DNA of 64,000 bases from the NCBI GenBank assembly GCA_018402345.1, contig JAGYIV010000016.1, positions 62,001 through 126,000 on the forward strand, given 5' to 3'. The position numbers and the translations under genes are program-made. Below the pieces are notes generated by a model. The model was not told the origin of the DNA and did not search any database. It saw only the letters and a program-made list of their open reading frames with translations. This document shows, one piece after another, positions 1 to 64,000 of this stretch. The stretch is from Terrimicrobiaceae bacterium. Lineage in GTDB: Bacteria > Verrucomicrobiota > Verrucomicrobiia > Chthoniobacterales > Terrimicrobiaceae. Each line of letters opens with the position of its first letter. Position 1 is the stretch's first letter.

Positions 1-180
1 ATGGGATACGACACGTGCCCGATGGATGGATTCGATTACGAGGAGGTGGAAAAAATCATCCGCCTGCCCGATGACCATGTCATTTCCTTCATGATCGCGA
101 TCGGGCGCAAAACGCAGGATTCGTGGCCCCGTCCCGGCCAGCTCGACTACAACGAGGTGGTGATTGAAAACGGGTATTGA
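1..180 (+). CDS. Nitroreductase family protein, C-terminal part (5' truncated by window edge)
   Basis: The frame is open from the first base and ends with TGA at 178-180, giving 59 residues. The segment GYDTCPMDGFDYEEVEKII followed by LPDDH and a hydrophobic IAIG strand is the typical C-terminal part of FMN-dependent nitroreductases, where the conserved cysteine-proline-methionine-glycine stretch precedes the last helix. These enzymes reduce nitro or quinone compounds with NAD(P)H. The true start lies upstream of the window, so the internal ATG at position 1 is not a start. Substrate cannot be inferred. Confidence 0.75.
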   Translation: MGYDTCPMDGFDYEEVEKIIRLPDDHVISFMIAIGRKTQDSWPRPGQLDYNEVVIENGY

Positions 181-268
181 TTCCGTGCGGACATGTCATT
201 GCACTGCTGTGTCAGTGGCCATCTTGGGGGCTTGACGGAGTCCTTGATCGATTGAAAATGCGCGCCGA

Positions 269-781
269 ATGACACCCAACGATATCTTTGCCCGCATGGG
301 CGCCGGGAATGCCGATGAAATTCTCGGCTGGTTGGCGGAGAACGACCGGCCCGCCTACAAGAGCTGTGGCGGCATGCTTGCGACCCGCAGGAAATTGCGC
401 CCCGTGTTTGTGGAGCGCAAGCCCCGGGCCGAGCGCAACCAGTGGATGAAAGAGGCGCTTGCCCGTCCCGCAAACGCGGACCTCGCCGCCGAGACATTGC
501 AACTCTGGACGCTTGGCTGCAATGGGAGGGTGGTCTGTGATTTTCTTGACGCCCTTGGAATCGCCCACGATGGCAAGGGGTTGCTCGAGGATGTGCCCAC
601 CGAACCCGACACCGCCAAAGTGCGGGCCGCTATCGACTCCCTCTTGGCAACCCACGCGGCCCCCGCTGTCTTTGTGTATCTCCACCTTTTTTCCAGCATG
701 AGCCCGGACGCATGGCCGGCGTTGCGCGGGATTCTTGAGGAGCACGACGGCTTGCAGGCCGAGGCGGTTTTTTCGGTATGA
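269..781 (+). CDS. Hypothetical protein upstream of gmhA
   Basis: A 170-residue soluble protein without signal peptide or membrane segment. I do not recognise a domain. It is rich in Ala, Leu and charged residues and probably helical. The stop codon overlaps the gmhA start (ATGA at 778-781), so the two genes are translationally coupled and this one may be a partner or a gene of the same pathway. An 88-base gap separates it from the nitroreductase. The start ATG at 269 has no clear Shine-Dalgarno sequence, which is common in this window. Confidence 0.7.
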   Translation: MTPNDIFARMGAGNADEILGWLAENDRPAYKSCGGMLATRRKLRPVFVERKPRAERNQWMKEALARPANADLAAETLQLWTLGCNGRVVCDFLDALGIAHDGKGLLEDVPTEPDTAKVRAAIDSLLATHAAPAVFVYLHLFSSMSPDAWPALRGILEEHDGLQAEAVFSV

Positions 782-1350
782 AGAGTCGATTTTCCGAATC
801 CCTCGATGCCGCGCTGGAGACTCTCACAGGGTTGCGCGCGTTGGAGCCCAAGGTCGAGGAGGCTGCCGCCCTTGTGCTGGCGTGTTTGAAATCTGGCGGC
901 AAGTTGCTCGTGTGCGGCAACGGTGGCAGCGCGGCCGACAGCAACCACATGGCGACCGAGTTCACCTGCCGGTTCCAGAACGACCGCCGGCCGTATCCGG
1001 CGATTTCATTGACGGCGGATGGCGGTCTGCTGACCGCGATCGGGAATGATTACACATTTCAAGACCTCTTTGGCCGTCAGGTGCGGGCCTATGGGAAGGC
1101 AGGGGATGTCCTGATCGCGCTCACGACGAGCGGCAAGTCCCGCAATGTGCTCACCGCCCTCGAGGAGGCCAAGCGCCTCGGAGTGAAAACGATCGCGTTT
1201 CTCGGGAAGGGCGGGGGATTCACCAAGGGAGCCGCCGATATCGAGTTGCAGGTCGAGGGAACGGTCACCGCCCGGATTCAAGAGGCGCACAAGTTTCTGA
1301 TCCACGCCATTTGTGAACTTGTCGAACCCGGCCTCGAGAAGGAGTCCTGA
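778..1350 (+). CDS. gmhA: Phosphoheptose isomerase (sedoheptulose 7-phosphate isomerase)
   Basis: 190 residues forming a single SIS domain. The motif CGNGGSAADSNH at residues 46-57 matches the GmhA phosphosugar-binding loop, and the later LTTSGKSRNVL is the second phosphate-binding segment. GmhA converts sedoheptulose 7-phosphate to D-glycero-D-manno-heptose 7-phosphate, the first step of LPS core heptose synthesis in the cytoplasm. The start overlaps the preceding stop by four bases. An MsbA-type lipid A exporter lies two genes downstream, which fits an LPS role. DiaA-like SIS proteins are the main alternative, but length and motif favour GmhA. Confidence 0.88.
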   Translation: MKSRFSESLDAALETLTGLRALEPKVEEAAALVLACLKSGGKLLVCGNGGSAADSNHMATEFTCRFQNDRRPYPAISLTADGGLLTAIGNDYTFQDLFGRQVRAYGKAGDVLIALTTSGKSRNVLTALEEAKRLGVKTIAFLGKGGGFTKGAADIELQVEGTVTARIQEAHKFLIHAICELVEPGLEKES

Positions 1351-1374
1351 TCCGCGCCGCGTCCGACGGATGCC

Positions 1375-2496
1375 ATGAGTGCGTTTCGCGGAATCGAGTG
1401 GGTCTTGTTGGTGTTCAGCGGGGTGCTTGGCTCTGTGGTCGGTTCGTTTTTGAACGCCTGCATCCACCGGCTGCCCCGCGGTCTGGGGTTGATGCATCCT
1501 CGGCGTTCGTTTTGTCCCGGATGCGAACGCACGATCCCGTGGCACGAGAACCTGCCGGTGGTGTCGTGGATTTTCCTGCGGGGGAGGTGTTCGGGATGCG
1601 GATGGAGAATCCCGGCGAGGTATTTCGTTGTCGAGGTGCTCACCTCCGCGTTGTTCATGGCAGCCTGGTGGCGTTTCGGATGGCCGGTGGCGGTGGTGTG
1701 GTGGGTTTTTGCGGGGTTGCTGGTGGTTGCGACGTTCATTGATTTCGAGCACATGATCATTCCCGACGAGATCACGCTCGGCGGGGTGGTCGCCGGGGTG
1801 GTCGCGTGTCTGATCGTGCCCGAGGTGATGAATACCGCAGTGTGGTGGCGGGCTGGGCTCGAGTCGCTGATTGGAGCGGTGGCGGGCTTTGTTGTCCTGT
1901 TTCTTGTCGTCGAGGGAGGCAAAGTGGTGTTCGGCAAAAAACGGCACCGGTTCGGCGAGCCGGAACCCTTCGAATGGCGGCACGATGGCGAGAGGGTGTG
2001 GGTTTCCCTGGCGGGAGAGGAGTTCGAGTGGAGCGAGGTGTTCTCGCGCGAGCGCGACGAACTGCGGATCACGCTGGAGGGGGCGGCGACAGTCGACGGG
2101 TGCGAACGCGATTGCGGCGAGTTGGTTTTCACTCACGACCGCTTGGTGACCGGAGGCGACACGATCGCTCTTGAGGAGATCAAGCATATCACCGGGCGCA
2201 TGCGGGCGGTGGTGATTCCGCGGGAGGCGATGGGTTTCGGCGATGTTAAATTTCTGGCCTGCATTGGCGCGTTCGTTGGGTGGCAGGGGGTTTTATTCAC
2301 GCTGTTCGCCGGTTCGGTGATCGGATCCGTGGCGGGGGTGGTGGGCATTTGCCTGCAGCGGGATGGTTCCGGAGCAAGGCTACCCTTCGGACCGTTTCTG
2401 GCGCTCGGCGCACTGGTATGGGTGTTCGCCGGGCGGGCGCTGGTGGATTTGTATTTCGGGATCTTGCACGCGGGGCGCTTCGCGGCGGATTTTTGA
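1375..2496 (+). CDS. pilD: Prepilin peptidase (type IV leader peptidase, A24 family) with inserted domain
   Basis: 373 residues. The N-terminal part has the membrane segment and GSFLNACIHRLPRG signature, then a zinc-type cysteine quartet (C47, C50, C72, C75) in the cytoplasmic methyltransferase-like domain. The two catalytic aspartates are D123 (FIDFEHMIIPDE) and D290 (GFGDVK). PilD cleaves leader peptides of type IV pilins and type II secretion pseudopilins in the inner membrane and N-methylates them. Unusually, about 90 residues (roughly 190-280), soluble and probably beta-rich, sit between the transmembrane helices just before the second catalytic aspartate. No pilin genes are nearby. Confidence 0.9.
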   Translation: MSAFRGIEWVLLVFSGVLGSVVGSFLNACIHRLPRGLGLMHPRRSFCPGCERTIPWHENLPVVSWIFLRGRCSGCGWRIPARYFVVEVLTSALFMAAWWRFGWPVAVVWWVFAGLLVVATFIDFEHMIIPDEITLGGVVAGVVACLIVPEVMNTAVWWRAGLESLIGAVAGFVVLFLVVEGGKVVFGKKRHRFGEPEPFEWRHDGERVWVSLAGEEFEWSEVFSRERDELRITLEGAATVDGCERDCGELVFTHDRLVTGGDTIALEEIKHITGRMRAVVIPREAMGFGDVKFLACIGAFVGWQGVLFTLFAGSVIGSVAGVVGICLQRDGSGARLPFGPFLALGALVWVFAGRALVDLYFGILHAGRFAADF

Positions 2497-2536
2497 TCTC
2501 CAACCACCGTCTGATTGTGTAGTGTCGTCGCCCTCC

Positions 2537-4363
2537 ATGTCGAAACCTGCGAAGCTTCCGTTTCCCCAACTCGTGAAAGAGTTCTGGGGGCCTTACCTGC
2601 GACTGCTGTCCTACATGGTGCCCTATCGGAAGCGGTTTTTCCTTGGGATCGCCTGCGGGGTGATTGCCGGGTCGTTGAACGGCGTGATCCCGCTGGTGAT
2701 CAAGCAAGCGGGTGAACCCCTCATGGCCGCCGGGGCAAAGCTGCCCGACAAATCCGCGCTGTTTGCGGGGGGCATCAGCAATGACGGGCCCGGCATCGAG
2801 GGGATTGTCTGGATTGCGCTGCTGATTCCGCTCGTCATGGTGGCGCGCGGGATATTTTCCTATCTGAATGTTTACTCGCTCGCTTGGGTCAGCCTGCGTG
2901 TCCTGAGGGACATTCGGGACCAACTCTTCAGCCACCTTATGTCCCAGTCGTTGGATTTTTTCAACAGGGAGAAGGCGGGCAAGCTGATGTCGCGCGTGAT
3001 GAACGACACGCGGCAGACGCAGAACGCGCTGACATCGATCTCCGGCGATATCATCAAGGACCCCGTGGCGGTGGTGATCGGGATCGCGGTGTTGGTAGCA
3101 ATCGATTGGAAATTCAGTCTTACCACGCTCGTTCTGTTCCCGATCTGCATCATTCCCGTCGTGGTCTTCGGCCGGAAGGTGCGCCAGGCCGGGAAGGCGG
3201 AGGAGCGCGAGGCGGCGCAGATGTCGATCATCCTGCAGGAGACATTCGCCGGCGTGCGGGTGATCAAGTCGTTTGCCCGCGAGGATTACCAGACCGGCCA
3301 GTTCGAGCGCTCCAGCGACACGCAATGCCGTAACAGCCTTCGGGTGCGGCGTAGTTCGGTGATTGTGCAACCGCTTATCGAATCGGTCTCCGCGCTCGGC
3401 GTCGTTCTGGCAATGATCTATGTCTATTACTACGGGATCAGCTTCGCGAAGTTTGCGGCGCTCTGTGCGGGCATCTTCCTTCTTTACAACCCGGTCAAGA
3501 ACCTGAGCCGCATTCCGATGCTCATGCAGAAGTGCATGGTTTCGGCGACGAACGTGTTCGAACTCATGGCGATCAAGCCCACTATCCTCGACAAGCCAGG
3601 GGCGTTGGTCCTGAACGAATGCGCCGGGGCTATCGAATTCCAAGGGGTTGGGTTTGACTACGGCACAGACAAGGCCGCCGTGCAGGGCATCGACCTCCGC
3701 ATCGAACCGGGCAAAAAATACGCCCTTGTCGGTGCCAGCGGGGCGGGCAAGAGCACAATCCTCTCGCTCGTCATGCGCTTCTACGACCCGCAAACCGGCG
3801 TCGTGCGCCTCGATGGCCACGACCTCCGCGACCTTGCGCAGCATTCCCTCCGCGAACATGTCGGGATGGTGACGCAGGAGACATTCCTGTTCCACGACAC
3901 GATCTTCGAGAACATTCGCTACGGCAGGCTCGATGCCACCAAGGACGAGGTTGTCGCTGCGGCGAAGGCCGCCTTCGCGCACGACTTCATTCTCGCCCAG
4001 CACAGCGGCTACGAGACGGTGGTGGGCGACAAGGGGTGCATGCTCAGCGGCGGCCAGCAGCAACGGTTGGCAATCGCGCGTGCCCTCCTCAAAAACGCCC
4101 CCGTCCTGCTGCTGGACGAGGCGACCTCAGCCCTCGACTCTGAAAGCGAGCGCATGGTGCAGGCTGCACTGGACCGGTTGTCGGAAGGGCGCACCGTCGT
4201 CGCGATCGCGCACCGTCTCTCCACCGTGTTGAAATCCGACTGCATTGTCGTCATGGACCACGGGCGGATCGTGGCCACCGGACGTCACGAGGAACTTTTG
4301 CAAAAATCGGAACTCTACCGGAGCCTTTACGAACTCCAATTCCACCATCACGATCAGGTTTGA
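2537..4363 (+). CDS. msbA: MsbA-type ABC exporter (lipid A / multidrug, fused TMD-NBD)
   Basis: 608 residues. The N-terminal half holds six predicted membrane helices of the ABC exporter type 1 fold; the C-terminal half is a nucleotide-binding domain with Walker A GASGAGKST near residue 400, signature LSGGQQQRLAIARAL and Walker B LLLDEATSALD. This is the half-transporter layout of MsbA, which flips lipid A-core across the inner membrane as a homodimer. I chose ATG at 2537 because the preceding in-frame codons overlap the prepilin peptidase and look non-coding; the protein then begins with a short basic cytoplasmic tail. The gene follows gmhA and pilD on the same strand. A general lipid or drug exporter is the alternative. 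Confidence 0.85.
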   Translation: MSKPAKLPFPQLVKEFWGPYLRLLSYMVPYRKRFFLGIACGVIAGSLNGVIPLVIKQAGEPLMAAGAKLPDKSALFAGGISNDGPGIEGIVWIALLIPLVMVARGIFSYLNVYSLAWVSLRVLRDIRDQLFSHLMSQSLDFFNREKAGKLMSRVMNDTRQTQNALTSISGDIIKDPVAVVIGIAVLVAIDWKFSLTTLVLFPICIIPVVVFGRKVRQAGKAEEREAAQMSIILQETFAGVRVIKSFAREDYQTGQFERSSDTQCRNSLRVRRSSVIVQPLIESVSALGVVLAMIYVYYYGISFAKFAALCAGIFLLYNPVKNLSRIPMLMQKCMVSATNVFELMAIKPTILDKPGALVLNECAGAIEFQGVGFDYGTDKAAVQGIDLRIEPGKKYALVGASGAGKSTILSLVMRFYDPQTGVVRLDGHDLRDLAQHSLREHVGMVTQETFLFHDTIFENIRYGRLDATKDEVVAAAKAAFAHDFILAQHSGYETVVGDKGCMLSGGQQQRLAIARALLKNAPVLLLDEATSALDSESERMVQAALDRLSEGRTVVAIAHRLSTVLKSDCIVVMDHGRIVATGRHEELLQKSELYRSLYELQFHHHDQV

Positions 4364-4425
4364 ACATTTTGTCACAAGCCGGAGCTTTTTGTTCACGCAG
4401 CACAATTCCAGCATCCCCCTGAACC

Positions 4426-5355
4426 ATGAAGTTTTTCCACCATCCCGGTTTCGCCGCTCCGATCGGGCGGCACATGGTGCCGGTCGCCAAGCCCGCGCTG
4501 GTGGCGGCGGCGGTCGTAAAGGTGCTTCCGCAAATTGAGATCGTCGAGCCTGATCCGGTGGGGATCGAGGACCTCTGCCGAGTGCACCTCCCGAAGTATG
4601 TCGAGGCGGTGCGAACGGGGAATCCCCGCTCTCTCGCCGAATCACAAAGGTTCCCGTGGAGTCCGGAGTTGTTCGGGAGCGTTTGCCTGACGAGTGGAGG
4701 GGTGCTTGCCGCCGCGCGCCAGTCGTTGGAGGACGGTGCTTCCGCAGCGTTGGCCAACGGCTTTCACCACGCCAGTTCCGATCACGGCGAGGGATACTGC
4801 ACCTTCAACGGCCTGGTGGTGGCGCTGGAGGCTCTCCGCGCGGAGCGAAAAATCTCAACCGCCGCGGTGTTGGACCTCGATTTGCACTATGGCAACGGCA
4901 CCGCGTTGCTCGCCGCGACCCGTCCGTGGCTCCGCGCGCTCTCGATTTACGGCAACGATTATTGGATGAACCGTTCTTACATGGATGTGCGCGCGCGGTA
5001 TCACGTGGACGGTCCGAACCACCTCAGTGTGCCGCTTGTGCCAACCAAGGGCGGGGACCGCGACAACATGCTTGAGATTCTGGAGGACTGGTTGCCGTGG
5101 CTCGTAGCCGAAGGCAGGCCGGATGTGATTCTGTATCAGGCTGGTGTCGATTTGTTGCGCGAAGATCCTTTTTCGCCGTTGGACCTGGGTCCGGAAGATC
5201 TTCTGGAGCGCGACCGCATCGTTTTTGAATTTGCGAAGCGCGAGGGCATTCCGATCGCCTGGACGCTTGCCGGGGGGTGTGCGCCAGACATCGGAAAAGT
5301 GGTCGAGGCGCACTTGAACACCGCCATGGCGTGTTCAGGCGTGTTCGCCAAGTAA
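4426..5355 (+). CDS. Histone deacetylase family protein (acetoin-utilisation/HDAC-like amidohydrolase)
   Basis: 309 residues with the arginase/deacetylase fold. Visible motifs are [17 protein letters not shown] (tandem histidines and the glycine-rich active-site loop), [10 protein letters not shown] (zinc-binding Asp and His) and a late AGGCAPD loop in the position of the usual tyrosine loop. Bacterial members remove acyl groups from lysines or polyamines using zinc. The 62-base gap to the transporter suggests a separate unit. The 3' end overlaps the annotated end of the convergent fucI by 21 bases, but that overlap exists only because fucI has lost its normal stop (see findings). Confidence 0.85.
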
Positions 5356-7167
5356 CCCAAGTGCCACGGATCTTGGATTCGATGTTACGGATCTCCGGAG
5401 ATCAGCGGTAGAGGGCCCGAAGTTCGCGCAGGCGCGAAAGTCAGCACCCTCAGCGTCCGCGGTGCCAAAGGCTGTCCATGCCGCGGGACGGAAGAGCTGC
5501 GACACGTCGAGATTGTGCATGTAGACCGGGATGCGGAGGATGCTGGCGAGCGAGACCAGATCGGCACCGATGTGGCCGAAGCTCATGACGCAGTGGTTCG
5601 CGCCCCAGTTGTTCATCACCGAGTAAGTGTCGCGGAACGCGCCCGAGCCGGTGAGGTGCGGCACAAACCATGTGGTTGGCCATGTCGGGTTGGTGCGCTC
5701 CTCCAGGACGCGGTGGGCCTTTTCAGGAAGCTCGATCGTTTCGCCTTCAGCGATCTGCAACGCGGGGCCGAGGCCGGAGACGAGGTTGAGTCGGTAGATG
5801 GTGGCCGGTATGCCACCCTTGGTGGCGAAGCGGGTGCTCCAGCCTCCGCCGGGAAAATACTCGGTGATCGAGGGGTGCCAGCTGGTGGCCTTGAGGCAGG
5901 CTTTGGCCTCGGCATCTGTGATGTCCCAGAAGGGTTTCATCGCGGGTTTTCCATCGATCTTCTGCTCACCGCAGCCGTCGAGCGCGGCGGGGCCGGAGTT
6001 GATGAGGTGCAGGAGGCCGTTGGATGCGGCTTCGGGGATATTCTCTCCTGAAACGCGTGCAATGGCATCGGCGCTCCAGTAGGTGCGGAGGTCGGCGAAA
6101 ACCTGTGCGGTGTTGGTGAGAAGATTGCCGAACAGCATGGCCGCGCCGTTGAGCGCATCGTTTTCGGTGGCGACAATGTGAGGCGCACGGCGGCCGTTCC
6201 AGTCGAACGAGGAATTGAGGATCGCCTCGAGGAAGTCGCCGTTCGGCATGTGGTCGGTCCACTGGCGCTGGCCTTGGAATCCCGAGGCGATGGCATGGTG
6301 GCCCTGCGCCTCTTCACCGAACCCCATCTTGGCGAGCTTGGGATTGCCGACCATGAGATCGCGGGCGATGAGGGCCATCTTAACGCTCGTCTCCCACTCG
6401 GTGTTGAGTTGCTTGCGGGAGCGTTTCTTGGCGGGCGAGTTCCAGTCCTTGCCCTCCTTGCAGTTCGCCTTCACCCATTTCAGTGCCTTGGCAAACTCGA
6501 CCTTGTCGTAGATGCCGCGCTCGATCCTGCGAATGAACTCCGTCATGTCCACCGACTCGAAGCGCATGCCGAGCCACTTCTCGAAGAGCGCGGGGTCGAC
6601 GATCGACCCGGCGATTCCCATGGAGGTGCCGCCCATCGCAAGATAGGAACGGCCGCGCATCGTCGCTACGGCAAGACCGGCGCGGGCGAACCGAAGGATT
6701 TTCTCCGAGACATCGGCGGGGATTTTTTGGTCCCCGGCGTCCTGCACATCGCGTCCGTAGATGCCGAAGGCGGGAAGGCCCTTCTGGGTGTGGGCAGCCA
6801 GAACAGCGGCAAGATAGACCGCGCCCGGGCGCTCGGTGCCGTTGAATCCCCACACGGCCTTTGGACTGTGCGGGTCCATGTCCATCGTCTCGGAGCCGTA
6901 GCACCAGCAGGGTGTGACGGTGAGCGACACGCCCACGTTCTCGCGGCGGAATTTGTCCGCGCAGGCGGCGGCCTCGGTCACGCCGCCGATGCAGGTGTCG
7001 GCGATGACGCATTCGACCTCTTCGCCTGTGTGGTGGCGGAGATTCGAGGAAATCAGGCGGGCGGTGTTTTTCGCCATCGCCATGGTTTGTTTCTCGAGGG
7101 ATTCGCGAACGCCGCCGAGGCGGCCGTCGATCGTGGGTCGGATTCCGATTTTAGGGAGTGTTTGCAT
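5335..7167 (-). CDS. fucI: L-fucose isomerase, C-terminal end frame-shifted
   Basis: 610 residues as it stands. The N-terminus [20 protein letters not shown] and the body ([34 protein letters not shown]) are strongly similar to E. coli FucI (591 residues), which interconverts L-fucose and L-fuculose using Mn2+; the catalytic glutamate is in [10 protein letters not shown]. The E. coli family normally ends in NYGPLYKR. Here the reading frame runs ANFGP and then into 25 unrelated residues. Adding one C to the run at 5416-5418 (coding strand) would give ANFGPLYR and a stop at 5402-5404. The start ATG at 7167 is 14 bases after the aldolase stop at 7182, so the two are probably co-transcribed. Confidence 0.9.
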
Positions 7168-7181
7168 GGCGGGTTGTTGGT

Positions 7182-7967
7182 TCAGGATTGTTGGGCCTTG
7201 GCGATTTGGGCGCGGCGGTAGTGTTCGTCGGGACGGTTGTCGATCCGGTCGCTGACGGATTCGGGAAGGAAGCGTGGACCACCCATGGAGAGGGTGTTGA
7301 CAAGAATGCGGGCCCACTTGTCGAGCATGAGGAGAATGTTGAGGACCTCCTTGTCGGTGGCCCCGAGGGCGACTGGGCCGTGGTTTTCGAGCAGAACGAC
7401 CTTCGGGGCTGAACCGTGATTTGCCATGTGGGATTTCAGCGAGCGGCGAAACTCGCGGGCGAGTTCGAGGCCGGGGTCGATGTAGGGCACCACAGCCACA
7501 TGGCGGCCGCAGACGACGATGGCATCGGGAAAGATGTGCTTGAGAAACGGTCCTGCACCGTGGGATGTCGCGAGGATCGAAAGAACGGATTCGGCATGGC
7601 AATGGCCGACCCACTTCGCTCCGCCTTCGGCCAGACAGACCGCGTGCAGGAAGGTCTCGACCGAGGGAAGTTTCGCTGCGGGGTCAACCCGCGAGGATTC
7701 AAGCACCGCCCGAACACCTGAGTCGTCGAGGGATGCGTCGTCGAGGGCGGCGAGAGCGGCGTCGAGTTGAACGCGGGTGAGGTCTTCCGCCTCCATGGTC
7801 GAGAGGCTGGAGCCCGACGCTTTGACAAGAAACGTTCCATCCCCGAGACAGGCGCTGGTGTTGCCCTCGCCGAGAATGGCGAGGCGCCGGTCCTCGCGCC
7901 CTATTTCGCGCGAGAGGCGGATGAGTTTGTCCCGGGTTTGATTGGTTTCCGTGGGAGAGGTTTTCAT
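7182..7967 (-). CDS. Class II aldolase/adducin family protein, probable L-fuculose/rhamnulose-phosphate aldolase
   Basis: 261 residues. [13 protein letters not shown] near the N-terminus is the substrate-binding loop of class II aldolases. Zinc ligands are visible as GHCHAES and [10 protein letters not shown], matching the HxH and later His of FucA. Such enzymes cleave L-fuculose 1-phosphate (or a related deoxy-sugar phosphate) to dihydroxyacetone phosphate and L-lactaldehyde. It lies directly upstream of fucI on the same strand and is divergent from an araC gene, so it is likely regulated by that AraC protein. Substrate assignment is by context; the protein is longer than E. coli FucA (about 215 residues). 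Confidence 0.78.
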
Positions 7968-8045
7968 TCGGGTGTGATGTTGGAAGTCGGTGGGTGGATC
8001 CGTCGGGGACGATTCAGCACGAATGATGAGGCGTCAACAGGGTCG

Positions 8046-8125
8046 CAATTGGTGACTGCAATTTATTTAAAGCGATTTCCAATAGAATGGACCAAGTTGA
8101 CCAAACCATGGTTAAAATTGACCAA
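8046..8125. promoter_or_regulatory. Divergent aldolase/araC promoter region with repeated TTGACCAA boxes
   Basis: The 157-base divergent gap is AT-rich in its right half. It contains TGGACCAA at 8088-8095, TTGACCAA at 8097-8104 and TTGACCAA at 8118-8125. The last copy forms a near-perfect palindrome TGGTTAA-AA-TTGACCA (8109-8124) whose end is the araC start codon. A degenerate copy on the opposite strand (TTGGTGA) lies at 8050-8056. The 9- and 21-base spacing puts the boxes on one helix face at about one and two turns, as expected for an AraC-family operator. The presumed regulator is the adjacent AraC protein (inference). Confidence 0.45.
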
Positions 8126-8997
8126 TGAAAACCCCACAAGCGCCCGCGGGATTTCTAGAAGCGAAAATTCGGACAGGGCGATATTACTTCCCAGGCGCGA
8201 AAACAAGGGGTTGTGGTCTCAGGGTCGTCGGTGCCGGGTTTGAGGAATGCCATTCCGATTTCCGGATCGACCGATCGTCGTTCCGCTACCTTGCGCTCGA
8301 GCTTATCGACGCTGGGGAGTGGGATGTCAAATTGGGTTCCAGCAGGCTGCAGAGGCTTGGTCCCGGTGGAATCCTCGTCTATGGCCCCGGCACGCGGTGT
8401 TCCGTGGCGGCGACGGGAAGCGGTCCCCACGGGAAGTATTTTCTGGATGTCGCCGGCGTGGAATGCGGCGACGTCCTGCGCGACGCGGGATTGAGGGCGG
8501 GGAGTGTCTTCAGGTCCACCCCACAGGGCGGCGTGGCGGCTCTTTTCGAGGAGTTGATTGGTTGTTCGAATTTGACCGCGCGCCAGTCGGGTGCGCTTGC
8601 CGTTGTTTTGTCACGAGCGATTTTTTTAAGGGCAGGGGCGGAAAGGTCGCGAATGGAAAGGGGAGGGGGGCGGAGCAACCCGAGTTTCGACAGGTGCCGG
8701 ACATTCCTCGAGTCCCGCTACACGGAGTTGGAGTCGATTGCCGAGGCTGCGCGCGCCTGCCATGTCTCGCCGGAGTATTTTTCGAGGTTGTTCCGGAAGC
8801 ACACAGGCACCACGGCCGAGCGGTATTTGAAAAAACTTCGGTTGAACCAGGCGATGCGGCTTCTCCAGCAATCGGGTTTTTCAGTGAAGGAAATTGCTCT
8901 GCGGGTCGGATTCAAGGATCAGTTCCACTTCTCCAAGGCATTCAAAGCCGCTCACGGATTGAGTCCATCAGCCTTCCGGGGCGGCGTGGCGAGCTGA
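8125..8997 (+). CDS. AraC family transcriptional regulator
   Basis: 290 residues. The C-terminal third (about 190-285) is the double helix-turn-helix AraC domain: SIAEAARACHVSPEYFSRLF, then RLNQAMRLLQ and VKEIALRVGF followed by DQFHFSKAFKAAHGLSP. The N-terminal part is the effector-binding cupin-like region (a short YYFPGAK segment and GPGTRCSV). It is transcribed away from the class II aldolase/fucI pair and most likely controls them in response to a deoxy sugar. The start codon is embedded in a TTGACCAA box, which suggests autoregulation, and there is no Shine-Dalgarno sequence. Confidence 0.9.
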   Translation: MKTPQAPAGFLEAKIRTGRYYFPGAKTRGCGLRVVGAGFEECHSDFRIDRSSFRYLALELIDAGEWDVKLGSSRLQRLGPGGILVYGPGTRCSVAATGSGPHGKYFLDVAGVECGDVLRDAGLRAGSVFRSTPQGGVAALFEELIGCSNLTARQSGALAVVLSRAIFLRAGAERSRMERGGGRSNPSFDRCRTFLESRYTELESIAEAARACHVSPEYFSRLFRKHTGTTAERYLKKLRLNQAMRLLQQSGFSVKEIALRVGFKDQFHFSKAFKAAHGLSPSAFRGGVAS

Positions 8998-9029
8998 GGG
9001 GAATGCCGTGCCGCCGGTTTCCGAGAAGG

Positions 9030-10169
9030 TCAGGATGCCAGATGGCGGGGGAGGTCTTCCAATCGCTCGCAGCCGAGCTGTTCCATGACTTGCTGGAGTT
9101 GCTTTTGGATGATTTCCACAACCTGATCGCCGCCTTTGGAGCCCATGGCGCAGACGCCGAACATGGGGGCGCGGCCGAGGAAGACGAACTCCGCGCCGCT
9201 GGCCATGGCGACGGCGATGTCGGATCCTGAGCGGATGCCGCTGTCCATCATGATTTTCGTGCGGCCACGGAATTCCTTCACGAGTGCTGCGGTGGATTTC
9301 ACGGTGGACTGGCCTTGGTCGAGTTGGCGTCCGCCGTGGTTCGAGACGATGAGGCCGTCGATGCCCAGCGAGATCGCGTGTTCGGCGTCTTCGGGGTTGA
9401 CGATGCCTTTGACGACGAGATTGCCTTTCCACTGGTCTCGGATGGCACGGATGCGGGACTCGTTGAGGCGGCCGGAGAAGGTTTTGTTCATGAAGAGGCC
9501 GAGGTGTTTCATGGACAGCCCGGCGGGGATGTAGGGCTTGAGCGTGGCAAACTCCGGGATGCCACCCGCGAAGAGCTGCGAAAAGGACCAAGTGGGGTGC
9601 AGGCACATCTGGACGATGTTCGAGAGCGTCATCTTTGGGGGCACGGAAAGTCCGTTTTTGATCTCCTTCGGTCGGTAGCCGAAGGTGGGCGTGTCTGCGA
9701 GGAGAACGAGGGTTTTGCAACCGGCGTCGGCCGCGCGGCGGAGGATTTTGTCGCGAAGCGAGTCGTCGGCCGGGTGGTAGAGTTGGAACCAGAAGTCGCC
9801 GCCGGTAAGTTCGGCGACTTTTTCGATGCTGGCGGTGGTAACGGTGCTGAGAACGAAGGGGATGTTGTGCGCGCGGGCGGTCCTTGCGAGGATTTCGCAG
9901 GATTTCGGCCACATGAGGCCCTGCAGGCCGACGGGGGCGATGCCGAACGGGGAGGCGTATTCGCGGCCGAAGAGGGTTGTCTTTTGGGATGCCCCGGCGT
10001 AGTCGCGCAGGTAGGCGGGTTGGAGTTCCACTGCGCGGATGTCGGTGGTGTTTTTGGCAAGGTTGACTTCAGCCATGCACCCTCCGGCAAGATAGTCGTA
10101 GGCGAAGCCGGGCATGCGTTGCCTCGCGCGGATGGCGAGATGTTCGATTGAAGGATAGCGTGGGTTCAT
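9030..10169 (-). CDS. lldD: FMN-dependent alpha-hydroxy acid dehydrogenase, probable L-lactate dehydrogenase
   Basis: 379 residues from ATG 10169. The FMN-binding TIM barrel shows APVGLQGLMWP, the lysine strand GNLVVKGIVNPEDA and the catalytic signature IVSNHGGRQLD with its His and Arg. The family oxidises L-2-hydroxy acids such as L-lactate or glycolate. Here RhaEW yields L-lactate from lactaldehyde, so conversion to pyruvate is the natural job (inference from context). The gene lies 16 bases downstream of the rhaB stop and forms an operon deoR-rhaB-lldD on the minus strand. Longer upstream reading overlaps rhaB and was rejected as a start. Confidence 0.85.
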   Translation of the reverse strand: MNPRYPSIEHLAIRARQRMPGFAYDYLAGGCMAEVNLAKNTTDIRAVELQPAYLRDYAGASQKTTLFGREYASPFGIAPVGLQGLMWPKSCEILARTARAHNIPFVLSTVTTASIEKVAELTGGDFWFQLYHPADDSLRDKILRRAADAGCKTLVLLADTPTFGYRPKEIKNGLSVPPKMTLSNIVQMCLHPTWSFSQLFAGGIPEFATLKPYIPAGLSMKHLGLFMNKTFSGRLNESRIRAIRDQWKGNLVVKGIVNPEDAEHAISLGIDGLIVSNHGGRQLDQGQSTVKSTAALVKEFRGRTKIMMDSGIRSGSDIAVAMASGAEFVFLGRAPMFGVCAMGSKGGDQVVEIIQKQLQQVMEQLGCERLEDLPRHLAS

Positions 10170-10185
10170 GGATTGGTGGCCGGGT

Positions 10186-11665
10186 TTATTTTTTTGACAG
10201 CAGCGCCTCGAATCGGGCGGCTTTAGCATCCCACTCAGCGGGGTATTGCGGTTCGTGGATTGTGAGGTCGAATGAGGCGCGCAGAAGTTGCCTACCTTCG
10301 GCGAGTGAGGCGATGTTGCCGTTGGCCATGAGTTGCGCGACGGCGTTCCCAGCGGCGGTGGCCTCGACCAGGCCCGCCTCGACGCGGAGACCGGTGGCAT
10401 CGGCAGTCATCTGGTTGAGCAGCTTGTTCTGGCATCCGCCCCCCACGATTTGAAGGGTGCTTGGCATCGAGGGGACAAGTTCCGCGAGGCGGCGAAGCTT
10501 CGAGCGGTATTTCAAGGCAAGGCTTTCGAGAATGGTGCGGATCAATTCGCTGTCGTTCGCCGGAACGGGTTGGCCGGATTTTTCGATCCATGCACGAATT
10601 GTCGCCGGCATGTCGCAGGGTTTCTGGAATTCCGGGGCGTCGGGATCGATGAAGGCGGGTGCGTGTGCTGAAGCCGCCATCTCGACCATGTCGCCGAATC
10701 CGATGTCGCGACCCTGTTCCGCCCAAACGCGGCGGCACTCCTGCAGGAGCCACATGCCGGCGATGTTGGTCAAAAAACGGGTGCGGCCCTCGAGGCCTTG
10801 TTCATTTGAAAAGCCGGCGGCCAGCGCCTCGGGAGCGGTCACCGGGCTCGTCAGTTCGATGCCCAGCAGGGACCATGTCCCCGAGCTGATGAACAACGGA
10901 GGAGCTTGGGATGGGGTGCCGGCGACAGCCGAGGCGGTGTCGTGGCTGCCGCAGGTGCAGACCTTGACGCCGTGCAAGCCGGTTTCCTCCGCGATTTCGG
11001 GAAGCAACCCGCCAAGGACACGGCAGGGTTCGGTGACCGGCGAGAAGAGCATCGAGGGAATGCCAAGTTCGCAGGCGAGTTCGACATCCCACTCGGGCGA
11101 TCCCGCGAAGAGAAGGCCGGAGGTGCTGGCGATGGTTCGCTCGACGGCCCGAACACCGCACAGGCGGTGGTTGATCTGGTCAGGAACGAAAAGAATCTCG
11201 TTTGCCCGGTCAATGTGGGGGTTGTCGCGGGCCTCGGCCATGAGTTGGTAGACCGTGTTGAAAAACATCGGCTGGATGCCGGTTCGCTCCCAGATCGCGC
11301 TTGGCACCGAATGTCCGTGCGGCGGAATCCATGAGTCCGTCGGTCCGGGAGTCGCGATACATCCAGGGGAGGCCAAGGGGCTTACCGGCGGAGTCGAGAA
11401 GGACATAGTCCACACCCCAGGTGTCCACCGCGATGGATACGATGTCCTTGCCGAATCGCGTGGCTGCTGTGGCGAGGCCTTTTTTGATTTCGCTGAAAAG
11501 TCTCTCGAAGTCCCAGTGCCAGCCTCCGTCGATTTCGACGCCGCTGTTTGCGAATCGGGCCGCCTCCTCGATTTCGATCCGCTTGCCATCGAAATGGATC
11601 GCCATGACACGGCCGCCGGATGCGCCGAGATCGACGGCAAGAAAGGTTTTGCGCTCGGGTTTCAT
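10186..11665 (-). pseudogene. rhaB: Rhamnulokinase-type sugar kinase (FGGY), one frame break
   Basis: The N-terminal third (from ATG 11665) reads AVDLGASGGRVMAIHFDGKR ... DTWGVDYVLLD ... YRDSRTDG, the RhaB signature. The rest (from about 11300 to TGA 10186) reads ERTGIQPMFFNTVYQL ... SSGTWSLLGIE ... IVGGGCQNKLLNQM in the +1 frame. Removing one base near 11301-11302 (one A of the coding strand AAG) joins both parts as FGASAIWERTGIQ. Together they give about 492 residues, full length for FGGY kinases that phosphorylate L-rhamnulose or L-fuculose at O1. The start overlaps the deoR stop (ATGA). Either a recent inactivation or a sequencing indel. Confidence 0.85.
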
Positions 11666-12426
11666 TTTTTCGCCACCTCCACTCTCATGCCTTGGGATGT
11701 CACGGAATCCAAAATATCCGGCGGCGGGGTTTCGTCTGTGATCCAGAGGTCGATTTCAGAGTTTTTCGCATAAAAGACATTCGAGGAAAGCCCGCATTTC
11801 GTGCGGTCCGCAAGGAGGACGGTTTCCGAGGCGCGAGAGATGACCTGCCTCTTGATGCGGGCGTGCTCCTCGGCCGCCTCGCTGACTCCCAATGCGGCAT
11901 CGATGCCTTTGCAGGAAAGGAAGGCCACATCGATCCGGTGCTGCTCGATGCCTTGCGCCGCAGCCCACCCGGTGCATGACAGCGAGGTGTTCCCGAGTTT
12001 TCCGCCTAGAACGAACACCTCGATATTCGATTTTTCGGAGAGCGTGACGGCAGTTTGCAGGGCATTGGTCACCACTGTGAGGGGTCGCTCCGGCAGCAGG
12101 GCGGCGAGTTGCAAGACCGTGGTGCTTGCATCGAAAAAGACCGTATTCCCTTCCTTGACGCGCGCCAATGCCGCTCGGGCGATCCGCGCCTTGCCTCCGG
12201 CGTTCTGCTCGATCCGCTCGCGCAGGGGAAAATCGCGTTGATTGAATTCCATCCTAGCCGCTCCACCATGGGTCCGCATCAACTGGGCTTCGGCCTCCAG
12301 TTTTTCAAAATCACGCCGGATTGTTTCCTCGGTCACTTCGAGTTGGGCCGCCAATTCCGCGGTCCGCACACTCCCGTTGGCGTTCAGGATTTGCAGGATT
12401 TTTCGGTGGCGGTCGAGGGCAAGCAT
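11662..12426 (-). CDS. DeoR family transcriptional repressor
   Basis: 254 residues from ATG 12426. The N-terminus DRHRKILQILNANGSVRTAE and VTEETIRRDFEKLEAEAQL is the DeoR winged helix-turn-helix; the C-terminal DeoR sensor domain contains FFDASTTVLQLA, VVTNALQTA and KCGLSSNVFY, resembling phosphosugar isomerases. DeoR proteins usually repress sugar catabolic operons and are released by a phosphorylated sugar. The gene heads deoR-rhaB-lldD and is divergent from rhaEW, so it probably controls both. A longer in-frame start at 12477 would add 17 poorly conserved residues inside the AT-rich promoter and was not used. Confidence 0.9.
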   Translation of the reverse strand: MLALDRHRKILQILNANGSVRTAELAAQLEVTEETIRRDFEKLEAEAQLMRTHGGAARMEFNQRDFPLRERIEQNAGGKARIARAALARVKEGNTVFFDASTTVLQLAALLPERPLTVVTNALQTAVTLSEKSNIEVFVLGGKLGNTSLSCTGWAAAQGIEQHRIDVAFLSCKGIDAALGVSEAAEEHARIKRQVISRASETVLLADRTKCGLSSNVFYAKNSEIDLWITDETPPPDILDSVTSQGMRVEVAKK

Positions 12427-12517
12427 GGCGAGGTAATTTTTGAATTTCTTTGTTTTTATTTGAAAAAATCTGGACATGCAAGGAAAACTCTCTTAGACCA
12501 CAGAAAAATCCAAATAC
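12427..12517. promoter_or_regulatory. Divergent deoR / rhaEW promoter region
   Basis: A 91-base AT-rich island in GC-rich surroundings, with T-rich runs (TTTGAATTTCTTTG, TTTTTATTTG) toward deoR and an A-rich stretch before rhaEW. I see no convincing -35/-10 pair or clear palindrome, and no Shine-Dalgarno sequence before the rhaEW ATG. Its position makes it the likely operator of the DeoR protein (inference). Confidence 0.4.
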
Positions 12518-14728
12518 ATGAATAAATCCCACACCCATGTCACTCGTCATTGGAACCCCGCCGACCCTGTTGTCGCGGATACCGTCGAGGAGCTCGTGCA
12601 TCGCTCCAACTGCCTTGGTGCCGACCAGCGCATCACGAATACCGGCGGCGGCAACACCTCTTCGAAGATTCTCGAGACCGACCCGCTCACCGGTGAAAAG
12701 GTCGAGGTCCTGTGGGTGAAGGGGTCCGGCGGGGATCTCCGGACATCGAAGAAAGAGAATTTCTCCTCGCTCTACCAGTCGAAGTTGGTCGACCTCCAGC
12801 GTGTTTATGCCGCCCGCGCCGAGAAGGGCATCAAAAGCCCGGCTGAGGACGACATGGTCGCGATGTATTCGCACACGACCTTCAATTTGAACCCGCGTCC
12901 TTCCTCGATCGACACGCCGCTGCACAGCTTTATCCCGCACCCCCATGTGGACCACACGCACCCGAACGCCGCGATCTCCGTCGCCGCCTGCGCGAACAGC
13001 ATCGAGGTGACCAAGGAAATCTACGGCGACGAGGTCGTCCACATTCCATGGATGCGCCCGGGCTTCGAGCTTGGCCTCGCCATGCAAGAGGCGTGCAAAA
13101 AGCATCCCGGTGCGAAAGGCTTCATCATGGGCCAGCACGGGTTGATCAACTGGGGAAAAACCGGTCGTGAGTGCTACGAACTCACACTCGAGCTAATCGA
13201 AAAAGCTGCCGCCCACATTGAGAAAAAACAAGCAGCACGAGGCGGTGAGGCGGCGATCTTCGGCGGAGCCGTCCATGAGTCGCTCCCGAAGGAGAAGCGT
13301 GACGCCGTGTTTGCGGCGCTTCTGCCTTGGCTCCGCGGGCGTGTCAGCGCGAAAAAACGCTTTGTCGCTACGATCCAGGACGACGACACCATCCTTCGGT
13401 TTGTGAATTCCAAGGATGCGCCGCGTCTGGCGGAACTCGGCACAAGCTGCCCCGACCACTTCCTGCGCACCAAAATCAAGCCGCTCTACATCGCCAACTC
13501 CCCGTCTTCGGACGCAAGCGTTGAATCGATCGTTGAAGCGCTCAAAAAGGACCTTGAGGCTGGGCTTGAAAAATACCGTGCCGACTACGCCGGTTACTAC
13601 GAGGCCTGCAAGCGCCCCGATTCCCCCGCCATGCGCGATCCGAATCCCACGGTTATCCTCGTTGCTGGTCTCGGCATGGTCGCCTTCGGCAAGGACAAGT
13701 CGGAATCCCGCGTCACCGCCGAATTCTACAACTGCGCAGTCGAGGTCATGCGCGGGGCCGAGGCGCTCGGCGGTTATATTTCGCTGCCGCAGCAGGAGGC
13801 CTTCGATATCGAATATTGGGCGCTGGAGGAGGCCAAGTTGCGCCGCATGCCTCCCGACAAGGAACTCGCCGGTCGCGTCGTGATTGTCATCGGGGCCGGA
13901 AGTGGCATCGGCCGCGAAACTGCTCTGCGTCTCGTTCGCGAGGGGGCACACATCGTTTGCGTTGACCTCAACCTCGGAGCCGCACAATCCACCGCCGACG
14001 AGATTTTGAAAAAAACCGGTCTCGGCATCGGTGTTGCCGGCAGCGGCATTTCCGGATGCGGGCCCGCCATCGCCCTTCAGGCCGACATCACAAACCGCGC
14101 CAGCATCCGGGCCATGCTCGATCAGGTGATCCTCGCCTATGGTGGATTCGACTCGATTGCCGTCACCGCCGGCATCTTTGTGCCGAGTGACACCACGGGA
14201 CACATCCCCGACGAGAAATGGGCGCTCACGTTTAATATCAATGTCACCGGCAGCTACCTCGTCGCCGACGAGGCCGCGAAGGATTTCAAAAACCAAGGCC
14301 TGCGCGGCTCCGTGGTCCTGACCACCAGCGCGAATGCCGCCGTCGCCAAAAAAGGCAGTCTCGCCTACGACACTTCGAAGGCCGCCGCCAACCACCTTGT
14401 GCGGGAACTCGCTATGGAACTCGCTCCGCTGGTCCGCGTCAACGGCGTCGCCCCCGCCACCGTGGTCCAAGGCAGCGCCATGTTCCCGCGCGACCGTGTG
14501 ATCGGTTCGCTCGCCAAATACAATATCCCGTATTCCGAGTCCGAGTCCGACGAATCGCTCACCACAAAGCTCGCGCAATTCTACGCCGACCGCACGCTCA
14601 CCCGCTCGCCGATCACGCCGGCAGACCAGGCCGAGGCCTACTTCCTGCTCATCGCGGACCGGCTTTCGAAAACCACCGGTCAAATCGTGACTGTCGACGG
14701 CGGGCTCCACGAGGCCTTCCTGAGGTAG
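12518..14728 (+). CDS. rhaEW: Bifunctional rhamnulose-1-phosphate aldolase / L-lactaldehyde dehydrogenase
   Basis: 736 residues with two domains. Residues 1 to about 430 are a class II aldolase: NTGGGNTSSK substrate loop, zinc histidines in HPHVDHTHPNAAI and GQHGLINWG. Residues about 450-736 are a short-chain dehydrogenase with the NAD loop GAGSGIGRE near residue 458 and the catalytic YDTSK near 617. This is the known RhaEW fusion, which cleaves L-rhamnulose 1-phosphate and oxidises the resulting L-lactaldehyde to L-lactate. The divergent operon supplies the kinase (rhaB) and the lactate dehydrogenase (lldD). A rhamnose isomerase is not in the window, but fucI is. Confidence 0.92.
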   Translation: MNKSHTHVTRHWNPADPVVADTVEELVHRSNCLGADQRITNTGGGNTSSKILETDPLTGEKVEVLWVKGSGGDLRTSKKENFSSLYQSKLVDLQRVYAARAEKGIKSPAEDDMVAMYSHTTFNLNPRPSSIDTPLHSFIPHPHVDHTHPNAAISVAACANSIEVTKEIYGDEVVHIPWMRPGFELGLAMQEACKKHPGAKGFIMGQHGLINWGKTGRECYELTLELIEKAAAHIEKKQAARGGEAAIFGGAVHESLPKEKRDAVFAALLPWLRGRVSAKKRFVATIQDDDTILRFVNSKDAPRLAELGTSCPDHFLRTKIKPLYIANSPSSDASVESIVEALKKDLEAGLEKYRADYAGYYEACKRPDSPAMRDPNPTVILVAGLGMVAFGKDKSESRVTAEFYNCAVEVMRGAEALGGYISLPQQEAFDIEYWALEEAKLRRMPPDKELAGRVVIVIGAGSGIGRETALRLVREGAHIVCVDLNLGAAQSTADEILKKTGLGIGVAGSGISGCGPAIALQADITNRASIRAMLDQVILAYGGFDSIAVTAGIFVPSDTTGHIPDEKWALTFNINVTGSYLVADEAAKDFKNQGLRGSVVLTTSANAAVAKKGSLAYDTSKAAANHLVRELAMELAPLVRVNGVAPATVVQGSAMFPRDRVIGSLAKYNIPYSESESDESLTTKLAQFYADRTLTRSPITPADQAEAYFLLIADRLSKTTGQIVTVDGGLHEAFLR

Positions 14729-14811
14729 TCGGCAGGCATCTCCGGAAAAGCGCCCTGCGGATCGGGACTTAACCCTTTTCTCCGGGGCGCTGATGGTGTT
14801 AGGATTCGGCC

Positions 14812-14880
14812 ATGGCGGTTTTGATTCTCAAAGTGGCGCTGGCCTTCGGGTTTGGCGTGGTGGTCACAGCCCTGCTGTGA
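14812..14880 (+). CDS. Putative 22-residue hydrophobic microprotein coupled to next gene
   Basis: ATG at 14812 is preceded by an AGGA box eight bases upstream and opens a 22-codon frame, MAVLILKVALAFGFGVVVTALL, which is one transmembrane segment. Its TGA (14878-14880) overlaps a GTG start of the next membrane protein (GTGA), the same coupling arrangement seen repeatedly in this genome. It may be a real small membrane protein or a leader controlling the next gene. No homologue is known to me. Confidence 0.4.
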   Translation: MAVLILKVALAFGFGVVVTALL

Positions 14881-15227
14881 AGTGCTTCCGTTACGCCCTC
14901 GATCCTCTGTGTCTTGTGGCGTGTGGTCTTTATGTGCTTAGCCGCCTCGCTCCCATGCCAGGCTGGTCTGCCGGCTGGTTCCGCGATGTGTTGTTTCTTC
15001 CGGCTGCTGTGCCCGTTTTTCTGTGGATCGAGCGGAGATTAGGGCTGCGGGCGCACGATGCCCCGCCGAGTTGGGGTGAATTGATGTGGTTGTTCCTCGT
15101 GTGGTCGGTGGCGGCGGAGGGAGTCGCGCCCTTGCTTTTTGAGCAATGCACTGCAGATGCCTTGGACATACTGGCCTACGCTGCTGGGGGGATCATCGCA
15201 GGGAGTTGGTGGACGAGGAGGGTATAA
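14877..15227 (+). CDS. Conserved membrane protein of unknown function
   Basis: 116 residues from GTG 14877. About four hydrophobic segments are visible: DPLCLVACGLYVLSRL, a segment around FLPAAVPVFLWI, WLFLVWSVAAEGVAPLLF and a final LAYAAGGIIAGSWW. A cytoplasmic-looking ERRLGLRAHDAPPSWGE loop separates them. I recall similar small proteins in other Planctomycetes/Verrucomicrobia but no function. An ATG at 14793 in the same frame would add 28 residues that read like out-of-frame GC-rich sequence, so the GTG coupled to the upstream microprotein is preferred. The stop lies next to a terminator of the opposing tRNA gene. Confidence 0.6.
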   Translation: MKCFRYALDPLCLVACGLYVLSRLAPMPGWSAGWFRDVLFLPAAVPVFLWIERRLGLRAHDAPPSWGELMWLFLVWSVAAEGVAPLLFEQCTADALDILAYAAGGIIAGSWWTRRV

Positions 15228-15252
15228 AAAAACTCCCAACGAGTGTTGGGAG
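15226..15252 (-). terminator. Rho-independent terminator of the initiator tRNA gene
   Basis: Read on the minus strand the sequence is CTCCCAAC, loop ACTC, GTTGGGAG, then a run of seven T residues. The perfect 8-bp stem directly follows the tRNA 3' end at 15256, so it terminates the tRNA transcript before the opposing membrane-protein gene. Confidence 0.85.
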
Positions 15253-15255
15253 GGG

Positions 15256-15329
<74 letters not shown>

Positions 15330-15439
15330 ATTTAGGGTGTAGATAACTACAGCCGGCGGCGGTGTGACGCAAGCAGGATTTTTTTTATTTTTGAATTGTG
15401 GATTGCGCGGCGGGGGGAATCCGGTCAGTCGTCTTGGTT

Positions 15440-15883
15440 GTGAAACTTGGAATCGCTACGGATCACGGAGGCTACGGGCTGAAAGAGGAATTGCTCGAGC
15501 GGTTGAGAACTGACGGCCACGAGGTGGTCGACTTTGGGGCGCATGCGCTGGATCCGGGGGACGATTTTCCGGATTTTGTGTTCCCTATGGCCCGCGCGGT
15601 GGCTGCTGGCGAGGTTGAGCGGGGGATTGCGATTTGCGGCAGCGGCGTTGGGGCCTCGGTGTGCGCGAATCAGGTGAGGGGTGTTCGGGCGTGTCTGATC
15701 CACGACCATTTCTCGGCGCGTCAGGGAGTCGAGGACGATCACATGAACGTGCTGTGCATGGGAGGGCGGACGGTTGGCATCGAGGTCGCGTGGGATTTGG
15801 TCCGCACGTTTGTCGCGGCGCCGTTTGGCGAGGCTCCGAGATTTTTGCGGCGCTTGGAAAAAATCGACGCAGGCAGGGAATGA
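15440..15883 (+). CDS. rpiB: Ribose-5-phosphate isomerase B / RpiB-LacAB family sugar-phosphate isomerase
   Basis: 147 residues from GTG 15440. The start VKLGIATDHGGYGLKEEL and the active-site loop GIAICGSGVGASVCANQVRG match RpiB, with the catalytic cysteine in ICGSG; the family histidine is in HDHFSARQ. It interconverts ribose 5-phosphate and ribulose 5-phosphate in the pentose phosphate pathway. An ATG 14 codons upstream is possible but those residues do not belong to the fold. The stop overlaps the prmA start by four bases (ATGA). Confidence 0.88.
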   Translation: MKLGIATDHGGYGLKEELLERLRTDGHEVVDFGAHALDPGDDFPDFVFPMARAVAAGEVERGIAICGSGVGASVCANQVRGVRACLIHDHFSARQGVEDDHMNVLCMGGRTVGIEVAWDLVRTFVAAPFGEAPRFLRRLEKIDAGRE

Positions 15884-16767
15884 GCGGCATGTATCGGTGG
15901 TCGAAGAATTCGACCCAAAAGCACGAGGAGGAATGGGGAGTGCGGTTGGCGCATTTGGATCCCGAGCGTGTGGTGATGCTCACTCGGCCTGGCTCGAGCG
16001 CGTTGGTGATCCAAGTATTCGGCGACCGCAACACGGTGGAACGGCTTGCAAAGGCCCATGGGGGAAAGGTGACGCGTCTGAGTGCGAGCGTCTGGACCAG
16101 CGACCCGCAACGCCCCCGCGCGCCGTTGTCCATCCGCGGACGGTTGAGAATCCATGCCGATGAGGCGGCTTGGCGTGATGATCCCGAGCCGCAGGCGGCG
16201 ATTTTTGTTCCAGCCGGAATGGCGTTTGGCACCGGCGACCATGCCACGACGGCGACATGCCTTCGGTTGCTTTGCGATCTCGTGCCTGAACTTCCCGAAG
16301 GGTGGCGGGCATTGGATGCCGGGACTGGCAGCGGGATTCTGGCGATTGCCGCCGAGCGCTTGGGGGCGACGGGTGTGCAGGCGTTCGATTTCGATCCGGT
16401 GTGCGTGCGGGTGGCCCGCGAGAATGCGGCCAAGAACGGCTGCACGGCGGTGGAAATATCCGAGGCCGATTCGCGGAGGCCGGGTGGGTTTGCGAAGGCC
16501 GAGGTTGTGCTGGCGAACCTCTACAGCGAGTTGCTTATGGAGTCCGCTCCTGCGCTTGCCAAGCGGCTGAAGTCCGGCGGGTGGTTTCTGTTTTCCGGCG
16601 TTTTGAAGACCCAGATCGAGGAGGTCTGCGCCTCGCTCGAGGCCGCCGGCTTTTCCAAGCCCCGGGTGGTGGGGCGTGGAAAATGGTGTGCCGGCATCTG
16701 CCGTTGGCCGGTCAGCGGACCTGCAGCAACTCGACCTCGAAAATCAGGGTCTCGTCTGGGCCGATGA
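15880..16767 (+). CDS. prmA: Ribosomal protein L11 methyltransferase
   Basis: 295 residues. The central FVPAGMAFGTGDHATTATCL is the PrmA signature (substrate-binding linker), followed by the SAM-binding LDAGTGSGIL and the catalytic-site NLYSELL in the place of the NxPY-like loop of other methyltransferases. PrmA trimethylates ribosomal protein L11. The start overlaps the rpiB stop; longer upstream reading lies inside rpiB. The last 56 bases overlap the convergent FKBP gene, and the final 20 residues are probably an unconserved tail. Confidence 0.88.
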   Translation: MSGMYRWSKNSTQKHEEEWGVRLAHLDPERVVMLTRPGSSALVIQVFGDRNTVERLAKAHGGKVTRLSASVWTSDPQRPRAPLSIRGRLRIHADEAAWRDDPEPQAAIFVPAGMAFGTGDHATTATCLRLLCDLVPELPEGWRALDAGTGSGILAIAAERLGATGVQAFDFDPVCVRVARENAAKNGCTAVEISEADSRRPGGFAKAEVVLANLYSELLMESAPALAKRLKSGGWFLFSGVLKTQIEEVCASLEAAGFSKPRVVGRGKWCAGICRWPVSGPAATRPRKSGSRLGR

Positions 16768-17170
16768 CTCCGCCCGCGCCGCGGGGGCCATAGGCGAGAT
16801 TCGAGGGAATGAAGAGTTGGATTTTTCCGCCTTCCTTGACGAGTTGGAGTCCCTCGGTCCAACCGGGGATCACGCCGTTGAGAGGGAATTCGATCGGCTC
16901 GTTGCGCTTGTAGGAACTGTCAAACTCCGTGCCATCGAGCAGGGTGCCGCGGTAGTTGACTTTGACGGTGTCCGTGGCCTTCGGCGAGCGGCCCTCGCCT
17001 GGATTGACGATGATGTATTGCAGCCCGCTGGGAGTTTGCTGGACGCCGGGTTTCGTTGCGTTTTCCGCCAGGAAGGCCTGGCCTTTCTCTCGTGCTGTTT
17101 GTGCCATGGATGTGTGTGAAAGGAGAAGGAGTGAGGCGCAGAGCGCGCCGAGGATGGATTTCGAGAACAT
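16712..17170 (-). CDS. FKBP-type peptidyl-prolyl cis-trans isomerase, exported
   Basis: 152 residues. The first 23 form a signal peptide (MFSKSILGALCASLLLLSHTSM then AQ). The mature part is one FKBP domain with VKVNYRGTLLDGTEFDSSY, the active-site VIPGWTEGLQLVKEGGK, and the C-terminal IPSNLAYGPRG followed by LIFEVELL. It should catalyse proline isomerisation in the periplasm and assist folding of exported proteins. It overlaps the end of convergent prmA. No operon partner; hemL follows 50 bases upstream of its own strand start but in the same orientation beyond it. Confidence 0.92.
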   Translation of the reverse strand: MFSKSILGALCASLLLLSHTSMAQTAREKGQAFLAENATKPGVQQTPSGLQYIIVNPGEGRSPKATDTVKVNYRGTLLDGTEFDSSYKRNEPIEFPLNGVIPGWTEGLQLVKEGGKIQLFIPSNLAYGPRGAGGVIGPDETLIFEVELLQVR

Positions 17171-17221
17171 GGGGCGGGACGCTATGGAGGCCTCAGCAGG
17201 ATGGCAACTCCAAAGGATTGG

Positions 17222-18496
17222 TCAAAAGACAGCCTTCAGGTTTTTGGCGACGATCTCTGCGGAGCGTTCGATATCGGCTGGGGTGTGGGCGGTGGAGAGG
17301 AAGCCCGCTTCGAATTGCGAGGGGGCGAAGTAGACGCCGTCCTCGAGGCAGGCGTGGAAAAATTTCGCGAAGCGGTCCCGGTCGCTGTGCATGGCGTCTT
17401 GGAGGTTTTTAACCGGCCCTTGGGTGAAGTAGAGGCAGAACATCGAGCCGATGCGGTGGAAGACGAGGGGGAGGCCGTCGATCGCCTCGCGGGTGGCTGC
17501 TTCAAACGCCGCGCCGGTTTCCTCGAGGCGGGCCCAGCCGTCGATGCGTTCCATTTCCTTGAGTTGGGCGAGGCCAGCGGCCATGGCGACGGGATTTCCC
17601 GAGAGGGTGCCGGCTTGGTAGACTGGTCCGTCGGGAGAGAGGAAATCCATGATTTCGGAGCGCCCGCCGAACGCGCCCACGGGAAGTCCGCCGCCGATGA
17701 CCTTGCCCATGGCGGTGAGGTCGGGAGTGATGCCGAAGACCTCCTGCGCGCCGCCGCGGGCGAGGCGGAAGCCGGTCATGACCTCGTCGAAGATGAGAAT
17801 GGTGCCGTTGGCGGTGCACAGGGCGCGCAGATTTTCGAGGAAGCCGGGTTCGGGCAGGTAGAGGCCGGCATTTGCGGGGACTGGTTCGAGGATGACGGCG
17901 GCGAGATCCCCGCGGTTGGCGTCGAATGCCGCTTCGAGTGCGGCCGGATCGTTGAAAGGCACGGTGATGGTGAGGGCGGCGAGTTCGGCGGGAACGCCCG
18001 CGCTGTCGGGGGTGCCGTTGGTGAGCGCGCCGCTGCCCGCCTTGACGAGGAGGGAATCGACATGGCCGTGGTAGCAGCCTTCGAACTTGAGGATTTTCGA
18101 GCGTGCGGTGAATCCTCGGGCGAGGCGGATGCAGCTCATGGTGGCTTCGGTGCCGCTGTTGACCATGCGGACTTTTTGAACCGATGGAACCAGGTGGCAG
18201 ATCGTTTCGGCCATGTCGACCTCGAGGGGGTTCGGGGTGCCGAAACTCAATCCGCGTGCTGCCGTTTCCTGCACGGCTTGGATGACCGGCGCGGCGGCAT
18301 GGCCCAAAATGGCCGGCCCCCATGTGCCAACGAAATCGATGAGTTCGCGGTCGTCGACCGTGGTGAGGCGGCAACCGGCGGCGGATTTAACAAAGAACGG
18401 CTCGCCCCCCACGCCGCGGAAGGCACGCACGGGCGAGTTCACGCCGCCTGGGATGCGTTGTTTCGCGGAAAGGAAAAGGGATCGGGATGCGCTCAT
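17222..18496 (-). CDS. hemL: Glutamate-1-semialdehyde 2,1-aminomutase
   Basis: 424 residues from ATG 18496. N-terminal [20 protein letters not shown] is diagnostic. The PLP lysine is K265 in [33 protein letters not shown] and [10 protein letters not shown] complete the cofactor pocket. HemL converts glutamate-1-semialdehyde to 5-aminolevulinate in the C5 haem pathway. It is divergent from lipA with a 57-base gap. Reading further upstream of 18496 is possible but overlaps that promoter and adds non-family residues. Confidence 0.95.
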
Positions 18497-18553
18497 GGTC
18501 CGGATGATGGTTGACAGCGGACCTGTCAAATACAAGATCAACGATCCTGTCCC

Positions 18554-19441
18554 ATGCCGCCGATCAAAATCGACCCGACTCTTCATCAAGCCAAGAAACC
18601 CGACTGGATCAAGGTGCGCCTGCCGTCGAATCCGGTGTTTTTTTCGACCAAGGGTCTGATTTCAGACCTCAAGTTGCACACTGTGTGCGAGAGCGCTCAG
18701 TGTCCGAACCGCTGGGAGTGCTGGAGCGGGGGCACGGCAACCTTCATGATCGCCGGAGACCGCTGCACTCGGGCTTGTGGATTTTGCGCGGTGGATACCT
18801 CGAAGCCGTTTCCGCTCGAGGAGGACGAGCCTCAGCGCGTTGCCGAGGGAGTGAAGCGCCTTGGCTTGAAGCATGTGGTGATCACCGCCGTGGCCCGCGA
18901 TGATTTGGCCGATGGCGGAGCGGACCATTTCGGCCGCACGATCGAGGCGATCCGCGCATTGGATCCGAAGATCGTGATCGAGGTGCTGGTGCCGGATTTC
19001 AATGGCAAAGACGCCCCGCTCGGGCGGGTGCTTGATGCTGGGCCGGATGTGTTCAATCACAATCTGGAAACGGTCGAGCGTCTCACGCCGCTGGTGCGCT
19101 CGCGGGCGAAATACCGTCTGTCCCTCGACTTTCTGGCCCGCGCGAGGGAGTTGCGGCCGGACATCATGACCAAGAGCGGTATCATGCTCGGGCTTGGCGA
19201 GACCGAGATGGAGTTGTTCCAGGCGATGGACGACCTCCGCGAGGCCGGGGTGAGGGTGTTGACGCTCGGGCAGTATCTGCGTCCGACGCCCCAGCATTTG
19301 CCTGTGCTGGAATATATCACTCCCGAGGCCTTCGACCACTACGGGGAGATCGCGCGGAAGAAAGGGTTCGAGTTTGTCGCGAGCGGGCCGCTGGTGCGGA
19401 GTTCCTACCACGCGGCCGACTTCAACCCTGTCCAGCGTTGA
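18554..19441 (+). CDS. lipA: Lipoyl synthase
   Basis: 295 residues. Both iron-sulfur clusters are visible: auxiliary cluster C45, C50, C56 ([12 protein letters not shown]) and radical-SAM cluster C71, C75, C78 (CTRACGFC), with the C-terminal RSSYHA serine that ligates the auxiliary cluster. LipA inserts sulfur at C6 and C8 of octanoyl chains on lipoyl domains. No lipB is in the window. The TGA overlaps the TTG start of rlmH, so the two are coupled. Confidence 0.96.
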
Positions 19442-19872
19442 TCTGGAGGATCATCGCCGCAGGGAAGCCCGCGCTGGAGTTCGCGCGCATCGGGATCGAC
19501 GAGTATTTACGCCGGTTGCAGGGGTTGGGGAAGGCCGAGGTGCACTTTGTGAAACCCGGTCCGCGTCTCCACGAGAGGATGCTCGAGCTTTCCGAAGGAA
19601 CGTTCCGTATCCTGCTCGACGAGCGCGGGAGGCAGTTTTCGAGCAGGGCGTTTGCGGCGGAGGTGCAAGAACTGCAGAACCGAGCGGTGTCCAAGTGTTC
19701 GCTGCTGGTTGGGGCGTCGGATGGATGGGACGGAGAGACGAGGAAGCGCGCGGATTTGCTGTGGTCGCTTGGCCCCCAGACGCTCCAGCACGAGTTGGCG
19801 TTGCTGGTTGCGTTGGAGCAGGTCTACCGCGCGGCGACGATTTTGGCGGGGATGCCGTATCACCGAGATTGA
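19438..19872 (+). CDS. rlmH: 23S rRNA (pseudouridine1915-N3)-methyltransferase
   Basis: 144 residues starting at TTG 19438, overlapping the lipA stop as TTGA. SPOUT knot features are ILLDERGRQFSSRAFA, LVGASDGWDGETRKRADLLW and the C-terminal TLQHELALLVALEQVYRA with YHRD at the end; the family normally ends in PYHR. RlmH methylates a pseudouridine in helix 69 of 23S rRNA. The usual family GG in the SAM loop (G-G-x-x-G) reads GASDG here, a small deviation. Confidence 0.92.
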   Translation: MIWRIIAAGKPALEFARIGIDEYLRRLQGLGKAEVHFVKPGPRLHERMLELSEGTFRILLDERGRQFSSRAFAAEVQELQNRAVSKCSLLVGASDGWDGETRKRADLLWSLGPQTLQHELALLVALEQVYRAATILAGMPYHRD

Positions 19873-19936
19873 TCCGAGTTTCAGCTTCCTGTTTGTCAGC
19901 GGGTGGGTAAAACGCCCGCTTGATCCAATAGATGTT

Positions 19937-21223
19937 ATGCATCGTTTCGCATTTACGCTGTTTGTGGTGTTGGCAATTGCAAGTCCAGTGAGATCCCAAA
20001 ATGCCTTGGAGCAATCGGATGATCAGGATGCTGCGTTGTTCCAGCGGGAGAGGGTGACTGGAGAATGGTTTGGCGGCCGGACGCTTCTTGAGGACCGAGG
20101 GGTGGCCATTTTTGGCGACTACACCTGTGAGGTTTGGGGGAACACGGTCGGGGGCTTGCGCACCGGGTCGGTTTATACCGGCTTGCTGACCTTCGGGGCG
20201 GATGTCGATCTGGAGAAACTCGCCGGATGGCACGGCGGGTCACTGGGCACGACCTGGTTGTGGCTCTCGGGGAGGGATGCCAGTGAGGATCTGGTCGGCA
20301 ATTTCCTGACGGTGTCGAATATCGTGGGCTTCAACACGCTTCGGATGATGGAGCTATGGTTCCAGCAGAATTTTCTCGAGGACAAGGTCTCCTTCCGGTT
20401 GGGCAATATCACGGCGGATTCCGAGTTTCTTGTTTCAGATTATGGCGGGCTGTTTATCAATGCGGAATTCGGTTGGACGGCGTTGGCTGCAAATAACATG
20501 CCCGGTGGCGGGGCGGCCTTTCCGGTGGGTGGATTGGGGGCCCGCGTGGCGTATCAGCCGACAGAAGTGGTCGGGTTTCGCAGTGGCGTGTTCCTGACCG
20601 ATCTGATTCCGCAGAATATCAACCGTGCGGGATTTCGGTGGGATTTGAACACCAAGCAGGCAGTGACATGGATGAACGAAGTGTGTTTCTCCCACGGCGG
20701 AAGCGAAGGTGGGCGGCTCTTGCCGGGGTATGTCAAAGCTGGCATGTGGCTCCAGACCGGAGCCGAGGCGAACGCCCTCGATCCCGCCAGTCCTGTGCCG
20801 AATACGGGCTTTTATCTTCTTGCGGACCAGATGTTGTTTTCGGAAAACGGAGTGCGTGCGACGGTTGGCGATCAGGGGCTTGGGGGATTTGCGGGGATCG
20901 GGTTTGCCCCGCCGAACAGGAATGTTGTGGATTTCTATTTGAACTCCGGTCTGACCTACAAGGGGCTCATTCCCGGCCGTGACGATGACACGTGCGGGGT
21001 GGCTTTTGGGTTGGCAAATCTGAGCAGCGGGGCGGACGGCGAGTTGCGCAAGGAGGGCTTGTCTCCGCAGGCTGCGGAGATGGTTCTGGAGGTTACCTAC
21101 CAGTGCGTGTTGGCTCCATGGTGCTATGTGCAGCCCGACGTGCAATACATCCTAAATCCCGGTTCGTCGGGCAATACCGCCAACGCTCTTGTGATCGGGG
21201 CCCGGTTTTCAGTGGTCTTTTGA
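19937..21223 (+). CDS. oprB: OprB-type carbohydrate-selective porin
   Basis: 428 residues from ATG 19937. A signal peptide (MHRFAFTLFVVLAIASPVRS) is followed by TGEWFGGRTLLEDRGV, the OprB family opening, then alternating beta-strand sequence ending in a terminal aromatic strand (GARFSVVF) typical of outer membrane beta barrels. OprB porins let sugars diffuse across the outer membrane. There is an inverted repeat AGCGGG/CCCGCT (19898-19920) in the leader without a T tract. The gene stands alone between rlmH and the chemotaxis operon. Confidence 0.88.
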   Translation: MHRFAFTLFVVLAIASPVRSQNALEQSDDQDAALFQRERVTGEWFGGRTLLEDRGVAIFGDYTCEVWGNTVGGLRTGSVYTGLLTFGADVDLEKLAGWHGGSLGTTWLWLSGRDASEDLVGNFLTVSNIVGFNTLRMMELWFQQNFLEDKVSFRLGNITADSEFLVSDYGGLFINAEFGWTALAANNMPGGGAAFPVGGLGARVAYQPTEVVGFRSGVFLTDLIPQNINRAGFRWDLNTKQAVTWMNEVCFSHGGSEGGRLLPGYVKAGMWLQTGAEANALDPASPVPNTGFYLLADQMLFSENGVRATVGDQGLGGFAGIGFAPPNRNVVDFYLNSGLTYKGLIPGRDDDTCGVAFGLANLSSGADGELRKEGLSPQAAEMVLEVTYQCVLAPWCYVQPDVQYILNPGSSGNTANALVIGARFSVVF

Positions 21224-21376
21224 GGATGGAATCCTTTTCGTTTGACTCGTCTTTCCTGCTGGATTGTCATGCGCGCCCTTGTCCTGCATGTTTTCGCACC
21301 AGAAATTTCCGAGCTTCCGGTCTTTAAGAAATAACTGCCGGCCCTTTGATCCGGTTGGTGGCTTGAGGAGGAATCC

Positions 21377-21913
21377 ATGGAATTGACGATTTCATCTCCG
21401 AGGGCGGCAGTGACCTCAAAATCCCAGCTGCTCGGATTCGAGTCCCAAGGCCAGCGCTACGCTTGCGATCTGCTTTGGGTCAAGGAGGTTCTGCGCAGCC
21501 CGTCAGTCACTTCGATCAGGTTGGCGCCACCGTATGTGCGTGGAGTGATTCATTTGCGAGGTCAGATCCTCACGGCGCTTGACCTTGAGATCCGGCTGGG
21601 ATTGGAACAGAAAACCCCCGCTCCGATAAACAGGTGCATTGTGTTCAAGACATCCACCGACTTGGCGAGGTTGTCGAATGCGCCCGAGGACAGCGCCGCC
21701 GCTGAATCGGATTCGATGGGGGTGTTGGTTGATGCGATCGGGGATATTTTGCCTCCTGGCACGCCTGTGCTGCCCGCCCCGCCAGAGACGCTCAGCGGGT
21801 TGGATTCCCGTTTTATCGAAGGCGTGATCAGCGATGCCGGGCAACTCGTCACTGTGCTTCGCATCGGTGCGCTTATCTCTCTTGTCGAACCGCGAGGCTC
21901 TCTACCCGCATGA
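21377..21913 (+). CDS. cheW: CheW chemotaxis coupling protein
   Basis: 178 residues. A short N-terminal tail precedes a CheW domain: LLGFESQGQRYACDLLWVKEV, PYVRGVIHLRGQILTALDLE and GVLVDAIGDIL are the family strands, including the RG-rich loop that contacts receptors. CheW links chemoreceptors to CheA. It has a strong ribosome-binding site (GAGGAGGAAT, 21365-21374) and is the first gene of a run of eight same-strand chemosensory genes; the 153-base gap upstream is the likely promoter. Confidence 0.93.
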   Translation: MELTISSPRAAVTSKSQLLGFESQGQRYACDLLWVKEVLRSPSVTSIRLAPPYVRGVIHLRGQILTALDLEIRLGLEQKTPAPINRCIVFKTSTDLARLSNAPEDSAAAESDSMGVLVDAIGDILPPGTPVLPAPPETLSGLDSRFIEGVISDAGQLVTVLRIGALISLVEPRGSLPA

Positions 21914-22218
21914 GCACATCCACAATAAACGGCGCGTTGGTTTTGAGGCTGGACTCCTTGAACAAGGACAATGCTGCGGCGCGCGCCGCAGCGATCGGTG
22001 CCGCGCTTGGGCAGGCTGCGGGGGTGCTTCGGATCGAGCTTTCCGGCTTGGAGGGGCCCGATGCTGCTGGTCTTGCCGTGTTGATCGCCGCATCGAACGA
22101 GGCCCGATCCCGCTCTTTGGAGCTGCAATTGGGCCTGCCCAAGGAATTGTCCGAACTCGCTGAGGATCTCCGCCTCGGCAAACTCGCAGTGGTTGAATCT
22201 CTGGAGGTATTGCCATGA
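21910..22218 (+). CDS. STAS-domain protein in chemosensory operon
   Basis: 102 residues, a single STAS-like alpha/beta domain: LVLRLDSLNKDNAAARAAAI, RIELSGLEGPDAAGLAVLI, then LQLGLPKELSELAEDLRL. In SpoIIAA-type anti-anti-sigma factors the loop reads DSSG and carries the phosphorylated Ser; here it reads GPDAAG, so no phosphorylatable residue is present. Both ends overlap neighbours (ATGA with cheW, ATGA with cheA), so stoichiometric co-expression with CheW and CheA is expected. It may be a structural adaptor of the array; that is inference. Confidence 0.8.
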   Translation: MSTSTINGALVLRLDSLNKDNAAARAAAIGAALGQAAGVLRIELSGLEGPDAAGLAVLIAASNEARSRSLELQLGLPKELSELAEDLRLGKLAVVESLEVLP

Positions 22219-24971
22219 ACCAAGGAGACCAGGAGATGATGGAGCTGTTCGTGCAGGAATCGAGCGAGCATCTTCAAACTCTCGAAACAGACTTGATCGC
22301 GTTGGAGGCTACTCCCGGCGAGGGCTCGTTGCTGAACAGCATTTTTCGGGCTGTCCATAGCATCAAGGGAGCTGCGGGCTTTTTCGGTTTCGATCCGATT
22401 GTGAAGCTCGCGCATGTCATGGAAAGCGTCATGTCGCTTCTGAGGGATGGCCAGGAGACGGTCGATCAGGACATGGTGACGTTATTGATTTCGACCTCCG
22501 ACAAGTTGCGGCTGATGTTGGCGGAGCCGGAAGCTGCCGCATCGATTCCCTGCGATGACGAGAGAGCCGGGTTGCAGGCTGTTCTCGACAGCCACTTAGG
22601 CAAGAAAATCGGACCACGGACCCCGGGTGTCGTTCACGATGCGGTTGAACCCGCACAGCAATCCGGCGGGCAAGTTGGGCCCGAGGCTGGAAGTTATCCG
22701 CATGAGGCGTTGACGGGATTCAGTTTCACGGCGGCATCGCTTGTCGAAGGCTTGAAGCACGGGCAGAACTTTTATGTGGTCCGGATCAACCTTGGTGAGG
22801 TCCAACACCAAGGACAAACGCTAAAGCAGTTTTTCAGTGAGGTGCGTTCGATAGGATCCGTCCTTGATACCGTGCTTGAATGTCCCGCTGACATCGGCCT
22901 GACGAGTGCTGTCGGTGTGGTGCCGGTGGCTCGTGTCTTTTACGTGACGCCGCTTGAACCATTCATTCTTTCCGGGGCGCTCGGGATTGAAGGCGATCAA
23001 ATTGTCGAGATCCCCTCCCAATCTCTCAAGGATTGGGTGAAGGCAACTCCGGAGGGTGTTTGTGCGCCGCCACCGCTATCGGTTCCCGTAGCGGTGGGCT
23101 CGAGGGAGATCGTCGCCGCTGCCAAGTCTCCCGTGCCTGCGGCTGTGGAATCTGGCGTGTCGAAGCCCGCACCCACCCAGATCGATCCCAAGCCTGTGGC
23201 TGGCCAACGGCGCAAGGCCGAGGAGACGATTCGGATCAATGTCGGACTTCTCGACACGCTAATGAACCTTGCCGGGGAGATGGTCCTCGGGCGAAACAAA
23301 CTGCTGCGCCTCGCGGGTGGCGGTGGGGCGGTCGGCGATCAAGTCGAATTGCAGTCCATCGTGCAGGATATCAGTTCCGTGACATCCAGCCTGCAGGACA
23401 CGATCATGCGTGCGCGCTTGCAACCTGTCGGCGGGCTTTTCGGCAAGTTCACCCGCATCGTGCGCGATCTGAGCCACAAGCTGAACAAGGAAATCCACCT
23501 TGAGATTTTCGGTGACGATGTCGAACTCGATCGCACTTTGCTCGAGGGGCTTTCCGATCCGCTGACGCACCTGGTCAGGAACAGTATCGACCATGGGATC
23601 GAGAGGGCTGCCGACCGTCTGGCTGCTGGAAAGTCCTCCCAAGGAACTGTGAGGCTCTCCGCGGCGCATCTTGCCGGGAGGGTGCAAATCGAGGTGTCCG
23701 ACGACGGCGCCGGCATGGATCCCGAGCGACTCAAGGCAAAGGCGGTGGAGAAGGGAATTATTTCCGCCGACCAAGCGTCGCGGATGTCTGACAACGAGGC
23801 ACAGAATCTCATTTTTGCGGCAGGATTTTCAACCGCAGCCGCCGTGAGCGACATCTCAGGACGCGGGGTTGGGATGGATGTTGTTAAAACCAATATCGAA
23901 AAGCTGGGTGGACACGTGGAACTCGACAGCCGTGTGGGGCAGGGCACGCGAATTATCATCAGGTTGCCGTTGACGCTGGCGATCATTCCTGCGTTGATTG
24001 TTGGTTGTCGTGGAGCAAGTTATGCTCTTCCTCAGATCAACATTGAAGAAATTGTCCGCCCTGGTGAGGATTGCCCGTTGAAGACAATCGGGGGCGCAAG
24101 AGTTTTGGAATTGCGAGGCCAGTTGATCCCCGTGGTTGATCTTGGGGAGGTGCTGGGCGAACCCTCCGTGCCGTGCGAACAATTTGTTGTGTTGTTGGAG
24201 TTGGACCACGCGACGTTTGGGTTGGTGGTTGATGAAATCCGGAGCAATGAAGAGATTGTGGTCAAACCACTCGGGCGCCATTTGCGGTTGGTTCCATATT
24301 ATAGCGGAGCGACGCTTCTCGGGCAGGGGGAAATCGCCTTGATTCTCGATCCGACATCGATCGCGCAAGGGCGTATCAGTGCGATACAAAAAGCGCTGGG
24401 CACCTCGAAAACGCTCGAACTCCAGACTCAACCCGGATTGGATTCCTCGCGTGTGCTTGTGTTTCATGCTGGTGGAGTGGAGCAACTGGCCATCCACCTG
24501 CAGCATGTGCTTCGAGTCGAGGCGGTGCGTGCGGAGGACTTGGAGCGCATTGGCGGCACCGAGTGTCTCCGCAAGAACCACGACGCAACGATCCGCCTTC
24601 TTTCGCTCTCCGAGTTGGTTCCCGTCACTCCACCGGAGAGTCGCCCGTCGGAGTTTTTCATCATCGTTCCCCGGCCGCCGTATGATAGGATCGGCATCGT
24701 TGCCACAAGAATCGTCGATTCGGCAGACCTTCCCGCAGCACAGATCGAGCGCGGGGCGATGGCAGCGCAAGGCATCGCAGGAAGTGCGGTCTTGTTTGAC
24801 CGCTTGACCCTCGTTCTGGACTTTTCGGGTCTTATTGAGATTTTGGCCGGTGGATCCGCCGAGAACCAAGGCTCATTGGTCGCCGAAGGCCGGTTTTTAT
24901 TCACCACCAATCCCAGTCACCACCCTCACCATCAAATCAAACAGCTGCCTGAACAATCCGCCCATTCGTAA
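22215..24971 (+). CDS. cheA: Chemotaxis histidine kinase CheA with two CheW-like domains
   Basis: 918 residues. Order: Hpt (P1) with phosphoacceptor H48 in AVHSIKGAAGFFGF; a region about 170-290 that looks like a P2 substrate-docking domain; a low-complexity linker; dimerisation helix (P3) NVGLLDTLMNLAGEMVLGR; HATPase (P4) with HLVRNSIDHGIE, DDGAGMD and GFSTA...SGRGVGMDVVK; regulatory CheW-like P5; then a second CheW-like domain near residues 745-890. It autophosphorylates on receptor signals and passes phosphate to CheY and CheB. Two CheW-like domains are found in some non-flagellar and array-variant systems. No flagellar genes are in the window. Confidence 0.95.
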   Translation: MNQGDQEMMELFVQESSEHLQTLETDLIALEATPGEGSLLNSIFRAVHSIKGAAGFFGFDPIVKLAHVMESVMSLLRDGQETVDQDMVTLLISTSDKLRLMLAEPEAAASIPCDDERAGLQAVLDSHLGKKIGPRTPGVVHDAVEPAQQSGGQVGPEAGSYPHEALTGFSFTAASLVEGLKHGQNFYVVRINLGEVQHQGQTLKQFFSEVRSIGSVLDTVLECPADIGLTSAVGVVPVARVFYVTPLEPFILSGALGIEGDQIVEIPSQSLKDWVKATPEGVCAPPPLSVPVAVGSREIVAAAKSPVPAAVESGVSKPAPTQIDPKPVAGQRRKAEETIRINVGLLDTLMNLAGEMVLGRNKLLRLAGGGGAVGDQVELQSIVQDISSVTSSLQDTIMRARLQPVGGLFGKFTRIVRDLSHKLNKEIHLEIFGDDVELDRTLLEGLSDPLTHLVRNSIDHGIERAADRLAAGKSSQGTVRLSAAHLAGRVQIEVSDDGAGMDPERLKAKAVEKGIISADQASRMSDNEAQNLIFAAGFSTAAAVSDISGRGVGMDVVKTNIEKLGGHVELDSRVGQGTRIIIRLPLTLAIIPALIVGCRGASYALPQINIEEIVRPGEDCPLKTIGGARVLELRGQLIPVVDLGEVLGEPSVPCEQFVVLLELDHATFGLVVDEIRSNEEIVVKPLGRHLRLVPYYSGATLLGQGEIALILDPTSIAQGRISAIQKALGTSKTLELQTQPGLDSSRVLVFHAGGVEQLAIHLQHVLRVEAVRAEDLERIGGTECLRKNHDATIRLLSLSELVPVTPPESRPSEFFIIVPRPPYDRIGIVATRIVDSADLPAAQIERGAMAAQGIAGSAVLFDRLTLVLDFSGLIEILAGGSAENQGSLVAEGRFLFTTNPSHHPHHQIKQLPEQSAHS

Positions 24972-24977
24972 CTCAAA

Positions 24978-27062
24978 ATGAAAATCAACCTATCCACACG
25001 AATCATCCTCAGCATGGCCGCCGCGGGCTTGATCCCTGTTCTTGGCCTGTTGGCGCTTACCATCGACAAGGCGAACACGATCTCCGACATGGCATCCGAG
25101 GAAATGCTGATCATGGCTTCGAGTTGCCTGGACATAATTGAGCGCAACCTGTTTGAGCGCTATGGTGATGTGCAGGCATTTGCGACAAATGAAGTGCTTT
25201 CTTCCAGCGATTGGAGGGATCCGTATGTGAACAGGTCGATTGTCGAAGCCATCAACAACTATGTCCGCCTCTATGGCATCTACACTCTCAGCATGGTTTT
25301 GGACCAGAATGGAATTGTCGTTGCGGTCAACACCCGAGATGCCGCAAGCAAGCCGGTTGAGACATCGTTTTTGATCGGCAAGGATTTCTCAAAAACCGAG
25401 TGGTTCAAGAACTGCAGAGAAGGGCGTTTTACGGAAAGCGAAAGTTTATCCGGCACGGTGGTCAGCGATGTGGCGCGGGATTCGGATGCCGGGGCGATTT
25501 ATGGTCCCGAGACGCTGGTGATCGGGTATTCGGCTCCGATCCTCGGGAAGTCTGGGGAGTTTCGTGGTGTATGGAGAAATCTTGCTGATTTTACTCTCGT
25601 AGAAGATATTATAGAATCAGCCTACGGGAGCTTGGAACAACGCGGCATCAAGTCAGGCGAGATTACCCTTGCCAACAGTCAAGGCACTTTGCTGGCGTTT
25701 CTCGAACCTGCCCTCTCCGGATCGCTGGATTTCAAGCGCTCCGAATCCGGCGTGCTCAAGAAGACAAAGGAGGATTTGGCCACGCAGTCGATCCTCGAAG
25801 CGGCGCAGGGAAAGTCAGGCTCGCTCAGGGAGGTTTGTCCTGACAAAAACGTATGGCAGATAAGCGGTTACTCAAAATCAAATGGGGCCTTGGGGTATCC
25901 TGGGCTTGGTTGGTTGATCACGGTGAGTGTCACCGAGCAGGATTTGCTCAAGCGAGTGCACGAGATTTCCTATGCCACGGGGGCTGGTGCCATTTTGATT
26001 TTGCTTGTATCGGCATTTTTCATCGGGCGGTCGATTAGCCGACCGGTGGTTGCCTGCGCGAGGGAGGTTCAGAAGTTGGCCGACGGCGATTTGACGGCCC
26101 GCGTGGACATCCGACGCAGCGACGAGTTGGGTGTCTTGGCGGACTCGGTGAACACATGTGTTCAAAACCTGCGCAAGATGGTCGAGGAAATCCAGCACAC
26201 GTCGAGTTCGCTCAATGCGGCCTCGACCGAGTTGACCGAAACGGCCAACCAGCAGGCGGCGGGTGCCGAGGAGACCAATGTGCAGGCCCACACGGTTGCT
26301 GCAGCCGGCGAACAGCTCGCCACAAACTCCAAGCTCATGTCCTCCTCGGCCTCGGAAATCACACTATCCGCCACCACTGTGTCGGCGGCGCTGGAGGAGA
26401 TGTCGTCCTCGATCAGTGAGGTGGCCCGCAATTGTGCGCAGGAGTCCGAGATCGCCCGTAAGGCCGACATCCAAGCGCGCCAAACCCGCGACCTCATGGT
26501 CAAGCTCGACGATTCGGCCCGGCAGATCGGAAAAATCGTGGAACTCATCAACCGCATCGCCGAGCAAACCAATCTTCTCGCCCTCAATGCCACGATCGAG
26601 GCAGCCAGTGCCGGTGAGGCCGGGCGAGGGTTTGCGGTGGTCGCCAACGAGGTCAAGGAACTCGCCCGCCAGTCGGCATCCGCCACGGAGGACATCCGCC
26701 GCCAAGTCGCGCTGATCCAGGAAAATACCGCCAACTCGATGGGGGCCATCGACGATGTGGCGGGCGTGATCGAGCAGGTCAGCCAGATCGCCAGCAGCAT
26801 TGCTGCGGCGGTGGAGGAACAATCGGCCACCACCTCAGAGATCGTTCGCTCGCTCCACGCGGTCACCTCGTCGACCAAGACGCTGTCGGAAAACGTCAAA
26901 AGCGCCTCCGCCGGATCGTCCGAGGTCTCGCGCAACATCCATGGTGTTTCCCAAGCTGCGAGCGACTCGGCCAAAGGCGCCTCGCGTATCAGTTCCAGCG
27001 CCGCGGAACTCAGCAGCCTCTCAGAGACGCTCGGTTCGCTGGTGACCCGCTTCAAGCTGTAG
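24978..27062 (+). CDS. Methyl-accepting chemotaxis protein with dCache sensor
   Basis: 694 residues. TM1 at about 10-29, a large periplasmic Cache-type sensor (about 35-330), TM2 near 335-354, a HAMP domain ([19 protein letters not shown]) and a cytoplasmic coiled coil. The hairpin tip [20 protein letters not shown] is the canonical CheA/CheW contact. There is no C-terminal NWETF-like pentapeptide, so CheR and CheB must bind elsewhere. It lies seven bases after cheA, so it is the operon's dedicated receptor; the ligand is unknown but dCache domains often bind amino acids or organic acids. Confidence 0.95.
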
Positions 27063-27090
27063 CCGGAGGGAAGGCTCTTCCAATCGCCGA

Positions 27091-28167
27091 ATGCGAATTC
27101 TCATTGTCGACGACTCAGCCCTCTACCGGAAAATCCTGAGCGAAGCCGCTGGCGCCTTGCCTGGGGTGACTGCGGTATCTGTTCCGAACGCCGAGTTGGC
27201 CCTTTCGAAGCTGGCCTCCGAGCCGGTTGACCTCGTCCTGCTCGATATTTTCATGCCCGACCGGAACGGGCCCGAGGTGCTTGCGGAAATCAAGAGCCTC
27301 TACCCGAAGCAGAATGTCGTGATGGTCAGCGGTGCCACCGGGCGCGATGCCGGAATCACGCTCGAGGCGTTATCGAACGGGGCGATCGATTTCATCGCGA
27401 AGCCCGCGGCGGGTGGACTGGCGACCGGTGCGGAGTTGATGAAAAAGGAGATCTCCCGCGTGCTTGACACGGTCAGGCAGCGGTCGTCCGCCTCCGATGG
27501 AACGCCCCGCCCTGCTGCTCCCCAGGAAGCGGCGGCCAGAACTTCTCTGCCGGCGTTCTCGCGCTCACGCACAAATCCGCCGGCGTTTTTGGATCTTGTT
27601 CTTATCGGTGTTTCCACTGGAGGGCCCAAGGCTCTTGGAGAAATGCTTGCACGCCTCTCGCCGGATTTTCCCGTGCCGATCCTGATCGTGCAGCACATGC
27701 CGGCGGTGTTCACACTGTCGCTGGCAGGGCAGTTAGATCGTGTTTGTCCGCTGCAGGTCAAGGAGGCGGACGATCGACGGCCATTGAAAGCCGGGGAGGT
27801 GTTGATCGCGCCTGGCGGGAGGCATCTGGAAATGGTTAAAGACGAGGGCGGTGCGCTCTCCACTCGAATCACCGATACCGCCCCGGTCCACTCCTGCAGG
27901 CCCTCGGTGGATGTGCTGTTCGAGTCCGCCGCGAGGTGCCGCTTGCGGGGCGTTGTGAGTGTGGTGCTCACCGGCATGGGGTCGGATGGTGCCGAGGGGT
28001 TGGAGAAACTCAAGGCGTGTTCGCCGGTATGGAGTATCGCACAGAATGCCGCAACCTGTGCGGTGTATGGGATGCCCCAAGCGGTCGTCAATGCCGGTCT
28101 TGCCGACGAGGTGTTGCCCTTGGCCGGGATCGGACCACGCCTGAACCAAATCTTCCGCGTCTCCTAA
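27091..28167 (+). CDS. cheB: Chemotaxis response regulator protein-glutamate methylesterase
   Basis: 358 residues. The receiver domain has the acidic pair VDDS and phosphoacceptor D52 in LVLLDIFMPD. After a linker, the methylesterase domain shows the catalytic Ser in GVSTGGPKAL, the His in QHMP and the Asp in LTGMGSDGAEG. CheB removes methyl groups from receptors and gives adaptation. It follows the receptor gene by 28 bases. Confidence 0.95.
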   Translation: MRILIVDDSALYRKILSEAAGALPGVTAVSVPNAELALSKLASEPVDLVLLDIFMPDRNGPEVLAEIKSLYPKQNVVMVSGATGRDAGITLEALSNGAIDFIAKPAAGGLATGAELMKKEISRVLDTVRQRSSASDGTPRPAAPQEAAARTSLPAFSRSRTNPPAFLDLVLIGVSTGGPKALGEMLARLSPDFPVPILIVQHMPAVFTLSLAGQLDRVCPLQVKEADDRRPLKAGEVLIAPGGRHLEMVKDEGGALSTRITDTAPVHSCRPSVDVLFESAARCRLRGVVSVVLTGMGSDGAEGLEKLKACSPVWSIAQNAATCAVYGMPQAVVNAGLADEVLPLAGIGPRLNQIFRVS

Positions 28168-28172
28168 ATGCC

Positions 28173-29033
28173 ATGTTTGATTTCTCTAAAAGCGGCGCGG
28201 ATTTTCCCTTGCTGACAAAATTTGTCGCGGAGGCGTGCTGTATTCACCTCGGCGAGGACAAGCGGTATCTTTTCGAGTCGCGTCTCGGGCCCGTCATTTC
28301 GGAATCAGGCGCCACCTCGATTCCGGAATTCATACGAATGGCGCGCGGCGATGCCACAGGAAAGCTGCGGGACAGGATCATCGATGTGATGACCACGCAT
28401 GAGACCTATTGGTTCCGCGACTCACACCCGTGGGCTGCGCTGGAAGCCCAGTTGCTGCCGGCTCTGGCCGCCAAAATCGCCAGCGGGGAAAAAAGTCGGA
28501 TCAGGATTCTCTGCGCCGCATGCTCCACCGGGCAGGAGCCCTATTCGATCGCGTTGCTGTTGCAAAAGCTCTGCAGCGGGGGGGCACTGGGATCGGTGCG
28601 GCCGTCGGATTTCGAGATTCTCGCCTTCGACGTCTCTCGAGGCACGCTCTTCCTCGCTGCCTCAGGGCGATACAGCCAGATCGAGATCGCCCGCGGCCTC
28701 CCGGAATTCTGGCGTAACAATTATTTCGATGCCACACCGGGCAATACATGGACGCTACGCGAACAGGTGCGGAGGATGGTCACGTTCAAGCGCAGAAACC
28801 TTCAAGACAGCTTCGCGGGAATGGGGCTGTTCGATCTCGTTCTCTGCCGGAATGTCGCCATCTACTTCGAGAACGACTTTAAGAGGGACTTGTTCAACCG
28901 TCTGGCCGATATTATTTACCCGTCTGGCTACCTGATGCTTGGCGGTGCCGAGTCGTTGCTCACCCACGGGCATCTTTTTGAAATCGACCGACTCGGGAGC
29001 GCCATTTTTTATCGCCGCCGCAACAACGCTTGA
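28173..29033 (+). CDS. cheR: Chemotaxis protein methyltransferase
   Basis: 286 residues from ATG 28173, five bases after the cheB stop. The N-terminal helical part includes the receptor-binding helices and THETYWFRD; the SAM domain has ILCAACSTGQEPYSIAL and LFDLVLCRNVAIYF. CheR methylates glutamates of the chemoreceptors. Earlier in-frame codons belong to the overlapping cheB region and are not used. Its stop overlaps a possible TTG start of the next gene. Confidence 0.94.
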   Translation: MFDFSKSGADFPLLTKFVAEACCIHLGEDKRYLFESRLGPVISESGATSIPEFIRMARGDATGKLRDRIIDVMTTHETYWFRDSHPWAALEAQLLPALAAKIASGEKSRIRILCAACSTGQEPYSIALLLQKLCSGGALGSVRPSDFEILAFDVSRGTLFLAASGRYSQIEIARGLPEFWRNNYFDATPGNTWTLREQVRRMVTFKRRNLQDSFAGMGLFDLVLCRNVAIYFENDFKRDLFNRLADIIYPSGYLMLGGAESLLTHGHLFEIDRLGSAIFYRRRNNA

Positions 29034-29050
29034 AAGATTCCGTTTCAACC

Positions 29051-30130
29051 ATGAGCCCACAACAAAAATCCCAAGACGAAACCCAGACTCTCCAGAACTG
29101 GTTTGAAAGTTTGAACGCACTTGCTCGCCGTATCGCGGCGAACATGGACAATTCCCTCCGCCAGATCGACGATATCAACATGCAGGTGCGCCTGCTCTCC
29201 TTCAACGCGCAGGTCCAGGCGGCCAAGGCCGGCGAGGCGGGGCGAACCTTCTCGGTTGTGGCGAACGAGATCGGCAACCTCTCAACCAAAACCGCCCGTG
29301 TGGCGGAAAGTCTCGCTGCGGAAACCACCCAGGACATCAAACAACTGGCAGAGATCAGCGACCGCCTCGCCGCGGATGTATCCGGCAACCGCTTCGTGGA
29401 CCTTGCCCTCACAAACATCGACCTCATCGACCGAAACCTCTACGAGCGCTCCTGCGACGTGCGCTGGTGGGCCACCGACCCCAGTGTGGTGGATGCGCTT
29501 GCGAAGCCCGACAGCCAGTCGTTCCGTCATGCCAGCGACAGGCTCGGGGTGATTCTCAACGCCTACACAGTGTATTTCGATATTGTCCTTTGCGACATGG
29601 GAGGCACTGTTGTCGCCAACGGACGGCCTGAACAATTCAAATCCGTCGGCTCCAGCGTGCTTCATTGCGAGTGGTTCCAGCAGGCTCTCCAATCGCGTTC
29701 GGGCAACGACTTTGGATTCCAGTCGGTGCACGCCTCCCCGCTTGTCTCAGGCAAAAATATTTTGGCCTATTCGTGCGGCGTGCGTGCCAAAGGCGAGGCG
29801 GACGGTCAACTGCTCGGGGTGCTCGGCATTCTCTTCAATTGGGAGTCGCTCGCACAAACCATCGTTGAAGCCACGCCGATCGAGGCAGTGGACAAGTCGT
29901 CCGTGCGCGTGTGCATCATCGACCGGGCTGGAAACATCCTCGCCGACACCCGTCGTGAAATCCTCAAGGAACGGTTGGCAATCGAGCCGCTGGCCCCCTT
30001 GATCCAAGCAGGCAAGGGATTTCGTATCGTTGAATCCTCCAGCCAACGTCAACTCCTCGCTCTTGCCACTGCGCCGGGCTACGAGACCTACAGCACAGGG
30101 TGGCACGGCCTCATCATTCAAACCCTCTGA
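29051..30130 (+). CDS. Soluble receptor-like protein: N-terminal MCP signalling tip, C-terminal Cache domain
   Basis: 359 residues from ATG 29051 (a TTG at 29030 overlapping the cheR stop would add seven). Near residues 35-80 it has FNAQVQAAKAGEAGRTFSVV and NEIGNLSTKTARVAESL, clearly the hairpin tip of a chemoreceptor (compare [20 protein letters not shown] in the neighbouring receptor). The rest, about 110-350, is a Cache-like sensor with WWATDPSVVDAL, FDIVLCDMGGTVVANGRPEQ and VCIIDRAGNILADTRREILK. There is no signal peptide or transmembrane helix, so it should be cytoplasmic, with domain order reversed relative to ordinary receptors. It may sense an internal ligand and insert into the CheA/CheW array (inference). 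Confidence 0.8.
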   Translation: MSPQQKSQDETQTLQNWFESLNALARRIAANMDNSLRQIDDINMQVRLLSFNAQVQAAKAGEAGRTFSVVANEIGNLSTKTARVAESLAAETTQDIKQLAEISDRLAADVSGNRFVDLALTNIDLIDRNLYERSCDVRWWATDPSVVDALAKPDSQSFRHASDRLGVILNAYTVYFDIVLCDMGGTVVANGRPEQFKSVGSSVLHCEWFQQALQSRSGNDFGFQSVHASPLVSGKNILAYSCGVRAKGEADGQLLGVLGILFNWESLAQTIVEATPIEAVDKSSVRVCIIDRAGNILADTRREILKERLAIEPLAPLIQAGKGFRIVESSSQRQLLALATAPGYETYSTGWHGLIIQTL

Positions 30131-30216
30131 TATAACAGCAAACACACCCCGGGGAATTTCCCGATTGCACAATCCACCCGTTCGCGACTAACACTCAATA
30201 TGTCTCCCCACCCGTC

Positions 30217-30594
30217 ATGAAAATCCTCGCTGTCGATGATTCAATGCTGATCCGCCGCATTGTTGCCAATGCCGCCTCCGTTCTTGGGGCGGAATGCACA
30301 GGAGCGGAGGATGGTCTGGTGGGCCTCGGACATCTGGAACGCGATCCCACCGGGTTCTCTCTGGTTGTGCTGGATTGGAATATGCCCAACATGAACGGGC
30401 TCGATCTTCTCCGCCGGATTCGCGCCGAAGAAGCCTTGAAGCACATCCCCGTGCTCATGCTGACCACAGAGGGAAGTCATCACTCCATCGTCACGGCTAT
30501 CAAAGCCGGCGCCACGGCTTACATGACCAAGCCGTTTGTCGAAGAGGACCTCCAAAGCCGCATGCTCGACTGCCTGGGCATGGGGTTTGATTGA
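30217..30594 (+). CDS. cheY: CheY-type response regulator
   Basis: 125 residues, a single receiver domain: VDDSMLIRRIV acidic pair, phosphoacceptor D53 in VVLDWNMPNMNG, switch threonine in LMLTTEG and lysine in MTKPF. As the last gene of the cluster it is the likely output of CheA. An 86-base gap precedes it, so it may have its own promoter. It ends one base before the convergent tonB stop. Confidence 0.93.
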   Translation: MKILAVDDSMLIRRIVANAASVLGAECTGAEDGLVGLGHLERDPTGFSLVVLDWNMPNMNGLDLLRRIRAEEALKHIPVLMLTTEGSHHSIVTAIKAGATAYMTKPFVEEDLQSRMLDCLGMGFD

Positions 30595-30595
30595 T

Positions 30596-31261
30596 TCACC
30601 TGTTCAACCCGAAGTTCACCGGGACTTCAACTGTTCCCGGGGCGGGGATGCCGGCGATGGTTCGGGGTTTGAAGCGCCATTGTTTGACGGCGCGGAGCGC
30701 GGCCTGGTCGAGCACGCCGAAGCCCGAGCTGCGGGCGATCGACACCTTGGTCGCTCGGCCTTCGGGCGAGACGTCGACGCGCACGATGGTTCGGCCCTCC
30801 CAGCCTTTTTGGCGCGCAAGTTCGGGGTAGGTCGGCGGGGTGTTTTTGATGACGACCGGCACGGGGATGTTTGAGGCGCTTGAGGGGAGCGGGGTGGATG
30901 GCTTGGCGATCGGTTGGGGTTTGGGTTTGGGTGTCGCCCGTGGGGTGGGTGTCGGTGTGGGGTCCGGAGTGGCAGGGGCGGGAATGTCGCTTTCGTCAGC
31001 GGTCAGGATTTTTTCCTCGGGTTCTGGGGTTGGTTCGGGGGGTGGCTCGGGTGTTGGTTCTGGAGTCGACTCCGGCGTGGGCGCAGGTGTTGGCAGGGGT
31101 TCCGGTGTTTCCTCAACCATCAAGATTTCGGTTGTGTTCACAGGATCTGCGGGGGCGGCTGTGAACTCGAGTTCTGGAACGCTGTGGTGCATGGCCCAGA
31201 AGTGGAGGGCCAGGGACACCGCCAGCAGGGCTGGGAAGAAATATGAGGCTGCCTTTCGCAT
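30596..31261 (-). CDS. tonB: TonB energy-transducing protein
   Basis: 221 residues from ATG 31261. One N-terminal membrane anchor (YFFPALLAVSLALHFW), a long Pro/Glu/Thr periplasmic spacer made of TPEP repeats, and a C-terminal TonB domain with YPELARQKGWEGRTIVRVDV and QAALRAVKQWRFKP. TonB passes proton-motive energy from ExbBD to outer membrane receptors. It follows exbD in the operon exbB-exbD-tonB, divergent from a TonB-dependent receptor. Earlier in-frame codons overlap exbD and are out of family. Confidence 0.93.
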   Translation of the reverse strand: MRKAASYFFPALLAVSLALHFWAMHHSVPELEFTAAPADPVNTTEILMVEETPEPLPTPAPTPESTPEPTPEPPPEPTPEPEEKILTADESDIPAPATPDPTPTPTPRATPKPKPQPIAKPSTPLPSSASNIPVPVVIKNTPPTYPELARQKGWEGRTIVRVDVSPEGRATKVSIARSSGFGVLDQAALRAVKQWRFKPRTIAGIPAPGTVEVPVNFGLNR

Positions 31262-31271
31262 GCCGCGCGGC

Positions 31272-31667
31272 TTATTTGGCGGGATCGTGGACCAGGTGGA
31301 ACTGTGTGGCGCCGATGCCGCGGGCACGGCTGATGAGTTCCAGGAAGAGTCCGTAGTCCACCGACTTGTCGCCGCGGAAGTGGACGGTGGTGGTGCTGTT
31401 TTGCTCCAGCGCCTGCTGGAGAGCGGCTTCGAAGTCCTCGTCGGCCACTTGGGTTTCGCCGAGAAAGATGAGCCCTTCATGGTCGAGCGATACCAGAACC
31501 TTTGATGACTCCGTGGCTTCGGACGAGGCCGCCTTGGGCAGGCTCAACGGCACGGACGGCGGCACGAAGCTCGAGGTGAGCATGAAAAAAATGAGCAGCA
31601 GGAACACGACATCGATCAGCGGGGCCATGTCGATGGAGAGCGTGGGGCGTTTCGGTCGGCTGAACAT
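31272..31667 (-). CDS. exbD: Biopolymer transport protein ExbD
   Basis: 131 residues. Short basic N-terminus, then a single membrane helix with the essential proton-channel Asp in MAPLIDVVFLLLIFFMLTSS, then a periplasmic domain. It forms the proton channel with ExbB. It lies one base after the exbB stop and ten bases before the tonB start. Confidence 0.93.
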   Translation of the reverse strand: MFSRPKRPTLSIDMAPLIDVVFLLLIFFMLTSSFVPPSVPLSLPKAASSEATESSKVLVSLDHEGLIFLGETQVADEDFEAALQQALEQNSTTTVHFRGDKSVDYGLFLELISRARGIGATQFHLVHDPAK

Positions 31668-31668
31668 C

Positions 31669-32364
31669 TCAAGCCACGGAGTTGAAGTCCTCGGATTGAT
31701 CCAGCCGCTGCGTCAGGGCGGGGGAGCCGATCGGGCAGGTCGAAGAGCAGGAGGGGTGCAGGACATCGTCAAGCGCTGTGATAGCCAGCTCCATGCGCCG
31801 GGCGATCTTGTCCGCGACACTGTCATAGGCATGGTAGGCGGCCATGCACGGGATCGCGACCGCCAAGCCAAAGACTGTGGTCAAAAGTGCCTCCCAGATG
31901 CCGCCGGCAAGATCCGCCGGCTTCGGCGCGCCTTCGAGCGTCTCGATCCTCGCGAAGGCCATCACCATGCCAGTCACTGTGCCGAGAAGGCCGACCAGCG
32001 GGGCCAAGTGCGAGATCGCCGCAAGGACACGCAGGCGTTTTTCCACGCCCTCCAGCACAAGTGCGCCAGCGCGTTTGACATTGTCCACGCGCACTTTCGC
32101 CGGGCGGTTGAGATTCTCCAAATACACCTGCACCACTCGAGCCACTGGATGCCGGCACCGCACCGCCATCGCCATGGCGACTTCGATCCTTCCTGCTTCG
32201 ACCTCCTTCAGCACCCGCTCGAGCCATTCGTCGGGAGCGAATCCATACGACAAATACACAATGCCGCGCTCCATGATCACAGCCAGCCCAGTCACAGAAA
32301 AAACCAGCAACACCCATATCAACGGGCCGCCTTTCATCGCGTAGTTCATCAAGGTTTCCATCAT
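31669..32364 (-). CDS. exbB: ExbB/TolQ/MotA family proton channel
   Basis: 231 residues with three membrane helices: GGPLIWVLLVFSVTGLAVIM near the N-terminus, AISHLAPLVGLLGTVTGMVM and WEALLTTVFGLAVAIPCMAAYH, the last two carrying the conserved ExbB/TolQ motif. First gene of exbB-exbD-tonB. The start region faces the Fur-box-like site shared with the receptor gene, so iron control of both directions is plausible. TolQ is the alternative but the tonB neighbour argues for ExbB. Confidence 0.92.
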   Translation of the reverse strand: MMETLMNYAMKGGPLIWVLLVFSVTGLAVIMERGIVYLSYGFAPDEWLERVLKEVEAGRIEVAMAMAVRCRHPVARVVQVYLENLNRPAKVRVDNVKRAGALVLEGVEKRLRVLAAISHLAPLVGLLGTVTGMVMAFARIETLEGAPKPADLAGGIWEALLTTVFGLAVAIPCMAAYHAYDSVADKIARRMELAITALDDVLHPSCSSTCPIGSPALTQRLDQSEDFNSVA

Positions 32365-32412
32365 TGCAAGGCTACATTCCCACTTGAGCAGATCAATACG
32401 AAATCAAGACGC

Positions 32413-32449
32413 AGTCTCAAAATAAATATTGCAAATGAGACTGACTCTC
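32413..32449. promoter_or_regulatory. Fur-box-like operator between exbB and the TonB-dependent receptor
   Basis: AATGAGACTGACTCTC at 32434-32449 matches the inverted-repeat Fur consensus TGAGAATGATTCTCA at 12 of 15 positions. In addition AGTCTCA (32413-32419) and TGAGACT (32436-32442) are a perfect 7-bp inverted repeat around an AT-rich AAATAAATATT core. The position between divergent exbB and a FecA-type receptor is where a Fur site is expected. Confidence 0.5.
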
Positions 32450-32467
32450 TTTAAACCCCCTTTTCGC

Positions 32468-34685
32468 ATGAGTGCAAAAAACACAATGAAACGGGCTGCA
32501 GCCGCTTGTTTACTGGCTGTGGCGGGTGGGGGAGCTGGTCTCCATGGGCAGGAAGCAGTGGAACAATTGCCAGAAGTCCAAGTGCGCGCCGACTATGATA
32601 GCAAGGTCGATGGCGCTTTTTTGCCCGCGACGGAAGGAACAAAAATCCACGCCGGCAAGAAAACCTCGAACATCGACTTGGACGAACTTCCCGAGATCAG
32701 CATGGACAATTTCCGCCAAGCGATCGCGAAGACACCGGGGTTGGTTATGGCGGAAGAAAGCACGCCGCTGGTGAGCATCGGCTCCCGGGGGTTCGATCCA
32801 CACCGCATGATGTTCATGCAGGTGCTGGAGGACGGCATTCCGATCCACGCCGACATGTATGGATACGCTGAGGCCTACTATACCCCGCCGCTCGACTTGG
32901 TGGAGAGCATCGAGTTCGTGCGGGGCGGGGCGGCGCTCATGTATGGCCCTCAGCCTGGCGGAGCGATCAATTTCATTATGAAGAAGCCGCCGCTCGACAC
33001 GCCGTTTGAATTCCAGACGTCGAACTTCATGGGGAGTTTCGGCATGTATTCGAACTTCACCTCGTTCGGCGGCACGATCGGGCGCTTCGGGTATCTGGGC
33101 TACTACGACCACCAGCAAACGGAGGGCTTCCGCGAGGCGAACAGCGATTTCTTCGAGAATGCTTGGGGCGGAACCTTCGCCCTCGACGCCACAGGCCCAT
33201 TCCGCACCTACCTGAATCTCACGGCCTACGATGAAACCCATGGCGAACCCGGTGGCGTGACATTGGCCAAAGGCCCGAACGCGGTGAACTACGACACCGA
33301 TCGCTTTGGCACCTCGCGTTTCCACGACCGCATGCGGATTAGCCGTTATTCCGCGTCACTGATCAACGAGTGGGACATCTCTGACAGCACGCTCGCGACC
33401 TTCCGAACCTGGTGGACCTACTACCAGCGCTTCAGCCGTCGTCAAAATGGTGGCGGATTTGGCACCCTGCCGACCGGAGCGAGCCGCACAGACCAACCAG
33501 ATCGAGAACCAGCAATTCTACAACTTCGGCTTCGAGCCCCGCGTCAGCCACAACTGGGAATGGCTGGACAACACCCACACGTTCGCGGGCGGGATGATGT
33601 TCTATTACAACTGGTCGCCCATGCTTCAGATGCAGGGCAACTCGCCGACGACGAACCACGGATCGATTCTGAACCAGAACAACCGTGAGAGTGTTTCCTA
33701 CAGCATTTTTGCCGAAAATCTTTTCCAGTTCGGAAATCTCTCGATCACACCGGGCTTCCGCTTGGAAAATATCTGGCAAAGCGTGAATGAGCTCGTGAAC
33801 CGGAGTTCGTTCCAAACCGGAGCGCCGCTCAAGGACGAGACGATCTACAACTTCGCCCCGCTCTTCGGCCTCGGTGTGGAATACGCCTTCACGCCAGAGG
33901 TGGCAGCGTATGCCAACGTCTCTCAATCCTACCGCCCGCCCTTCTTCACCCAGGCAGTGCCTGTCAATCCGAACACCCGCGTTGAAGGCCCGCTGCAAGA
34001 GGCGACAACCGTGAATTATGAAATCGGCTTCAAAGGCGAGCCCGTCACTTGGTTCACTTGGGACACCAGCTTCTTCCTTGTCGATACCTCCGACGCGATC
34101 GGGTCCCGCGCCGTGAACGAGGGGCAGATCACGACTGTCATTGAAAATGCCGGCCGCGCCGTCGTGTATGGCTGGGATCTCTTTACAGAACTCGACTTTG
34201 TGGGTCTTGCCGATGCGGTCTGGAACACCGACAGCCCAGCTATGTCCGGTGGGAAAAATCCCATCGCTGCATCCCGTGGGAGCTGGGTGGACCGATACGG
34301 ATCCTTCTCCGCCTACACCGCCCTCACGCTCCAAACCGGGGATTTCCTGAGCGGACCAAATGTTGGCAAAACGCCGCAGTATGTCTCCGACTACATCGTC
34401 CGCCTCGGCGTGATCTACAACTGGCGCGACCGCTTGAAGCTCGCCCTCATGAGCAACTTCAACGGATCCACCTACGCCTCCGACAACAACGCCGAAAACC
34501 GCTTCATTCCAGCTTACAATGTCTGGGATCTGATGGGCGAAGTGAAGGTCTGGCGTGACAATGTCAGCCTCATCGCCGGGGTGAACAATCTGTTCAATGC
34601 CAATTACTATACCCGTATCCGCGCCGACGGTATCGATCCGTCTGCTCCTACAAATTGGTATGCCGGCATCAAAATCGAATTCTAA
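32468..34685 (+). pseudogene. TonB-dependent FecA-type outer membrane receptor, one frame break
   Basis: The 5' part has a signal peptide (MKRAAAACLLAVAGGGAGLHG after a short extension), plug domain with SIGSRGFDPHRMMFMQVLED, YGYAEAYYTPPLDLVESIEF and VRGGAALMYGPQPGGAINFI, very similar to ferric-dicitrate receptors. After FGTLPTGA (about 33480) the frame shifts by +1 and continues as QTNQIENQQFYNFGFEP to a barrel end NWYAGIKIEF. Removing one base near 33482 restores about 738 residues. ATG 32468 or 32486 is favoured over 32435, which lies inside the Fur-like box. phnDCE-like genes follow. Confidence 0.85.
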
Positions 34686-34708
34686 GCCTTGGCAAAAAAG
34701 GGATTGAG

Positions 34709-35596
34709 ATGCATTCTCATTCAAGGATGCGATTCTTGCTACTGAGTCTTGTTGCGGTCTTCCTCGCGGGAGCGGCTGTCTCTCGCGCGGGCAATCCGTT
34801 GCCCGGCACGGTCGTGCTTGCCCTCAAGCCCGACAAGAATCCCGACAAGATGCTCGAGGAGCGCGAGGCGCTCGCGGCGGCACTTTCACAAATTCTCGAG
34901 CGCCCGGTGCGGGTCATCGTGCCCTTGTCGGCGGCGGTGATTATCGAGGGGTTGGCAAACGGGTCGATCGATCTCGGGTGGCTGAGCGCCACCGATATGG
35001 TGCGCGCCCGCAAGGCCGGAGCCGCCGAGTTGCTGCTTGTCGGGGAGATCGATGGCAAGCGCGAGTATTCCAGCCTGTGGCTTTGCTTGAAAGAGAAGCC
35101 CTACACCTCGATCGAAGACCTCCGCGGCAAGCCGGTCGCCTTCGCCAGTCTCACCAGCACCTCGGGGCACCTTATTCCGCGCCTCGACCTGAAACAACGC
35201 GGCCTCATCGACAAAGATCCCACCGAGTTTTTTGGCATGGGCAATGTGTGGTATGGCACGGGCTATATGAGTGGCGTCGAGCGGCTTCTTGCTGGCGAGG
35301 TGGACGCCGCAGCAGTCAGCGATTATGTGTTTGAGAAGGACAACCACATGACGCCGCAGCAAAAATCACGCCTTCGTATCCTTGCGCGGCAAGGGCCTGT
35401 TCCCACCCACGTGCTCGCAGTCTCCTCGAGGCTGGACGCTGCCGCTCATGAGTCCTTGCGGAGTGCGCTCCTGGCGTTTTCTGCCAACGACCCCGTGCTC
35501 TGCAATACGGTCTTCACCTCACCGCTTGTCCCCACAGATGCCGACGCCCACCTCCAGCCCATCGTAGAAGCGCTGGCGATTCTACCAGGCCAATGA
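34709..35596 (+). CDS. phnD: PhnD/transferrin-like ABC substrate-binding protein
   Basis: 295 residues from ATG 34709, with AGGGA five bases upstream. A signal peptide (MRFLLLSLVAVFLAGAAVSRA region) precedes a type II periplasmic binding fold: VLALKPDKNPDKMLEERE, IDLGWLSATDMVRARKAGA, RGKPVAFASLTSTSGHLIPR. This is the PhnD/SsuA/transferrin superfamily. PhnD-like proteins bind phosphonates or phosphite, but the TonB receptor and Fur-like box upstream make an iron complex equally possible. Translationally coupled with the ATPase (ATGA). Confidence 0.82.
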   Translation: MHSHSRMRFLLLSLVAVFLAGAAVSRAGNPLPGTVVLALKPDKNPDKMLEEREALAAALSQILERPVRVIVPLSAAVIIEGLANGSIDLGWLSATDMVRARKAGAAELLLVGEIDGKREYSSLWLCLKEKPYTSIEDLRGKPVAFASLTSTSGHLIPRLDLKQRGLIDKDPTEFFGMGNVWYGTGYMSGVERLLAGEVDAAAVSDYVFEKDNHMTPQQKSRLRILARQGPVPTHVLAVSSRLDAAAHESLRSALLAFSANDPVLCNTVFTSPLVPTDADAHLQPIVEALAILPGQ

Positions 35597-36297
35597 CCTC
35601 ACCAGATCCCCAACTTCGTATCCACGGACTCGGCGTCGAGCGCGAGGGCCGTTCGGTGTTGAAAGGACTCGATATGAGTCTTCAGCGCGGCGCGTTTCTC
35701 TCTGTCGAGGGCCGCTCCGGCGCAGGAAAAACCAGCCTTCTGTCTTGTCTCGCCGGTATGCTCGAGCCTGCCGAAGGCCAGATATCCTACCGCTGCAGCA
35801 AGGGATGCGAGCATTCGCCAGGAGAGTTCCGCCAACGCATCGGGTGTGTCTTCCAGCATTTTGCACTCACGCAAAATGCCACTGTCAAAACGAATGTCCT
35901 CTGTGGTCTTCTCTCTCAGCGTTCTCCGCTCCGCACGCTGTTCGGGTTCCCCAGCGCCGACCACCGCCTTGCCGAGGCACTCTTGGAAAAACTCGGCATC
36001 GCCCACCTCGCCGAAAAGCCAGTATCCCGCATCTCCGGCGGGGAGCGCCAGCGCGTCGCAGTTGCCCGCGCTCTCATCTCCAGCCCGGAAACGCTGATCG
36101 CAGACGAGCCCGTTTCAAATCTGAATCCCGAGCTCGCCCGTCAGGTGCTCTCGCTGCTCAAGGAGCACTGCACTGATACCGGCTGCACCCTCGTCTGTGC
36201 CTTGCACGACCCGAAGCTTTCGGAGGAGTTTTCCGATCTGCGATTGCGCCTCGGCGGCGCATGTGACTGGGAACTCACATCCACACCCCGGCAGTGA
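35593..36297 (+). CDS. phnC: ABC transporter ATP-binding protein (PhnC-like)
   Basis: 234 residues. Walker A GRSGAGKTS near residue 40, Q-loop CVFQHFALTQNATV, signature SRISGGERQRVAVARAL and Walker B LIADEPVSNLNPELA. It energises the adjacent permease. The start overlaps the phnD stop and its own stop overlaps the GTG start of phnE (GTGA), so the three form one tightly coupled operon. The phosphonate label rests on the family and gene order only. Confidence 0.87.
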   Translation: MTSPDPQLRIHGLGVEREGRSVLKGLDMSLQRGAFLSVEGRSGAGKTSLLSCLAGMLEPAEGQISYRCSKGCEHSPGEFRQRIGCVFQHFALTQNATVKTNVLCGLLSQRSPLRTLFGFPSADHRLAEALLEKLGIAHLAEKPVSRISGGERQRVAVARALISSPETLIADEPVSNLNPELARQVLSLLKEHCTDTGCTLVCALHDPKLSEEFSDLRLRLGGACDWELTSTPRQ

Positions 36298-37065
36298 AGC
36301 TTCCGCGCCTCGATGCGCCGCGGGTGGCGTCACTCCTTCTTTTGCTGGCGGTCCTCTTCTCGCTCCCGGTCATCAAGCCCGCAGGGCGCGAACTCGATTA
36401 CGCCGCAAACCTCGGCCGGTTCCTGTCCCGCTTTTGGCCACCCGATTTTTCCGTGCTTCCGGCCGTTTTCCCCTCGCTCGTCGAGACGTTCCAGATCGCG
36501 GTGCTCGGAACAGTGGTCGCTTGCGTGGCGGGCATTCCCATCGCCGCCGCCGCTTCGAAAAATATCGCACCTGGACTGCTTGTGGCCACCGTCCGCTTGC
36601 TCCTGAATGCCATCCGCTCGATTCCCGGCCTCATCTGGGCGCTGATCGCTGTGGCAGTCCTTGGAGCCAATGCCGGAGCGGGCGTGGCGGCCCTCGCGAT
36701 CTACTCGCTTGGCTACATGGGGAAGTTTTTTAGCGATGCCTTTGAGAGCGCCGATCCTGCTGTGAGCCAAGCCCTCGCGAGCCGGCGGCGCCTCGCGCCT
36801 TCAGGCCTTCCAATACGGCATCTGGCCCCACGCCGCCCCGCTCGCTTGGAGCCATACGCTCTGGATGCTCGAATACAACATCCGCTCCGCCTCGATCGTC
36901 GGCTATGTCGGCGCGGGTGGCATCGGTGTGTGGCTGCACACCTACCAGGAATTCTACCAGTGGGATAAATTCGCCGCTGTCCTCGCCTGCATCCTCGCGG
37001 CAGTGATCCTGCTCGACCTCGGCGGTTCCCGTCTCAGGCGCAGCCTCGCCCCGACGGCGCCTTGA
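36294..37065 (+). pseudogene. phnE: PhnE-like ABC permease, one frame break
   Basis: From GTG 36294 the protein reads several membrane helices (SLVETFQIAVLGTVVACVAG, AIRSIPGLIWALIAVAV) up to ADPAVSQAL. At about 36780 it leaves frame. In the +1 frame it continues as GGASRLQAFQYGIWPH, then MLEYNIRSASIVGYVGAGGI and ends at 37065. Deleting one base (for example the A at 36780) gives VSQALAAGGASRLQ, which is the PhnE EAA-loop, and a full-length permease of about 256 residues. The break falls in the loop that contacts the ATPase. Confidence 0.85.
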
Positions 37066-37151
37066 ACGGTGAAACTGTCGCGCCGCTTCCGGGTGGAAAA
37101 TGGCGCGGCAGCGCCTCCCCCCTGCGCACGTGCGCGAGCTCCTTCACTCTT

Positions 37152-37230
37152 CCTCATGAAAAGAAACCCCGCTTTTCTTTACATGAGGCAGATCGTGCGA
37201 TAAGAAAATGCCACTTTTCTTTCCATGAGC
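37152..37230. promoter_or_regulatory. Inverted-repeat operator upstream of and overlapping the fic start codon
   Basis: CCTCATGAAAAGAAA at 37152-37166 faces TTTCTTTACATGAGG at 37174-37188 (14 of 15 positions complementary, 7-base gap). A third half-site, TTTCTTTCCATGAGC, lies at 37216-37230, 42 bases (four helical turns) from the second, and its CATGAG contains the fic ATG at 37225. This looks like an autoregulatory operator: binding would occlude the promoter and the translation start. Confidence 0.6.
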
Positions 37231-38301
37231 AAACTCCCTCCACTCCCGTTGGTTGACATCAGCTCGTTGGACAGCCGCGAGATTTGGGCGGCATTGACGG
37301 AGGCGCACCGTCACTTGGCTGAGTTGAAAGGGCTTTGCGAATCGCTTCCAAATCAAGGCATCCTGCTGGATACGCTGAGCATTCAGGAGGCGAAGGACAG
37401 CTCGGAGATCGAAAACATTATCACCACGCATGACGAGCTTTTTGCCGTTCAGGGGGATGTGGCGAGTCCGGCGGCAAAAGAGGTTCGGCATTATGTAGCC
37501 GCTCTGCGCACCGGCTATGAAGCGGTGCGGGCTTCGGGCCTGATTCGGCTGGACACGGTGTTGGCCGTGCAGGCGGAGTTGGAGCAAAACCGCGCGGGAT
37601 TGCGGAAGTTGACGGGCACTGTTTTGAAAAATGAAGCCACTGGTGCCGTGATCTATGAACCGCCGCAGGACGCGGGGGAGGTCGAATCGCTGATGGGTAA
37701 TCTCATCGACTTCATTCATGCGGACGATGGTCTCGACCCGCTGCTTCGGATGGCGATCACGCACCACCAGTTCGAGAGCATTCATCCGTTTTACGACGGA
37801 AATGGAAGGACAGGCCGCATCCTGAATCTGCTCATGTTGCAGCGCGATGGCCTGCTGGATTTGCCTGTGCTTTACCTGAGCCGCTACATCACGACAACGA
37901 AGCGCGACTACTACCGCCTGCTGAAAACAGTGGGGGAGGAAAACCTCTGGGCGGACTGGTGTTTGTATCTCCTCCGTGGTGTGGCAGTCACATCGCGAAG
38001 CGCGATTGTATTGGTGAAAGCTTTTCGCGATCTCATGTTGAAGACGAAGCACGACCTGCGCGAGCGGGTGCCCAAGCTCTATAGCCAGGATTTGCTGAAC
38101 AATCTATTCCGCTACCCCTACACGAAAATCGAGTTCATCGAAAACGAGCTTGGAGTATCCCGCCCGACGGCTGGCAAGTATCTGGAGCAACTCACGGCGG
38201 CGGGTCTGGTGCGCAAACAACGGATGGGCAAGACGAACTTCTACATCAATCAAGCGCTGTTCGACCTGCTCAGCAATGTCACGCTGAATACAAATCAGTG
38301 A
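37225..38301 (+). CDS. Fic family protein with N-terminal inhibitory motif and C-terminal wHTH
   Basis: 358 residues. Fic core motif HPFYDGNGRTGR starts at H187. The N-terminal helix carries SSEIEN (residues 59-64), matching the inhibitory (S/T)xxxE(G/N) motif of class II Fic proteins that blocks ATP until relieved. The C-terminal part (about 280-345) reads as a winged helix: TKIEFIENELGVSRPTAGKY and LTAAGLVRKQRMGK. Such proteins transfer AMP to target hydroxyls. The wHTH and the inverted repeats overlapping its start suggest autoregulation. A remnant of another gene overlaps its stop. Confidence 0.92.
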   Translation: MSKLPPLPLVDISSLDSREIWAALTEAHRHLAELKGLCESLPNQGILLDTLSIQEAKDSSEIENIITTHDELFAVQGDVASPAAKEVRHYVAALRTGYEAVRASGLIRLDTVLAVQAELEQNRAGLRKLTGTVLKNEATGAVIYEPPQDAGEVESLMGNLIDFIHADDGLDPLLRMAITHHQFESIHPFYDGNGRTGRILNLLMLQRDGLLDLPVLYLSRYITTTKRDYYRLLKTVGEENLWADWCLYLLRGVAVTSRSAIVLVKAFRDLMLKTKHDLRERVPKLYSQDLLNNLFRYPYTKIEFIENELGVSRPTAGKYLEQLTAAGLVRKQRMGKTNFYINQALFDLLSNVTLNTNQ

Positions 38302-38441
38302 ACAAGCCCCAGCAACCCATCCCGCAACATGGTGGTTACCGGAAGCTCAAGAGCTTTCAGGTGGCGCAACTTGCCTATGATATGGCTGAGTGGGCGAGGG
38401 CATCGCTCCGCCCAGCCATGAAGGAGGTGCCATGGCATTGA
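38298..38441 (+). pseudogene. Truncated four-helix-bundle protein (S23/variable-loop family) remnant
   Basis: GTG 38298, overlapping the fic stop as GTGA, opens 47 codons. Residues 11-28 (HGGYRKLKSFQVAQLAYD) are the N-terminus of the four-helix-bundle family found as 23S rRNA intervening-sequence proteins. The family then continues with a long helix (TVRFCDRF...), but here the frame switches to unrelated AEWARASLRPAMKEVPWH and stops. Only about 30 residues of a roughly 120-200 residue protein remain, so it was cut by a deletion whose right edge lies just upstream of oppB. Confidence 0.6.
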
Positions 38442-39346
38442 TCAAGCGGCTGGCCTCGATGCTTGGGGTGTTGTTTTGCGTGGTGACGATCACGTTTTTG
38501 TTAATCCGCGTGTCGCCTGGCGGACCGTTTGACGGGGAGCGGAAGATTCCCGCGGAGATCGAGCGGCAGTTGCTGGCGAAATACAAGTTGGACGGTTCCC
38601 TGTGGCAGCAATACAGCGGGTATCTGGGTGATCTGGTGCGGGGGGATTTGCGGCTTTCCACGAAATACCGGAACCGGTCGGTGAACGAAATTCTGGCGCA
38701 GACGTTGCCGGTGACGCTCGTGCTCGGCGGGGTGGCGTTTTTGATCGCGGTTGTGGCCGGAGTGTGGCTCGGCACGGTGGCGGCGATGCGGCGGCGGACA
38801 TGGCGCGACCATGCGGCGATGTTCGCGGCATTGGCGGCGATTTCGCTGCCGAGCTATATCACCGGGCCGTTGTTGATTTTGCTCTTCGCGCTCACGCTTG
38901 GCTGGTTGCCTGCGGGCGGGTGGGGTGGGGTGTCGCATTTGATCCTGCCCGCGCTCACGCTGGCTGCGCCGGCGGCGGCGGTGATCGCGCGGTTGATGCG
39001 CGGGAGCATGGTCGAAACGCTCGAGATGGATTTCGTGAGGACCGCGCGAGCGAAGGGGGTGGGGGAGACGGCGGTGGTCTACCGTCACGCCCTGCGCATC
39101 GCGATTCTGCCGGTGGTGTCGTATCTCGGCCCGCTGGCCGCGCATTTGCTCACGGGCTCGATCGTGGTTGAGACCGTGTTCCACATCCCAGGAGCCGGGG
39201 GATTTTTTGTGCATTCGATCATGAACCGCGACGGATTCCTGCTGGGAGGCATGGTGATCGTTTATTGTCTTTTGTTGGTTTGTTTCAACCTGCTGGTGGA
39301 CGTGGCCTACGGGCTATTGGACCGCCGGATCAAGTCCCATGCTTGA
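38432..39346 (+). CDS. oppB: Oligopeptide/dipeptide-type ABC transporter permease (OppB-like)
   Basis: 304 residues from ATG 38432, chosen because a perfect AAGGAGGT Shine-Dalgarno box sits at 38421-38428. Membrane helices alternate with the OppB N-terminal VTITFLLIRVSPGGPFDGER and the EAA-like loop TARAKGVGETAVVYRHAL; VETVFHIPGAGGFFVHSI is diagnostic for OppB/DppB. It forms the channel with OppC for peptide or similar import. The substrate-binding protein and ATPases are not in the window; upstream lies a truncated gene, so part of the original operon may have been lost. Confidence 0.9.
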   Translation: MALIKRLASMLGVLFCVVTITFLLIRVSPGGPFDGERKIPAEIERQLLAKYKLDGSLWQQYSGYLGDLVRGDLRLSTKYRNRSVNEILAQTLPVTLVLGGVAFLIAVVAGVWLGTVAAMRRRTWRDHAAMFAALAAISLPSYITGPLLILLFALTLGWLPAGGWGGVSHLILPALTLAAPAAAVIARLMRGSMVETLEMDFVRTARAKGVGETAVVYRHALRIAILPVVSYLGPLAAHLLTGSIVVETVFHIPGAGGFFVHSIMNRDGFLLGGMVIVYCLLLVCFNLLVDVAYGLLDRRIKSHA

Positions 39347-40232
39347 CCCGCGCGTGATCCAACGGGTGCGGACGAATCCCGCGGCGGTCGTGTCGGCGGT
39401 GTTCCTCGCGGCGATGGCGCTGGCCTGTGTCGCGGGGCCGTGGGTTTTGCCCGCCTCGCTCGGGGAGCCAAGCCCTCTGCAATACGCGCCGCCGTCGTGG
39501 GAACATCCATTCGGCACCGATCTGAACGGCAGGGATGTGCTGTATCGCGTGCTGGCAGGTGGTCGGATATCGCTGCTTGTGGGAATCTGTGGCGCGGCGG
39601 TCGCACTTTTCATCGGCACGACCTGGGGGCTTGTGGCTGGATACGCCGGTGGGCGGGTGGATGCCCTCATGATGCGGGTGGTGGATGTCCTGTATTCCGT
39701 GCCCCGGTTGATTTTCATTCTGATCGCGATCAACGCGTTCAATGCCGGCCTGCAGGATTGGGCGTCCTCGCTGGGGTGGGAGTGGCTGGTTGGATCGTCC
39801 CGCATCGCGATTTTGGTGGTCACCCTGGGAGTGATCGAGTGGCTCACGATGGCGCGGATCGTGCGCGGGCAGGTGCTGTCGTTGAAGGAGCGCCAATTCG
39901 TGACCGCCGCGCTTGCGCTCGGGCAGTCGCATCCGCGCATCCTCTTCCGTCATCTGCTGCCAAACCTCGCGGGAATCATTTTGATTTATCTCACGCTGAC
40001 GATCCCGGCGGTGATCATCGACGAATCGTTCCTGAGTTTCTTGGGGTTGGGTATCCAAGCGCCACAGGCGAGTTGGGGGTCGTTGCTGTCCGACGGGGCT
40101 GGGGCGATCAATCCGCTCCGGAGTTTCTGGTGGTTGCTCGTGTTTCCCGCTGCCGCGATGGCATCGACCCTTCTCGCGTTGAATTTCCTCGGGGATGCCC
40201 TCCGCGACGCGATCGACACGCGGACCGGCTGA
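39339..40232 (+). CDS. oppC: Oligopeptide/dipeptide-type ABC transporter permease (OppC-like)
   Basis: 297 residues, overlapping oppB by eight bases. N-terminal membrane anchor, then HPFGTDLNGRDVLYRVLAGG, the OppC/DppC signature, and the ATPase-contact loop TAALALGQSHPRILFRHLLP, followed by PAVIIDESFLSFLGLG. It pairs with OppB. The stop is five bases from the convergent HAD gene. Confidence 0.92.
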   Translation: MLDPRVIQRVRTNPAAVVSAVFLAAMALACVAGPWVLPASLGEPSPLQYAPPSWEHPFGTDLNGRDVLYRVLAGGRISLLVGICGAAVALFIGTTWGLVAGYAGGRVDALMMRVVDVLYSVPRLIFILIAINAFNAGLQDWASSLGWEWLVGSSRIAILVVTLGVIEWLTMARIVRGQVLSLKERQFVTAALALGQSHPRILFRHLLPNLAGIILIYLTLTIPAVIIDESFLSFLGLGIQAPQASWGSLLSDGAGAINPLRSFWWLLVFPAAAMASTLLALNFLGDALRDAIDTRTG

Positions 40233-40237
40233 GACCT

Positions 40238-40888
40238 TCAGGAAAACAGGGTGCGGAGCGAAGCGGGGGTCGTTCCCTCGAGCGATTCCACGGCGGCGGT
40301 GGCGCGGTGGAGGTCCGCCAGCGGATTGGTGGTCGCGACCGCAAGCACACGCATGCCTGCCGCGAGGGCGGCCTCGATGCCCGCGTGGGCGTCCTCGATC
40401 ACAAGGCACTCGTCCGGCCTGAGGCCGAGGTTGCTTGCGGCGAGCAGGAAGACATCCGGCGCGGGCTTGCCGTTCGTGACATCGTCCCCGCAGACGACCG
40501 CTTTGAAATAGCGGTCGAGGGCGGTGGCGGCGAAGATGGCATCGAGGTTCGAGCGCGGGGTCGAGGAGGCCACGGCTGCCGGAATGCCCTCTGCTTGCAA
40601 TGCCTCGAGAAGTTCGCGGGCGCCGGCGAGGATGGTCACGCCAGACTGGCGCACGAGGTCGCGGTAAATCTCCTCCTTGCGGTCGGCGAGGGCGGCGACC
40701 TCCGCCGGATCATCGGCCCAGCGCAGGATGCCTGGAATGATGATCTGGTTTTTTTTGCCGAATCCCGCCTTGAAATGGCCCTCCGGAAGGGGCTTGCCGA
40801 TCTCCTCTGCCAGGAGTTCCCAAGAGCGTTCGTGTTGCGCGGAGGAGTCGATCACAACTCCATCCCAATCGAAGAGGATGCCATTCAT
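40238..40888 (-). CDS. HAD-superfamily hydrolase, beta-phosphoglucomutase-like
   Basis: 216 residues from ATG 40888. Motif I is FDWDGVVIDSS (nucleophile and acid/base Asp), motif II VASSTPRSN, motif III lysine in VTNGKPAPDVF and motif IV VIEDAHAGIEAALAAGM. The helical cap type and length match phosphatases/mutases of the PgmB subfamily acting on sugar phosphates. The start overlaps the M16 peptidase stop (ATGA), making it the last gene of a seven-gene minus-strand operon. Exact substrate unknown. Confidence 0.9.
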   Translation of the reverse strand: MNGILFDWDGVVIDSSAQHERSWELLAEEIGKPLPEGHFKAGFGKKNQIIIPGILRWADDPAEVAALADRKEEIYRDLVRQSGVTILAGARELLEALQAEGIPAAVASSTPRSNLDAIFAATALDRYFKAVVCGDDVTNGKPAPDVFLLAASNLGLRPDECLVIEDAHAGIEAALAAGMRVLAVATTNPLADLHRATAAVESLEGTTPASLRTLFS

Positions 40889-42159
40889 ATGCCGAGGACT
40901 TTTCTTAAAAGCTGTTCGTCGGGGTTTGGACCGACCACGGCGAGCGTGATGCGGGAGGGGTCGAGCACCTCGCGTGCGACCGCCTGGATTTCGTCCGCTG
41001 TGACTGCGCGGATGCGCTCGTTGACGGTCTCGGGCGGCACGATGAGGCCCTGCGACAGGATGCTGCCGCCGAGCCGCGAATTCTGGCTTGCGGCCCGTTC
41101 CAGCGCCATGAGGGTCGATCCGATGGTGTAATCCTTCGCGCGGCGGAGTTCGGTCGGGCCGACCGGTTTGTTTCTGAGTTTCTCGAATTGCGCCAGGATG
41201 AGGGAGAGGGATTTTTCGATGTTTTTGCGGTCGAGTCCCGCTGAGATGGCCAGAAAGCCGCCGTCGTGGAGGTTGAGCCAATGGGAACTCACCGAGTAGC
41301 ACAGGCCGCGCTTTTCGCGGATTTCCTGGAAGAGGCGCGAGGTCGAACTCACGCCGAGGATCACGTTGAGGAGGTGGAAGGCGTAGCGTTGCTCGTCGCA
41401 GTGGCCCGGTGAGGGAACGGCCATGGCGAGTTGGGTTTGCTGGATGTCCATGGCATCGACCACAAGTCGTGGTTGCGGATGCGGCTGCGGGCAGGGTTTC
41501 GCCTTGGGGGATTTCGCGGCGGGGAGGGAGTCGAGCAGCGCCGCAACGCGGTCCACCACCTCATTGTGGCGGACTTTTCCGGAGACGGTGACGATGGTGC
41601 TGCGCGCGTGGTAGTGCGATGAGCGGTAGGATCGGAAGGCGTCGGCATCCATGCCCGCGATGGAGTCGAGGGTGCCTGTGATCGGGCGGCCGAGGGGGTG
41701 GCCAGCCCAGAATGTTTTTTGGAGCAGGTCTTGAACGTGCGAGGACGGGTCGTCGCGATACATCTGGATTTCCTCCGAGATGACACCGCGTTCGCGGTCG
41801 ATGTCGCGCTTGGCGAAGCGGGGGTTGATGTAGATGTCGCAGAGGACATCGCAGATGCGGGGGAAGAACTCCGCCGCGGCGGTGGCGTAGTAGCAGGTGC
41901 GCTCCTCCGAGGTGTAGGCGTTGAGATCGCCGCCGATCCCCTCGACATCGTCCATGATGCGGCGTGCCGAGCGTTTCGCGGTGCCCTTGAAGAGCATGTG
42001 TTCGATGAAATGGGAGATGCCGTTTTGCGCGGCGGGTTCGTGGCGCGCGCCAACAGAGGCCCAGATGCCCATGGCGGCGGTCTCCGCGTGCGGCATTTCG
42101 CAGGTGGCGATGCGGAGGCCGGAGGGAAGCGTGGTGAGGGTGGATTTTTTTTCCTGCAT
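40885..42159 (-). CDS. M16 family zinc metallopeptidase (processing-peptidase-like)
   Basis: 424 residues. Inverted zinc motif HFIEHMLFKGTAKRS with the distal glutamate in the ERGVISEEIQMY region. The two-lobe M16B layout with the C-terminal FQEIREKRGLCYSVSS is clear. Such enzymes degrade peptides or process precursors in bacteria. No signal peptide, so cytoplasmic. Tightly packed with the HAD gene (overlap) and the hydrolase (one base gap). Confidence 0.93.
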   Translation of the reverse strand: MQEKKSTLTTLPSGLRIATCEMPHAETAAMGIWASVGARHEPAAQNGISHFIEHMLFKGTAKRSARRIMDDVEGIGGDLNAYTSEERTCYYATAAAEFFPRICDVLCDIYINPRFAKRDIDRERGVISEEIQMYRDDPSSHVQDLLQKTFWAGHPLGRPITGTLDSIAGMDADAFRSYRSSHYHARSTIVTVSGKVRHNEVVDRVAALLDSLPAAKSPKAKPCPQPHPQPRLVVDAMDIQQTQLAMAVPSPGHCDEQRYAFHLLNVILGVSSTSRLFQEIREKRGLCYSVSSHWLNLHDGGFLAISAGLDRKNIEKSLSLILAQFEKLRNKPVGPTELRRAKDYTIGSTLMALERAASQNSRLGGSILSQGLIVPPETVNERIRAVTADEIQAVAREVLDPSRITLAVVGPNPDEQLLRKVLGI

Positions 42160-42160
42160 G

Positions 42161-43186
42161 CTATTCGGAGGCCACTGGCGTGTTTCCGGTGTGTTGTTTC
42201 AAAAATTCGATGATGTTGCGGCGAACGGCATCGCCTTGTTGTCCGATGGTCGGGAGGTGCCCTCCATCCGGAACGACGAGGAGTGCGGCATCGGGAATGG
42301 CGTTGGCGGCCGCCTGGGCCATGGCTTGGGGAAGGAAGCGGTCCATGGCTCCGTGGACCACGAGGGTGGGGGTGCGGATGTCCGCCAGTTGGAGCGGGGC
42401 GAGGGATTCGACTTGGAGGAGATCGTTGGCGGTGCCTGTTTCGCGGGGGGTGAGCGGCGAGAGGGCGTCGGCGAGTTGTTGGAAGTCGTCAAGTTGGGCG
42501 GGATTCCGGAGGACGGCAGCCGTCCAGGCAGGCTCGGTGCCGGGTGTGGCGGGAGAGAGAAACGGCGCGGCGGATGCCAAGGCGCGCGATGGCGAGCGGC
42601 GAGCGGTTTCGGCAAAGAGGAAGGAGCGAAAATCGGTTTGAAGCGCGCGCAGGATCGCCAGCGGAAAAGGGGTGGGGGCTGGGGAGTCGGGGCGGGCGGT
42701 GATGGCGGAAACGAGAACAAGCGCATGGATGCGCGGCGAGTATTTGCGTGTGAATTCGAGTGCCGCCGGGCCGCCGTATCCGAATCCAAGCACCGCAACG
42801 CGGTCGACCTCGAGTTCCTCGAGGAGCCATGACACGGCATCCGCCTGCTCCGAGGGCGAGGGGCCCGAGGCCAGCGGGGTGCCGAGGTATCCCGGGCGTG
42901 AGGGCGAGACGATTTCGAATCCCTCGGCCGTAAGGAAGCCCGCCAGTGCCACGCCTTGATCGTAGCCGCCCGGGGCTGTGTGGAAGACGACCACTGGCAC
43001 GCCTTCGCCGAGGAGGGTGTATTCCATGTTGCCCGAGGGGAGCGCGGCGATCTCCGAGTTGGTGCCAAGTTCGACCAACCGGCCCGCTTTCCAGGATTGG
43101 AACCATGCTGCGATGACGCCCGCGGCGAATAGAAGCGTGACACCGATGAGAAATGTGGCGCGCAGAGCGGGGTGGCGGCGGTTCAT
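42161..43186 (-). CDS. Membrane-anchored alpha/beta hydrolase with altered nucleophile
   Basis: 341 residues from ATG 43186. One N-terminal membrane anchor (FLIGVTLLFAAGVIAAWF) is followed by an alpha/beta hydrolase fold: VVVFHTAPGGYDQG in the oxyanion region, VLGFGYGGPAALEF at the nucleophile elbow, late acid VVHGAMDRFLP and base DGGHLPTIG. The elbow normally reads GxSxG; here it is GFGYG, so the catalytic Ser is replaced by Gly. It may be a non-catalytic member or use another residue. Operon with lptF and M16. Confidence 0.8.
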   Translation of the reverse strand: MNRRHPALRATFLIGVTLLFAAGVIAAWFQSWKAGRLVELGTNSEIAALPSGNMEYTLLGEGVPVVVFHTAPGGYDQGVALAGFLTAEGFEIVSPSRPGYLGTPLASGPSPSEQADAVSWLLEELEVDRVAVLGFGYGGPAALEFTRKYSPRIHALVLVSAITARPDSPAPTPFPLAILRALQTDFRSFLFAETARRSPSRALASAAPFLSPATPGTEPAWTAAVLRNPAQLDDFQQLADALSPLTPRETGTANDLLQVESLAPLQLADIRTPTLVVHGAMDRFLPQAMAQAAANAIPDAALLVVPDGGHLPTIGQQGDAVRRNIIEFLKQHTGNTPVASE

Positions 43187-43191
43187 CGGTG

Positions 43192-44301
43192 TCAGTTTCT
43201 GGCCAGGCGGCGGAAGAGCCACACTCCAACGGTGATGAAGAGGACATTCGGAATCCAGATAAGGAACTGCGGGAATGCTTCGGCATGGCCCCGGAAGGTG
43301 TCCGCCATGAGGATGAAGAAGAAGTAGCTGAAGGCCACAACGAGGCTGATGGCGAAGCCGACGGAGGTTTCCTTGCGGTGGGTGGTCACGCCGAGGGGGA
43401 TGGCGATGAGAGCGAAGGCGATGCAGGAGAGGGAAACGGAGATGCGTTTGTTGAGTTCCACAAGGGTCTCGAGGTGTTTCTTGCCCTCGGTTGAGGCAAG
43501 GAGGTTCCAGAGTTCGGGAAGGGTATAGGAACTCAGGCGGCGGTTGGTTTGATGTTCTCCGAAAAATTTCTCCAGGGAGAGCGGGAAGACGCCCTGTTGC
43601 ATGACGATGCCTTGCTGGATTTTCGAGATGTCGTTCGGGTCGTTTTTGTCGCGGCGCTCGAAGCGGGCGTCGAAGAGTCGGAGGAGGAGCCGGGAATTCT
43701 CGATGTCCGGGGTGAGTTCGCCCTCCTCGGCGTGGATCATTTTCACTGCGCGGAAATCGTCATCCATCTCAAAGACGATGATGTCCTGCAGGCGGTCGCC
43801 GTTTTTCGAGCCCACGTAGACGCGGCGATCGGGGAAGGCGTCGACGATCTCGTCTGCTCGGAAAAGAGCTGTCGGATTGCTGGTGGCGATGTCCACGATC
43901 GCGCGGGTCATCGCCTGTTCGGAACGCGGAGCGACGTCGGCATTGATCCAGAAGCAAACGAGGGTGAGGGCGACGGAGATGAGGAGCACCGGGGCGCTCG
44001 TGCGAGGGACGCTGATGCCGTTCGCCTTGAGGGCGATGAGTTCGCTGTCGGCCGACATGCGGCCGAAGACCAGCAGGATCGCGGTGAGGAACCCCCATGG
44101 GATGGTGAATGTGAGGGAAAACGGGAGCACCAGCGCCAGAAACCAGAGCACCGAGAGGATCGGAACCTCGGGGTTGTTGACAAGAACGTTGAGGAGTTCC
44201 TTGAAGATGTTTCCCAGAACCAGGACGAGGCTCAGAATCAAGACGCCGAGAAATGCCGTGAGCAGGACGCTCAAGGACACATGGCGGTCGATTATCTTCA
44301 T
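43192..44301 (-). CDS. lptF: LptF/LptG family LPS export permease
   Basis: 369 residues. The YjgP/YjgQ layout is visible: N-terminal helices (VLLTAFLGVLILSLVLVLGN), the loop FTIPWGFLTAILLVFGRMSADSEL, a large periplasmic beta-jellyroll region (about 120-260) and three C-terminal helices. LptF and LptG with LptB extract LPS from the inner membrane and feed the Lpt bridge. It fits with the MsbA-type exporter at the left of the window. F versus G cannot be decided without an alignment. Confidence 0.88.
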   Translation of the reverse strand: MKIIDRHVSLSVLLTAFLGVLILSLVLVLGNIFKELLNVLVNNPEVPILSVLWFLALVLPFSLTFTIPWGFLTAILLVFGRMSADSELIALKANGISVPRTSAPVLLISVALTLVCFWINADVAPRSEQAMTRAIVDIATSNPTALFRADEIVDAFPDRRVYVGSKNGDRLQDIIVFEMDDDFRAVKMIHAEEGELTPDIENSRLLLRLFDARFERRDKNDPNDISKIQQGIVMQQGVFPLSLEKFFGEHQTNRRLSSYTLPELWNLLASTEGKKHLETLVELNKRISVSLSCIAFALIAIPLGVTTHRKETSVGFAISLVVAFSYFFFILMADTFRGHAEAFPQFLIWIPNVLFITVGVWLFRRLARN

Positions 44302-44325
44302 CGGCGGTCCGGCGGCGGGCGGCGC

Positions 44326-45282
44326 TTATTCCTCGAAGACGCCCATGGCGCGGAATTTCGCGTAGCGTTGATCGAGGAGTTTGTCGATCGGGGTTTTTGC
44401 GAGCGCGTGGAGTTCCTTGGAGACGGCCTGTTTGAGGTTTTCCGCGGATTGTTCTGGATCGCAGTGCGCACCGCCGACGGGTTCCGGGATGACGCCGTCC
44501 ACGAGTCCCATCGCGGTGAGGTCCGGGGCGCAGAGTTTGAGTGCCGCCGCCGCTTCCGGGGCATGTTTGCGGTGTTTCCAGAGGATGGCTGCGCATCCCT
44601 CGGGGCTGATGACCGAGTAGTAGGCGTTTTCCAGCATGAGGACGCGGTCTGCAACGCCGATGCCCAGGGCGCCGCCCGAGCCTCCTTCGCCGATGACGAC
44701 AGAGACGATCGGGGTGCGTAGGAGCATCATGTCGCGGATATTGACGGCGATGGCCTCGGCGATGTGGCGTTCCTCGGCGCCGATGCCCGGGTAGGCACCT
44801 GGGGTGTCGATGAGGGCGACGAACGGAAAGCCGAATTTCTCCGCGAGGCGCATGAGGCGGAGGGCCTTGCGGTAGCCCTCTGGGTGTGGGCTGCCGAAGT
44901 TGCGGTGCAGGTTTTCCTTGGTGTTGCGGCCTTTTTGCTGGCCGATGATGACACAGCGGATGCCATCGATCGTCGCTAGGCCGCCCGGCATGGAGGGGTC
45001 GTCACCGAAGAGGCGGTCGCCCTTGAGTTCCACGAAGTCGGTGCAGGCCATGCGAATGTAGTCGAGGAAGAACGGGCGCTCGATATGGCGGGAGATTTGG
45101 ACACGCTGCCAGGGGGTGAGGGAGCCGTAGATGCTGGTGCGCGTGGCGTCGATTTTTGCCTGCATGCTGGCGATCTCGGAGGCGAGGTCGATACGGCGTT
45201 CCTCGGATTGTTTTTTGAGTTCGGCGAGTTTTTGCTCGAGTTCAGCGACGGGTTTTTCGAAATCCAAGGTCTGTTTGTTCAT
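44326..45282 (-). CDS. accA: Acetyl-CoA carboxylase carboxyltransferase subunit alpha
   Basis: 318 residues, the usual AccA length. N-terminal coiled coil (DFEKPVAELEQKLAELKKQ), then PWQRVQISRHIERPFFLDYI, FGSPHPEGYRKALRLMRLAE and the oxyanion-hole GEGGSGGALGIG. With AccD it transfers carboxyl from biotin to acetyl-CoA, forming malonyl-CoA. It lies between lptF and the LysM gene with short gaps (24 and 8 bases). Confidence 0.96.
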   Translation of the reverse strand: MNKQTLDFEKPVAELEQKLAELKKQSEERRIDLASEIASMQAKIDATRTSIYGSLTPWQRVQISRHIERPFFLDYIRMACTDFVELKGDRLFGDDPSMPGGLATIDGIRCVIIGQQKGRNTKENLHRNFGSPHPEGYRKALRLMRLAEKFGFPFVALIDTPGAYPGIGAEERHIAEAIAVNIRDMMLLRTPIVSVVIGEGGSGGALGIGVADRVLMLENAYYSVISPEGCAAILWKHRKHAPEAAAALKLCAPDLTAMGLVDGVIPEPVGGAHCDPEQSAENLKQAVSKELHALAKTPIDKLLDQRYAKFRAMGVFEE

Positions 45283-45290
45283 GGAGCGCG

Positions 45291-46136
45291 TTATTTGATG
45301 AGCACGGGGGTTCCGGATTTCACCAGAACGTAAAGTTCGGCGAAATCCTCCGGCGAGAGAACGATGCCTGCGGGCATTGGCGGGGTGGTGCCGTCCTCGG
45401 CGGGCGCTGGCGGGGTGCGGATGGCGACAGGGCCTGGATTGACGAGGATCGAGCGTTCGGTGGCGGGATAGTCCTTGTGCCCGAAGGCCACACGGGTGTC
45501 GCCTTTGAGGGCGATGCGGTCGGCGACTTTGGCATCGACCTCACCGCTGGAGACACTCGCGGGGAGTTGCATGGAGAGCGGCGTGTAGTCCTTGAAGAAC
45601 GTGCCTTGGTTCATGAGGGTGACGAGGGATTTCGAGCGGTTGATGATGACCGCGGTGTCCGGCGAGGGGACGATGAGCGACTGGCCGATCTGGAGATTGA
45701 TGTTCGGCAGGTCATTTGCCCAGAAGATGAGTTCGGCGTTGCTCTTGAGTTGGGAGGCGATGCGGGCGAGCGAGTCTCCTTTTTTGACGGTGTAAACCGT
45801 GGTGCCCGGAGAGGTCTCTGGGTTTTTGAACAGGGCGAGGTTCACGCGGCCGAGAGCCTGACGCGCCTCCGGCACGGTCGGGGCAGCGGGGTGGGTCGAG
45901 AGGAACACGGCGAGCATGTCGCGGGATTCCATGGTTTGAGCGGCGACCTTGTCTTTGATTTCAGCCCAGGCCGCGATGCCCGGATCGGGCGTGGGTTCGG
46001 GCGTCGGTGTGGGCACCGCTGCCGCTTCCTGGGTGTCGAGTTTCTGGTCCTTGTAATAGAGTTCGTGGATAAAATACGCGCTGCCGCCGAGAATGGCCGC
46101 GACAAGGACGAGGATGGTCAGAGATTTGGGAATCAT
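45291..46136 (-). CDS. Membrane-anchored LysM-domain protein
   Basis: 281 residues. An N-terminal signal anchor (SLTILVLVAAILGGSAYFIH), a Pro-Thr-Glu linker (VPTPTPEPTPDPG), then one LysM domain TVYTVKKGDSLARIASQLKS ... NLQIGQSLIVP. The rest (about 160-281) resembles the N-terminal beta part of some L,D-transpeptidase-associated LysM proteins, but no catalytic HxxxCxxC-type motif is present. LysM binds peptidoglycan, so it should act in the periplasm. Confidence 0.8.
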   Translation of the reverse strand: MIPKSLTILVLVAAILGGSAYFIHELYYKDQKLDTQEAAAVPTPTPEPTPDPGIAAWAEIKDKVAAQTMESRDMLAVFLSTHPAAPTVPEARQALGRVNLALFKNPETSPGTTVYTVKKGDSLARIASQLKSNAELIFWANDLPNINLQIGQSLIVPSPDTAVIINRSKSLVTLMNQGTFFKDYTPLSMQLPASVSSGEVDAKVADRIALKGDTRVAFGHKDYPATERSILVNPGPVAIRTPPAPAEDGTTPPMPAGIVLSPEDFAELYVLVKSGTPVLIK

Positions 46137-46189
46137 TCGGAAAAGATGGGAAGGTTATGGGTTGCTTTTGGAAAATGGAACAATGGAAA

Positions 46190-46726
46190 TCAGGTGAGAC
46201 CGCGGCGTTTCCATTCCGCGACATTGTCGCCCGCTGAGCGCTGGATCATTTCCATCGAGAATTTGAGGAGGCAGACCTCCCAGACATCGTCCACGCCGGC
46301 GATCAATGCGCCGAAGGGGTCGTCGCCTGTTGAAATCTCCTCGCGCAGTCGCTCGACAGCCTCGTCCATGGGCTCCTTGACAAGTTTTTCCGTGAGGTCG
46401 GTCTTGCGAAATTGGAATCCGTAGCGGAGCACGCGGGCGGCATCGGGGTTCGCCTCGAGCCAGTCGGCAAAATCGCGCGCCTCGTTGCCGAAGCCCTCCA
46501 GAAGGACCTTGCGGAAGTGAACCGGAGACAAAATCCTTGGGCGTTCCGCCTCGATCGTGCCTGAGCGGATGCGGACGGTCTCGACCTCGTCGAGCGGTTC
46601 GGTGACCAGCGAGAAGTGGAAGCGGGTGGTCCCGAACGTCTCGATGGCACTGCGCGGCGGAACCACGATGCGGGTGTTTTCCATGGCGTAGTGGAAGTCG
46701 TGTTCTTGAAACATGGGGTGGACCAT
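46190..46726 (-). CDS. Conserved hypothetical protein
   Basis: 178 residues from ATG 46726 (ATG 46714 gives 174 and is equally possible). No signal peptide or membrane segment. The body looks alpha/beta: TRIVVPPRSAIETFGTTRFH, VETVRIRSGTIEAERPRIL, then helical FADWLEANPDAARVLRYGF. I do not recognise a domain. It is the first gene of the minus-strand operon and faces leuB with an 86-base divergent promoter region. Confidence 0.75.
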   Translation of the reverse strand: MVHPMFQEHDFHYAMENTRIVVPPRSAIETFGTTRFHFSLVTEPLDEVETVRIRSGTIEAERPRILSPVHFRKVLLEGFGNEARDFADWLEANPDAARVLRYGFQFRKTDLTEKLVKEPMDEAVERLREEISTGDDPFGALIAGVDDVWEVCLLKFSMEMIQRSAGDNVAEWKRRGLT

Positions 46727-46812
46727 AGCGCAGTGGGCGCGCGGGATTCAATCGCGTGTTGGCCCCGCGTTGCGCTTGATTCGGCGGGGGGGCGGCGATT
46801 AAATGCGCGTCC

Positions 46813-47922
46813 ATGAATTCCCGAAAGACTTTCCGTGTCGCCGTGCTGGCCGGCGACGGCATCGGTCCCGAAGTGATGACCGAGGGCCTGCGTGTCCTTG
46901 AAACCGCCGCCGCGAAACACGGCATCCCCCTTGAGCTGGATCATCAATTGGTCGGCGGGGCGGCCATTGATGCGGTCGGCCGGGCGTTGCCCCCCGAAAC
47001 GTTGGCGGCCTGTGAAGCGGCGGATGCGATTCTTTTCGGTTCGGTGGGCGGACCAAAATGGGAATCGCTGCCGGCGGCCGAGCAACCCGAGCGCGCGGCA
47101 TTGCTGCCATTGCGGAAGCATTTCGGGCTCTTTGCCAATCTCCGCCCCGCTGTCTGCCTGCCGGAACTCACCCACGCCTCGCCGATCCATCCGCGACTGG
47201 TCGAGGGAGGGTTCGATGTCCTCTGCGTGCGCGAACTCACCGGCGGTCTGTATTTCGGCGAGCCCAAGCACATCACCATCCGCGACGGCGAGGAGTGCGC
47301 GGTGGACACCATGGTTTACAAGGCCTCGGAGATTCGCCGGATTGCGAAGGTCGCCTTCGAGGCCGCAAAGGGGCGGCGCGGGGTGCTTACCTCGATCGAC
47401 AAGGCAAATGTGCTTCAAAACGGTGTCCTGTGGCGCCGGATTGTGACCGAAGTGGCGCAGGATTATCCCGAGGTGGCCTTGAACCACCTGTATGTGGACA
47501 ATGCGGCGATGCAATTGATCAAAAATCCAAAATCGTTCGATGTTGTTCTCGCCGAGAATCTTTTCGGTGACATCCTGAGCGACGAGATGGCCATGATCGC
47601 CGGTTCGCTCGGCATGTTGCCCAGTGCCAGCCTCGGAGCGGAGACCGGTGGTGGTTCGACGCGCTTCGGGATGTATGAACCGAGCGGCGGGACGGCGCCC
47701 GATATCGCTGGCAAGGGGATCGCAAATCCCATCGCACAAATCCTTTCCGTCGCCATGATGCTCCGCTTTTCGGGCGGTTTCGAGGCCGCTGCCTCGGAGA
47801 TCGAGGGAGCGGTCCGCTCGGTCATCGCTGCCGGCTTGCGCACTGGGGACATCCATACCGGAGACAATGCGTTGGTCGGGACATCCGAAATGGGCGACGC
47901 GATCGTGCGTGCGATGGCGTGA
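46813..47922 (+). CDS. leuB: 3-isopropylmalate dehydrogenase
   Basis: 369 residues. [18 protein letters not shown], the substrate helix [24 protein letters not shown] and [20 protein letters not shown] followed by the NAD loop [14 protein letters not shown] are all typical of LeuB rather than isocitrate dehydrogenase. It oxidatively decarboxylates 3-isopropylmalate in leucine synthesis. cimA, another branched-chain gene, is 8 kb downstream. Confidence 0.95.
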
Positions 47923-48067
47923 GATTCTTTGTCTCCACTCCAACAAAATCTTGACGCCGCCCGCGCGCAAAACCACCTTGCACGACTCGAACGACACCCG
48001 AGGTGCATCTTCCGGCCACCCGCCGCCACAGGCCTGCCTCCCCCGGGCCACAGTTCACTGGATTTAA

Positions 48068-49123
<1,056 letters not shown>

Positions 49124-49165
49124 TCTTCCCGCCAGCGGAAGCGGGTCTCCATTTCCGGTTGCCTG

Positions 49166-49975
49166 ATGAACAGACTCAATATCGCACTCGCAGTCGGCCT
49201 TGTGGCAGTGGGCATTTATTTGTCCACGCTCTCCGCCGAGTCGTTGGGAGCGATGAAGGCGAATTTCATGTCGCTTCTCTCGCCGTTTTTGAGAACCGGC
49301 ACGGCGGTGCAGCAAAACATCGGGTCCTTCGGGCAGCGGTTGAAAACCCTCGACGAACTCGAGGTTGAGAACACGCAACTGAAGACGGAAAACCGCGCCC
49401 TGCGCGCCGAGAACGCCTTGATGCGTGAGACCCAGTCTGAAAACCAGCGGTTGAGGTTGGCCCTCGATTTCAGGGCGCGTTCCCCGCACCGCCTGGTGGC
49501 TGCGAGGATCATTTCCCGGGATTCCTCCACTTGGTGGAACACAGTGAGAATCAATCGCGGGTTCGAGGACGGCGTCGAGGCGGACCAACCGGTGGTCACC
49601 GACAACGGACTGGTGGGAAAAACGGCCACCGTTTCCAAAAACGAGGCGATTGTGATTCTTGTCACCGACGAGTCGTGCCAGATCGGTGCCAAAATCGAGG
49701 GCACCCGCGAGCAGGGGATCGTTAGCGGTGTGCGTGTCCAAGAGCACGCACAGGAGGGAATCCTGCAAATGAAATTCCTGTCGAAAAACGCAAAGATCAC
49801 GGCAGACATGGAGGTGCTGACAGCGGGGGTTGCTCATGGTTCGTTTCCGCCCGGCATTGTGATCGGCAAGGTGCGCGAGTTCCAGCGCCGGGCCCTGGAC
49901 GGCCAGGCTGTTGTCGAACCGGCTGTGGATCTTTCCGCCATCGAGGATGTCTTTGTCCTTGTCGGGAAAAAATGA
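49166..49975 (+). CDS. mreC: Rod-shape-determining protein MreC
   Basis: 269 residues. N-terminal membrane anchor (LNIALAVGLVAVGIYLSTL), a coiled coil (ELEVENTQLKTENRALRAEN) and the two-lobed beta domain with VAARIISRDSSTWWNTVRIN and VVTDNGLVGKTATVS. It bridges MreB, MreD and PBP2 in the periplasm. The stop overlaps the mreD ATG by four bases. Confidence 0.93.
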   Translation: MNRLNIALAVGLVAVGIYLSTLSAESLGAMKANFMSLLSPFLRTGTAVQQNIGSFGQRLKTLDELEVENTQLKTENRALRAENALMRETQSENQRLRLALDFRARSPHRLVAARIISRDSSTWWNTVRINRGFEDGVEADQPVVTDNGLVGKTATVSKNEAIVILVTDESCQIGAKIEGTREQGIVSGVRVQEHAQEGILQMKFLSKNAKITADMEVLTAGVAHGSFPPGIVIGKVREFQRRALDGQAVVEPAVDLSAIEDVFVLVGKK

Positions 49976-50520
49976 AGGCGTTGATCGATCTATTGGCGCT
50001 TTTTTTGGGCGTGTTTATCGCATTTGTCGTCCAGCATGCATTGCCGCCGATGGACGGTCTGCACGGGGCGCGGGTCATGCTGGCGCCGTTGGTGTTTTGT
50101 TATGGGGCAATTGTTTTGCCCTTTCCTGCGATGCTCGCGGCGGCTTTTTACATGGGATTGTTCAGCGATCTTTTTTACCTGCATCTTGCCGGTGGCGAGG
50201 TTGAAATTCCGCTGGGTGTTTCTATTATCTACTTTGTGATCCTTGGATGTCTGGTCGGCGGTTTTAGGAATCGCCCAGAAGCGACAAAAATCTGGGTGTT
50301 CTCGTTGTTGAGCGGGGTTGGAACCAGTGCGTTTCTATTGATGCAGTTTTTGTTGATCACTTGGCACCGCGGGGGTTGGGATTGGGCGGAGGCGGCGGCT
50401 TGGAGGATCTTGGCACCCGGGGTGATGGTGGCATTGCTTGCTCCGCTGTTCCACTTGATCGCCTCGCATATCGACCATCTTATTCCCGACTTCTCCCGGC
50501 GGAGGGTGCAGCGGAGATGA
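49972..50520 (+). CDS. mreD: Rod-shape-determining protein MreD
   Basis: 182 residues, mostly membrane helices: LIDLLALFLGVFIAFVVQHA, FPAMLAAAFYMGLFSDLFYL and SIIYFVILGCLVGG. The GLFSDLFYLH motif matches the MreD pattern of Gly-x-x-x-Asp. Sequence conservation in this family is low, so the call rests on size, topology and position between mreC and mrdA, overlapping both by four bases. Confidence 0.85.
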   Translation: MKALIDLLALFLGVFIAFVVQHALPPMDGLHGARVMLAPLVFCYGAIVLPFPAMLAAAFYMGLFSDLFYLHLAGGEVEIPLGVSIIYFVILGCLVGGFRNRPEATKIWVFSLLSGVGTSAFLLMQFLLITWHRGGWDWAEAAAWRILAPGVMVALLAPLFHLIASHIDHLIPDFSRRRVQRR

Positions 50521-52715
50521 AGCGCGCGCGTCCGAGATCCCGCATCATGTTCCTCGGGGTGTTGATCCTTTTGGGCATGGTTGCTGTGGTTGCGCGGTTG
50601 TGGACCGTGCAGGTTGTGGACGGCAAGAAATACGCCGCGCGGATCAACACGAGCTCGCAGGTCAGTGTGAGGATTCCCGCGGTGCGCGGAGAGATTCTCG
50701 ACCGCAATGATGTGAAGCTCGTCGAAAACCGGGCCAGTTTCGAGGTCGACTTTTATCTGCCCGACATGGTGCGGGCGTATCGGGAGGTGAACGGAAGCAC
50801 GCCGATGACCGACTACCGCGGGCGTGTGCACGGCATGGCGCGTGATTTGCGCGAGGCGGATGTGTCGAAGATCGTGTCCGAAATGGTGATTCCGCAGATG
50901 GAGGAGATCGGCGTGGCGCGCGACTACAATGCGAATGCGCTGCAGATGCATTACCGCACGAACCGGGAGGTGCCCTACAACTACCGGCAGGATTTAACAT
51001 TCGAGGAGATGGCGCTGTTCTCCGAGAAAAACCTTGGTCTTCCAGGAGTGAATGTCGGAGTGAAGCCCGTGCGGTGGTATGTTTACGGATCCTTGGCCTC
51101 GCACCTGCTTGGGTATGTGGGATCCCCCCGCGAGCTCGACAAGCTGCCCGATCTTCGGGAATTCAATTTCTACGAGCCCGATGTGGAAGGAAAGGCGCAG
51201 ATCGAGTTGCACATGAACTCGTATTTGAAGGGAAAGCCCGGGGCGCGCATCCTGCAGCGCAATGCCAAGGGGGTAATCGAGGACGAGGTGGGACGCCGCG
51301 AGCCGACCCAAGGGGACAATGTGCACCTCACGATCGACGCCAGGATCCAATCGATCGTCGAGCAGGCGCTGAGGGTTGTCGGGCGTGGCGCGGCGGTGGT
51401 GCTCGATCCGCGAAACGGGGACATCCTCGCCATGGCCTCGGTGCCCTCCTTCGATCCGAATGTGTTCATCCCCTCGATCTCGGCGACCAATTGGAAAGAG
51501 ATCAACAAGGACGAGACGAACCCGCTGGTGAACCGTGCGATCAGCGCGTATGCGCCGGGATCGACCTACAAAATCCCGATCGCCCTTGCCGGCATGCGTG
51601 CCGGTCTCGGGGGGACATGTTTCACCTGCTACGGTGGGGTTCAATACGGCAACAAATACATGCGCTGCTGGATCGCTGAAAAGAAGCGAACCCACGGGCG
51701 GTTGGATTTGGCAGATGCCATCAAGGTGTCGTGCAACGCGTTTTTCTACCAGTTCGGCAATGCCGCCGGGATCGACCAGATCGTTGCCACAGGCAACATG
51801 CTCGGCTTTGGTCAACGAAGTGGTCTGCCACTCTCCGGCGAGTCGCCGGGCGTCTTGCCAGGCCCCGAATGGCTGTCGAGTGTCAATCCACGCGCCAGGT
51901 GGTCGAACGGCCTGACCGCCAACACTGCGATCGGGCAGGGGGATGTGTTGGCGACGCCGTTGCAGATGGCCGTCGCCACCGCCGCCGTGGCCAACGGCGG
52001 CACGGTCTATTATCCCCGCTTGATCGACCGCGTGGTCGATCAGGAGGGCCGGATTGTCTTGCAGGATCCTCCGCGCGTGCGTGCCGATTTGATCAAGGAC
52101 GCCGGGATCACGAAGGAACAACTCGACGAGGTGCGCCTGGGAATGTGGGAGGTTGTCAATGAGGGTGGCGGCACGGCGGGCCGGGCCAAGAATGCCGATA
52201 TGCCCACGGCCGGAAAAACCGGCACGGCGCAGTTCTGGCGCTCCGGCATCAAGGACAACCATGCATGGTTCATTGCGTTCGCCCCGTATGAAAACCCGGA
52301 ATACGTGGTTGTGATCCTGGTGCAGGGAGCCAAGTCCGGCGGAGGGGTTGCGGCGCCGATCACGGCAAAAATCCTGAAGGAAATCCACAACTACAAGAGC
52401 GGGGGAGAGATCGAGCTTGCTGCGCTGGAACCCGCAAAGGGGAACTTTCTTTTCACGGAAAGCATTGATTTCAATCGTGAAGCACCTGCGGTGAACAAGC
52501 TTTACGATGATGGCGAAACAGCGGAGAATCCTTCCGCCACCGCACAGGAAAACAGACCCTCTGGCGCCCCGAATGTGCGGGAGGACGCCGATGCCGCCGG
52601 TCGCGTGAACAACAAACCCGCCCCGGCGGGAGCGGAGAGGCAAAAAGAGAAACCCAACAACCCGATACAGCAAATTTTCCGCTTCTTTGGCGGCAAGAAG
52701 AAAGAAACCCCTTAG
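50517..52715 (+). CDS. mrdA: Penicillin-binding protein 2 (elongasome transpeptidase)
   Basis: 732 residues from ATG 50517. Membrane anchor (MFLGVLILLGMVAVVARLWT), pedestal domain with RIPAVRGEILDRN, and transpeptidase domain with SxxK at S349 (PGSTYKIPIA), SCN in IKVSCNAFFYQ and KTG at K567 (AGKTGTAQFW). It cross-links peptidoglycan during elongation. After the catalytic domain (about residue 625) there is a roughly 100-residue charged, Pro/Ala/Asn-rich tail ending in IQQIFRFFGGKKKETP, unusual for PBP2. Overlaps mreD by four bases. Confidence 0.94.
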   Translation: MKRARPRSRIMFLGVLILLGMVAVVARLWTVQVVDGKKYAARINTSSQVSVRIPAVRGEILDRNDVKLVENRASFEVDFYLPDMVRAYREVNGSTPMTDYRGRVHGMARDLREADVSKIVSEMVIPQMEEIGVARDYNANALQMHYRTNREVPYNYRQDLTFEEMALFSEKNLGLPGVNVGVKPVRWYVYGSLASHLLGYVGSPRELDKLPDLREFNFYEPDVEGKAQIELHMNSYLKGKPGARILQRNAKGVIEDEVGRREPTQGDNVHLTIDARIQSIVEQALRVVGRGAAVVLDPRNGDILAMASVPSFDPNVFIPSISATNWKEINKDETNPLVNRAISAYAPGSTYKIPIALAGMRAGLGGTCFTCYGGVQYGNKYMRCWIAEKKRTHGRLDLADAIKVSCNAFFYQFGNAAGIDQIVATGNMLGFGQRSGLPLSGESPGVLPGPEWLSSVNPRARWSNGLTANTAIGQGDVLATPLQMAVATAAVANGGTVYYPRLIDRVVDQEGRIVLQDPPRVRADLIKDAGITKEQLDEVRLGMWEVVNEGGGTAGRAKNADMPTAGKTGTAQFWRSGIKDNHAWFIAFAPYENPEYVVVILVQGAKSGGGVAAPITAKILKEIHNYKSGGEIELAALEPAKGNFLFTESIDFNREAPAVNKLYDDGETAENPSATAQENRPSGAPNVREDADAAGRVNNKPAPAGAERQKEKPNNPIQQIFRFFGGKKKETP

Positions 52716-52790
52716 GCACCTTCCCGCCGGCCTGACCGGCAAAACATTTCAACACCCACGGTCCAACCGTGAACACTCCATACACACCCC

Positions 52791-54371
52791 ATGTTAGAAA
52801 CAGTAAAAAAAATTTTAGGATTCGGAAAAAAATCCACCGGCATCAAGCTGGTGATCAGCTGCGAGAAGTTGGAGAAGCGCGTCGCGCTCCTCGAGAACAA
52901 CCGGCTTGAGGAATACAACATCGAGCGCGACACCGACCGCAATATCGTCGGCAGCATTTTCAAGGGCAAGGTCCGGAACATCGAACCGGGCATCAAGGCG
53001 ATGTTCGTCGATATCGGGTTCGACAAAAACGCGTTTTTGCAGTTCTGGGACGCCATTCCGGCCGCTTTGGACAGCGGGATCGAGTCTGTGACCCGGGGCA
53101 ACGGGAACGCCCGCAAAAAAGCGCCGCGCATCACCCACAAGGATGTCCCGAGAATCTACCCCGTCGGGTCGGATGTCCTCGTGCAGGTCAAAAAGGGGCC
53201 GATCAGCAACAAGGGGCCGCGCATCACGACCGATATCAGTCTTCCAGGCCGCTATCTCGTGCTCATGCCCTTCAACGACCAGTTCGGCATCTCCCGCAAG
53301 ATCGAGGATCCGAAAGAGCGGGACCGCCTCCGCAAGATTCTTCGCGAACTCGACGTGCCCGAGGGCATGGGGGTGATCATGCGCACCGTCGGTGCGGGTC
53401 AACGGGCACGGTATTTTGTGCGCGACCTGAGCATCCTCCTCGAGCAATGGGCGCAGGTGCAGAAGGGACTCGAGGAAAAACCGGCGCCGGCATGCCTCTT
53501 CCAGGAACCCGATCTCATCGAGCGCTCGGTGCGGGATTTTCTCACCGACGAGGTCGATGCCGTGATCATCGACGACGCCAAGGCCGCTGAGAGCATGCAG
53601 CAGATGGTCGGCCAGATTTCCAAGAGGGCGAAGAAATCCATCCAGCACTACAGCGGGGCGCAGCCGATCTTCGAGTGCTTCGGGGTGAAGGCGCAGATCG
53701 ACGCCGCGTTCCACCGCCAGGTGTGGCTGCCCTGTGGCGGCTATATCGTGATCGACGAGACCGAGGCGATGATCGCTGTCGATGTGAACACCGGCCGCAA
53801 CAAGGGGGCCAAGGACATGGAGAAGACAATCCTCCAGACGAATCTCGAGGCTGCCGAGGAAATCGCCCGCCAGCTCCGCCTGCGGAATATCGGCGGGCTG
53901 ATCGTGGTCGATTTCATCGACATGAAGAACCGCAAGGACCAGCAGGCCGTTTATGTGAAGGTCCGCGAGCGCCTCAAGCGCGACAAGGCGCGCACGCATG
54001 TGCTGCCGATCTCGCAGCTCGGCCTCATGGAGATGACCCGCCAGCGCGCAAACGAGAGCCTGGCCAGTTCGATTTTCATGCCGTGTCCGCACTGCTCAGG
54101 CAAGGGCGTCATCAAGAGCCCGATGACCATGAGTGTGGAACTCCAGCGCGACCTCCACTCCGTGATGCGCAAATACCAGGAAAGCGTCCACGACATCCGC
54201 GTTACCGTGCATCCCGACCTGCTGAAGCGCCTGCGCACCGAGGACGAGGAGCACCTGGTCGATATCGAGAGGCGCTATGCCGGTCGCTTGGCCTTCCGTG
54301 CCGATCCGACATTCCACCAGGAGAAATACGTGATCGCAAATGCCCAGACCGGCGATGAGTTGAAGGCATAG
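52791..54371 (+). CDS. rng: Ribonuclease G/E family endoribonuclease
   Basis: 526 residues. The S1-like domain (GSIFKGKVRNIEPGIKAMFV) is interrupted by a basic insert (about 85-130), as in RNase E/G; the catalytic aspartates are in MIAVDVNTGRN near 329 and VVDFIDMKNRKDQQ near 371; zinc-link cysteines C432 and C435 in CPHCSGKG. No C-terminal RNase E scaffold, so RNase G length. It matures rRNA and starts mRNA decay. The N-terminus ETVKKILGFGKKS is an extra basic amphipathic stretch. Location after mrdA is classical. Confidence 0.94.
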   Translation: MLETVKKILGFGKKSTGIKLVISCEKLEKRVALLENNRLEEYNIERDTDRNIVGSIFKGKVRNIEPGIKAMFVDIGFDKNAFLQFWDAIPAALDSGIESVTRGNGNARKKAPRITHKDVPRIYPVGSDVLVQVKKGPISNKGPRITTDISLPGRYLVLMPFNDQFGISRKIEDPKERDRLRKILRELDVPEGMGVIMRTVGAGQRARYFVRDLSILLEQWAQVQKGLEEKPAPACLFQEPDLIERSVRDFLTDEVDAVIIDDAKAAESMQQMVGQISKRAKKSIQHYSGAQPIFECFGVKAQIDAAFHRQVWLPCGGYIVIDETEAMIAVDVNTGRNKGAKDMEKTILQTNLEAAEEIARQLRLRNIGGLIVVDFIDMKNRKDQQAVYVKVRERLKRDKARTHVLPISQLGLMEMTRQRANESLASSIFMPCPHCSGKGVIKSPMTMSVELQRDLHSVMRKYQESVHDIRVTVHPDLLKRLRTEDEEHLVDIERRYAGRLAFRADPTFHQEKYVIANAQTGDELKA

Positions 54372-54437
54372 GGTGGCGCGATTGTTTTTCAATTTCAGCC
54401 TTGTGGGCGTTGGATGACCCTGCGCTAATTTCTCAGC

Positions 54438-54812
54438 ATGTCCAAATCGGCAAAATCAATCTGCCTCGAGGAGACTCGGGCCTTGGCAAGTTCGGAGATG
54501 CGGGAGGTTGTTGAACCCAAAGCCTGCACAGTGGCCGAAAAAATCGAGGAATTCGTCCTGAAGCTCGGGTATTCAAACGCCCAAGCGCTGAGCGTGATCG
54601 TGCAGCTTCTGACCCGTGGCAAGGTGCGTGTGGATTTTCGGGACTACAGCCAGCGGCTGCAGTTGGTCTCGCAGACGGATATCATGCCACGCGCGGAGGC
54701 GGTGGCGTTGTTCGACGCGTATCTGGCCGAGATCGAGAATCGTGACGATTCCTCTGCCATGGAATTCACGCAGAAGATCATGATTCAAGCGCCCCGGCGT
54801 CCCGCGGGCTGA
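54438..54812 (+). CDS. Hypothetical protein
   Basis: 124 residues, soluble and probably helical (AEKIEEFVLKLGYSNAQALS, then VRVDFRDYSQRLQLVSQ, MPRAEAVALFDAYLAEIENR). No recognised domain. Its last 35 bases overlap the convergent DUF4126-like gene. A 66-base gap separates it from rng. Coding character is supported by its codon usage and clean reading frame but homologues are unknown to me. Confidence 0.6.
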   Translation: MSKSAKSICLEETRALASSEMREVVEPKACTVAEKIEEFVLKLGYSNAQALSVIVQLLTRGKVRVDFRDYSQRLQLVSQTDIMPRAEAVALFDAYLAEIENRDDSSAMEFTQKIMIQAPRRPAG

Positions 54813-55839
54813 GAGCGACCGTTCGGGAGGGGTCCGAGACGAGGGCGGAGTCTTCTCTCAGGCGCGCGCCCAGTGCCGAGGCGCAGCGAGTCCATTCCGC
54901 GGAAAAGGTGAACGCCTGGCGGGGGTGGCCGTCGCGGTGGACGATTTCGATCCTGTCGCCAAGGAATCCCTCGGAGTGCTCGATTCCGGCATCGCGCAAA
55001 TCCATGGCCGCCGCGAGGCCTCCGCGCCATGTGCGGCCGAGGAAGCGCACCTCGGAGGGTTCGGCGCCGAGGCTCAGTAGCCAGCCGTGGATGTTTGCCT
55101 TCACGAGATCCCCCTTGCGGCTGACGCATGGCACGGCCCATTCGACAGGGGACTTCGCCGGGTGCATGCGGCGGAGCTGGGCCTCCCATTTGGGTGGGAT
55201 TGTCTTGAGTGGGTCTGCGGTTTTGTTGTGTTCGGGGGGGGCGTTGAGTTTTTTCCAGGCCAGCCAAAGGGTCGTGCGGATGCCGCGGACGAGGCGCGGC
55301 AGGAAAAAGAGGATCGTGCCGAACAACACCACGCTTGCCGCCAGAGCGGCGAAGGGGCTCCACGCCAGGAGGGCCAGTCCGCCAAGCACGAGGGAATCCT
55401 CCGCCAGGCTGAGCCCGATATTGCTGAAGGGTTCCGGCGAGGTGTTCGCCGCCAAGCGCGTGCCCGCCTTGGCCACGTGCGAGGAGAGCGCCATGCCGCC
55501 CGCGAGGAGCGCCGCAACGACTTCGAACACCGGGTGCGCCTCGCCCATCGCCGCCACGGCGAGCGCCGCCGCCCCGACCGGCCGAATGATTGTGTGGGCG
55601 GCATCCCACGCCGTGTCGATCCACGGCACCTTGTCGGCGAGGAATTCCACCAGATACAGAACTCCCGCGACGGCGATCACCAGCGGATGTCCCAACACCT
55701 CGAGCCCCGCCAGCGGAGACGGGAGCGCCACCCAGTCCATCCGCACGGCCAATCCGGTGACAAAGACCGTCAGGTAGAGGTTGATGCCCGCGAGGGTGCC
55801 GAGGCTCAGGGCCACAGCGAGGGTCTTGAGGAGTTCCAT
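54778..55839 (-). CDS. DUF4126-type membrane protein with soluble C-terminal domain
   Basis: 353 residues. The first 200 form about five or six hydrophobic segments with LGTLAGINLYLTVFVTGLAV, a short VEFLADKVPWIDTAWDAAHT loop and GAAALAVAAMGEAHPVFEVV, matching DUF4126 proteins. The C-terminal 150 residues are soluble (AVPCVSRKGDLVKANIHGWL, FLGRTWRGGLAAAMDL) and may be a separate domain. Function unknown. Convergent overlap with the previous gene. Confidence 0.75.
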   Translation of the reverse strand: MELLKTLAVALSLGTLAGINLYLTVFVTGLAVRMDWVALPSPLAGLEVLGHPLVIAVAGVLYLVEFLADKVPWIDTAWDAAHTIIRPVGAAALAVAAMGEAHPVFEVVAALLAGGMALSSHVAKAGTRLAANTSPEPFSNIGLSLAEDSLVLGGLALLAWSPFAALAASVVLFGTILFFLPRLVRGIRTTLWLAWKKLNAPPEHNKTADPLKTIPPKWEAQLRRMHPAKSPVEWAVPCVSRKGDLVKANIHGWLLSLGAEPSEVRFLGRTWRGGLAAAMDLRDAGIEHSEGFLGDRIEIVHRDGHPRQAFTFSAEWTRCASALGARLREDSALVSDPSRTVALSPRDAGALES

Positions 55840-55937
55840 ACAGGGGAACTATCCGCCCGCCGAGGGGATTGTCACGCCCCGAGCGAGCGGGCTCTTGATC
55901 AAGGAGGCATGCGCCGGTAGGGTGCCTGCACGATCCC

Positions 55938-57503
55938 ATGAAACCGGTTACGATCTACGACACCACCCTGCGCGACGGCACCCAAGGCACAGGCATTTCC
56001 TTTTCGGTCCTCGACAAGATTCGCGTGGCCCAAAAGCTCGACGAGTTCGGGATCGACTACATCGAGGGCGGTTGGCCGGGCTCGAACCCGCGCGACGCCG
56101 CGTTTTTCGCCGAGGCGTCGAAGATCGAGTGGAAACACGCCCGCCTGGCCGCCTTCGGAAGCACGCGCCGGGGCGGGGTGGATGTCGCAGGCGACCCGCA
56201 GGTGAAGATGCTGTTGGACGCCGCCACGCCGGTCGTGACGATCGTTGGCAAGACATGGCTCCTCCATGTCACCGAGGTGCTGAATGTCACGGCGGAGGAA
56301 AATCTCTCGATGATCGCCGACACGATCGCGCATTTGAAATCCCACGGCCGAGAGGTGTTCTACGACGCCGAACATTTTTTCGATAGTTTCAAGGACGATC
56401 CAGACTACTCGCTGCAGACCCTCCGCGCGGCACGCGATGCCGGGGCTGATGTGCTGGTGCTTTGCGATACGAATGGCGGCACGCTCCCGGAGGACATCCA
56501 GCGCGCCACCGCCGAGGTCATCGTCCAACTCGGCTGCAAGGTCGGGATCCATACCCACAATGACTGCGGCCTCGGGGTGGCCAACGCCCTCGCCGGCGTG
56601 CGCGCCGGAGCCTGCCAAGTCCAAGGCACGATCAACGGCTACGGCGAGCGCGTGGGAAATTGCAATCTCACCACCACGATTCCCGCCCTGCAGGTGAAGA
56701 TGGGCCTGCCCTGTGTCCCCGAACTGACGATGCTCCGCGAGGTGTCGCGGTTTGTGGATGAACTCGCGAACGTGCCGCAGGACATTCGGGCGCCGTTTGT
56801 CGGCCAGGCGGCATTCACCCACAAGGGCGGCCTCCACGTGCACGCTGTGCAAAAGCTCGCCCGCACCTACGAGCACATGGATCCCAAGCTCGTGGGGAAT
56901 TCGCAGACGATCCTCGTCTCCGACATGTCCGGCCAGAGCAATATCCTCGCCAAGGCCGCCGAGTTGGGCCACGCGTTCCAAAAAGGAGCGCCGGAAGTCG
57001 CCGCCATCCTCAAGAAGGTCAAGGAATCCGAGGTGCAGGGCTACGAATTCGAGGCCGCCGATGCCTCGCTGGACCTCTTGATCCGCCGCACGCTCGGCGG
57101 GCACAAACCGCTGTTCGATTTGAGCGAGTTCCACTGCTCGTTCCGCCAATCCCGCCAGCATGGCTTCACCACCTGCGAAGCCACTGTGAAACTCGAGGTC
57201 GGCGGGGTTCCGGAATACACAGTGGACGAGGGGGACGGCCCGGTGAACGCCCTCGACGCCGCCCTCCGCAAGGCGCTGCGCCCGTTCTATCCGTGGATCG
57301 ATGCCGTGCGTCTTGAGGATTACAAAGTCAGGATCATCGACGGCTCGCGCGGCACCGCCGCCCGCACCCGTGTCCTCATCGTCTCAAGCGACGGCTCGAC
57401 CAAGTGGGGCACCGTCGGCGTCTCCGACAACATCATCGAAGCCAGTTGGCTCGCCCTCGTCGACAGCTACGAATTCCACGCCCTCAGGACCACAGCGGGC
57501 TGA
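55938..57503 (+). CDS. cimA: Citramalate synthase
   Basis: 521 residues. HMG-L-like TIM barrel with IYDTTLRDGTQGTGISFSVL, metal-binding GIHTHNDCGLGVANALAGVR and the FTHKGGLHVHAV region, then a LeuA-type dimer domain (LIRRTLGGHKPLFD, LEDYKVRIIDGSRGTAA). The length and DGTQG sequence favour CimA over 2-isopropylmalate synthase. It condenses acetyl-CoA and pyruvate to citramalate for isoleucine synthesis; leuB nearby can act in the same route. Directly followed by the repeat zone. Confidence 0.93.
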   Translation: MKPVTIYDTTLRDGTQGTGISFSVLDKIRVAQKLDEFGIDYIEGGWPGSNPRDAAFFAEASKIEWKHARLAAFGSTRRGGVDVAGDPQVKMLLDAATPVVTIVGKTWLLHVTEVLNVTAEENLSMIADTIAHLKSHGREVFYDAEHFFDSFKDDPDYSLQTLRAARDAGADVLVLCDTNGGTLPEDIQRATAEVIVQLGCKVGIHTHNDCGLGVANALAGVRAGACQVQGTINGYGERVGNCNLTTTIPALQVKMGLPCVPELTMLREVSRFVDELANVPQDIRAPFVGQAAFTHKGGLHVHAVQKLARTYEHMDPKLVGNSQTILVSDMSGQSNILAKAAELGHAFQKGAPEVAAILKKVKESEVQGYEFEAADASLDLLIRRTLGGHKPLFDLSEFHCSFRQSRQHGFTTCEATVKLEVGGVPEYTVDEGDGPVNALDAALRKALRPFYPWIDAVRLEDYKVRIIDGSRGTAARTRVLIVSSDGSTKWGTVGVSDNIIEASWLALVDSYEFHALRTTAG

Positions 57504-57830
57504 CAGGATTTTTAGGAGGGGGAAAAGACAGGAGGACAGGAGGGCTGGGGATTTTTTAGACAGGATGACAGGATTGGCAGGATTAACAGGAGGGGGGCGA
57601 CAGATTTTTTTGAATTTTATGGGGAAGGGCAGAATGATGGGAAAAGCTGAGGTGCTGCTGTTTTTTTGAATTTTGTAAATTCTGTTAATTTTGTCTAAAA
57701 AAACCCCACAGTTGTCGTGTTCAAGCGGCAGGCGGAGAGCCCGGATTTTTGCCCCATCCCATCCCCCCTCCTGCTAATCCTGCTAATCCTGTCTAAAAAA
57801 AACCCGCGGGGGGCGTGTTGCTTTGCCAAG
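57504..57830. repeat. Composite repeat block I after cimA
   Basis: No gene. Starting right after the cimA stop there are AGGATTTTTAGGAGGGGG and TTTTTTAGACAGGATGACAG followed by GGATTAACAGGAGGGGGG in sense orientation. From 57612 a module begins that recurs at 58395 and 63620 (ATGGGGAAGGGCAGAATGAT, a T8-flanked AATTTTGTAAATTCTG, CCCCATCCCATCCCCCCTCC, then TAATCCTGCTAATCCTGTCT). The latter part is the reverse orientation and ends at the stop of the next minus-strand gene. Confidence 0.85.
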
Positions 57831-58070
57831 CTATTGGAGGAACTTGATGAGGGCGGCGGTGGTGGCCATTTGGCCGATCCAGAAGAGGAACATCCACTTG
57901 ATGATTTCCGCTTTGAGTTCCGCGCCATCCTGCTTGGTCATGAGCCGTTTTGTGAGGTCCTGCTCCTGTTCGCGAAAGGCGATTTCCAGACTCTCTGCAA
58001 TGGCTCTGGCCTTGGGCGGCTCGATGCTGGCAGCTTCAAGGATCGAAAGGATTTTCACCGTGCTCATCAT
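57831..58070 (-). CDS. Coiled-coil membrane microprotein, short copy
   Basis: 79 residues. N-terminal VKILSILEAASIEPPKARAI, a heptad-patterned helix (REQEQDLTKRLMTKQDGAEL) and a C-terminal membrane segment IIKWMFLFWIGQMATTAALI. It resembles the bacterial CCDC90/DUF1640-like family of coiled coils with a C-terminal anchor. It is a paralogue of the gene at 58616-58918, about 85% identical outside a deletion of 21 residues in the coil. It may start at the first or second ATG (58070 or 58067). Function unknown. Confidence 0.65.
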   Translation of the reverse strand: MMSTVKILSILEAASIEPPKARAIAESLEIAFREQEQDLTKRLMTKQDGAELKAEIIKWMFLFWIGQMATTAALIKFLQ

Positions 58071-58615
58071 GGCTGATGATGCTGTAGAGTGAGGTGGATG
58101 TCAATGAAGCGGTTGGACAGGATGACAGGAGGGGGGAGGGGGATTTTTTGACAGAATTAACAGAATTAACAGAATTTTAGCGGGGAAGGACAGGATGACA
58201 GAATCGGAGCGCAGCGGAGAAAGACTGCCAAAGGCAGCCCGAAGGGCGAGCAAAGCGAGTCAACTTTCAGGATTAACAGGAGGGGGAAGGACAGGTGGGT
58301 GACACTTAAAACTTAAAACTTAAAACTTAAAACTTAAAACTCCTCTTTGGCCGCCCTTCGGGCGAGCAAAGCGAGTCAATTAACAAAATTAACAGAATTT
58401 TATGGGGGAAGGGCAGAATGATGGGAAAAGCTGGGGTGCTGCTGTTTTTTTTGAATTTTGTAAATTCTGTTAATTTTGTCTAAAAAAACCCCACAGTTGT
58501 CGGGGTTCAAGCGGCAGGCGGGGAACCCGGATTTTTGCCCCATCCCATCCCCCCTCCTGCTAATCCTGCTAATCCTGTCTAAAAAAACCCGCGGGGGGCG
58601 TGTTGCTTTGCCAAG
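58071..58615. repeat. Composite repeat block II between the two microprotein genes
   Basis: No gene. Contains the AGGATGACAGGAGGGGGG tract, GACAGAATTAACAGAATTAA (58150-58180), two hairpin boxes (58229-58263 and 58345-58379), a run of five CTTAAAA heptamers ending near 58340, and from 58395 a second copy of the module seen at 57612. The hairpin box at 58345 has its loop inverted (GCCCTTCGGGC instead of GCCCGAAGGGC). Confidence 0.85.
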
Positions 58616-58918
58616 CTATTGGAGGAACTTGATGAGGGCGGCGGTGGTGGCCATTTGGCCGATCCAGAAGAGGAACATCCACTTGATGATTTCCGCTTTG
58701 TGATTGGCCATCTCGGTGCGGAGTTCCGCGCGAAGATCGGCCATGGAGGTTTTGATCTCGGCACGAAGCTTTTCGCCATCCTCGTTGGTCATGAGCGTTT
58801 TTGTGAGGTCGTCCTCCTGCTCCCGGAATGCCAGTTCAAAGCTCTCCGCAATCGCGCGGGCCTTGGGAGGCTCGATGCTGGCGGCTTCGAGGATCGAGAG
58901 GATTTTGACCGTGCTCAT
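58616..58918 (-). CDS. Coiled-coil membrane microprotein, long copy
   Basis: 100 residues. Same N-terminus (VKILSILEAASIEPPKARAI) and C-terminal anchor (IIKWMFLFWIGQMATTAALI) as the copy at 57831-58070, but the coil has 21 more residues (EIKTSMADLRAELRTEMANH) between. The two genes lie in a tandem duplication of about 520-590 bp that also includes flanking repeat modules. The start ATG at 58918 is single, unlike the double ATG in the short copy. Confidence 0.68.
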   Translation of the reverse strand: MSTVKILSILEAASIEPPKARAIAESFELAFREQEDDLTKTLMTNEDGEKLRAEIKTSMADLRAELRTEMANHKAEIIKWMFLFWIGQMATTAALIKFLQ

Positions 58919-59216
58919 GATGGGTGACGATGCTGGAGAGTGAGGTGGATGTCAATGAAGCGGTTGGACAGGATGACAGGAGTTTCAGGATTAACAGGAA
59001 GAAAAGACAGGAGGGGGAAGGACAGGTGGGCGACACTTAAAACTTAAAACTGAAAACTTAAAACTCCTCTTTGGCCGCCCGAAGGGCGAGCAAAGCGAGT
59101 CAATTAACAAAATTAACAGAATTTTAGGGGGGAAGGACAGGAGTGGGGATGGGCGACACTGAAAACTCCTCTTGTCCTTCCCCCTCCTGTTAATCCTGCT
59201 AATCCTGTCATCCTGT
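58919..59216. repeat. Composite repeat block III before the PATR gene end
   Basis: No gene. After the duplicated 3' arm (to about 58980) there are AGGATTAACAGGAAGAAAAG, CTTAAAA/CTGAAAA heptamers (59035-59065), one hairpin box (CTTTG 59069 to CAAAG 59095), AATTAACAAAATTAACAG and finally CCTGTTAATCCTGCTAATCC then TGTCATCCTGTCTAAA abutting the stop codon of the PATR gene. Confidence 0.85.
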
Positions 59217-62200
59217 CTAAACTGTCGGCTCTTTTCCTTCTTTGGCTTGCAGGCGGCGGCGGAGGGCGTTGAGGAGCCAGCCGCCGAGGAGGACCAGGGC
59301 GGTGATGTAGACTTCGGGTTCGGGGACGGGGCCGATTTCGCCGCTCAGGCCCATTTCAAAGGCTGTGCCTGCGAAGCCTTGGCCGAAGTCACCGCTGTAG
59401 AAGCTGATGCGGTTGAGATAGGTGGAGAGGCCGCTTTTGTCGGTGAAAATGATGTGCGGGTTGTAGGCCAGGCTGCCGACTTGGGTGCCGTATTTGTTCA
59501 AGCCAGTCCAGTTCGTGATCGCGAGCGAGGTGCCGTCCAGCCAGCTGCCGAGGGCGGAGAAGGTGAGGTTGCCGGTGAAATTCTTCACGTCGATGATCGA
59601 GTTCGCGCTGAGGGTGAGCGCCCCCACTGATTCGTTGAATGTGCCGTTGAGCGACAACGTGCCGCCGCCGAGGTTCATGGCAGCCGAGTCGTTGATCGAC
59701 CCGGCGGCGCGGACAAGGAGCGATCCTCCATCGACATTGACCGCCGAGGTTCCCCCCAGCGCGCCCATGGAAGTAATCTCCAACGTGCCGTGCATTGACC
59801 GTCGTGGCTCCGCTGAAGGTGTTGCTGCCGGAGAGGACGAGCGTGCCGGTGCCGTTTTTGGTGACTCCGCCGGTGCCGTTGACTGTGTTTGAAATCGTGA
59901 GCGTGTCGCCGTTGTCCACATCGAACGTGGCGTTGTTCACGGTGATCCCGCCGCTGAGGGTGAGGGTTTCGCTGGCCTTGACATTGTAAACGCTCATGGC
60001 GTTCGCGAAGGTGCCCGTGGCGTTGAGGTGGAGGAGCGAGGCGCCGCTGGATTGCGTGAGGGTGCCGGTGCCCGCCGCGCTGGCGTGGTTGAGGGTCAGC
60101 GTGCCGGAGTTCAAGGTCGTGCCGCCGGAGTAGGTGTTGGCGGCATTCAAGATCAGGCTGCCGGTGCCGTCTTTGATGATCATTCCTGTGCCGCCGATGG
60201 CTGCCGTGGCAAAATTCGTGCCTTGGGTGACGGTGTCCGAGCGGTTGAAGGCGAGAGTGCCGTTGACTGGTGATCGCGCTGGAGGTGGAGAGCGCGCCGG
60301 TGGTGCCGCCGTTGCCGAGTTGGAGGGTTCCGGCGTTGATGGTGGTGGTGCCTGCATAAGTATTGGCGGCGGAGAGGACGAGCGTGCCAGTGCCGTTTTT
60401 GGTCAGGCTGCGGGTTCCGCCGAATTGATCCACGATCCAGGCGACTTCCATCGAGGCACCTGACCCTGACGTCTACGGTTGATGTTGGCGTTGAGTTCGA
60501 TGCGCCCGACGCCGGCGGCAGCGTTGGTGAAATTTGCTGTTGTGGCGGCGTTGACCGCTAATGCTGCCTCCCGTCACAAGCCCTTTTCCGTCTCCGAGAT
60601 TTGCTGAGTGGTTGAAAACGAAAGCGGTGTTTCCAAGGGTGGTGGTGCCAGTGGTGTTCAAGCGTGAGCTGGTCACGCCCGCCAAGGTCAGTGTGCCGCC
60701 GGTGAAGCTGGAGGCATTGCTCAGAGTGAGGGTTCCCGAGCCGATGGTCAGAGCGCCGCCGCTCATGGTGGCCGATCCGACGGTTTCGCTCCGGGTTCCG
60801 ACGGCGAGCGTGCCGCCGGTGATCGTCACCGCGCTGGTGTCGCCGATGGCTGTGTTGGAGCCGAGGGTGAGTGTTCCGGCATTGATGGTGGTTGCGCCCG
60901 AGTAGGTATTCGAACCGGAGAGCGTGACTGCGCCGCTGCCGTTCTTGGTGAGTGACCCGATCCCGCTCATATTGCCCGAGTAGGTGCCCGATGTGGACTG
61001 GTCGAAGACCACTGCGGCGTTGTTGGCGATGTCTCCCTGAAGGCTCGAGGTGGTGCCTTGGAGGATGCCGGAGTTGACATTGGTGCCGCCGCTGTAGGTG
61101 TTCGTGCCTCCGAGGACCAGTGTGCCGAGGCCTGCCTTGGTCATGCCGTTTGACCCCGCGAGGACCGAGTTGATGGTGGCTTGGACTCCGGTGTCAACAG
61201 TGATGGCGTTTGCCACATCGCTGGCGGCTCCGAGGGTGAGCGTGCCGCTGGAAAGGGTGTAGCCGGTCGTTTGGAAGGAGATGCCAGCATTCGCGGAAAT
61301 GGTCCCCACGGTCACGGTGCCCGCGGTGCCTTCAAAGGTGGCGGTGCTTGCGGGATTCCATGTTGTGCCGGACACAGAGGCATTGCTGGTGGACCAGTTC
61401 GTGTTTGTTCCGTTCCATGTGCCAGTGCCGCCCAGACTCGCCCCGTTCGCCGTCCAATACATCGCCGCCGCGCTCTCGATGATGGAGAGCAGGCCGCTGG
61501 ATTGGTTCAGTGAAAACGAATAGCTTCCCGAAGAGCCGCTCCAAATGCCCGAACTCAAGCTCAGGCTGCCGGTGAAGCCTCCGCTGCCTGTGAGCGACAC
61601 GGTGGAAAAATCTCCGGAGGGGTGGTGAAATTCCACAGGTCGTAGGAAGCGGAGGGCGTCGCACTGGCTATGTCGAGCGAGAGCCCGTTCCCCAGCGTGA
61701 TCGTGCCGGCATTCAAAAACCCCGCCGTGCTTGCGCCCACGCCGAGCGTCAATCCCGCTGTGCCGATGCTGAAGCTCGTGGCGGTCGTGTCGAATGTGCC
61801 GCCGTCCGAGATGACCAACGCGGAGTCGGAGGCGAGGGAACCGGAGGCCCCGAGCTTGAGCGTGCCTCCGTTGATTGTGGTTGAGCCATTGTAGGTGTTC
61901 GCCCCCCCAAGAACCAACGATCCCGTGGCTCCCGCCGCTGCGTCAACGGTCAATCCGGTGCCGGAACTGCCGGACATGGCTCCGTTGAATGTGTAGGTGC
62001 CGTTTGCGCCGATTGTGATCGTGCGCGTGGCCGCTCCGAGGGAGACGGCGTCTGAAAAGGTAATATTGGCCGTCGCGCTCCCGTTGCCGGAGGGGACTCC
62101 GGTGGTCACTCCGCCGAGGCTAAAATCCCCCCCAACCGTGATGCTGGAGTATTTTCCAGCCGTTGGTGCGAAGTCGGTATCGCTTAAAAGTGAGCCTCCA

Positions 62201-62718
62201 TTGAATGTTAGTGCACCCTGACCAAGGTTGTTGATGCTATTACCGCCGATGACAACCGTTCCATTATTAAGAGTGAATCCTCCCTTGAATGCACCTGTTC
62301 CTCTGATGTAGACTATTCCGTCTCCCTCTTTTATAAAACCTGTTTTGACTGATGTGGTGGACGTGGAAAAGCCTTGATTCGAAAAATCAAGAACAGCTCC
62401 AGATCCCACATCCAATGTGGAAACCCTATTTCCAGTATTGTAAGTGCCGACAGCAGTCATTTGAACCAGCACATTGGGGCTGACGGTTACATCACCAACG
62501 CGTGTGGATGCGAAAGTGATCGCTGAGTTCGCAGTAAAAAAAGCATCACTGGCATTACTGCTCGTCCACACTGTCCCGCCCGTTGGGGAGGCCGGGTTCG
62601 ACCAGTTTGTCCCGGTCCAAGTGGCGCTGGTTCCGTCTGTTCTCCAATAGAAATCAGCCCCAAGCATGCGCTCTGCGCCCAACCCGAGGGCAACCGCAGC
62701 GATTAAAAAATGTTCCAT
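59217..62718 (-). pseudogene. PATR-repeat surface protein with PEP-CTERM anchor, broken by five frame changes
   Basis: From ATG 62718 a signal peptide (MEHFLIAAVALGLGAERMLG, cleaved near AD) leads into beta-helix sequence. At least six autotransporter-associated repeats follow, such as [17 protein letters not shown], and the end carries the sorting signal VPEPE, a membrane helix and RRR. No autotransporter barrel. The frame changes near 61620, 60559, 60472, 60268 and 59791. Together the pieces give about 1165 residues, a secreted, anchored beta-solenoid. Each break is fixable by one base. The family (TIGR02601-type repeats with PEP-CTERM) is common in Verrucomicrobiota. Confidence 0.85.
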
Positions 62719-63179
62719 TTCATATCTCGAATTTTTCTTTTGTTTCAGAACCCGGGCTGTTGAGCGCGGGGTGTGTGTTGGAGTTCGAGAGACTCGAGGG
62801 CGTTCTCTCCCTGCGGAGCGGTCCCGCAGGCGACTTGAACTGTGGTGTTCGCCGTGGGGGGCATCCACGCGCCGGGAGCGAGCGGATGTCGGTGAACGGA
62901 GGTGAGGGTGGGAGAGTTGAGGGGTGGCCTCAAAGGGTTTAGTGCAATAAAACCGTCACATTGGCGGAGGGGGGCATGGGAGGGGAAAGTGTGGCGAATG
63001 GAGCAACCGGGCGGCTGGAAATCGACAGTGCAGTCACAATGCGACCCCTTGAGCCCTGCGGGTTTCCTCAATAAATCAACTCTGCAGCAGGTGATTGGAT
63101 CGAAATCAGTCTCCATGCCGCGACATAGAGCAGATGGAGTGCCAGAACGGGGATTAAGACAAACATGTCACAAACCCAG
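62719..63179. other. Upstream region of the PATR gene, no gene seen
   Basis: About 460 bases with only short unsupported reading frames. The minus-strand leader of the PATR gene is AT-rich near its start (AAAAGAAAAATTCGAGATAT) and may hold the promoter; I cannot place -35/-10 boxes. The stretch 62800-63100 is GC-rich without recognisable motifs. Confidence 0.6.
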
Positions 63180-63849
63180 GGATATTGGACAGGATGACAG
63201 GAGGGGGAGGGGGATTTTTTAGACAGAATTAACAGAATTAACAGAATTTTAGCGGGGAAGGACAGGATGACAGGAGTTTCAGGATTAACAGGAGGGGGTT
63301 GGACAGGGGGGGCGACACTTAAAACTGAAAACTGAAAACTTAAAACTCCTCTTTGGCCGCCCGAAGGGCGAGCAAAGCGAGTCAATTGGCAGGATTAACA
63401 GGAGGGGGAAGGACAGGTGGGTGACACTTAAAACTTAAAACTGAAAACTTAAAACTCCTCTTTGGCAGCCCGAAGGGCGAGCAAAGCGAGTCAACTTTCA
63501 GGATTAACAGGAGGGGGTTGGACAGGGGGGGCGACACTTAAAACTGAAAACTGAAAACTTAAAACTCCTCTTTGGCCGCCCGAAGGGCGAGCAAAGCGAG
63601 TCAATTAACAGAATTAACAGAATTTTATGGGGAAAGGGCAGAATGATGGGAAAAGCTGGGGTGCTGCTGTTTTTTTTGAATTTTGTAAATTCTGTTAATT
63701 CTGTCTAAAAAAAACCCGCGGGGGGCGTGTTCAAGCGGCAGGCGGGGAGCCCGGATTTTGCCCCATCCCATCCCCCCTCCTGTTAATCCTGCTAATCCTG
63801 CTAATCCTGTCTAAAAAAACCCGTGGGGGCGTGTTGCGTGGCTGTTGTC
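63180..63849. repeat. Composite repeat block IV with 110-bp tandem array
   Basis: No gene. 63189-63270 repeats the 58117-58200 tract almost exactly. Then three tandem units of about 110 bp follow, each made of AGGATTAACAGGAGGGGG, GGACAGG(T/G)GGG(T/G/C)GACA, CTTAAAA/CTGAAAA heptamers, CTCCTCTTTGGC and a hairpin box (CTTTG at 63351, 63460 and 63570; spacing 109 and 110). From 63620 a third, incomplete copy of the 57612 module runs into the end of the pfkB gene. Confidence 0.88.
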
Positions 63850-64000
63850 CTACGGCAACTCGAAGTGTGCGATTCTGCGGAAGAGGTCGTAGCGGGAGTC
63901 GATTTGGGATTTGTCGACGGTTTTGAGGCGTTCGAGGCTGAAGGCTTCGACGTTGTAGCTGGCGAGGACGCTGCCGTGGACGACGGCTTTTTTGAGGAGG
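63850..64000 (-). CDS. PfkB family carbohydrate kinase, C-terminal end (truncated by window)
   Basis: Reverse strand, open to the right edge; the last 49 residues before TAG at 63850-63852 are visible: KKAVVHGSVLASYNVEAFSL, ERLKTVDKSQIDSRYDLFRR and IAHFELP. The VLASYNVEAFSLERL helix is the typical end of PfkB/ribokinase-type kinases in which the last helix follows the ATP-binding GxGD loop. Catalytic residues lie outside the window. Confidence 0.7.
   Translation of the reverse strand, partial: LLKKAVVHGSVLASYNVEAFSLERLKTVDKSQIDSRYDLFRRIAHFELP

Follow-up and report, generated by a model that had tools for sequence, protein, structure and literature searches.

Does a chemoreceptor-like protein that carries its signalling tip ahead of its sensor, and lacks membrane segments, act as a receptor in its own right, or is it a rearranged copy or a decoy of the classical receptor encoded nearby? 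The question is raised by a gene on the + strand (29051..30130, with ATG at 29051 and a stop codon ending at 30130) of a 64,000-nucleotide stretch of Terrimicrobiaceae DNA, hereafter the window, which encodes a soluble protein of 359 aa with the tip first and a dCache domain last. The reading favoured here, to which a probability of roughly 70% is given, is that this protein belongs to a distinct and widespread family and is a cytoplasmic chemoreceptor, working in CheA/CheW arrays and reporting an internal ligand.

Domain order and cellular location

Pfam searches gave a match to MCPsignal (PF00015, E 2.3e-15, above cut-off) at residues 4-100 and a match to dCache_1 (PF02743, E 1.4e-6, below the curated cut-off) at residues 83-306, and in the family alignment the two domains were recovered in 73/73 and 71/73 members respectively. 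When submitted to Foldseek, the C-terminal part of the AlphaFold model retrieved the dCache structures DctB, Tlp3 and PctC with E values down to 6e-14. On the Pfam and Foldseek results the cytoplasmic dCache sensor domain was set at residues 112-359 (29384..30127, + strand), and the hallmark of dCache_1, a pair of PAS-like modules carried by a long N-terminal helix, is present (Foldseek, family Pfam matches). The reversed order proposed in a preliminary description of the sequence, with the signalling tip N-terminal and the Cache C-terminal, is thus confirmed by Pfam, the family-wide matches and Foldseek. No match to a CZB domain was found in the 359-aa protein, its C-terminal part being a Cache.

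The absence of membrane helices, also proposed beforehand, was borne out by the Kyte-Doolittle profile, in which no 19-residue mean exceeded 1.46, whereas TM1 in the neighbouring receptor reached 2.44. Since the tip must reach CheA/CheW, a cytoplasmic location of the protein is implied, and it departs in this from the extracytoplasmic location that is usual, if not absolute, for dCache_1. The gene is under purifying selection, with dN/dS values of 0.056, 0.105 and 0.138 against three congeners.

The N-terminal part as a predicted short hairpin

The signalling hairpin was delimited at residues ~18-106 (29102..29368, + strand; arms ~20-61 and ~63-104) from the Pfam MCPsignal match, tip matches in the PDB, covariation and the position of an insertion, and its turn, G61-E62-A63-G64 (residues 61-64, 29231..29242, + strand), from conservation and the same insertion. 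Hydrophobic positions keep heptad register from residue ~20 to ~106, before as well as after the turn, and across 120 relatives the sole insertion site within residues 18-106 is the turn itself, where 7 sequences carry one additional residue. Mutual information between the arms is maximal on the antidiagonal i+j = about 125, matching a turn at 62, and this peak was reached by none of 5000 permutations of positions. Among solved structures, the best tip matches were the Tm14 hairpins 3ur1 and 4jpb. Taken together, the conservation, the covariation and the turn-only insertion support the prediction that the N-terminal part forms an antiparallel hairpin.

AlphaFold was dropped as proof of the hairpin and covariation used in its place, both monomer models showing a single helix that starts at the N-terminus, passes the tip without a break and ends at residue 141 or 127. 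These models were judged from secondary-structure strings rather than coordinates, so that a 3-10 turn might appear as helix; in the published TlpD structure the tip is assigned a 3-10 helix (PMC12871147).

From the conserved register and the covariation, each arm measures ~6 heptads, ~12 in all, whereas the Tsr signalling domain has 36 heptads and the named MCP length classes, 24H-64H, all have at least 24 (PMC6943060), leaving this hairpin outside every one of them. Ahead of the turn there are only some 61 residues, and beyond it the Cache is reached after ~45 residues of the second arm. In MCPs the methylation region lies about 12 heptads from the tip (distances as in Tsr), and the 359-aa protein has no such region. 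As its hairpin is too short for methylation sites at the canonical distance, the receptor probably does not adapt by its own methylation. The same region is missing in TlpD and so is not strictly defining for the MCP superfamily. Another feature of this superfamily, an MCPsignal domain with a conserved hairpin tip sequence, is found here.

Residue conservation and clues to the ligand

In the tip, N52, A53, G64 and F67 are invariant and E56, R59, V69, V70 and A71 mostly retained, and the turn glycines G61 and G64 are conserved at 99% and 100%. In the window's genus, residue 56 is Q rather than E and residue 59 is K rather than R, so that contacts in the trimer or with the kinase could be weaker. 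The Cache part has some 30 invariant positions, comprising R114, D127, R128, L130, E132, R133, C135-T142, R164, I168, L169, Y172-Y175, D177, G185, G191, W208, R245, F262, G343 and E345. These include the signature DRNLYERSCDVRWWATD (residues 127-143, 29429..29479, + strand; family form DRNLYERxCDVRWWATD) in the long first Cache helix; the DNA form of its CDVRWWATD segment occurs once in the window versus 0 expected.

This pattern bears on the proposal, made in the preliminary description, that the protein is a decoy competing for CheA/CheW, in which case its tip would occupy CheA/CheW sites and lower the activity of classical receptors while the Cache is structural. The very short hairpin without methylation region, the position of the gene beside a full receptor and the presence of other receptors alongside the family member in all 21 genomes checked are what such a brake would lead one to expect. 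A decoy, however, needs a tip rather than a sensor, and the strictest conservation is found in the Cache domain and not in the tip. The sensor being constrained at least as strictly as the tip, and relatives without a recognisable tip having retained the Cache and gained a CheW, the decoy is considered improbable. The alternative of the same description, a soluble sensor, is the better supported one and is graded likely, considering the missing membrane segment, the conserved tip and Cache and the Che operon.

The Cache profile matched solved structures only weakly (Tlp3 alone, E 0.015), hence a ligand could not be assigned by homology. The dCache_1AA amino acid motif includes PctA R126 and PctA D173 (PMC10104139); in the remote alignment (E 0.015), WF 208-209 falls on the W-Y pair of this motif, while its Arg position is occupied by C/A/T/S and its Asp position by the invariant Phe262. 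On this remote alignment the amino acid motif appears not to be retained. The closest Cache structures in Foldseek are DctB (C4-dicarboxylates), Tlp3 and the Pct receptors, and from these and the many conserved arginines an anionic ligand is a fair guess but nothing firmer.

Operon and genomic neighbourhoods

The 359-aa gene belongs to an operon in which all genes lie on the + strand, in the order CheW (21377..21913; Pfam CheW E 3.9e-22), STAS-like protein (21910..22218; Pfam STAS_2 E 1.5e-6, just below cut-off), CheA with Hpt, dimerisation, kinase and CheW-like domains (22215..24971), classical membrane chemoreceptor with dCache-like, HAMP and MCPsignal domains (24978..27062), CheB (27091..28167), CheR (28173..29033), the 359-aa gene and a CheY-like response regulator (30217..30594). 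The operon with a classical receptor, CheR and CheB that had been described is present and extends to CheW, the STAS-like gene and CheY. The STAS-like gene, between CheW and CheA, overlaps each by a few bases.

The host genome contains three MCPsignal genes in total, together with a FliF-type ring gene and PilT-type genes. Elsewhere in the window, at 32429-34685, a TonB-dependent receptor gene is apparently split into two overlapping frames, perhaps through a frameshift or an assembly error, the first ORF carrying the plug domain and the second having no Pfam match; it adjoins ExbB, ExbD and TonB genes on the opposite strand.

Within the window's genus the order CheB-CheR-[gene]-CheY is found wherever contig extent permits, in several Planctomycetota the family gene adjoins CheA, often divergently, and in 44 of 100 loci response-regulator or Che genes lie at most four genes away. 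Clustering of the neighbours returned chemotaxis genes and genus-local synteny, with no partner gene pointing to a ligand. Most Pseudomonadota loci have no chemotaxis genes nearby, which, with two Methylobacterium plasmid copies next to GGDEF or EAL genes, fits a protein without any chemotaxis role, whose tip-like coiled coil would merely dimerise a sensor working elsewhere, for example in c-di-GMP control. Against this stand the conserved kinase-contact tip, the position of the gene between CheR and CheY and the CheW fusions described below, and such a role is judged very improbable.

Family distribution and origin

One scan of genome contigs yielded at least 592 encoding loci in several phyla, archaea included. 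The best 80 of these at least 592 loci belong to Verrucomicrobiota, Planctomycetota including anammox lineages, Pseudomonadota, Spirochaetota, one Balneolaceae bacterium and Thaumarchaeota. Members are 38-91% identical to the 359-aa protein, almost all of 340-390 aa and of the same domain order, and are publicly annotated as 'methyl-accepting chemotaxis protein', nothing more. Full-length members occurred in 28/398 sampled genomes of Pseudomonadota, 7/246 of Planctomycetota and 4/289 of Verrucomicrobiota, usually in one copy, and no family match was found in phages.

The preliminary description had suggested that circular rearrangement of the neighbouring receptor gave rise to the protein, on the strength of a common RNL(F/Y)ER...DVxxxAT pattern. 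This resemblance is real, BLASTP aligning the Cache halves locally at 28% identity (116 aa, E 1e-8), and reflects distant kinship of dCache domains. In the Cache-domain tree, where the neighbouring receptor was represented by its orthologue from locus L021 instead of the window's own receptor (P0003), the 359-aa protein groups with Verrucomicrobial members inside the family, and a long branch (length 3.3, support 100/99) sets the neighbouring-receptor type apart. With identically built relatives in several phyla, archaea too, the probability that the protein arose from its neighbour through circular rearrangement or recombination is close to nil.

One clade of the tree (support 98/89) unites Nitrosotalea-type archaea, anammox bacteria and a Nitrosomonas MAG (loci L045, L081, L046, L036, L038 and L142). 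This mixed nitrogen-cycle clade hints at transfer among those organisms or at a common ligand, although binning errors in MAGs may also contribute.

Other architectures linking the Cache type to the array

Two further architectures came up when the Cache part was used by itself as a search profile. Some Pseudomonadota, and two species of the genus to which the window belongs, encode soluble dCache-dCache-CheW proteins of ~880-930 aa with the same Cache type (L011:682-3369, L139:907-3696, L140:832-3474, L174:4605-7274). In Planctomycetota, soluble dCache-tip-dCache proteins with a degenerate tip were detected (E 1e-15 to 6e-17, search size 1000), and in three loci these are encoded beside CheA and CheW (L175:3495-9540, L176:6383-12745, L177:2595-8715). 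CheW-CZB and some 30 combinations that await study figure in a published survey of CheW architectures (PMC10653840), and the dCache-dCache-CheW fusions may be among them.

Four thaumarchaeal (Nitrosotalea-type) genomes have two MCPsignal proteins each, the family member and one other. The latter, inspected in L075 (8498-9892), combines HAMP and MCPsignal, lacks a sensor domain and has only 84 residues ahead of HAMP, and in several thaumarchaeal loci an archaellin gene adjoins the family member. From this domain content, the tip-Cache protein is likely to be the sensor in the four genomes. The pairing with an almost sensorless HAMP-MCP, along with the likeness of the CheW-fused relatives to adaptors, would also suit a ligand-reading adaptor, whose tip binds the array or another receptor and which signals only through the trimer of that receptor. 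Yet the tip spans both arms and the turn, and its canonical contact positions are largely retained family-wide, which makes the adaptor rather unlikely, and the reading of the protein as a receptor in its own right is preferred. It is further proposed, tentatively and at slightly less than even odds, that these proteins form a class of their own, Cache chemosensors which work inside the cell and plug into arrays in three ways (tip-Cache, Cache-tip-Cache and Cache-Cache-CheW), and that some ammonia-oxidising archaea have the tip-Cache protein as their one sensor-bearing receptor, partnered with a sensorless membrane receptor.

In Methylobacterium, the family members adjoining GGDEF or EAL genes lie on plasmids (L178:4722-5747, L179:4713-5741). 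MtpA of Methylobacterium aquaticum is a cytosolic formaldehyde-taxis receptor without a Pfam sensor (PMC10613068), and one Methylobacterium plasmid member has, as in MtpA, MCPsignal as its sole Pfam match. By this analogy, membership of MtpA in the tip-Cache family is a possible lead.

Relation to known soluble receptors and Cache proteins

The reversed order has a precedent in the soluble TlpD/CZB receptors (Helicobacter pylori), which are cytoplasmic, with the hairpin before the sensor and the sensor on the second arm, and which have, as in the family, a short hairpin without the canonical methylation sites (PMC12871147). CZB, like the Cache type of the family, is also fused to CheW, as CheW-CZB (PMC10653840). 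The TlpD sensor, however, is the helical zinc-binding CZB and not a Cache, its hairpin is about half the length of that of Tsr whereas the family hairpin is about a third, and the sequence relation is confined to the tip. The tip-first soluble layout is already known, and in this family a Cache stands in place of CZB. Tm14 and similar Thermotoga receptors are soluble like the family and, as noted, offer the best tip match, but have a longer hairpin and no ligand-binding domain (PMC12871147).

With the membrane dCache proteins Tlp3, PctA/B/C and DctB the family shares its sensor fold, while these have membrane helices and an extracytoplasmic sensor ahead of the signalling part. The stand-alone dCache_1AM proteins of Actinobacteria are intracellular like the family, but are encoded with a transcription factor, carry an amine motif and have no receptor tip (PMC10104139). 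Cache families were described by Upadhyay et al. as principally extracellular, with two small exceptions, and their signalling route as a C-terminal membrane helix only (PMC4822843); in a preprint on amine sensors, the use of a dCache inside the cell is called a rare repurposing (PMC10104139). In a literature search covering mainly open-access papers, no study of this family of cytoplasmic receptors with a C-terminal Cache was found.

Proposed mechanism and significance

For the favoured cytoplasmic receptor, we infer insertion into the array, ligand binding inside the cell and a direction of signalling as follows. The N-terminal ~90 residues would fold as a very short antiparallel hairpin and dock on CheA/CheW, with the descending arm continuing directly into the long first helix of the cytoplasmic dCache. 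Binding of an intracellular ligand to the Cache would shift this helix and hence the tip, and the shifted tip would alter CheA activity beside the membrane receptors of the same array, the input arriving, as in TlpD, via the second hairpin arm and not the first.

If true, this would provide the Cache fold with a second mode of signalling, inside the cell, via its first helix and a minimal tip, which may be the smallest receptor unit able to drive the chemotaxis kinase. In archaea and anammox bacteria whose chemotaxis is little explored, the family would also offer a concrete candidate for the sensor.

Follow-up and report, generated by a model that had tools for sequence, protein, structure and literature searches.

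The window analysed here, a 64,000-nucleotide stretch of a Terrimicrobiaceae genome (3.14 Mb in 17 contigs, the closest named relatives being MAGs of Verrucomicrobia or Spartobacteria bacterium), contains two homologous segments (57612-58129 and 58395-58980), each with a small coiled-coil open reading frame on the minus strand that ends in a C-terminal hydrophobic anchor. The two coils are of unequal length, which raises the questions of what these proteins are, by which unit the coil has changed and whether the pair is as young as the recent tandem duplication originally predicted from the sequence. Copy A (57831-58070) encodes 79 amino acids from its first ATG and copy B (58616-58918) encodes 100. 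The 5' end of copy A reads ATGATG and the start homologous to that of copy B is at 58067, so the lengths compared below are 78 and 100 amino acids. On one side the pair is flanked by a gene of 521 amino acids, which can be read from its Pfam LeuA_dimer and HCS_D2 domains as a citramalate synthase (cimA), and on the other by an autotransporter-like gene containing a PATR repeat. The latter (59217-62868, minus strand) has a PEP-CTERM-like end by eye and is split over several overlapping frames, either as a frameshifted pseudogene or through assembly errors in repeats.

Both copies were members of the known CCDC90-like/DUF1640 family, which occurs in prokaryotes and mitochondria and includes MCUR1 relatives. 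Copy B was only just above the cut-off for Pfam PF07798 (CCDC90-like; 34.2 bits, cut-off 33.5), copy A with 15.5 bits failed the same cut-off alone, and the two are homologous at the nucleotide level. Thirteen of 18 aligned relatives matched PF07798 at E<=0.01. The proteins are laid out as a head, a putative beta-layer neck, a coiled-coil stalk and a C-terminal membrane anchor. The neck motif is at residues 42-47 and follows the consensus [aliphatic]-A-T-K-[polar]-[DE] at five of six positions in copy A (LMTKQD) and at four of six in copy B (LMTNED), with exact LATKED-type motifs in many relatives. A beta-layer of this consensus opens the C-terminal stalk of DUF1640 proteins (PMC4786415, in part). 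A structure model of the copy B monomer gave helices at residues 3-12 and 17-42, a break at 43-45 that coincides with the L-M-T-N-E-D neck and a single helix at 46-99 running through stalk and anchor, with modest model confidence (mean pLDDT 71.8, pTM 0.33, head 52-60).

The membrane helix was judged from hydrophobicity, the alignments and this model helix. The hydrophobic stretch W80-L99 of copy B (58622-58681, minus strand) was largely invariant in 12 and in 18 aligned relatives, with an invariant anchor of IKWMFLFWIGQ type, although the relatives were found with search patterns that contained the anchor, so that its conservation is biased upward while stalk length was not directly selected. 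The DNA of the copy A anchor (57837-57896, minus strand) was identical to that of copy B (85/85; 66/66). No match below E 0.1 was obtained in a PDB sequence search, and none at E<=0.001 in a fold search, which carries little weight given the low confidence in the head. The search for relatives on phages or plasmids gave no match, and two PHROG families of unknown function matched weakly.

The known family members MCUR1, CCDC90B and yeast Put6/Put7, assigned to DUF1640 in the excerpted text of PMC7519068, share with copies A and B the head, stalk and C-terminal membrane helix, and probably the beta-layer neck. Unlike these, A and B are only 79 and 100 amino acids long, bacterial and without a mitochondrial targeting part, and they form a tandem pair with unequal stalks of which copy A is under the Pfam cut-off. 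Put6 and Put7 are described in the same excerpt (PMC7519068) as matrix-facing membrane proteins in one hetero-oligomer, and such a pairing of paralogues could serve as a model for copies A and B together. The same ATK[polar][DE] beta-layer is found in DUF3782 or Tcar0761-type alpha/beta coiled coils, for which the C-terminal anchor is not among the features described in the part of PMC4786415 covered here. Repetition of the beta-layer every 9 residues, as in the DUF3782 or Tcar0761-type proteins, was present in some relatives (L233, L239) but absent from A and B.

A promoter-like element (TTGACA-17-CATCAT, 58076-58104, minus strand; 10/12 in a promoter scan) ended 5 nt short of copy A's first ATG. 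Its counterpart in copy B (TTGACA-17-CATCGT, 58927-58955, minus strand) was seen in the sequence and was too weak to be listed by the scan. TTGACA was at about -37 there and likewise 5' of the homologues in L017, L018 and L019, with the spacing counted by eye. Given these distances, both copies probably yield leaderless mRNAs. No intrinsic terminators were detected by a scan of 57500-59250 and no Rfam matches in 57000-64000. The region is rich in repeat-derived frames, and the two reading frames might for that reason be thought to have arisen by chance in repetitive DNA. Homologues with an invariant anchor across phyla refute this reading, and the synonymous bias in the head and the promoter-like element upstream of copy A also speak against it, leaving it with a negligible probability. 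The pair is real and of a known kind, and the predicted pair of coiled-coil membrane microproteins with a change in coil length was upheld.

The unit of that change was different from the 63 bases, 21 residues or three heptads put forward in the original prediction. The alignment of A and B has an in-frame gap of 66 nt and, independently, the offset of the ungapped repeat steps from 785 to 851, so that with the start of copy A taken at 58067 the difference is 22 residues rather than 21. Measured from the neck T, the pre-membrane W was correspondingly at a distance of 14 in copy A and 36 in copy B. The segment present in B and absent from A, located by repeat offset and alignment gap, spans 58701-58766 on the minus strand with edges ambiguous by a few bases, and is equal to two hendecads. 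Copy B contains three successive 11-residue units (58670-58768, minus strand; LRAEIKTSMAD, LRAELRTEMAN and HKAEIIKWMFL), the last of which enters the membrane helix. The first two 33-mers of copy B were identical at 22 of 33 bases, and 33 was the best DNA lag tested (0.58). Residue identity in 52 long stalks from relatives reached 0.321 at lag 11 versus 0.096 in shuffled stalks, with 0.271 and 0.225 at lags 22 and 18, while the rate at lag 21, or three heptads, was 0.064 (shuffles about 0.1). Hydrophobic power in the same stalks was 1.33 at a period of 3.667 residues (shuffled 0.18) and 0.16 at 3.5 (shuffled 0.19).

The length rule was quantified across the family with those rows that had a neck motif, which numbered 90 after exact deduplication and formed 66 clusters at 80% stalk identity. 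A hydrophobicity filter had left 156 of 183 ORFs, and some of the 39 rows classed as other were unrelated junk. Stalk lengths ranged from 14 to 120 and changed in steps of whole 11/3 helical turns, 11 residues being the most frequent step. The best period for the 66 clusters was 3.66 residues with R 0.756, a strength reached by none of 2000 jittered sets, compared to R 0.525 at 3.5 and 0.017 at 7. Residue classes 3, 6, 7 and 10 mod 11 held 59 of the 66 clusters and lengths of the form 14+11n were dominant; of the 60 clusters that departed from a length of 14, the departure was a multiple of 11 in 21 and a multiple of 7 in 14. With the last neck motif as landmark in 88 proteins, 48 were in class 3 and 19 in class 10 mod 11, and the best period was 3.65 (R 0.807; 1 of 20000 random unique-length sets as good). 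An independent FERRL landmark (n=31) gave R 0.852 at 11/3 versus 0.135 at 3.5, with none of 20000 random unique-length sets as good. Measuring from the first neck motif instead weakened the signal in unique lengths, which 172 of 20000 random sets then matched, owing to the extra 9-residue beta-layer repeats in some proteins. The control distances at 11/3 gave R 0.166 from start to neck (n=72) and R 0.378 from W to stop (n=156), the latter having a narrow distribution. Heptad quantisation, and with it the expectation that coil length would vary in multiples of seven residues, was rejected on the 22-residue difference between A and B, the R at 7 and the identity at lag 21.

Apart from Adlakha 2019 (Structure 27:464), which is excepted from this statement, no report of stalk-length quantisation in the DUF1640, MCUR1/CCDC90B family was found in the literature searched. 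Discrete length classes that keep phase between two ends are also a property of Rec-GGDEF diguanylate cyclase linkers, whose coiled-coil lengths fall into heptad-step classes (PMC8041772, in part). The step in those linkers is 7 residues whereas that of the CCDC90-like stalks is a whole number of 11/3 turns, and the two are not homologous. The present stalks, for which the repeat unit is now corrected and the length rule quantified, add an 11/3 example to the published heptad-quantised signalling linkers.

The divergence between A and B was a mosaic. Identity was 60/65 in the 5' flank, 124/152 from head to gap, 85/85 in the anchor and 213/217 in the 3' flank (57612-57830 for copy A, a repeat module segment, and 58395-58615 for copy B by repeat comparison and alignment, both minus strand). 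The near-identity originally ascribed to the segments is thus uneven. The heads were 82% identical, with 13 synonymous and 8 non-synonymous differences in the first 50 codons, and the first 26 codons encoded an identical protein yet contained 9 synonymous changes. As non-coding DNA was more alike than adjoining synonymous sites, recombination after an older split is indicated. The pair is an older one that was partly homogenised, and the description as recent fits its anchor and 3' flank only.

A simple recent tandem duplication through recombination between repeat modules, followed by a deletion in copy A, would be consistent with the module units that bound both copies, with a spacer that is repeated too and with the 98-100% identity of anchor and 3' flank. 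We regard it as improbable, because the heads with their synonymous changes are too diverged, a short stalk is the commonest type in close relatives and one relative (G024) likewise has one longer and one shorter type. A neck-to-W distance of 14 was found in G017, G012, G433, G007, G435 and G024 (short copy), one of 21 in G431 and in the longer G024 copy, and 51, counted by hand, in G014, compared to the 36 of copy B. Since the short stalk is commoner among the closest relatives, a lengthening of B is probably likelier than the shortening of A that had been proposed. Common to the short-type copies of G017 and G024, and absent from copy A, were an anchor and a 3' flank (alignment score 91 versus at most 27 in shuffles); copy A has the 3' end of copy B (alignment score 396). 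In a tree of the heads, copy B fell beside the longer types from G014 and G024 and not beside A, with support of 38-52% at the key nodes. This was too low to date the duplication, and the mosaic divergence is the main basis for the age of the split.

Units of the repeat module were located between and around the two copies. The spacer between A and B (58131-58394) was a composite of CAGRATTAA 9-mers, AAAACTT heptamers and GGGCGAGCAAAGCGAGTC, and a second, related spacer was identified upstream of B (58983-59221) by repeat comparison. The downstream spacer belongs to the repeated unit (58311-58416 versus 59035-59140, 94% identity). The whole cluster was bracketed by an inverted repeat with an outer arm of 42 nt at 57555-57596 (plus strand) and a partner at 59180-59221 (98% complementary). 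A third copy of the 3' flank without a gene was found behind a pfkB-type gene (63620-63837, 90% to query 1-212). The module sequence CAGRATTARCAGR was counted 60 times genome-wide against 0 for its reversed control, and formed some 20 clusters that were mostly far from A and B. Among nine close homologues just one (L019) had the module within 500 bp, and for a second (L021) the distance was 1.4 kb. It is a general intergenic repeat and not part of the CCDC90-like gene family, although it may well have helped recombination at the A/B locus. The predicted repeat-mediated duplication is accordingly plausible here, where the copies are embedded in modules, but the flanking of homologues by the module expected elsewhere was not general. 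No papers on the module were found in the literature searched.

The genome contained no further paralogue beyond A and B, the only other match being at E 0.176. Matches were obtained in 6 of 26 genomes of a family-level sample, leaving 20 without one, and in 3 of 387 genomes of a phylum sample, the window's genome being included in both counts. Loci of other phyla led to 17 genomes with 120 matches between them, and stalks were measured for part of these. A cultivable carrier of the gene is Mucilaginibacter arboris (locus L028). Tandem sets with unequal stalks were present in the four clusters measured, namely G417 (32/25/65), G418 (25/14), G415 (35/29/32) and G413 (32/18, about 1.4 kb apart). 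Five genomes (G411-G415) reached through Nitrospirae or Magnetominusculus loci had 10-22 CCDC90-like matches each, a large expansion.

With somewhat better than even confidence, we consider A and B to be old CCDC90-like paralogues that act as tail-anchored, probably trimeric spacers and whose anchor and 3' flank were recently homogenised by recombination. In each protein a small head of helices would be followed by a beta-layer neck, a stalk of hendecads and a single C-terminal membrane helix. No signal peptide was evident by eye and the C-terminal helix has a very short tail, which suggests a tail anchor and a head that faces the cytoplasm. The beta-layer structures (PMC4786415, in part) suggest by analogy that the proteins are trimers. 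The stalk may serve as a spacer that sets the distance and the rotation of the head relative to the membrane. A hendecad has 3.67 residues per turn versus 3.63 for a relaxed helix (same part of PMC4786415), and because its pitch is near that of a natural helix, an insertion of 11 residues would add length with little rotation of the head. Copy B would then stand two hendecads, or about 33 A from the textbook helix rise, further out than copy A, and the two could build long, short or mixed trimers. Homogenisation of the anchor and 3' flank of this old pair would have taken place by recombination within the repeat-rich locus, possibly as gene conversion.

The stalk length may, on the other hand, have no role. 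In a neutral scenario it would drift by 33-nt slippage with any whole-turn change tolerated and A and B redundant, and the hendecad repeats still recognisable in the DNA (22/33 between 33-mers), the wide span of family lengths and the many family-level genomes without a match are in keeping with this. The recurrence of unequal-stalk tandem arrays in unrelated genomes argues against it weakly, since drift gives the same pattern, and we give neutral drift a somewhat less than even likelihood. More speculative, and less likely than not, is the proposal that the bacterial CCDC90-like proteins are stalk-length ladders, in other words families of rulers with a tail anchor, many of them arranged in tandem or present in 10-22 copies per genome. 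Whole 11/3 turns would be gained or lost in evolution while the neck and the anchor on either side stay fixed, such that one cell would show the same head at several heights unrotated. No role for bacterial members of the MCUR1 family was assigned in the literature searched. The quantised stalk length is a direct handle on function in that it predicts changes of 11 residues to be tolerated and changes of 5-6 residues not.

The surroundings of the gene varied between genomes. In the loci of nine relatives, with flanks of at most 3 kb, none of the marker genes neighbouring A and B was beside the homologues except for a weak autotransporter match in L018. These unshared neighbours, the patchy occurrence in the family-level and phylum samples and the bracketing of BrnT and GxxExxY genes by the same module would agree with a gene that travels as a small mobile cassette between module units. 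We think this unlikely, as the module was close to only the one homologue in nine and neither a transposase nor a target-site duplication was identified within these flanks.

The CAGRATTAA-type repeat adjoined several unrelated small accessory genes, including those for a BrnT toxin, a GxxExxY/PDDEXK_3 nuclease (three genomes), Fic_N, YhcG, a 23S_rRNA_IVP four-helix protein, DUF2283 and CCDC90-like proteins. Such accessory genes were located at L128:3419-3859, L128:15235-15639, L267:1935-2957, L267:7647-8732, L267:9085-9438 and L131:1405-1680, and in relatives at L270:1572-1949 and L273:1123-1509. By our own classing and with site sets that were built differently, 7 of 19 Pfam families in the surroundings of 20 module sites were of the small-accessory sort, and near 20 random sites ORF6N and the DUF4143/AAA_14 pair were of that sort among the 25 families listed, with 11 more beyond these. 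A GxxExxY gene with the repeat at its side was flanked by one and the same pair of pilin-like genes in the window's genome (L128:14428-16193), G017 and G025 (L270:1029-2737 and L273:706-2694), as if inserted into a pilin-like operon. L128 also featured two near-identical antitoxin-like ORFs by eye (L128:9198-9437 and L128:9509-9769, minus strand) of 79 and 86 amino acids, which are about 310 bp apart and have the same N-terminal 77 residues by eye.
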